A stretch of DNA of 21,539 nt from a virus: the IMG/VR virus record IMGVR_UViG_3300024432_000717, positions 1 to 21,539 of that record; one strand, 5' to 3'. The position numbers and the translations under genes are program-made. Below, in pieces: positions 1 to 21,539 of this stretch. Positions within the stretch are counted from its first letter, which is position 1; each line of letters begins with the position of its first letter. The notes under the pieces were generated by a model. It was not told where the DNA came from. It did not search any database and saw nothing but the letters and a program-made list of their open reading frames with translations.

Positions 1-127
1 TTGAAACTATACGTTGCTTATCAAAACGCAAGACCTATGGTAGCTCCATCAAACTGTAAGCATATAATCCATTTTAGCACGCCGGCGAGAAGTACAGCCT
101 TCCATGAAGCTTGGATTAGTGCTCAAA
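1..127. repeat. Terminal direct repeat, left copy (circular overlap)
   Basis: These 127 bases are identical to 21413-21539, and the reading frame of the large terminase continues unbroken through the join. The overlap has the size of an assembly k-mer, so it most likely marks a circular or circularly permuted molecule rather than physical terminal repeats. The non-redundant length is 21,412 bp. Confidence 0.95.
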
Positions 128-873
128 TAGAAGAACATAAGTTAGGAACTAAACTTACGGTGTTAAGAACGGATGTAGATTGTCCTTGGATAACCCCTGA
201 ATTCGTAGAGCGTGAAAGGCAAATGAACTTGGATTGCCCCTGGTACGTAAACCAAAACTATAAGGGAATCTGGGTTGTATATGGTGGAGCAGTATTCCAT
301 AACTTCTACGATGTAAGGGACGTATTACACGTTCCAAAGGAGATTAGAGATGGTTGGAGCGAAATAGAAGTAGATGCTGGTGGAGTCGATTGGAACGGAC
401 CAGATACTAAACACTATTTGCTTTTGGGGAAGGTCACCCCAGAATACGTGTTTGTTAAGGAAGAACTAAAATTTACAGATATAGCATTTCTTAAAAAATA
501 TATGCACGACTTATCGCTTGAGTTAGAAGACGACGATCCTTTCTCTAATCAATACGCAGACGACGCTAAGGAAATGGGTATAATATGTAGATACTTCGGT
601 TGGGATATGGCCCATAAGATGGAAAGAGTAAGACAAGTTAACGCTAGAATTACTATTATAGACAAAATCAAATGTCCTGTGACGTTTAGAAATTTTGAAG
701 AAGCAGCGTTGGATAAAAAACAGAGAATAGCAGCGTTAATAAAAGAGCCAAATCAACACGGTTTAGATGGTACGCTACACATGGTCCATCCAAAACCATG
801 GGGTATGATTTACAAAAAGGTCCCAAAAGATCAACCTGGAAAAATGTTAGGGGATGGATTTAAATACTACTAA
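1..873 (+). CDS. terL: Large terminase subunit, C-terminal part (nuclease domain)
   Basis: This is the 290-codon C-terminal part of the packaging ATPase/nuclease; the N-terminal part lies at 20879-21412 and the whole protein is about 468 aa, a usual TerL length. The TTG at position 1 is an internal leucine codon, not a start. The nuclease (RNase H-like) half shows a first acidic motif, EVDAGGVDWNG, around local residue 125, the usual GxDWG-like TerL signature. Near the C-terminus HGLDGTLHMV resembles the last metal-binding Asp motif. In this family the nuclease cuts concatemeric DNA at the start and end of packaging into the prohead. The stop at 871-873 is followed at once by an inverted repeat and the portal gene, the standard terminase-portal order. 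Confidence 0.93.
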   Translation: MKLYVAYQNARPMVAPSNCKHIIHFSTPARSTAFHEAWISAQIEEHKLGTKLTVLRTDVDCPWITPEFVERERQMNLDCPWYVNQNYKGIWVVYGGAVFHNFYDVRDVLHVPKEIRDGWSEIEVDAGGVDWNGPDTKHYLLLGKVTPEYVFVKEELKFTDIAFLKKYMHDLSLELEDDDPFSNQYADDAKEMGIICRYFGWDMAHKMERVRQVNARITIIDKIKCPVTFRNFEEAALDKKQRIAALIKEPNQHGLDGTLHMVHPKPWGMIYKKVPKDQPGKMLGDGFKYY

Positions 874-906
874 AATAATACTTTACATAGTATTAATAGT
901 ATTATT
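874..906 (+). promoter_or_regulatory. Inverted repeat between terL and portal
   Basis: AATAATACT (874-882) is the exact reverse complement of AGTATTATT (898-906) and begins right after the terL stop. Bases 895-908 (AATAGTATTATTTA) recur exactly at 20483-20496 in the promoter of the gene before terL. It could be an RNA hairpin between terL and portal, an operator, or part of a promoter for the head genes, because an A/T-rich TATA-like stretch follows before the ATG at 924. Confidence 0.5.
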
Positions 907-923
907 TAAATTATTTTTAATTA

Positions 924-2137
924 TGTCTTATTCCGACTTTTACGGAGTTCTAACATATAAGGATCCATTGATCTTATATAAGGTTGAAAACTTCGATTGG
1001 TGGCAGCATAGAGATTGGGCAGTTCGGAGAGATCCCTTTCTTAAGAAATTTATCAACGTATTAGATAGGTTGATGTTTCAGGAGAAATTAATATTTATTC
1101 CAGATATTTTAGAAGCAGATACAAGCATAGAATCTCCCGACGACGACAATCCCAATCCAGATAGTAATCCACCCGAACCTGAGGAAGTTAGATTAGAACC
1201 TTGGAACGGTGAGAATATATTATTAGATTGGAATAAAGAAAAATGGGACGATTTTTTAGTTAAATTATACGATTGTGCCCGGACCCATAAATGGTGTATA
1301 CCGGTTTTATACGACGAAGCTCCGTATTGGCAAGTGTTTACGTATAGGGAAATAATGGAAATAGAATACGACGAAAACGACGTTCCAATTAGGGCACATG
1401 CTATGTGGGCAAAGCAACTTCCGTTATCTACTACGTTTATTCAACACGATAAATGGATTAATTTAACAGAAGATAAAACCGAATTAAAAAATGAAAACGG
1501 TGATAATACTGGTATGGGTTTATTTGTTAATTGGGGACACGATATAGACAAGGAGATAGACGGTAACGATTTAGAAGGCGTATGGGCGCTTGGTATAGCG
1601 CTAAGATATATTATGTACGATGTACTCTGCAACAGTGCGAGGTCAAGCGGATTCTTTTACGTTAAATTGGGATCTGCAGACGACAAAGTTGAAATGGAGA
1701 GAAAGTTGAACGAAGCTTTTGAGTTAGCAGGGAACTCCAAAATGTTCTGTGCAGACGAGCAATCCGTTAAAGATATTGTAGCAATGTACGCAACAAACCC
1801 AGAGTTTTCAGTATTAGCTATGGATAAAATTATGAAAATATTTGCCGGAGCAACGAGTTTACCATATCTGTTCTACAACGGAGAAAAGGATATTAGTGGA
1901 GTTTTTGTAGAAACTGCTTCAGAAATGATCCAAATTAACGACAAAAAACGAGAAGTGTTTAGCCAATTAAAAGATTATGTTCTAAAGTTAGTAGAGATGA
2001 GATGGGGAGTTATATGTGAAGACGTGTATCTTAACATTCCAGAAGTCAACATGGAAGAGGAAGACGTAATTGAAAGCAGAACCCCTGAAGATAGGGGAGT
2101 AGAATCTGAAATAAAAAAAATGAGGTTGCAAAAATAA
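924..2137 (+). CDS. Portal protein
   Basis: Portal proteins form the dodecameric ring at one capsid vertex through which TerL pumps DNA. Evidence is the position directly after terL, the size (404 aa from ATG 924), and a C-terminal helical segment (GVFVETASEMIQINDKKR and following) like the stem/wing helix of portals. An acidic, proline-rich insert (DDDNPNPDSNPPEPEE) lies near residue 80. An upstream ATG at 854 would overlap terL by 20 bp and add a hydrophobic stretch (IILYIVLIVLFKLFLI) with no place in a soluble portal, so I prefer ATG 924, though neither start has a clear Shine-Dalgarno. Moderate to good confidence in function, lower for the start. Confidence 0.78.
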
Positions 2138-2599
2138 ATGACTAATAATATAGAAATTAAAGATTTGATCGATAAAATCAGAGGTACTACGCCTTCAAGC
2201 GAACTTCAAAAAGAAGTGGAGGCTGTAATTAAAGCAGACGAAGAGAGCACTAAAATTAAAGCAGCAGCAGAAAAAAAGAAACTTGATAATATTAAAGCTG
2301 CCGAAAAGAAATTAAAAAAAGATGCCATTAAAGAGGAAGCAGATAAAAAAAAAAAGAAGAAAGCTGGAGAAGAAGAGGAAGAGAAGTCAGAAGAAGACTC
2401 AGAAGGCGAGGAAGAAGAAGCCGATAACGAAGCTATAATTAAGAAACTAACAGAAGATATGGGTAAAATGGCAGAAGAGATTAAGGCTTTAAAGAAACGA
2501 AAGAATTACAGAACTCCCCCACCAAAAGGTAAAAAGGTGGAAGAAGTAGACGATTTTATCAAACAAAATATAACAAAAGATTTTGAGATGGTAGTTTAA
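2138..2599 (+). CDS. Highly charged coiled-coil protein, candidate scaffold
   Basis: This 153-aa protein starts on the base after the portal stop. It is dominated by lysine, glutamate and alanine, with long helical/coiled-coil stretches (about residues 20-70 and 95-122), a K6 run, a purely acidic block near residues 76-98 and a proline turn (RTPPPKGKK). There is no enzymatic motif. A small charged helical protein between portal and capsid genes is where tailed viruses usually encode the scaffolding protein or capsid protease; no protease triad is visible, so scaffold is the better guess. It could also be an internal head protein. The function is inferred from position and composition only. 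Confidence 0.6.
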   Translation: MTNNIEIKDLIDKIRGTTPSSELQKEVEAVIKADEESTKIKAAAEKKKLDNIKAAEKKLKKDAIKEEADKKKKKKAGEEEEEKSEEDSEGEEEEADNEAIIKKLTEDMGKMAEEIKALKKRKNYRTPPPKGKKVEEVDDFIKQNITKDFEMVV

Positions 2600-2600
2600 T

Positions 2601-3053
2601 ATGCCAAAAACAAAAATAAGCGATTTAGGAAGTTCAATATGCGTAGATATGAATAATGAGAAGTTTATTCCAGCTTTAGGCAATGGTGCTACTGGAATTC
2701 CTGGTGATTTGTGTTATATAGTCCCCGGAACTGGTAAAATAGCATTATCGGATAAAACTACAGCAAAATTCTTCTCTGGTATTTTAATGGAATCCAAAAT
2801 AACTGGAACTGAAGCAATTATTGCTGATTTAGTGCCCTGTAGATTAGTTGTACCAAAATCGGGACACGATTACAGGATTAGATGTACTATTGTAGCAGTA
2901 GCAGACGACGAAATGGGTGGAGGAGTACATTTTGATGATGATGCAGGCAAGGGAGAAACGACTAATGTAACACTTGCCAACTCAAAACTTGGTAGATTAT
3001 CACTGCATGCAGCAATAGGCGATACAGTCGCCCAAATCACTTGGATTGAATAA
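2601..3053 (+). CDS. Putative head decoration protein, copy 1
   Basis: A 150-aa beta-rich protein, paralogous along its length to the next gene. Shared blocks are LGSS[IV]CVD, IPALGNG, IPGDLCYI, FSGILMESKITGTE, VPC[RK]LVVPKSGH and the C-terminal [QE]I[TN]WIE. Tandem small beta-proteins between portal/scaffold and major capsid genes are typically capsid decoration (cement) or capsid-fibre proteins, so that is the working call; I did not recognise a specific family. It starts one base after the preceding stop without a strong Shine-Dalgarno, so translation is probably coupled. The alternative is a minor head protein or a vertex protein. Confidence 0.6.
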   Translation: MPKTKISDLGSSICVDMNNEKFIPALGNGATGIPGDLCYIVPGTGKIALSDKTTAKFFSGILMESKITGTEAIIADLVPCRLVVPKSGHDYRIRCTIVAVADDEMGGGVHFDDDAGKGETTNVTLANSKLGRLSLHAAIGDTVAQITWIE

Positions 3054-3107
3054 CGATTATAAGAAATTATAATAATCGCGTATAAATAGGCTTAAATGCC
3101 CGCGATT
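3054..3107 (+). promoter_or_regulatory. Overlapping hairpins and TATA-like box between the duplicated genes
   Basis: Two inverted repeats share bases. CGATTAT (3054-3060) pairs with ATAATCG (3072-3078), and AATCGCG (3074-3080) pairs with CGCGATT (3101-3107), the second helped by GGC/GCC at 3089-3091 and 3098-3100. Only one can form at a time. A TATA-like TATAAATA sits at 3081-3088, about 50 nt before the next ATG. Either an attenuator/processing site or an internal promoter would explain different output of the two paralogues. Confidence 0.45.
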
Positions 3108-3133
3108 TTAATAAAAAAAAAGGTAGACAGATT

Positions 3134-3592
3134 ATGGCTAAAACAACTTTAAAAAGTTTAGGAAGCTCAGTGTGTGTAGACGATCAAGACGAGAAGATGA
3201 TACCAGCTTTAGGCAATGGAACAGCAATTCCTGGTGATTTGTGTTATATAATCCCAACTGCAGGTGCTACATTGGGAAGAGTAGGTCCAGCTAATGTAGG
3301 AGCTACAGAGTTCTTTTCAGGAATTTTAATGGAGTCTAAGATAACTGGAACTGAAACTGCACCTGCAGCGGACGTACCTTGTAAATTGGTAGTTCCAAAG
3401 TCAGGACATGGATATAGAATTAGAATTAATGTAGCTGGAGATACAGATGAAATAGGAACTGGTGTAACATTCTCAGGAACAAATTACAAAGGAGAAACGA
3501 CTGATGTCACTCTTGCGTTATCAAAGATTGGAAGACTTTCTTTAGAAGTTCTTGCTGGTGATTCTGTTGCCGAAATAAACTGGATTGAATAA
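3134..3592 (+). CDS. Putative head decoration protein, copy 2
   Basis: A 152-aa paralogue of the preceding gene, clearly a tandem duplication: the two share long conserved blocks and stretches of identical DNA (for example around 2700-2720 and 3229-3250, encoding PGDLCYI). It differs mainly in a loop near residues 45-58 and around residue 110. Same likely role, a capsid-surface or cement protein made in large amounts beside the major capsid gene. An AGGT motif lies about 12 nt before the ATG, and the spacer to copy 1 carries hairpins that could set a different expression level. The major capsid gene follows 11 bp downstream. Confidence 0.62.
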   Translation: MAKTTLKSLGSSVCVDDQDEKMIPALGNGTAIPGDLCYIIPTAGATLGRVGPANVGATEFFSGILMESKITGTETAPAADVPCKLVVPKSGHGYRIRINVAGDTDEIGTGVTFSGTNYKGETTDVTLALSKIGRLSLEVLAGDSVAEINWIE

Positions 3593-3603
3593 GGTGAAAA
3601 AAT

Positions 3604-4578
3604 ATGGTAGTAACTTATAACACAGCATTGGAACAAAGACAATACATGGCTATTGCTTTAAAAGCATCAAAATTTTATTTAGAGAAAACCGCAATGGCAC
3701 CCTTACCATTAAAGCAAACTCCTGTTAAACACGTTAAACAATATAGATGGACGCGATTAACCGAGCCTTACATAGCAGCAGAAGAAACAGTAGGACCGAC
3801 GACAGGAGCCTTAGCAACTGGAGGATTAGAAGCAGAAGAATTCCCAGAAGATGGACCATTAGGCGACGTTCAGCATGGATATCAAGACTATAGCTTAGGA
3901 AGTATTAACATGTTCTTAAAAATGAAAAACGCTAATATTCCTCAGTTTATAGGAGCAAATCTATTAGCAGACAAAAGAGAGGCAATTATAGAGAAATTCG
4001 TATTCGACGTAGACAATGGACTTATCAGAGGAATTTACGATAGAACCGGAAAAGTTAAAATTTGCGGTGGATATCAAGCAGGAGCAACTGGAGTAGGTGC
4101 TTTAAACGGAGTAGATTGCCAATTAGATACTAAAGGAGACGTTTGGAAGGCGCTTAATACGATGATAGACACAATTCCACTTGGAATGAGACAATCAAGT
4201 CCTCCTATGGAATTAGTAATGTCTGAACACATTTATAAAATGGCATCCGATCCAAATAGAGTCTATTTGAAAGAAATTGAATGGGATTATATTGTGAAAT
4301 ATTTGATGGGAGACAGAGCATTAAAATCTCGGAAGATAAATCCTGACGTACAGATTTCGAATAGAATGCTAGCATCCACTGATACAATCGTGACTAACGA
4401 TAGAATGGCTTTATACGTCCCTAATTCGCGCTGGATAGGTAGGGTAGTTTCTCGTGGTTTCTCGAGATTAGGAGAGAAAAGAGGAATGTTATCCACTACG
4501 CAAGAATGGGGATGGACTGGTCGTTGTATTGTAGATAACGCGCTCGCTGCAATGTGGACAGATGCGATAACTTGGTAA
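3604..4578 (+). CDS. Major capsid protein (HK97-fold candidate)
   Basis: A 324-aa protein with a good Shine-Dalgarno (GGTGA, 3593-3597) ahead of ATG 3604. Size, position after portal, scaffold and decoration genes, and the layout of an N-terminal arm, a central helical/beta body (the TMIDTIP...MELVMSEHIYKM region near residues 185-210) and a C-terminal TNDRMALYVPNSRW...WGWTGRCIVDNALAAMW segment fit a HK97-type capsid subunit, which assembles the icosahedral shell. The C-terminal pattern (a 'value, identity, role' beta element ending in a description of the residue as default or active) resembles many phage capsids and encapsulins. No long N-terminal delta domain is visible, which agrees with a separate scaffold. 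A strong AT hairpin follows the stop. Confidence 0.75.
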   Translation: MVVTYNTALEQRQYMAIALKASKFYLEKTAMAPLPLKQTPVKHVKQYRWTRLTEPYIAAEETVGPTTGALATGGLEAEEFPEDGPLGDVQHGYQDYSLGSINMFLKMKNANIPQFIGANLLADKREAIIEKFVFDVDNGLIRGIYDRTGKVKICGGYQAGATGVGALNGVDCQLDTKGDVWKALNTMIDTIPLGMRQSSPPMELVMSEHIYKMASDPNRVYLKEIEWDYIVKYLMGDRALKSRKINPDVQISNRMLASTDTIVTNDRMALYVPNSRWIGRVVSRGFSRLGEKRGMLSTTQEWGWTGRCIVDNALAAMWTDAITW

Positions 4579-4605
4579 AAAAATAAATATTTTTTATTTA
4601 TTTTT
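4579..4605 (+). terminator. AT-only hairpin after the major capsid gene
   Basis: AAAAATAAATA (4579-4589) and TATTTATTTTT (4595-4605) form an 11-bp perfect inverted repeat around a five-T loop, starting on the base after the capsid stop. The T-rich tail could serve as an archaeal terminator or as a 3' RNA-stabilising hairpin that raises capsid mRNA over downstream genes. The next gene has its own Shine-Dalgarno just beyond. Confidence 0.5.
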
Positions 4606-4619
4606 AAAGGTGACAAAAG

Positions 4620-5138
4620 ATGGCAAATACGAACGTAGAAGGACCGGCACATAAATTATTAACAGATGCAATGAAACACGTCTGTGAATTTTGTAATAGT
4701 TCGTTGTTCTATATAACGAACACAGATTCAGACGAGAATACTGATTTATCGTACGATACTAAAGCGTGGAAGTGGGAGAATAGTGCACCTACATTGCCTC
4801 ATGGTAATATGTGCACGTTGAAAATAATGTGTGCTTCGTGTGGTAAGGTAAGTGGCAAATTATTATTCTGTTTTGACATATGTTCAATATGTGCAACTCC
4901 GGCAGTTACATTAACTCACATAGCATGTGTAGCAGCAGGTATCCCACCGGCAGGCGGAGGAGGAGCTAACAACTTAGCGGGTTTGTATTTAACTCCATTA
5001 GGCGGCGGAGACGCAGGTAAATCGTTTCTAATAAACAGCAATACCGAAGCAGACCCAACGGTGTTAACGCTTGCTTCAGCGATTAATAACAATACTGCAA
5101 CAGAAATAGTCATGATATCTTCGTGGCAGGTGTTTTAA
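4620..5138 (+). CDS. Zinc-ribbon virion-module protein of unknown function
   Basis: This 172-aa protein has a clear Shine-Dalgarno (GGTGA, 4609-4613). Two CxxC knuckles at residues 22/25 and 71/74 suggest a zinc ribbon, and a further FCFDICSIC cluster (residues 83-91) adds three cysteines. The C-terminal half is glycine-rich (PPAGGGGANN, LGGGDAGK) and then beta-like, ending SSWQVF. It lies between the capsid gene and head/neck genes, so a structural or assembly role is likely. The cysteine density is unusual for a head protein and might mean metal-stabilised folding or a nucleic-acid-binding connector. I do not recognise the family. Confidence 0.7.
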   Translation: MANTNVEGPAHKLLTDAMKHVCEFCNSSLFYITNTDSDENTDLSYDTKAWKWENSAPTLPHGNMCTLKIMCASCGKVSGKLLFCFDICSICATPAVTLTHIACVAAGIPPAGGGGANNLAGLYLTPLGGGDAGKSFLINSNTEADPTVLTLASAINNNTATEIVMISSWQVF

Positions 5139-5984
5139 ATGGCAGCAGGAGATAATGAATGTAGAATGCGATTATACGAGTATCGCGATATAGGTGGAGG
5201 AATATTAGGCGATTTGCCTGAACACATTAAAGCAGCAAGTCCTCAATTATTAGATATATACATAGTTGCGACACCAGCAGACGTAGCAGGATTTCTTGAA
5301 ATAGACCCACCAACAAGCGTATTAGCATCGGCAGGAGAAGTAGTAGAAACTATAAGTTCAAGTGCAGACGATGGAACCGATGCTACAGACCACTTACAAG
5401 GGATAAGTGCTATTGGAATTAATGGCTCAAATAAGATGGTCACAGTTCAAATGTTAGCAGCAACAGCAGCATGGACAGAAACGTTACATACAGAAATATG
5501 GAAGAACATGTTCCATTGTTTTGGTAGTAAATGGGGAACTGGAGATAGAGATCCAGCTGGAGCAGTAGATATTAGAACAGTAGGAGATGTAGTATTAGTA
5601 GAATTAGCGGCAGGAGATAACGAAGGGAATGGAGCAGCATTTGTAGTTCCACATGGACACGCTTGTATGTTATACGGTGGACGATTAACTCGAAGCACGA
5701 CAACTGGTGTTTGGGCTAACGACGAAGGTGTAGCTATTAGAATAGTTTACATAGATGCAATAGATGCACTTAACCCTGGTGGAGCAGGAGCACCAGCACC
5801 AGCAGATAGAGCAATCAATTGGCTGGAATTTATAGTAGCTGGACAATATGCTCAGCAATACGTAGATATTCCAAGAGGGTTTATGTTCAAAGAAGACACT
5901 CAAATCATACATCAAGACAGTTCAGTAGTGGATGCAGGAGAACCTTATACTCTACATCTACAATATTTAATCTGGAAGAAATAG
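5139..5984 (+). CDS. Putative virion surface or head protein
   Basis: 281 aa, starting on the base after the preceding stop, so probably translationally coupled. Residues about 85-190 (MVTVQMLAATAAWTETLHTE, then FHCFGSKWGTGDRD, then VELAAGDNEGNGAAFVVPHG and a LYGGRLTRS strand) follow a beta pattern I associate with phage virion proteins of the type 'VxVxGLxAxWxExxEtv...NxGdvxv...G.gqtxxavytVPaGk'. Such proteins are found in head/neck or appendage modules, but their exact role is not settled. A glycine/alanine/proline linker (GGAGAPAPADR) precedes a C-terminal beta-rich domain. It may be a capsid fibre or minor head protein; I assign only a structural role. Confidence 0.6.
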   Translation: MAAGDNECRMRLYEYRDIGGGILGDLPEHIKAASPQLLDIYIVATPADVAGFLEIDPPTSVLASAGEVVETISSSADDGTDATDHLQGISAIGINGSNKMVTVQMLAATAAWTETLHTEIWKNMFHCFGSKWGTGDRDPAGAVDIRTVGDVVLVELAAGDNEGNGAAFVVPHGHACMLYGGRLTRSTTTGVWANDEGVAIRIVYIDAIDALNPGGAGAPAPADRAINWLEFIVAGQYAQQYVDIPRGFMFKEDTQIIHQDSSVVDAGEPYTLHLQYLIWKK

Positions 5985-5994
5985 GTGATAAATC

Positions 5995-6372
5995 ATGGAT
6001 AAGGCTTATATTAATCGAAAAATTAGAATTTGTAAAGAATTGGTTGAAACATCTACTTCTGAGGATCAAAAAAAGATTTATCAGGAATATTTGGATTATT
6101 GGAGTACGAAAGAACACATGGAAGTGGATTTAAAAAACGCTGAAAGGATCGTTCAAGAATTAGAACCTTTATTACAAAAAAAACTAAGAGAAGCAAAAGA
6201 AGAAATCGAAGAAATTGAGTTAGAAGCGATAGATAATTTTGACACCATTGACAATGAAACAGAGTTAGAGTTTAAAGCTGAAAACCCTAATAAACGAGCT
6301 TTCTATAGTCGCAATGGAGAAATGCATATAACTAAAGCATATAAAGAATTTCTAAATAAAGAAACGCAATAG
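5995..6372 (+). CDS. Helical protein, candidate head-tail adaptor
   Basis: A 125-aa mostly helical, strongly charged protein; residues 10-75 are predicted coiled-coil-like (KNAERIVQELEPLLQKKL and an EEIEEIELEAID block). A good Shine-Dalgarno (AGGTGA, 5983-5988) precedes ATG 5995 and overlaps the end of the previous gene. Position just before the HK97-gp10-like gene and the small helical fold suggest a head-completion adaptor (gp6-like), but no diagnostic motif is visible. A gene-free 176-bp spacer holding a structured RNA element follows. Confidence 0.5.
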   Translation: MDKAYINRKIRICKELVETSTSEDQKKIYQEYLDYWSTKEHMEVDLKNAERIVQELEPLLQKKLREAKEEIEEIELEAIDNFDTIDNETELEFKAENPNKRAFYSRNGEMHITKAYKEFLNKETQ

Positions 6373-6456
6373 AATTATTTTTTTATTTCTATTATTTAAA
6401 TTAAATAAATTAAAAAAACACCGTAAAATTAGGTGAAAAATTAAAGTTAATAGGAG

Positions 6457-6537
6457 GCCCTTAGAAGGGTTGTAATCGCTATTAGTGTTAGGGCAAAAAG
6501 CTCTCGATGGATTAAGTCTATAGCCTTTCTAAAGGGC
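6457..6537 (+). ncRNA. Structured RNA element upstream of the neck gene
   Basis: The gene-free spacer 6373-6548 begins with an A/T-only stretch and then holds a GC-rich fold. GCCCTTAGAAGG (6457-6468) pairs with CCTTTCTAAAGGGC (6524-6537) over 12 bp with two single-base bulges. Inside, ATCG/CGAT (6475-6478, 6505-6508) closes a hairpin capped by AGGGC-AAAAA-GCTCT (6490-6504). The stem ends 11 nt before ATG 6549 and there is no ordinary Shine-Dalgarno there, so it may control translation of that gene, act as an mRNA processing site, or be a separate small RNA. It matches no family I can name. Confidence 0.6.
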
Positions 6538-6548
6538 GTATAAAAATC

Positions 6549-7067
6549 ATGGGAGGATTGTCGCATAAACCATTAAAATATGGCATGTATCAACCGAGAA
6601 TCAGAAAAATAGCGAAAAGAAACGATGCTATTGATACAAAAGATGTTAAAGCCATAGTTGACAAGGTTTTACACATGGCAAATGTTATGACCATAAAAGA
6701 CGTCACTAAATGGATTAGAAGATTTGTGCCAAAAGATACAGGTAGATTAAGATACGATTTATGGAAGCATTTGTTAAACTCCTATGTCAAGAACCAAATA
6801 GCAAGAATTATAATGCAAACAGATATAGATTACGCTAAAAGAGTTAACGATTTTCAGACGCATAACGTAAGGCATAAAGGTAAAAAGATTAAGAGACATG
6901 GTAAAACAGTTGTTTTGTGGGACCCACAAGCAATTGGAGGATTCTTTGATAAAATGGTGATTTTTACTAAAATAAGGATTAAAAGAAATTTACAAGTAGC
7001 AAAAAATAAAGTAGCGCAAAAAACTAAAATGAAATATAAAGAAATAGACATAGATTTGATGTGGTAA
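6549..7067 (+). CDS. Neck/tail completion protein, HK97 gp10-like
   Basis: 172 aa. Residues about 55-72 (RRFVPKDTGRLRYDLWKHLL) match the signature of the HK97 gp10-like family, 'P.dTG.LR.Si', small proteins that complete the head-tail junction or tail. The protein is very basic, and the C-terminal part (FTKIRIKRNLQVAKNKVAQK) is a positively charged helix. It sits in the expected place between head and tail tube genes. The start has no good Shine-Dalgarno and lies directly behind the structured RNA element. Good confidence in family, moderate in exact role (neck versus tail completion). Confidence 0.75.
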   Translation: MGGLSHKPLKYGMYQPRIRKIAKRNDAIDTKDVKAIVDKVLHMANVMTIKDVTKWIRRFVPKDTGRLRYDLWKHLLNSYVKNQIARIIMQTDIDYAKRVNDFQTHNVRHKGKKIKRHGKTVVLWDPQAIGGFFDKMVIFTKIRIKRNLQVAKNKVAQKTKMKYKEIDIDLMW

Positions 7068-7070
7068 ATT

Positions 7071-7514
7071 ATGGCAGTTATATATGGATGGTCTTATGCT
7101 GATTTCAATACAGCACTTGGCTGGGATATAGGAGCAGAGCCAAAATATTTGTTATGGGAGAACTTTTGGGCACATAAAATAGAATCATATGTATTTATAA
7201 AAGCTGGAGCAAGTCCAAGGTTTACAGATGCCAACGAAATCATAGAAATAGCCGTCATAGTTAACGAAATGATGGTACAAATGAACATTTATTTAAAAGC
7301 AGAATCAGTAGAAAATCCATTAGAAATGGGACTTCTTGAAGCTATTGGATTCCCAAGTTTTAAAGGAGATCCAGAAGCAAATGATGGTAAAGGTACATTG
7401 CATTATTTTGTGTTAAACAAATACAAAAGGCAACATTCAGTATTGAAAATAGCTTCCATTAGAATTGGTCAACCAAGCGACAATCCATTTTATCAAGATA
7501 GTTTAAATATTTAA
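7071..7514 (+). CDS. Candidate tail terminator or connector protein
   Basis: A 147-aa mixed alpha/beta protein three bases after the preceding stop. The slot between a gp10-like neck gene and the tail tube gene is usually held by the tail terminator, which caps the tube and joins it to the head. Size and the C-terminal beta pattern (LHYFVLNKYKRQHSVLKIASIRIG) are compatible, but I see no signature motif. It could instead be a helical adaptor. The function is inferred from synteny. Confidence 0.55.
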   Translation: MAVIYGWSYADFNTALGWDIGAEPKYLLWENFWAHKIESYVFIKAGASPRFTDANEIIEIAVIVNEMMVQMNIYLKAESVENPLEMGLLEAIGFPSFKGDPEANDGKGTLHYFVLNKYKRQHSVLKIASIRIGQPSDNPFYQDSLNI

Positions 7515-7527
7515 TAAGATAAAAATT

Positions 7528-7707
7528 ATGAATAAAAATCAAAACAAAAAGGCAATTGCTAAAAAACCTGAAATTAGCGAAGAAAAAGAATTTTTATTAA
7601 GTTTATTTGAAAATAATAAATTAGAAATAAAGAAAGTAAACAAATATTTACATCATTTAAATCACAATAATAAAATTATAAAACAAATAATAGAAAAAGT
7701 GAAATAA
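7528..7707 (+). CDS. Small basic helical protein (59 aa)
   Basis: An uninterrupted ATG-TAA frame of 59 codons fills the space between the candidate terminator and the tail tube gene, ending one base before the latter's ATG. The product is lysine/asparagine-rich with a leucine-rich helix (EEKEFLLSLFENNKLEIKKV) and histidines (HHLNHNN). No strong Shine-Dalgarno and low-complexity AT-rich DNA reduce certainty. Packing and lack of any other use for the space favour a real gene. No function recognised. Confidence 0.55.
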   Translation: MNKNQNKKAIAKKPEISEEKEFLLSLFENNKLEIKKVNKYLHHLNHNNKIIKQIIEKVK

Positions 7708-7708
7708 T

Positions 7709-9172
7709 ATGGGAAAATATGAAAGGCACGACGCAGACGTGTTTCTGTGTCCAAGCAATCCACAAGAAACTTTTAACAACATCACTGGTGGGGCTATCCA
7801 AGCGCTCACAGCAGCTCAGGTATTACCCTATTCCTTAGTCGCGGACGCGTTCCCAGTCATTAAACCAAAAAGACAGGACGAGGAAGCACATGGAGTGGGA
7901 GGTGGAAGAAATCCTACTGGTATTTTAGAGAAACAATACGAAATAGGAGCTGGAACTATTCCGAACAAAACTATATTCGGATTAATGATTCCTAAGATTG
8001 GTGGGGATGTCACGCCAACTCACACGGCAGCTGAAGTAACAACTGTAACAGCTGTTGCAGACGATACAGATAGTTTGGACCTTACATACTTTGAATTTGA
8101 CGTTATGCTAGCAGCAGGAACCATTAAAAAATATTTTCTATGGATAGATATAGACGACGACGGAGCAGCACCAACACCAGCACCAGTTTGCTATGGAGAC
8201 GCAAGAACTGCAGTAAAAACAGTAGGATTAGCAACAGATGCAACGGCAACACAAGTGGCTACTGCAATAGTTGCAGCAATAGACGCCTTAACTGATGTAA
8301 GCGCAGCGGAGACCGCATATCCAGAATTTGCGATAACCAACGACCAAATTGGAGCAGTAGACGATACTCACGATGGCGCAGCACCAACTGGATTTATTTT
8401 TGTAACTTCAACTAACGGAAGGACTAAAATAGAAATTAACTTTCACGAAAACACAATTGAAGGACAAAACTTCGGACTTCACGTCCAGAGGATATTAACT
8501 GGTCAAGATAGAATCATGGATTTGTTTGGAATTACTATTGGAGTTTACGAAATGACTTGTGAAGAGGGAGGTGTAGCAGAAGAAAATATTGATTACACGG
8601 TAGCATCGTTTAAAACTGGGGGAGCAGATATTCCAAAAATGAGAGGTCCGGATGGAGTATTATGGACCAAAAAGAACACGCCATTTCCAAGCGCTAAAAA
8701 GAACTACGGATGGCATTCGTTTAATAAGAACTTCACGTTCACCTGCGGTGGAGCTTTACTATGCACTAAAAGAGCTTTCTCGGTGAGAATAGAAAACGAA
8801 ATTCAACACAACTACGACGGTGGGGGAGAGTTTGCTTCCAAAGCAGATTTTGGTCTAAGACACATCGAAATAGGAATAGAAGCCAAGATACAAGACGTAA
8901 CAATTCTCGAATTAGCAGACCAACACGTAAGCGATTACGCTAACGACATCGTACTCCAGATAAAGGGTATTAGAGGAGCAGATACCAACGATTACATCAT
9001 GTGGGACTTTAGCAAGCTGAGAATTCTTCCAATAGACGAAGCGATAGCAGCACCAGTAGATTGGATGGAAAAGTACAACATAAAGATGAAGTTAGCACCA
9101 GATTGCGTTGCTAAATGCACTATTGAAGGATATTTAAGTTTTGAATATTTTACAGGAAAGGATTGGATTTAA
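7709..9172 (+). CDS. Major tail tube protein with inserted domain
   Basis: 487 aa, long for a tail tube subunit. Tube proteins stack as hexameric rings round the tape measure. The N- and C-terminal parts look like the tube fold (early GxGGxRNPTG region; late ADIPKMRGPDG, FTFTCGGALLCTKRAFSVRIE, DVTILELADQ and a closing EYFTGKDWI). Between about residues 120 and 240 sits a probable insert whose pattern (KKYFLWIDIDDDGAAPTPAP, then ATQVATAIVAAIDAL) matches a repeatedly reused virion surface domain of the type 'yyFWfdvDg.G.dP...A..vAtAiaaAi'. Synteny (just before the chaperone pair) supports the call. The insert would project from the tail surface. Confidence 0.75.
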   Translation: MGKYERHDADVFLCPSNPQETFNNITGGAIQALTAAQVLPYSLVADAFPVIKPKRQDEEAHGVGGGRNPTGILEKQYEIGAGTIPNKTIFGLMIPKIGGDVTPTHTAAEVTTVTAVADDTDSLDLTYFEFDVMLAAGTIKKYFLWIDIDDDGAAPTPAPVCYGDARTAVKTVGLATDATATQVATAIVAAIDALTDVSAAETAYPEFAITNDQIGAVDDTHDGAAPTGFIFVTSTNGRTKIEINFHENTIEGQNFGLHVQRILTGQDRIMDLFGITIGVYEMTCEEGGVAEENIDYTVASFKTGGADIPKMRGPDGVLWTKKNTPFPSAKKNYGWHSFNKNFTFTCGGALLCTKRAFSVRIENEIQHNYDGGGEFASKADFGLRHIEIGIEAKIQDVTILELADQHVSDYANDIVLQIKGIRGADTNDYIMWDFSKLRILPIDEAIAAPVDWMEKYNIKMKLAPDCVAKCTIEGYLSFEYFTGKDWI

Positions 9173-9331
9173 ATGGATGTTATAGACATAAAAGAAGAGT
9201 TAAAAAAATTTAATAAGAATTTCGTTTATTTTTACATAGGTCCGGAAAAACCTAAATATATAGAAATTGAAAATAAAAAAGGTGTTAAAATATGGGAAAA
9301 ACAGAAGAGTTTGATTTTGGAGGAAATGTAA
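9173..9331 (+). CDS. Small ORF (52 aa) overlapping the chaperone start
   Basis: ATG 9173 follows the tail tube stop directly and the frame runs to TAA 9329-9331, overlapping the next gene by 40 bp in another frame. The product has an ordinary composition (MDVIDIKEELKKFNKNFVYF at the N-terminus, then a charged C-terminus) and an AAGGA-like motif lies shortly upstream. Ribosomes ending here could reinitiate on the chaperone gene. The function is unknown, and it may only serve coupling. Confidence 0.5.
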   Translation: MDVIDIKEELKKFNKNFVYFYIGPEKPKYIEIENKKGVKIWEKQKSLILEEM

Positions 9332-9684
9332 TTAAGTTTTTTTCGAGATTGCCTTACAGGATGGAATGTAAATTGGAAGAATTAATCGTTAAAATGTCCG
9401 AAGGTTTGGAAGGAAAGTTATCCGATTTTGAGGATTTAAACGTCGCTAACATGGACATATCCGACTTAAAGGGTTTCGATATGACCAAAAAAATAGCCAT
9501 AAACGATTATCTTTTGACAAATGCGATACGTGATCCAGAAATTTCAGAGGGGGATTTAGATAACTTCGATCACCCTTTAAACGATTATTTTAAGGAGATT
9601 GGGGATTATTTGTTTGACAAATATATAACTCAATATTCTGAGAAAACGCAAGTAAAAAAAAAGCTTACGACATCTCCAAACTAA
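9292..9684 (+). CDS. Tail assembly chaperone, short form (gpG-like)
   Basis: 130 aa with a GGTG Shine-Dalgarno (9280-9283). It is acidic and mixed alpha/beta, lying between tail tube and tape measure genes, the invariable place of the lambda gpG-type tail assembly chaperone that coats the tape measure during tail assembly. Its last codons run through nine A residues (9654-9662) followed by G, giving the perfect slippery heptamer A_AAA_AAG at 9657-9663 in this frame, 21 bases before its stop. A downstream open frame without its own start continues to 9899, the arrangement of gpG/gpGT pairs. The short form should be the major product. Confidence 0.8.
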   Translation: MGKTEEFDFGGNVIKFFSRLPYRMECKLEELIVKMSEGLEGKLSDFEDLNVANMDISDLKGFDMTKKIAINDYLLTNAIRDPEISEGDLDNFDHPLNDYFKEIGDYLFDKYITQYSEKTQVKKKLTTSPN

Positions 9685-9899
9685 GCACGACCTCAGCGCG
9701 GGTAGGGTGGGCACAAAGGAACCCGATAGAGTTTAGGTGGTTAATGGAAATGATGGTCAGAAAAGAACTGGGTGGATATTGTCCGAGAGATCCGTTAAAG
9801 TTCGCGTTTATAGCGTCTGTAATAGCCTTAAACTACGAAAAAGAGGAAAAAACAAATACGGAAGGAAGGTTGCAAAATTTAATAAATAGGAGCAAATAA
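9292..9899 (+). CDS. Tail assembly chaperone, -1 frameshift form (gpGT-like)
   Basis: A -1 slip on A_AAA_AAG (9657-9663) joins 124 residues of the short form to 78 more, about 202 aa. The second frame is open from 9642 to TAA 9897-9899, has no ATG before 9744 and no Shine-Dalgarno, and reads as protein across the whole overlap (AYDISKLSTTSARVGWAQRN, then IEFRWLMEMMVRKELGG and CPRDPLKFAFIASVIALNY). In lambda-like tails the T extension binds the tube protein and recruits it to the tape measure; both forms are needed. A GC-rich stretch (9691-9712) directly downstream might stimulate the slip. The short form ends at 9684. Confidence 0.8.
9657..9663 (+). other. Programmed -1 frameshift site A_AAA_AAG
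   Basis: The heptamer in the zero frame of the gpG-like gene is A_AAA_AAG, the classic tandem-slippage sequence also used in bacterial dnaX. Slipping back one base leads from a stop 21 bases downstream into the long second frame. Confidence 0.82.
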
Positions 9900-10694
9900 A
9901 TGGTATTACCAATAGGATTAATAACAGGGGTTTTTAGCGCAATAGCCAAGACCAAGGCTAAATCTTGGAAGGCCATGAAGGGAGCCATGGGGGCAGTTAA
10001 ATCTGCTGCCGGGCCTATGGCATCGATAGCTAATGCCCTACAAGTTTTCGCTCCTATAATGAAAGTCGTTAACGCTCTATTTAAGGTACTTGGCGGCAAA
10101 ATATTAGTGGCTTTATTGCCGGTTTTGGAACCTCTTTTAGCGATGTTGTCCAGTCCTGAGATGTTGGCGTTAATGACGGATATAGCAGAGATTATAGCCA
10201 TTTCTTTAGAACCCGCGTTCGAAATCCTAACAGACGTTTTAAAAATATCGATACCGATATTAAAGAAAGTAACGGAATTTATTTTGAAAAACGAATGGGC
10301 ATTAAATTTGTTGATATTAGTTTTATCTCCGTTACTATTTTTATTAAAATTACTCACAGATAATTGGGACGATATAGCTGCAGTTCTTAAAGTCGTTGGA
10401 AATGCCTTTATTTGGTTTGTTAACGCTATAATAGATTCGATAAACACGCTAATGAACGCGTTAACCCTCGATACTTGGGCAAACATTCCTAACGTTCCGT
10501 ACCTTCAAAGGGGTACGCCTTACGTGCCTCGGACCGGTCCTTACATTCTACATCGAGGCGAGGAAGTAATTCCAGCGGGAAAGAAAGGTAAGGGAGAGAT
10601 TCACGTTCACATAGACCTAAGAAACGCAGTAGTGGATAACGTCGATAGGTTGTCCCAGCGAATAGCAGAGGCGGTGTTGATACAGATTGGTTAG
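9900..10694 (+). CDS. Tape measure protein (very short)
   Basis: 264 aa with AGGAG (9888-9892) before ATG 9900. It is rich in alanine, leucine and isoleucine with several long hydrophobic helices (for example IALSLEP-type and LNLLILVLSPLLFLLKLLTD near residues 140-160), as in tape measure proteins, which span the tail lumen and set its length. The C-terminal motif GTPYVPRTGPYILHRGEEVI is the family's typical 'G....p..llHrGEeVIP' element, and a basic linker and HVHIDLRNA segment follow. By the usual rule of about 1.5 angstrom per residue the tail would be only some 40 nm. It directly follows the chaperone pair, as expected. Confidence 0.85.
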   Translation: MVLPIGLITGVFSAIAKTKAKSWKAMKGAMGAVKSAAGPMASIANALQVFAPIMKVVNALFKVLGGKILVALLPVLEPLLAMLSSPEMLALMTDIAEIIAISLEPAFEILTDVLKISIPILKKVTEFILKNEWALNLLILVLSPLLFLLKLLTDNWDDIAAVLKVVGNAFIWFVNAIIDSINTLMNALTLDTWANIPNVPYLQRGTPYVPRTGPYILHRGEEVIPAGKKGKGEIHVHIDLRNAVVDNVDRLSQRIAEAVLIQIG

Positions 10695-11211
10695 TGAAAT
10701 TAAAGATTCTATTAATTACGGTTTGTTTATTTTAGAACACGCAGCAGGTAACGATAACACCTGGATCGGCGACGGCGGAATGAAGTTTGCCGATTGGGAT
10801 TTATACACCGAGGGTTTGGAAGGGATACATTTGCCGTACGCGGGCGAGATAAAACACACGCCAACGTTCGAGTTCGATATAATCGATTTTTTCATGGGCG
10901 AGGGTGCCGATATCTCTATGGGTGTAGGGCACGATCTAATAATATTAAACGGTAGATATGGAGGAGCTTCTGAAACCGTAAGAAACGCTAAAATGGCTAA
11001 TTTATTGTTGTTATATGCTAAACATTTAAAAGCTTCCAACGAGATATTATACTTAGGATATAGAAAAAGGGGAGAGATATGGGAACCCTTCACAGATTCC
11101 ACTCCTGCAATCGTTTACTATCTTAAGGGTAAGCTAATCCACGCGTCTTACGAAAGGGCGGAAGACGAGTTGTTTTACAATTGGAAAGTAGTTTTTAGAG
11201 GTATTCAATAA
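10687..11211 (+). CDS. Distal tail / baseplate-like protein
   Basis: 174 aa from a TTG start that overlaps the tape measure stop by 8 bp. The protein is beta-rich at its start (INYGLFILEHAAGNDNTWIG) and end (ELFYNWKVVFRGIQ). Position immediately after the tape measure is where the distal tail protein, which caps the tube tip and anchors the hub, is coded. No signature motif is seen, so the role is inferred from synteny. The stop overlaps the next start as TAATG. Confidence 0.55.
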   Translation: MVSEIKDSINYGLFILEHAAGNDNTWIGDGGMKFADWDLYTEGLEGIHLPYAGEIKHTPTFEFDIIDFFMGEGADISMGVGHDLIILNGRYGGASETVRNAKMANLLLLYAKHLKASNEILYLGYRKRGEIWEPFTDSTPAIVYYLKGKLIHASYERAEDELFYNWKVVFRGIQ

Positions 11212-11441
11212 TGAAAAGAAAATATTTAATTATAAGTATGATATTATTGATGTCGTTACCGTATTTATTAATCGGAACTCATTTCTTAGATGTTTTAGAC
11301 AATTATTATGGAGAAAAGTATATACGCCTTCTTGGTATTACTGTTTCTGTTAACTTATTAAAGGATTTAATATTTATTGTAATTATTGTTATTGTTATTT
11401 TCAATTCAATTATTCTCCTATTGGTGATTCTCGAAAAATGA
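11211..11441 (+). CDS. Small membrane protein with two transmembrane segments
   Basis: 76 aa. Residues about 5-25 (LIISMILLMSLPYLLIGTHF) and 50-74 (IFIVIIVIVIFNSIILLLVI) are strongly hydrophobic, with a charged loop between. It overlaps the previous gene by one base and the next by four (ATGA), so it is clearly part of the tail operon and translationally coupled. Holins are often small two-segment membrane proteins, so a role in lysis or in membrane passage at infection is possible; no lysin gene is recognised beside it. The function remains inference. Confidence 0.72.
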   Translation: MKRKYLIISMILLMSLPYLLIGTHFLDVLDNYYGEKYIRLLGITVSVNLLKDLIFIVIIVIVIFNSIILLLVILEK

Positions 11442-14365
11442 AAGTTTATCTCTACGATGTGTTCCATAGATGCGACTCTGTTGTGGATTGGACTCCTTTT
11501 GATTGTTCTATCGAAATTGATACAACTGAAAAAGTAGAGGGAATAGGCTCTATAAAAATGACTTCTGACGATGTTGCTAATTCTTATATGCGATACAATA
11601 GAACGGTTGATTGGTCGGAATTTAAAACTATTACCTTTTCCGTTTATCATCCAGGTTATACGAACGAGATAGGTGAAATTGGGTTATATACCGACGCAGG
11701 TAACTATAAAGTTTGGAACTTTGATTTTGCGGCCGAATGGACTGAAATAACGATAGATTTGACTTCTACTCCAGATAGTTCTTTAGGAACTTTAGATTTA
11801 TCAAATATAAACTATATTTTTGTAAGCGAAGTCGAATTTGAAACTCCTGGAGAGGATTATTATTTCGATTTTTTTAGAGGTAAATCTATCGATGTTACTT
11901 CAGACATTATCTACATGAAGATTACGGAAGAATTGGGAATGCCTTCCATTGCCGAATTAAAAATTAAAGGAGAGTCTTTAGACCGTTTTAACGCGGGTTT
12001 AGAGCTTGAAATATACGACGCAGACGACGTACTATCTTGGACCGGGAGAATCTTGTATCCCGAATCGGTTTTAGAGGGAACTAAGGTCGTAGGCACATTA
12101 AAAGCGGTGGGCTCTAATTCGCAGTTTAATAATATTTATAGAAAAAATTATACAACTGCAAGGGCTTCGGATTACGTACTTAAGGACGTAATAGATAGCG
12201 CACTACCCAAGTTTACTTACGATGACGAGATAGACGATTTTAGCGCTTTAACTTTTAAATATGACATGAAAACAAAAGTACAAAAATTGTCTAACTACCT
12301 GGCGATGTTAGAAAGAGCAGTAATTCATTATAAGCCAGGCGAAGAAATGTTTTTTAACAAATACAACAACTTAACGGCTTCTGGGAAGTCTTGGAATCAA
12401 AACACTACTAAAGTCAAGATTGTTAATTACACTCCCGCAGCAAATAGGTACATAACAAGGACGCCCGTTATCGGGGCAAACAACGACTTAGGGCAGGTAT
12501 ATTACGTTGGAAAAGCTTCCGATTCTGCCGTTCAGAAATACGGAATAAATCAATTGCAACCTTGGAGAGATTCGGAAATAACCAATTACACGGAAGCCAA
12601 ACAGTTAGGTGACAATTTACTTGCTATATATTCTATGGATACTCAAATGATTTCGTTGCTTACTGTTGGGAAGAAACACGTTCAAGTGGGATATACAATC
12701 GAATTTGCGTGGACAGGGGTATTTTCTATAACTCAAGCAGATTTCTTAGTAACTAAAAGAGTTTGGTATCCTATGAACGATATATGCGAAATCGAACTCA
12801 CGGATAACATATTAACGAGAAAAGCGTTTAACATAAGAGTTATTAACAAATTTTACGACGAAGACGCTCAACAGAGCTACGACAAGCCTGACGTTCCAGA
12901 ATCCACTATGGACGGAGTTGTTCAACCGTTAGTGAGTATTCAAGAATTAAGAGTAGCGGGTATTGGTGGCGCTCATACCTTAGCAAGTCATACTTCTAAA
13001 ACTCATCAAGAATTAACCGATTATAACGCGGAAGCTGACGTAAAACATCTTACTAACGCTCAAGTAGCCGCTTTACACGCAGTTTTAACTAATTTAACTC
13101 AATTGGGTACAAGAAATCACAACGATTTACAAAATATAAGTGCGGATGACATTAAACACATTACAGCCGCACAATTAGGAGCGCTTCATGCTATTGTAGT
13201 TGCTGGTGATTTAGATCACAACGATTTAGCTAATCTTAATGCTGGAGATGTTTATGAACACATAAGCCAAGCTCAAAAGAATGCACTTCACGCTATTGTT
13301 GTTGCGGGAGATTTACTTCATAATAGTTTAGATGGATTGAATGCTGGAGATGTATATGAGCATTTATCAGCTGCTCAAGTGGCAGCATTACACGCTCAGT
13401 TAACAAATCTCACTGAATTAGGTACAAGGAATCATAACGACTTACAAAATATTGACGTAGGAGATATTAATCATTTAACCGATGTTCAAGTAGCTGCGCT
13501 TCACGCCGTGGCTCACGTGTTAGCAACGACAGGACCGCACACAGGAACTCTACCGTGGACAGACTTGAACAAAGCTGGTTCTACTATAAACGATATAGTC
13601 GATGTAGTTATAATTGCTCAAGCAGATAACGAGGTTTTGGCTTGGGATGTAGGAGCAGAGAAATGGATAAATCAAACTCCAGCAGAAGCGGGATTGGCTA
13701 CCTCTGGGCAACTCCACACCCGTTTACACGCTATAACAGACGTTCTCGACCATTCGGCAAGCAATTGGAAGTTATTTTATTCGGATGGAGCAGGGCACGT
13801 AATAGAGTTGGCACTTGGAGCTGACGGCGAAGTTCTTACAAGCACTGGGGCGGCATCTGCACCCGCTTTTGAAGCTGCTGGCGGTGCTGGTGCGAGCGAA
13901 GCTTACGTAAACGCTGCTACCATGATTGGTTCGGCAAATTCGGAATACGTAGTTTGTACGTACAACGAACACACAAAGACCACGAAAGCGGTAAGATATT
14001 GGGGGCAAGGTCTTTCGAACGTAGACGGCTCTAATCCTCAAATCTATTTTGTGTTACCTTTATCAACGAATAGGGGCGGAAAGAAATTATACATAGACGG
14101 GATGAAACTTGCAATTCCCGACGCAGACGCTAACAATTACGTTATGCAAACTGATTTATATGGATATACTTATGCTGGTGGACGCGTCACTATAGATGCA
14201 AACCCAACAGATTATACCGTACCTCAAGAAGTAGAAGACGGGTACGGAACGGTTTACGACGTATCAGGTTACGATTACGTAGGCGTTGCAGTGAGCATGT
14301 TTGTAGATACTGCGAGCGCTTGCGAGATAGGAAACCCGCTATTAGATTGTTATTACGACGATTAA
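11438..14365 (+). CDS. Tail hub-fibre fusion, receptor-binding candidate
   Basis: 975 aa, the largest gene. Residues 1-145 look like a carbohydrate-binding jelly roll (DxTxxVEGIGSIKM, then FKTITFSVYHPG and WTEITIDLTSTP, typical of such modules). Residues 150-470 resemble the tail hub (gp27/Tal-like) region, with IAELKIKGESLDRFNAGLEL, WTGRIL and the WRDSEITNYTEAKQLGDNLL segment. Residues 522-698 hold five repeats of about 32-38 aa built on HNDLxNLxAGDVYEHLxxAQxxALHA, a phage fibre shaft pattern. A linker and a glycine-rich segment (about 805-815) precede a beta-rich C-terminal tip that probably binds the host surface. Combining hub, fibre and sugar-binding domain in one chain suits a minimal tail. 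Confidence 0.78.
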   Translation: MKVYLYDVFHRCDSVVDWTPFDCSIEIDTTEKVEGIGSIKMTSDDVANSYMRYNRTVDWSEFKTITFSVYHPGYTNEIGEIGLYTDAGNYKVWNFDFAAEWTEITIDLTSTPDSSLGTLDLSNINYIFVSEVEFETPGEDYYFDFFRGKSIDVTSDIIYMKITEELGMPSIAELKIKGESLDRFNAGLELEIYDADDVLSWTGRILYPESVLEGTKVVGTLKAVGSNSQFNNIYRKNYTTARASDYVLKDVIDSALPKFTYDDEIDDFSALTFKYDMKTKVQKLSNYLAMLERAVIHYKPGEEMFFNKYNNLTASGKSWNQNTTKVKIVNYTPAANRYITRTPVIGANNDLGQVYYVGKASDSAVQKYGINQLQPWRDSEITNYTEAKQLGDNLLAIYSMDTQMISLLTVGKKHVQVGYTIEFAWTGVFSITQADFLVTKRVWYPMNDICEIELTDNILTRKAFNIRVINKFYDEDAQQSYDKPDVPESTMDGVVQPLVSIQELRVAGIGGAHTLASHTSKTHQELTDYNAEADVKHLTNAQVAALHAVLTNLTQLGTRNHNDLQNISADDIKHITAAQLGALHAIVVAGDLDHNDLANLNAGDVYEHISQAQKNALHAIVVAGDLLHNSLDGLNAGDVYEHLSAAQVAALHAQLTNLTELGTRNHNDLQNIDVGDINHLTDVQVAALHAVAHVLATTGPHTGTLPWTDLNKAGSTINDIVDVVIIAQADNEVLAWDVGAEKWINQTPAEAGLATSGQLHTRLHAITDVLDHSASNWKLFYSDGAGHVIELALGADGEVLTSTGAASAPAFEAAGGAGASEAYVNAATMIGSANSEYVVCTYNEHTKTTKAVRYWGQGLSNVDGSNPQIYFVLPLSTNRGGKKLYIDGMKLAIPDADANNYVMQTDLYGYTYAGGRVTIDANPTDYTVPQEVEDGYGTVYDVSGYDYVGVAVSMFVDTASACEIGNPLLDCYYDD
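13004..13533 (+). repeat. Five-fold coding repeat in the fibre shaft
   Basis: Five imperfect protein repeats on the theme HNDL-(8-11)-EHL-(3)-AQ-(4)-LHA. Units 2 and 5 and units 3 and 4 are closest at DNA level (GGTACAAG.AATCA.AACGA occurs twice, near 13108 and 13421), suggesting duplication and possible recombination between units. Confidence 0.75.
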
Positions 14366-14397
14366 AAATTAAACTAAAAAAGAGGTGAAAAAGAGAA

Positions 14398-14631
14398 ATG
14401 GGATGGAAATTCGGAAGAATGATTGTTGATTTTTGGAAATCAAATTTAGAGAGGAACGTTAAGAGAATCTCTGTAGCAATAGGGGCATTCCTTGTATATG
14501 GTTTAGTCGTGATACCTATGGACCCTGTGTGGAAAGGGGCAATCATAACGCTTGGAAGTTTGATTATCATGTCTATATTTGGCAAGAACGGCAACGGACA
14601 GTCAAAAGAAGTGGAACCTGAATATAAATAA
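14398..14631 (+). CDS. Small membrane protein, holin-like candidate
   Basis: 77 aa with a strong Shine-Dalgarno (GAGGTGA, 14381-14387). The basic N-terminus (WKSNLERNVKR) is followed by two hydrophobic segments (about residues 25-40, ISVAIGAFLVYGLVVI, and 47-62, AIITLGSLIIMSIFG) and a charged tail. It lies after the tail fibre gene, a common place for holins; an archaeal virus could use it for egress. No enzymatic partner is recognised, so lysis is a guess from topology and position. Confidence 0.68.
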   Translation: MGWKFGRMIVDFWKSNLERNVKRISVAIGAFLVYGLVVIPMDPVWKGAIITLGSLIIMSIFGKNGNGQSKEVEPEYK

Positions 14632-14655
14632 TTTTTTTTACAATAAAAGTAAGAA

Positions 14656-14725
14656 AATGAGTGAGTGGGTACTCAGTGACTCACGAAAAAGTAAAATATA
14701 TAAGTAAATAATCATTCATTCACTC
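14656..14725 (+). promoter_or_regulatory. Promoter with clustered TGAGTGA-type operator sites
   Basis: A TATA-like AATATATAA (14695-14703) lies 31 nt before ATG 14726, giving a leaderless mRNA. Upstream, TGAGTGAG, TACTCA and TGACTCAC (14658-14684) contain GTGAGT/ACTCAC (14661-14666, 14679-14684) as an inverted pair. Downstream, CATTCACTCAT (14717-14727) is an inverted near-copy of the first site and covers the start point. Sites on both sides of the TATA box suggest a repressor. Confidence 0.6.
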
Positions 14726-15109
14726 ATGAAAAGTATTTATGTTGTTTTTGAAGACGAAGAATTTAAAACGTTAAAGAAAGCCAAGAAGAAGCTCTCGTGG
14801 CACGACTTCGTTATGTTAGCTGTAAAGCGCAACCCCAAACCTTCAGGTGTGGCGTGGTTAGACGAATCGGAGGAGGGTTTGAAAAGAACGGAACTTACTC
14901 AAAAGGATTTTGACGAACATGGGAAACCTACAACCGATGGAGATATAGAGCCGGAATTGGAGAAGGATAGCGATTTCCTTAACTTTAATAGAGCTATGGA
15001 AATAATTAAAGAGCTGGATTCGGAGTTCGATTTTAAGGGTAAAACGGGACCGGAGTTAAGCAGACACGCCATCGAACTAATGAATTCCCTGAATTCATCA
15101 GGGAAATGA
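14726..15109 (+). CDS. Separately controlled accessory protein (127 aa)
   Basis: Charged, soluble protein of unknown family. The N-terminal half has a beta-alpha start (MKSIYVVFEDEEFKTLKKAK, then LSWHDFVMLAVKRN) that is compatible with a small ribbon-helix-helix-like or regulatory fold; the C-terminal half is helical (RAMEIIKELDSEFDFKGK). Its leaderless start and private operator-rich promoter set it apart from the late operon that it follows, so it may be expressed at another time, as an autoregulator or superinfection/host-interaction gene. A hairpin overlaps its last codons. Confidence 0.65.
   Translation: MKSIYVVFEDEEFKTLKKAKKKLSWHDFVMLAVKRNPKPSGVAWLDESEEGLKRTELTQKDFDEHGKPTTDGDIEPELEKDSDFLNFNRAMEIIKELDSEFDFKGKTGPELSRHAIELMNSLNSSGK
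15085..15105. terminator. Hairpin at the convergent gene ends
   Basis: TTCCCTGA (15085-15092) and TCAGGGAA (15098-15105) form a perfect 8-bp stem with a five-base loop. It lies at the very end of the rightward gene and 30 bp from the stop of the leftward operon, so it could end transcription or protect RNA ends from both sides. Confidence 0.5.
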
Positions 15110-15134
15110 TATTTGGCGAGGACTGATTTTTAAC

Positions 15135-15470
15135 TTAGTCGTAGCTAACCGACAACTCTTTTACCGCGTATTTGTACGGTCTATGCGTTATATCGACGTA
15201 AATCAATTCCTTATCACACATCTTTTTTAACATGGACCAGAGCCCTTCGTGGCTCGTATTTAACGCTTTTGCCAATTGTTTTTTTCGTCGTAAATCTTTA
15301 TCTTTATTTTTGTTATGTCTTAACTTATATTTTTCTTTATATTGTTTATCCTCTGATTTACACTTCCTACAAATTGAATATAAACCAAATCTCCCTGTCT
15401 TATTTGGTGAAAAAAACTCTATAGTAGCAGGTAAATCCCTACCACATTTAGGACATGTTTTAATTGACAT
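15135..15470 (-). CDS. Zinc-ribbon plus winged-helix-like DNA-binding protein
   Basis: 111 aa; start at ATG 15470 behind GGAGGAT, overlapping the upstream gene by 11 bp. Residues 5-38 form a CPKCG...LP..FF..N...GLYSICRKC zinc ribbon, a pattern common in small viral and bacterial proteins. A basic linker (residues 40-65) is followed by a segment (KQLAKALNTSHEGLWSMLKK, then KELIYVD) typical of a winged helix-turn-helix. It is the last gene of the leftward operon and probably binds DNA, perhaps as a regulator. The family is not identified further. Confidence 0.72.
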   Translation of the reverse strand: MSIKTCPKCGRDLPATIEFFSPNKTGRFGLYSICRKCKSEDKQYKEKYKLRHNKNKDKDLRRKKQLAKALNTSHEGLWSMLKKMCDKELIYVDITHRPYKYAVKELSVSYD

Positions 15471-16170
15471 TAATATCCTCCTTCTTTATCGATATTGTAT
15501 GATTACAATTAGGACATTGAAAAGATAAATATAGAGAGTCATCCAGTTTATCAACGCCCCCCGAAGTTTTCTTTTCCGTCTGCTTAGAGCATCCAGCGTT
15601 ATGAGGCGAATAATCGCTCCATAAATAGGCTCCACACTCAGAGCATTTCCGTTTATCCGTTTGTCGGGCGGAACCGACGTCGAGCTTCTCTAACAATCTT
15701 AAAAAGAATCTTTTATGAATGGTACTATCTTCACATTCTGAATATTTTTTCAATAATTCTCGATAGTTATTTTCTATATTTTCCTCCCATCCAATTCTAC
15801 CTTGAGCTACTTCGTTTAAAGCTTCTTTCAGCTCGGCGAAATCGTTATTTTGCTTCTCAATATGGCTCTTTATCCAAGTATGAAACATAGCTATATGTTC
15901 TTTCAGCTCGGCGATTTGTTCCCTAAGAATACCGATCTCCTTTATGTCGTCGTCTTCTCCTTCCTTAAAGGCTTCGAATTCTTTTTGTAATAAAATAAGT
16001 GCTTTTTGGATTTTGTCGATATAATTAAGATGAGTATCCAGATCCAAATCAACAGGTGTTTTTTGGCTAAATCTGGTTTTACCTAACTTCTTTTCCAACG
16101 CCTCGATCCTCTCGTTATGACTCGTTATTGCCTCCTCAACGCACGTTATTCTCTCGTCTTTCTCGCTCAT
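15460..16170 (-). CDS. Coiled-coil protein with C-terminal zinc knuckles
   Basis: 236 aa. ATG 16170 is chosen because it overlaps the upstream stop as ATGA and has GAGGG before it; a longer frame to 16200 would overlap the upstream gene further. Residues about 15-155 are coiled coil with heptads (AITSHNERIEALEKKLG, IKEIGILREQIAELKEHI). The C-terminus has KCSECGAYLW...HNAGC (a CxxC...H...C knuckle) and FQCPNCNHTI. The combination suggests an oligomeric, metal-bound nucleic-acid or protein binder. No known family recognised. Confidence 0.7.
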   Translation of the reverse strand: MSEKDERITCVEEAITSHNERIEALEKKLGKTRFSQKTPVDLDLDTHLNYIDKIQKALILLQKEFEAFKEGEDDDIKEIGILREQIAELKEHIAMFHTWIKSHIEKQNNDFAELKEALNEVAQGRIGWEENIENNYRELLKKYSECEDSTIHKRFFLRLLEKLDVGSARQTDKRKCSECGAYLWSDYSPHNAGCSKQTEKKTSGGVDKLDDSLYLSFQCPNCNHTISIKKEDINVN

Positions 16171-16397
16171 CCTAAATCCCTCTTTATAACTAATTCCCAT
16201 TGCTCGCTTAACCTCTCTATTTCCCTCTGCGCACCGTCAAGGCTCTCCTGAAGTACACCGTTCTCAGCCTCCCATTGTAATACCATTTTCCGATATTCGT
16301 CTCTTTCCCGGGTCAACTGTTTGTTAAGAATCTGCAAATCTGCGATCACTCTCTCGTTGTCCGCCACTACTTTTATTACCGCGTTGTTTTCGCTCAC
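16167..16397 (-). CDS. Small coiled-coil protein (76 aa)
   Basis: GTG start directly after the upstream TAG (TAGGTG), with GGTG 9-12 nt before it. Nearly the whole chain is one amphipathic helix (VIADLQILNKQLTRERDEYR, then ESLDGAQREIERLSEQWELV). It could pair with the coiled coil of the next gene, which it overlaps by four bases. Function unknown. Confidence 0.65.
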   Translation of the reverse strand: MSENNAVIKVVADNERVIADLQILNKQLTRERDEYRKMVLQWEAENGVLQESLDGAQREIERLSEQWELVIKRDLG

Positions 16398-16709
16398 CTA
16401 AGCCGCACCTACCACCTTGTATTTAGTGTATCCCTTACCGTTCCTATTGTCTCTTACAAAAATAATGTCGTTAGGAGTGAGAAAATTGTTAGAAGTTTTT
16501 ATTTCGCTAATTATCGCTATTCGCTCCTCGTACATTTCCTTAAGTAAAGGCAAACTCTCGTTAAGACACATTCTAACCAATTCGCAACGAGAAGGCGCTA
16601 AACCAGCCTCGTTTACTAAAGAATCCATAAACTTTAACATCTCTCTTGTTACGTTGATGCTAATCGTTTTCATTGTGCTTTCTTTTTTTCCTTCGGGCCA
16701 TCTCGGCAT
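16398..16709 (-). CDS. Ribbon-helix-helix DNA-binding protein
   Basis: 103 aa from ATG 16709, which overlaps the upstream stop as TAATG and follows GGAGGG. Residues 13-60 show a beta strand (KTISINVT), a helix (REMLKFMDSLVNEAG) and a second helix (SRCELVRMCLNESLPLLKEM), the MetJ/Arc/CopG ribbon-helix-helix layout. Such proteins dimerise and bind short inverted or tandem operators, so this is the best candidate in the window for a repressor of the repeated operator motifs. A further 40-residue C-terminal domain (PNDIIFVRDNRNGKGYTKYK) may bind a partner. Confidence 0.78.
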   Translation of the reverse strand: MPRWPEGKKESTMKTISINVTREMLKFMDSLVNEAGLAPSRCELVRMCLNESLPLLKEMYEERIAIISEIKTSNNFLTPNDIIFVRDNRNGKGYTKYKVVGAA

Positions 16710-17092
16710 TATAAACCCTCCGGAAAGTAATAATCGCACGTGTCTTGAACGTACCCTCCCACTCCGGTGTTAGCGTCGTATTTCCAATGCTCGTACTTCT
16801 TTTTGTCGCCGTTATACTTTAAGAACATAGGACATCCTTCGTTGCTACACTTCCTTAACTTCGCTTTGTCGTCTCCCTTTAACTTATACCATTGATATTC
16901 CCCGGTCTTAGGTAGCATGTAATCGTTATTAGGTTTCATATCCATTTCAATCATTCTATCCATAGCTTTAATTTGTTTAACTCTCTCTGGTGAGTCCTCG
17001 TCGAAGTTCTCCGAAGCCAACAGGCGGTCTAACTTACCGTTAATCTCTTCCAAGAAACTTAATATCGTATCTACTTTCTCTAACAAACTCAT
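16709..17092 (-). CDS. Unknown protein with helical start and cysteine-containing C-terminal domain
   Basis: 127 aa. Residues 1-27 form a short coiled coil (LLEKVDTILSFLEEINGKLD). The C-terminal half (KLRKCSNEGCPMFLKYNGDK, then ANTGVGGYVQDTCDYYFPEG) has three cysteines and aromatic residues, possibly a small metal-binding fold. It starts on the base after the upstream stop. No family recognised. Confidence 0.65.
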   Translation of the reverse strand: MSLLEKVDTILSFLEEINGKLDRLLASENFDEDSPERVKQIKAMDRMIEMDMKPNNDYMLPKTGEYQWYKLKGDDKAKLRKCSNEGCPMFLKYNGDKKKYEHWKYDANTGVGGYVQDTCDYYFPEGL

Positions 17093-17272
17093 TTATTCTT
17101 TCGCCTCTTTTTTCCTAAGCAAATCCCCTAACAAACGGACCATTAGATCCCACTCCTTAAGAGTTGCCGTTCCTTCGTTAAAGATTCCCGCTACAAACGA
17201 GAGATCGAATTTCTTAACTAAATATTCATAAAAATTATAATATTCTTCCTCTTTTATTTGTTCATTTTCCAT
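17093..17272 (-). CDS. Small acidic/helical protein (59 aa)
   Basis: A complete ATG-TAA frame (N-terminus MENEQIKEEEYYNFYEYLVK, C-terminus LLGDLLRKKEAKE) with a strong Shine-Dalgarno GGAGG on the minus strand eight bases before the start. It abuts the next gene exactly. It is the first gene after the non-coding segment 17273-17571. Function unknown. Confidence 0.68.
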   Translation of the reverse strand: MENEQIKEEEYYNFYEYLVKKFDLSFVAGIFNEGTATLKEWDLMVRLLGDLLRKKEAKE

Positions 17273-17571
17273 GACTTTTCCTCCAGATTATGGGACCTAT
17301 TTGCAGGGGAAAAATAGTAGAGTAGTATAATTTAATGTTAAACAAGAGGCTTGGAAAAAGAAATAGAAATCTAACCAAAAGACAAAAATTCAATGAGGTG
17401 ATTATAGCCTCCAAACTTCCCTTTCTGCTGGTCCACATAATCTTTGCGGTCGGTTGGTTAACCCTTCCCTCATCTCTCTCAGCACTTTGAGGTTTTGAAC
17501 ATTTTATATGAGGGGGAAGGAAGCGTTCCATCTGCAGATGGCTTGTCCCTTTCTAAACCGATTTCCGCTGA
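17273..17571 (-). ncRNA. Gene-free GC-richer segment, candidate RNA/operator region
   Basis: No convincing gene lies here, and the part 17400-17571 is visibly richer in G and C than its surroundings. It holds the perfect palindrome at 17528-17541, a stem between CCTTCCC-TCAT (17464-17474) and ATGAGGGGGAAGG (17508-17520), an inner CTCA/TGAG hairpin (17478-17491), and a GGTTAACC palindrome (17455-17462). Read on the minus strand it also contains ATCACCTC, a mimic of the 16S rRNA anti-Shine-Dalgarno. It could be a small RNA, a long leader for the four or five promoter-distal genes, or an operator/promoter region. GC-rich islands in AT-rich archaeal genomes often mark structured RNA. Confidence 0.4.
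17528..17541. promoter_or_regulatory. Perfect 14-bp palindrome CCATCTGCAGATGG
   Basis: A loopless perfect palindrome inside the leftward operon, 31 bp past the stop of the gene at 17572. Such sites commonly bind dimeric regulators; as RNA it could also form a tight hairpin. Confidence 0.55.
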
Positions 17572-17751
17572 TTATAAATATTTCCATTTTCCCTTTTCTT
17601 TATATTTAACTTTCCCACATTTGATACATTTAAAAAATAATTGATTAAATAATTTATCAAAAAAAAATCGAAACCATATATGTCTACAATTATAGAATGG
17701 ATACGTTTTTGATCCTCTCGGAAATAAATCAAAAATTTCAGTTTCACACAT
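17572..17751 (-). CDS. Small zinc-knuckle protein (59 aa)
   Basis: The start ATG 17751 follows a strong GAGGTGA that lies inside the end of the upstream gene. The product (MCETEIFDLFPRGSKTYPF at the start, FKCIKCGKVKYKEKGKWKYL at the end) carries one CxxC knuckle plus CRH at residues 22-24, which together could bind zinc. An overlapping alternative frame in the same place lacks a ribosome binding site. Unknown function. Confidence 0.68.
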   Translation of the reverse strand: MCETEIFDLFPRGSKTYPFYNCRHIWFRFFFDKLFNQLFFKCIKCGKVKYKEKGKWKYL

Positions 17752-17752
17752 T

Positions 17753-17941
17753 CTATTTTCTCACCTCTTTTCTCATAACTTCTTTAAAATGCTTTCTCTG
17801 TTCTGGAGTTAGGTTCTCGATGGGATAAGAGTTCCAGAAAGAACCTTTCGAGTCGTCATTAGCATGTGAAATCCTCGATTCTTGGGAGAGTTGCACTCCA
17901 TCATCAACTAAATCAGATTTCTCGGATTCTTCCTTAACCAT
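17753..17941 (-). CDS. Small acidic, polar protein (62 aa)
   Basis: Starts at ATG 17941 overlapping the upstream stop as TAATG, with GCGAGG before it. The N-terminal half is serine/aspartate-rich and probably disordered (EESEKSDLVDDGVQLSQES); the C-terminal half has an ENLTPEQRKHFKEVMRKEV helix. Its last codons contain the Shine-Dalgarno of the next gene. Unknown function. Confidence 0.65.
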   Translation of the reverse strand: MVKEESEKSDLVDDGVQLSQESRISHANDDSKGSFWNSYPIENLTPEQRKHFKEVMRKEVRK

Positions 17942-18081
17942 TATCCTCGCCTTACATTTATTTTTATTAAATATTCTTTTTCACAAATCCATTCAATAGT
18001 TCCGTCGTTCCATTCTACTAAATACTCCATTAGATGTCCACGTGGTCGCGACCACAATAGCTTTACAATAAAACTTTTCAT
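17941..18081 (-). CDS. Micro-protein (46 aa)
   Basis: Complete frame from ATG 18081 (overlapping the upstream TAA) to TAA 17941, behind a strong GAGGGGAGG. The product, MKSFIVKLLWSRPRGHLMEY and then LVEWNDGTIEWICEKEYLI, reads as a small beta-sheet protein of SH3/Tudor-like size ('yeVeWdDGtiewv.e..L'). That similarity is by eye only. Unknown function. Confidence 0.65.
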   Translation of the reverse strand: MKSFIVKLLWSRPRGHLMEYLVEWNDGTIEWICEKEYLIKINVRRG

Positions 18082-18257
18082 TATTTAGCCTCCCCTCTCG
18101 TTATAATAATCTTCACTATCGAACTCATGGAATAATAAACGTCCCTATATCCCGTTATCTGTACTCTGAAATACCCATCAGAAATCTCGTAGCTTGAATA
18201 TTCGTCGTCATGATAAATATCAGGGTATTCTCCTTTTATAACGATTGTAATTGTCAT
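18081..18257 (-). CDS. Micro-protein (58 aa), beta-rich
   Basis: ATG 18257 shares one base with the upstream TGA (TGATG), with GGAGG twelve bases before. A longer frame to 18377 runs wholly inside the upstream gene and is rejected as the start. The sequence (MTITIVIKGEYPDIYHDDEY, then YFRVQITGYRDVYYSMSSIV) looks like a small all-beta fold, a hydrophobic strand pattern with many tyrosines. Unknown function. Confidence 0.68.
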   Translation of the reverse strand: MTITIVIKGEYPDIYHDDEYSSYEISDGYFRVQITGYRDVYYSMSSIVKIIITRGEAK

Positions 18258-18451
18258 CAGTCGTAGTCCTCCGCCATTATTCTGTTTGTGTCCGACCATT
18301 CCGCGTAATACTCCTGCTCGTCCGCACCCCAAGGGCTTTCTATATGGTATCCCAATCTTTTTAATTGCTCGCAACAATAGTCTACTATTTTACCGTATTC
18401 CTTATCCGTTAGTTCGTGCGTAAACAAACCCTCCATAAAATCCTCGGACAC
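18257..18451 (-). CDS. Micro-protein (64 aa), acidic helical
   Basis: GTG start at 18451 behind AGGGGAATAGAA, the same initiation context as the upstream gene. The product is acidic with helices (THELTDKEYGKIVDYCCEQL) and ends in EYYAEWSDTNRIMAEDYD. It is coupled to its neighbours by spacings of two bases upstream and an overlap downstream. Small acidic proteins in early viral operons are sometimes host inhibitors or DNA mimics, but that is only a possibility here. Confidence 0.65.
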   Translation of the reverse strand: MSEDFMEGLFTHELTDKEYGKIVDYCCEQLKRLGYHIESPWGADEQEYYAEWSDTNRIMAEDYD

Positions 18452-18453
18452 TT

Positions 18454-18621
18454 CTATTCCCCTACCTCTTTCTTTAATTTTGCGTAATCTTTTTCTTCTA
18501 AATAAATCGTTATAATAGAACCCCCTTCTACAGAAATAGATAAAATATAAGGATAAACTTTCTTTCTTGAATCTATATTTTCTATTAATATAAAATTAGC
18601 ACCATAAACCTCAATCTGCAC
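18454..18621 (-). CDS. Micro-protein (55 aa), beta-rich
   Basis: GTG 18621 follows GGAGGAGGGGGAATAGAA, a very strong ribosome site lying in the end of the upstream gene. The product (MQIEVYGANFILIENIDSRK, then VYPYILSISVEGGSIITIYL) alternates hydrophobic strands and ends in a charged helix. It resembles the beta-rich protein at 18081 in general style. Unknown function. Confidence 0.65.
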   Translation of the reverse strand: MQIEVYGANFILIENIDSRKKVYPYILSISVEGGSIITIYLEEKDYAKLKKEVGE

Positions 18622-18623
18622 TT

Positions 18624-18755
18624 CTATTCCCCCTCCTCCACAGGATTACAATCGTCGCAGATTAAATCGTTTACCGAGACTATATAGGTCTCCAAATTAA
18701 CTTCGAACCAAGATTGCTTTCCGCATTTACTACATTTAAACATTATTTTAGCCAT
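18624..18755 (-). CDS. Zinc-ribbon micro-protein (43 aa)
   Basis: ATG 18755 behind GAGGT. Residues 8-11 (CSKC) and 33-36 (CDDC) form a complete four-cysteine zinc ribbon with a short connecting sheet (KQSWFEVNLETYIV), like rubredoxin-type knuckles in many archaeal and viral micro-proteins. The C-terminal EEGE codons carry the ribosome site of the next gene. A small protein- or nucleic-acid-binding role is likely. Confidence 0.7.
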   Translation of the reverse strand: MAKIMFKCSKCGKQSWFEVNLETYIVSVNDLICDDCNPVEEGE

Positions 18756-18760
18756 TTTTT

Positions 18761-18946
18761 TTACCTCTTTTTTAATTTCTTTTGCTCAGCTGTAATTATA
18801 GCCTTATACAACAATCGGACTATGTACCTAAAACAATCGGAATCGCTATATCGAGCGTTCAAATTTTTACCGTAGTGTTGTTTTACTCTCTCGAATTTTT
18901 TAAGAAGTTCCCTGCGTTCTTTTCCAAGATAAAAAGTTATTGTCAT
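18761..18946 (-). CDS. Small basic protein, ribbon-helix-helix-like
   Basis: 61 aa from ATG 18946, four bases after the upstream stop. A strand (TITFYL) is followed by two helices (KERRELLKKFERVKQHY; SDSDCFRYIVRLLYKAII), which fits a ribbon-helix-helix fold like the CopG group, and the protein is strongly basic. It may be a DNA-binding regulator near the operon start. Moderate confidence in the fold from pattern only. Confidence 0.68.
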   Translation of the reverse strand: MTITFYLGKERRELLKKFERVKQHYGKNLNARYSDSDCFRYIVRLLYKAIITAEQKKLKKR

Positions 18947-18950
18947 TTTT

Positions 18951-19091
18951 TTAACTCACTCTCTCGTATTCGATTAAAGTTAAATTAAATCGAGCTAAAG
19001 CTTTTTTCATGCTCTCTAAGTCTTTAGATGTCCAATACCTTTCAGCTGTACGGTCAGAACCAATCATACCATAAGTTATCTTAAATTTCAT
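18951..19091 (-). CDS. Micro-protein (46 aa)
   Basis: Complete ATG-TAA frame behind GAGGAATAAAAAAA, GAGGA lying in the last codons of the upstream gene. The product (MKFKITYGMIGSDRTAERYW, then LESMKKALARFNLTLIEYE) looks like a compact beta-alpha fold. Unknown function. Confidence 0.63.
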   Translation of the reverse strand: MKFKITYGMIGSDRTAERYWTSKDLESMKKALARFNLTLIEYERVS

Positions 19092-19096
19092 TTTTT

Positions 19097-19234
19097 TTAT
19101 TCCTCTTTTTTACGCTTCAATAAGGAGTTTGTATTACGCAGATAATCCAAAAGTGCGCTTTCAAGAGCGTAGAACTCAGCTTCCACGATCAAACAAACAC
19201 ATCCACGTATTACACTATTTTTTATACCGAGCAT
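19097..19234 (-). CDS. First micro-gene of the leftward operon (45 aa)
   Basis: ATG 19234 lies 36 bases from a TATA box and is preceded by TAGGAAA, so the leader is about ten bases. The product (MLGIKNSVIRGCVCLIVEAE, then FYALESALLDYLRNTNSLLK) is one helical segment with a basic tail. Unknown function. Confidence 0.62.
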   Translation of the reverse strand: MLGIKNSVIRGCVCLIVEAEFYALESALLDYLRNTNSLLKRKKEE

Positions 19235-19262
19235 TTTCCTAATAGATAAGAAGAATTTCTCT

Positions 19263-19270
19263 TATATAAA
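19263..19270 (-). promoter_or_regulatory. TATA box of the leftward operon
   Basis: On the minus strand this reads TTTATATA, the archaeal consensus, and lies about 25 bases before a likely start point near 19245 and 36 before ATG 19234. It is the only clear promoter for the leftward micro-gene cluster. Confidence 0.65.
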
Positions 19271-19345
19271 TAAAATCAGACGATTACTACTATCATATGT
19301 GTCATATTATCAAAAGTATTACAATATTAACAACAATATGATAAA

Positions 19346-19551
19346 TATTTATTTAATTAAAGAACTTTTTTGGCTATCAAGTTTTCGCTAAAACCCTCTC
19401 TATTACTACTACTATATGAAAGCCCCTCTTCTGTAGTTTTTAATGAAGCAATAATATATATAGATAATCCAACGAATAATAGTGTTAATAGTATGATAGT
19501 ATGGGGTTTTCTAACAGCATCCTAAAAAAAACATATTTAATTAAATAAATA
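19346..19551. repeat. 16-bp inverted repeat pair in the divergent region
   Basis: TATTTATTTAATTAAA (19346-19361) is the exact reverse complement of 19536-19551. The pair encloses about 174 bp that contain the frameshifted membrane ORF and three ATAGTATG-like tandem motifs (19478-19504). It may be operators, origin elements or ends of an inserted fragment; being A/T-only, chance is not excluded. Confidence 0.5.
19357..19520 (-). pseudogene. Frameshifted small membrane-protein ORF
   Basis: From ATG 19520 the frame reads MLLENP and would stop early, but in the -1 frame it continues as HTIILLTLLFVGLSIYIIAS, one transmembrane helix, then a polar tail (KTTEEGLSYSSSNREGFSEN, ending AKKVL) to TAA 19357. 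The join falls on A_AAC_CCC, a slippery heptamer by pattern; one extra C in the run would also restore one 54-aa frame. So it is a frameshift-expressed gene, a decayed gene, or an assembly error in a C run. Confidence 0.4.
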
Positions 19552-19590
19552 CTGATCATACTCTCATACTTCTGATAATATGTTTGGTAT

Positions 19591-19626
19591 GAAAGCTTAA
19601 ATACTATTGTACATATACTATACATA
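19591..19626 (+). promoter_or_regulatory. Leaderless promoter of the 44-aa gene
   Basis: GAAAG (BRE-like) and CTTAAATA (19596-19603) lie 31 nt before ATG 19627. The motif ATACTATT (19601-19608, reverse of AATAGTAT) overlaps the TATA box. Confidence 0.6.
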
Positions 19627-19761
19627 ATGGAGTCTTTAGAATTGTACCAGAAGGAGTTTCTAAAAACAAGGGAAAAGTTTAACGAAATAGGCTTTGAGCT
19701 TATAGGGACTAATTCTAATTCTAACGGAATACTTTATTTTACCGTCAGGAAGAAAAACTAA
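19627..19761 (+). CDS. Small leaderless protein (44 aa)
   Basis: First rightward gene from the divergent region. MESLELYQKEFLKTREKFNE is an amphipathic helix, followed by IGFELIGTNSNSNGILYFTV, which gives a helix-beta hairpin fold. It has its own promoter and no Shine-Dalgarno, so it is translated from a leaderless mRNA. Unknown function; regulatory or host-interaction roles are possible from position only. Confidence 0.62.
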   Translation: MESLELYQKEFLKTREKFNEIGFELIGTNSNSNGILYFTVRKKN

Positions 19762-19782
19762 TTATTTTTTTATAGATTCTTT

Positions 19783-19810
19783 ATTGTCATAATGCGACAA
19801 TATTTATATT
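19783..19810 (+). promoter_or_regulatory. Promoter and operator of the HTH gene
   Basis: ATTGTC-(7)-GACAAT (19783-19801) is an inverted repeat touching a TATA box TTTATATT (19803-19810), 31 nt before ATG 19834. A dimer bound here would cover the BRE/TATA region, so autoregulation by the gene's own product is a reasonable guess. Confidence 0.62.
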
Positions 19811-19833
19811 CGTATGAATTATAATTAATTATT

Positions 19834-20259
19834 ATGCGACTTAATAAAAAAGACCAAGTACATAAAACCATAGCCTATGATAAGGGATTGCGTTTAGCGG
19901 CAAAAGATATAAAAAGGAGATTGGAATTCTCAAAAATATCTGGCGTAATGAATGAATTAACGCAAAGGCATAAAACAACTATACGAGAAGAGTTTGAATA
20001 TCACACTTATCCAGATATAGATAAAATACGAGTAAAAGGCTTCCAGAATTTAGTTCGCTTATTGATTTATTTAAAGGATATATTAAAACAGATGTATCCT
20101 ACTGATGATGGAGAGAAATTAATAATAAAACTTAGAGACTTAAATCCAATGGATATTATTAAAGGAACTGATATTTTAGAAGTAATGAGTATATCAGAGA
20201 GAACATTCTATGATTATATAAACACGCTTCAAATGATATTGGATTATTCAAATTACTAA
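19834..20259 (+). CDS. Putative HTH transcriptional regulator
   Basis: 141 aa, leaderless. The N-terminal part is basic and helical (KDQVHKTIAYDKGLRLAAKD, IKRRLEFSKIS); the C-terminal 30 residues (DILEVMSISERTFYDYINTL) read as a helix-turn-helix, with ISERTFYDYI as the probable recognition helix. Located between the divergent control region and the packaging genes, it could switch on the late rightward operon or repress early genes. A small terminase-like DNA-recognition role is an alternative, as TerS proteins also have N-terminal HTHs, but here the HTH is at the C-terminus. Confidence 0.6.
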   Translation: MRLNKKDQVHKTIAYDKGLRLAAKDIKRRLEFSKISGVMNELTQRHKTTIREEFEYHTYPDIDKIRVKGFQNLVRLLIYLKDILKQMYPTDDGEKLIIKLRDLNPMDIIKGTDILEVMSISERTFYDYINTLQMILDYSNY

Positions 20260-20282
20260 TTTTTTTAACAAATTAAGAAAAA

Positions 20283-20405
20283 CTAAATTCTATCGTCTAA
20301 AGGATCGTCTCTAATTTTATAACTATTTATTCTCCTTATTAAATTTCTTTTTACGCGCCTTTTATTGTTCTCTCGTTTGGTTAAAATAGCTTTCTTTGAC
20401 TTCAT
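20283..20405 (-). CDS. Small very basic protein (40 aa)
   Basis: A complete ATG-TAG frame on the minus strand between two rightward genes (MKSKKAILTKRENNKRRVKR, then NLIRRINSYKIRDDPLDDRI), with GGTGG about 13 bases upstream. It is rich in lysine and arginine and so could bind nucleic acid. Its isolated antisense position and small size leave doubt. Confidence 0.45.
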   Translation of the reverse strand: MKSKKAILTKRENNKRRVKRNLIRRINSYKIRDDPLDDRI

Positions 20406-20465
20406 AATTTCTAATTATTCCCACCTTATTAATCAATGGGGACTATGACGATTTATTAAACCAAC

Positions 20466-20500
20466 ATACTATTAATATTCGCAATAGTATTATTTATATA
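20466..20500 (+). promoter_or_regulatory. Operator and TATA box before the packaging genes
   Basis: ATACTATT (20466-20473) and AATAGTAT (20483-20490) form an 8-bp inverted repeat with a nine-base spacer, next to TATA box TTTATATA (20493-20500), 28 nt before ATG 20521. AATAGTATTATTTA (20483-20496) recurs exactly after terL at 895-908. ATGACGAT occurs on both sides (near 20446 and 20500). The TATA box read in reverse could also serve the minus-strand gene at 20405. Confidence 0.65.
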
Positions 20501-20520
20501 TGACGATATACCAATATTAA

Positions 20521-20907
20521 ATGGTACAAATGGTACAAAAAATATTTGACGTATCTTTAGCTGAAAAACATTTTATTAAGCATCCTAACGCCAAGAATAA
20601 AGAGTTATACGCTATTTCTAACGCAGTTACAGACAATCAAAAAACACAAGTACGGAAGAAGAAAGCCAAAATAAAAAGGGGTACAAAATCACCTGGACCA
20701 AAATCACCAGGAGTTAAAAAATTAACCGAGGAATTTATTGAAAATCTAATTGTTGAGGGATTAGAAAATAATCCCGGTAACGTTCAATTGATCGGAAAAG
20801 CTACTGATTTTTTTATTAAAGTAATAGGTAAGAAAGACGAAATGGAAGACGAAATAGACATGGAGAAGTTAAAAGAAATTGGTATCGTTATCAAATCTGG
20901 CGGCTAA
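20521..20907 (+). CDS. Candidate small terminase subunit
   Basis: 128 aa, leaderless start. Directly precedes terL and overlaps its preferred TTG start, the normal place for TerS, which recognises the packaging site and loads TerL. The middle is very basic (RKKKAKIKRGTKSPGPKSPG), then two helices follow (LTEEFIENLIVEGLENNPGN; GKATDFFIKVIGKKDEMEDE), resembling the oligomerisation/C-terminal part of some small terminases. No classical N-terminal HTH is evident, so the call rests on synteny and size. Confidence 0.6.
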   Translation: MVQMVQKIFDVSLAEKHFIKHPNAKNKELYAISNAVTDNQKTQVRKKKAKIKRGTKSPGPKSPGVKKLTEEFIENLIVEGLENNPGNVQLIGKATDFFIKVIGKKDEMEDEIDMEKLKEIGIVIKSGG

Positions 20908-21539
20908 GTTTGCAGCTCAATTGCTTGACATGTGGGAGTCAGGTAATTACCACATACTTGACTTGTTCAGGATGTATATGGGTTTCTTAAGAACGTTTGG
21001 AAGACATACTCAGAAGCACGATATGCGTAGATGTACTCCATGGCAAATGAAGGATATGGAGATGGCCATCTGGAACGATAAGATTGATTACACCAAAATA
21101 CCACTTGAGACCGTTCATAACAAGAATAGAAGGAGCGGTAAGACTAAGGACGCTACTCGCTTAGCAGTATTCTTTTCTCTATTAAATTTAGAAGTTAAGT
21201 GGAGATCTGCGTATATGGCCCAACAAAACATGGCTAAAGTCTGGTTTCTAATGAACCCATTTGTTAGAGAGATTAAATATTTAGACAATTCTGTTCACTT
21301 ATATGGACCGTCTATTTATCCACTTGATTTAGCAGTGTTGAGTCCGGCTAATGTTACTGGAGTGGAGTGCGATTGCGTCTTCTTTGACGAAGGCGGTTGG
21401 GTATTTGAACGCTTGAAACTATACGTTGCTTATCAAAACGCAAGACCTATGGTAGCTCCATCAAACTGTAAGCATATAATCCATTTTAGCACGCCGGCGA
21501 GAAGTACAGCCTTCCATGAAGCTTGGATTAGTGCTCAAA
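20879..21539 (+). CDS. terL: Large terminase subunit, N-terminal part (ATPase domain)
   Basis: Continues in frame across the circular junction into 1-873. I prefer TTG 20879, ten bases after GGAGAAG and overlapping the preceding gene by 29 bp; ATG 20930 is the alternative and lacks a ribosome site. Numbered from the TTG, NRRSGKTK at residues 83-90 is the Walker A-like motif (R..GKT) and CDCVFFDE at 164-171 is Walker B with the catalytic Asp-Glu. A CTPWQMKDMEMAIWND segment ahead resembles the adenine-binding 'PW..Q' motif of terminases. The ATPase drives DNA packaging into the prohead. Bases 21413-21539 duplicate the window start. Confidence 0.93.
   Translation, partial: MVSLSNLAAKFAAQLLDMWESGNYHILDLFRMYMGFLRTFGRHTQKHDMRRCTPWQMKDMEMAIWNDKIDYTKIPLETVHNKNRRSGKTKDATRLAVFFSLLNLEVKWRSAYMAQQNMAKVWFLMNPFVREIKYLDNSVHLYGPSIYPLDLAVLSPANVTGVECDCVFFDEGGWVFERLKLYVAYQNARPMVAPSNCKHIIHFSTPARSTAFHEAWISAQ
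21413..21539. repeat. Terminal direct repeat, right copy
   Basis: Identical to 1-127; see the left copy. Remove one copy to obtain the non-redundant circular map. Confidence 0.95.

Follow-up and report, generated by a model that had tools for sequence, protein, structure and literature searches.

A compact leftward set of sixteen small genes as the possible early and regulatory arm of a small, probably archaeal, tailed virus

Sixteen leftward frames, adjoining the particle genes, exactly fill positions 15135-19234 of the window, by which we mean the whole stretch of 21,539 bases that was analysed (virus record IMGVR_UViG_3300024432_000717). This bears out the compact run of sixteen leftward genes that an earlier note on this DNA had described, as well as its statement that the ten promoter-proximal genes encode 43-64 amino acids (aa) each. 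The features are given here in order of transcription, with the duplex energy of the Shine-Dalgarno site (SD, in kcal/mol) and the codon score for some of the genes.

19263..19270, minus strand: TATA-type promoter TTTATATA; 8/8 to consensus, box start 36 nt before the gene 1 ATG
19097..19234, minus strand: gene 1, 45 aa; no SD; codon score -0.22
18951..19091, minus strand: gene 2, 46 aa; SD -5.8; codon score +0.22
18761..18946, minus strand: gene 3, 61 aa; basic, net charge +11; SD -7.9; strand-helix-helix pattern by eye
18624..18755, minus strand: gene 4, 43 aa; zinc ribbon, CxxC at 8 and 33
18454..18621, minus strand: gene 5, 55 aa; GTG start; SD -10.6; codon score +0.33; beta-rich by eye
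18257..18451, minus strand: gene 6, 64 aa; very acidic, net charge -12, pI 4.2; helical
18081..18257, minus strand: gene 7, 58 aa; SD -9.5; beta-rich by eye; overlaps gene 6
17941..18081, minus strand: gene 8, 46 aa; putative chromodomain/SH3-like fragment
17753..17941, minus strand: gene 9, 62 aa; SD -5.6; codon score +0.13
17572..17751, minus strand: gene 10, 59 aa; Cys-containing; SD -11.7
17273..17571, minus strand: non-coding gap, 299 nt; all six frames codon-negative
17093..17272, minus strand: gene 11, 59 aa; SD -9.3; codon score +0.23; opens the second block
16709..17092, minus strand: gene 12, 127 aa; three Cys; codon score +0.33
16398..16709, minus strand: gene 13, 103 aa; candidate CopG-like regulator of the ribbon-helix-helix type
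16167..16397, minus strand: gene 14, 76 aa; GTG start; SD -9.2; coiled-coil profile matches
15460..16170, minus strand: gene 15, 236 aa; coiled coil and C-terminal zinc ribbons, CxxC at 176 and 219
15135..15470, minus strand: gene 16, 111 aa; treble-clef zinc finger and basic C-terminal part, CxxC at 6 and 34

The overlaps or gaps of under seven bases with Shine-Dalgarno sites that the earlier note had reported are found at nearly every junction. Fourteen of the fifteen lie within -11 to +5 nt (+5, +4, +5, +2, +2, -1, -1, -1 and +1 nt through genes 1-10; 0, -1, 0, -4 and -11 nt through genes 11-16), the exception being the +299 nt between genes 10 and 11. Of the 16 starts, 15 have a Shine-Dalgarno duplex at least as strong as -5 kcal/mol, with a mean of -8.2 kcal/mol, compared with 12% of 461 ATG/GTG codons on the leftward strand (mean -1.7) and a mean of -5.5 kcal/mol for the virus's rightward genes. 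In 2000 dinucleotide shuffles of each region the longest chain of frames was 2 for the first and 3 for the second, against 10 and 6 observed, and the opposite strand gives longest chains of 1 and 2. With codon log-odds trained on the rightward genes only, the annotated frame scores best in all genes except gene 1 (15/16); the ten micro-genes score above 78 other frames of 40+ aa, some of which are probably real genes themselves (p=1.6e-5; p=4.7e-8 for all sixteen), and the 15 competing frames inside the operon reach at most -0.07. That the frames are genes is well supported, and nearly all of them appear to be truly translated. Gene 1 lacks both codon support and a Shine-Dalgarno site, owes its place to its position behind the promoter and is the least certain of them. 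A 60-aa cut-off would lose eight of the sixteen genes, in line with the earlier estimate that at least six would escape standard length cut-offs, but only four are shorter than 50 aa. Compared with one another, the micro-proteins gave no evident paralogues, the best cross-match being a Cys motif common to genes 4 and 10 (E about 0.01).

A common strand, short junctions, ribosome sites and coding bias are what one expects of an operon, and the tiling, Shine-Dalgarno sites and codon bias support the earlier description of the set as one; however, the 299-nt gap at 17273-17571, which that description did not mention, splits the set. Because this gap separates genes 1-10 from genes 11-16, one uninterrupted operon is doubtful, and the arrangement suggests two units. 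The gap is the least ordinary part of the region. Its first half, 17400-17571, has 47% G+C, whereas other non-coding intergenic stretches have 8-28%, a comparison that omits 9685-9899 (42%), which is coding through a frameshift. A TATA-like ATATTTATAAT at 17571-17581 (6/8 by score) overlaps the gene 10 stop, with T-runs downstream in the gap at 17388-17377, an arrangement such as an archaeal RNA gene might have for its promoter and terminator. Compared with shuffled sequence, the fold reaches a z of -2.3 with one pair of ends, but -0.7 and 0.0 when longer pieces are taken and -1.6 over the entire gap, which hints at structure in the G+C-rich part without showing it; no known structured RNA was matched in the gap by Rfam. 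Since its first half is non-coding and so much richer in G+C than the stretches elsewhere, the gap is put forward as a possible RNA gene or control element: it could serve as an RNA gene, as an attenuator or as the promoter region of genes 11-16. The bolder view, that it is a new structured viral RNA of ~150 nt in an orphan archaeal tailed virus, working together with the micro-proteins to counter host defence or to control the virus, seems to us unlikely, if well short of negligible. A resemblance to a TPP riboswitch, noticed by eye, was dropped because Rfam gives none even at permissive E-values, and an 89-aa frame at 17262-17531 was rejected as a gene on its negative codon score and lack of a family.

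The promoter box TTTATATA is identical to the TTTAWATA box that precedes early genes of SIRV2 (PMC11065993). Among the sixteen genes an 8/8 box stands ahead of gene 1 only; another is found at 20493, ahead of the gene at 20521. A purine-rich BRE was not seen beside the gene 1 box, where the preceding bases are CTGATTTTA. The adjoining intergenic region between divergent genes (19235-19626) is large, at 392 nt, and AT-rich, and carries 64-nt imperfect inverted-repeat arms (72%) together with repeated CATACTATCATAC-like motifs; it is a candidate operator or origin.

Several features of the record point to an archaeal host. TATA-type boxes lie 28-36 nt upstream of 4/6 starts without a Shine-Dalgarno site but of only 3/31 starts with one (Fisher p=0.007), sigma-70-like sites are not above chance, and in the rightward genes arginine is encoded by AGR 137 times versus CGN 35 times, with isoleucine ATA-rich. 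The assignment is only probable because AT-rich DNA gives frequent TATA matches, TATA-like boxes occurring at 13% of intergenic positions, and because the same codon pattern (AGR, ATA-rich) is also found in some AT-rich bacteria.

No protein of the gene set reached a curated cut-off, and searches of PHROGs, Pfam, NCBIfam and PADLOC (the last covering defence systems, with no dedicated inhibitor library) gave no confident match to an anti-CRISPR, anti-restriction or defence family. The zinc knuckles of the earlier note take the form of zinc-ribbon-type Cys pairs in genes 4, 15 and 16 and part of one in gene 10. Within the first block, gene 4 weakly resembles RNA polymerase subunit P, with an E of 0.0023 that falls far short of the cut-off, the match of gene 5 to a Cas2 profile is not significant (E=0.029), profile searches with gene 3 gave no family, and gene 10 matches phrog_7696, of unknown function (E=2.6e-5). 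Gene 8 aligns over 26 residues with cpSRP43 chromodomains in phmmer, with E 7.5e-6 summed over two domains and 0.01 for a single domain, and has weak matches only in Pfam. For gene 6, the AF2 model comprises three helices (pLDDT 67); strong acidity such as that of its product is a property of some DNA-mimicking inhibitors.

In the second block, family and profile searches found no family for gene 12. For the ribbon-helix-helix pattern noted earlier, gene 13 gives weak matches, the same residues being hit in two libraries (phrog_7325, CopG-like, E=0.025; NikR, E=0.083), and AF2 models strand-helix-helix at 15-49 with low confidence (pLDDT 53). Foldseek searches with the low-confidence models of genes 6 and 13 came back without a meaningful match, gene 6 having none in the PDB. 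Gene 15 has weak profile matches to SMC-type coiled coils and zinc ribbons. Gene 16 matches phrog_1035, endonuclease VII, over residues 1-96 (E=3.6e-7), and phrog_5558, Lar-like (E=5.3e-6), the latter overlapping the zinc finger, which endonuclease VII matches better. The gene 16 protein begins with a treble-clef zinc finger as in endonuclease VII or Lar-like proteins, any nuclease part being putative.

The record begins and ends with the same 127 bases, giving a circular map of 21412 bp. Because 127 is a common assembly k-mer length, this repeat is best taken as the sign of a closed or permuted genome and hardly as a biological terminal repeat. The virus is a small, complete, circular tailed virus of 21.4 kb, probably infecting an archaeon. 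Its rightward genes, named by position where they have no profile match, comprise a terminase small-subunit-like frame, the large terminase, whose frame spans the join of the circle, a portal-like protein, a pair of small proteins related to each other, a capsid-like protein, tail proteins and a tape-measure-like protein, as well as a tail fibre of 975 aa that weakly matches an ALTTAQ repeat. The record gave no tRNA and no Rfam match, and profile searches of the genome recognised no replication gene, matches being limited to terminase and tape-measure. The absence of replication genes, as claimed earlier, is consistent with these searches, though it is unprovable with nearly all proteins unrecognised.

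Among the rightward genes, a tail assembly chaperone pair at 9292-9899 is probably linked through -1 frameshifting at a run of A around 9650-9665. For the portal-like frame the likely start is near 923, not 854, and the 49-nt stretch ahead of this start has 8% G+C and lies inside the segment with the lowest fold z-score of the genome scan. The two adjacent proteins of 150-152 aa at 2601-3592 are diverged copies of one another and perhaps capsid decoration proteins. Small frames with coding-like codon scores at 20283-20405 (-), 7528-7707 (+), 9173-9331 (+) and 11211-11441 (+) may be further unannotated genes.

With terminase, portal, capsid, tail and gene 12 sequences as queries, scans of viral and genome contigs identified one true relative, IMGVR_UViG_3300005253_002472 (L014); twelve other contigs have only short tail-fibre repeats in common with the record, and structural and operon queries compared with phages by tblastn and blastn returned nothing useful. 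L014 has a tail module of 32-79% amino-acid identity with the same frameshifted tail chaperone, and its leftward genes likewise start after the tail fibre; however, its terminase, portal and head genes are different, and it is a 14.4-kb fragment that ends before any operon counterpart. The chaperone-pair arrangement and the second-frame sequence are conserved at L014 8154-8728. Gene 13's weak match to a CopG-like PHROG recurs in one of the last leftward genes of L014. A leftward frame at the contig end (L014:14224-14403) matches phrog_25385, of unknown function (E=1.9e-8), and is MazG-like by eye only.

Taken as a whole, the observations are, by a modest balance of probability, best explained by taking the set as the non-structural arm, early and regulatory, of a complete, circularly mapping tailed virus of 21.4 kb, with host-directed micro-proteins. 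The two leftward units would be transcribed from the TATA-type promoter at 19263-19270 and probably from a second control region in the gap, and each frame would be translated from a Shine-Dalgarno site at the end of the preceding gene, so that the proteins are made together. From the position of the set and the archaeal-type TATA box ahead of gene 1 we infer early expression; the micro-proteins, among them zinc-ribbon, chromo-like and acidic proteins, would then be made soon after infection, bind host or viral macromolecules, and redirect host machinery or block defence, while the ribbon-helix-helix and zinc-finger proteins of the second block may regulate viral transcription. The regulator-like and zinc-ribbon signatures count in favour of this proposal, and the low-confidence, matchless models of genes 6 and 13 count against it. 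Host takeover or anti-defence, as suggested in the earlier note, is the most likely role by analogy with the SIRV2 early genes and the SPO1 module, but gene by gene it is unproven, with no confident family match.

The same regulator-like signatures (the RHH-like gene 13, the zinc-finger gene 16 and the zinc ribbons in genes 4 and 15) would also fit a set that is mainly a viral control and replication-recruitment module, providing transcription switches, copy-number control and host-replication helpers with little anti-defence. With no replication gene recognisable elsewhere, the host replisome would need a recruiter, and the large AT-rich, repeat-bearing region at 19235-19626 adjoins gene 1. 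However, ten different tiny proteins exceed the usual need of a switch, and initiator, primase and helicase signatures were not found in profile searches; we consider this reading possible, though on the improbable side. It is quite unlikely that the leftward arm is simply insertion-tolerant and the set a loose collection of fast-changing accessory genes with no joint role. Nearly all the proteins are unrecognised, the arginine codons of the leftward genes (AGR 45, CGN 23) depart from those of the rightward genes (137, 35), and the leftward genes in the same place in L014 differ, being a CopG-like protein and another small frame; yet the spacing is uniformly tight and the Shine-Dalgarno sites are strong across the set, as though selection had favoured expressing the genes together.

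The sole point in favour of late virion, lysis or exit genes, and an indirect one, is that archaeal viruses commonly have small virion proteins. The set lies on the strand opposite to the whole structural block, and a holin-like frame at 14398-14631 (a weak match) is on the other strand, making such a late function very improbable. Although the codon score of gene 1 on its own does not set it apart from chance, the chain length, Shine-Dalgarno and codon statistics already refute chance open frames as an account of the whole set.

The small early genes of SIRV2, behind their TTTAWATA boxes, comprise acrID1, acrIIIB1, aca8 and their neighbours, with known anti-CRISPRs among them (PMC11065993). 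The record resembles SIRV2 in its small unannotated proteins and its TTTAWATA box, immediate expression being known in SIRV2. However, the SIRV2 genes are mostly single, each with its own conserved promoter and purine-rich BRE (PMC11065993), whereas the record has one box before a tightly spaced set, with no BRE seen and the motif not repeated before the genes; no sequence homologue of the SIRV2 early genes was found in the record. The takeover module of SPO1 comprises 26 genes that are small, early and strongly translated, and is likewise a small-gene cluster of several operons on one side of a tailed-virus genome (PMC6873191). SPO1 is a bacterial virus, though, for which early timing and toxicity were measured (PMC6873191), whereas the present set, with no homologue, is known from its sequence. 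Runs of small unrecognised genes also form the dark-matter islands of archaeal genomes, and millions of phage small proteins are known (PMC4158269, PMC11323111, PMC11364881). Small-gene regions of such build are common in viruses, and relative to these islands and catalogues the record is one more instance, with no difference in kind. As it stands, the analysis provides a well-supported annotation of a common type of region; the virus that carries it is unusual, with hardly any relatives known. If the proposed reading is true, a virus of ~40 genes devotes 16 to dealing with its host, and nearly all of these have no relatives. Since the small early genes of SIRV2 include anti-CRISPRs, the region offers a short, testable list of candidates, to which the gap adds a possible RNA.
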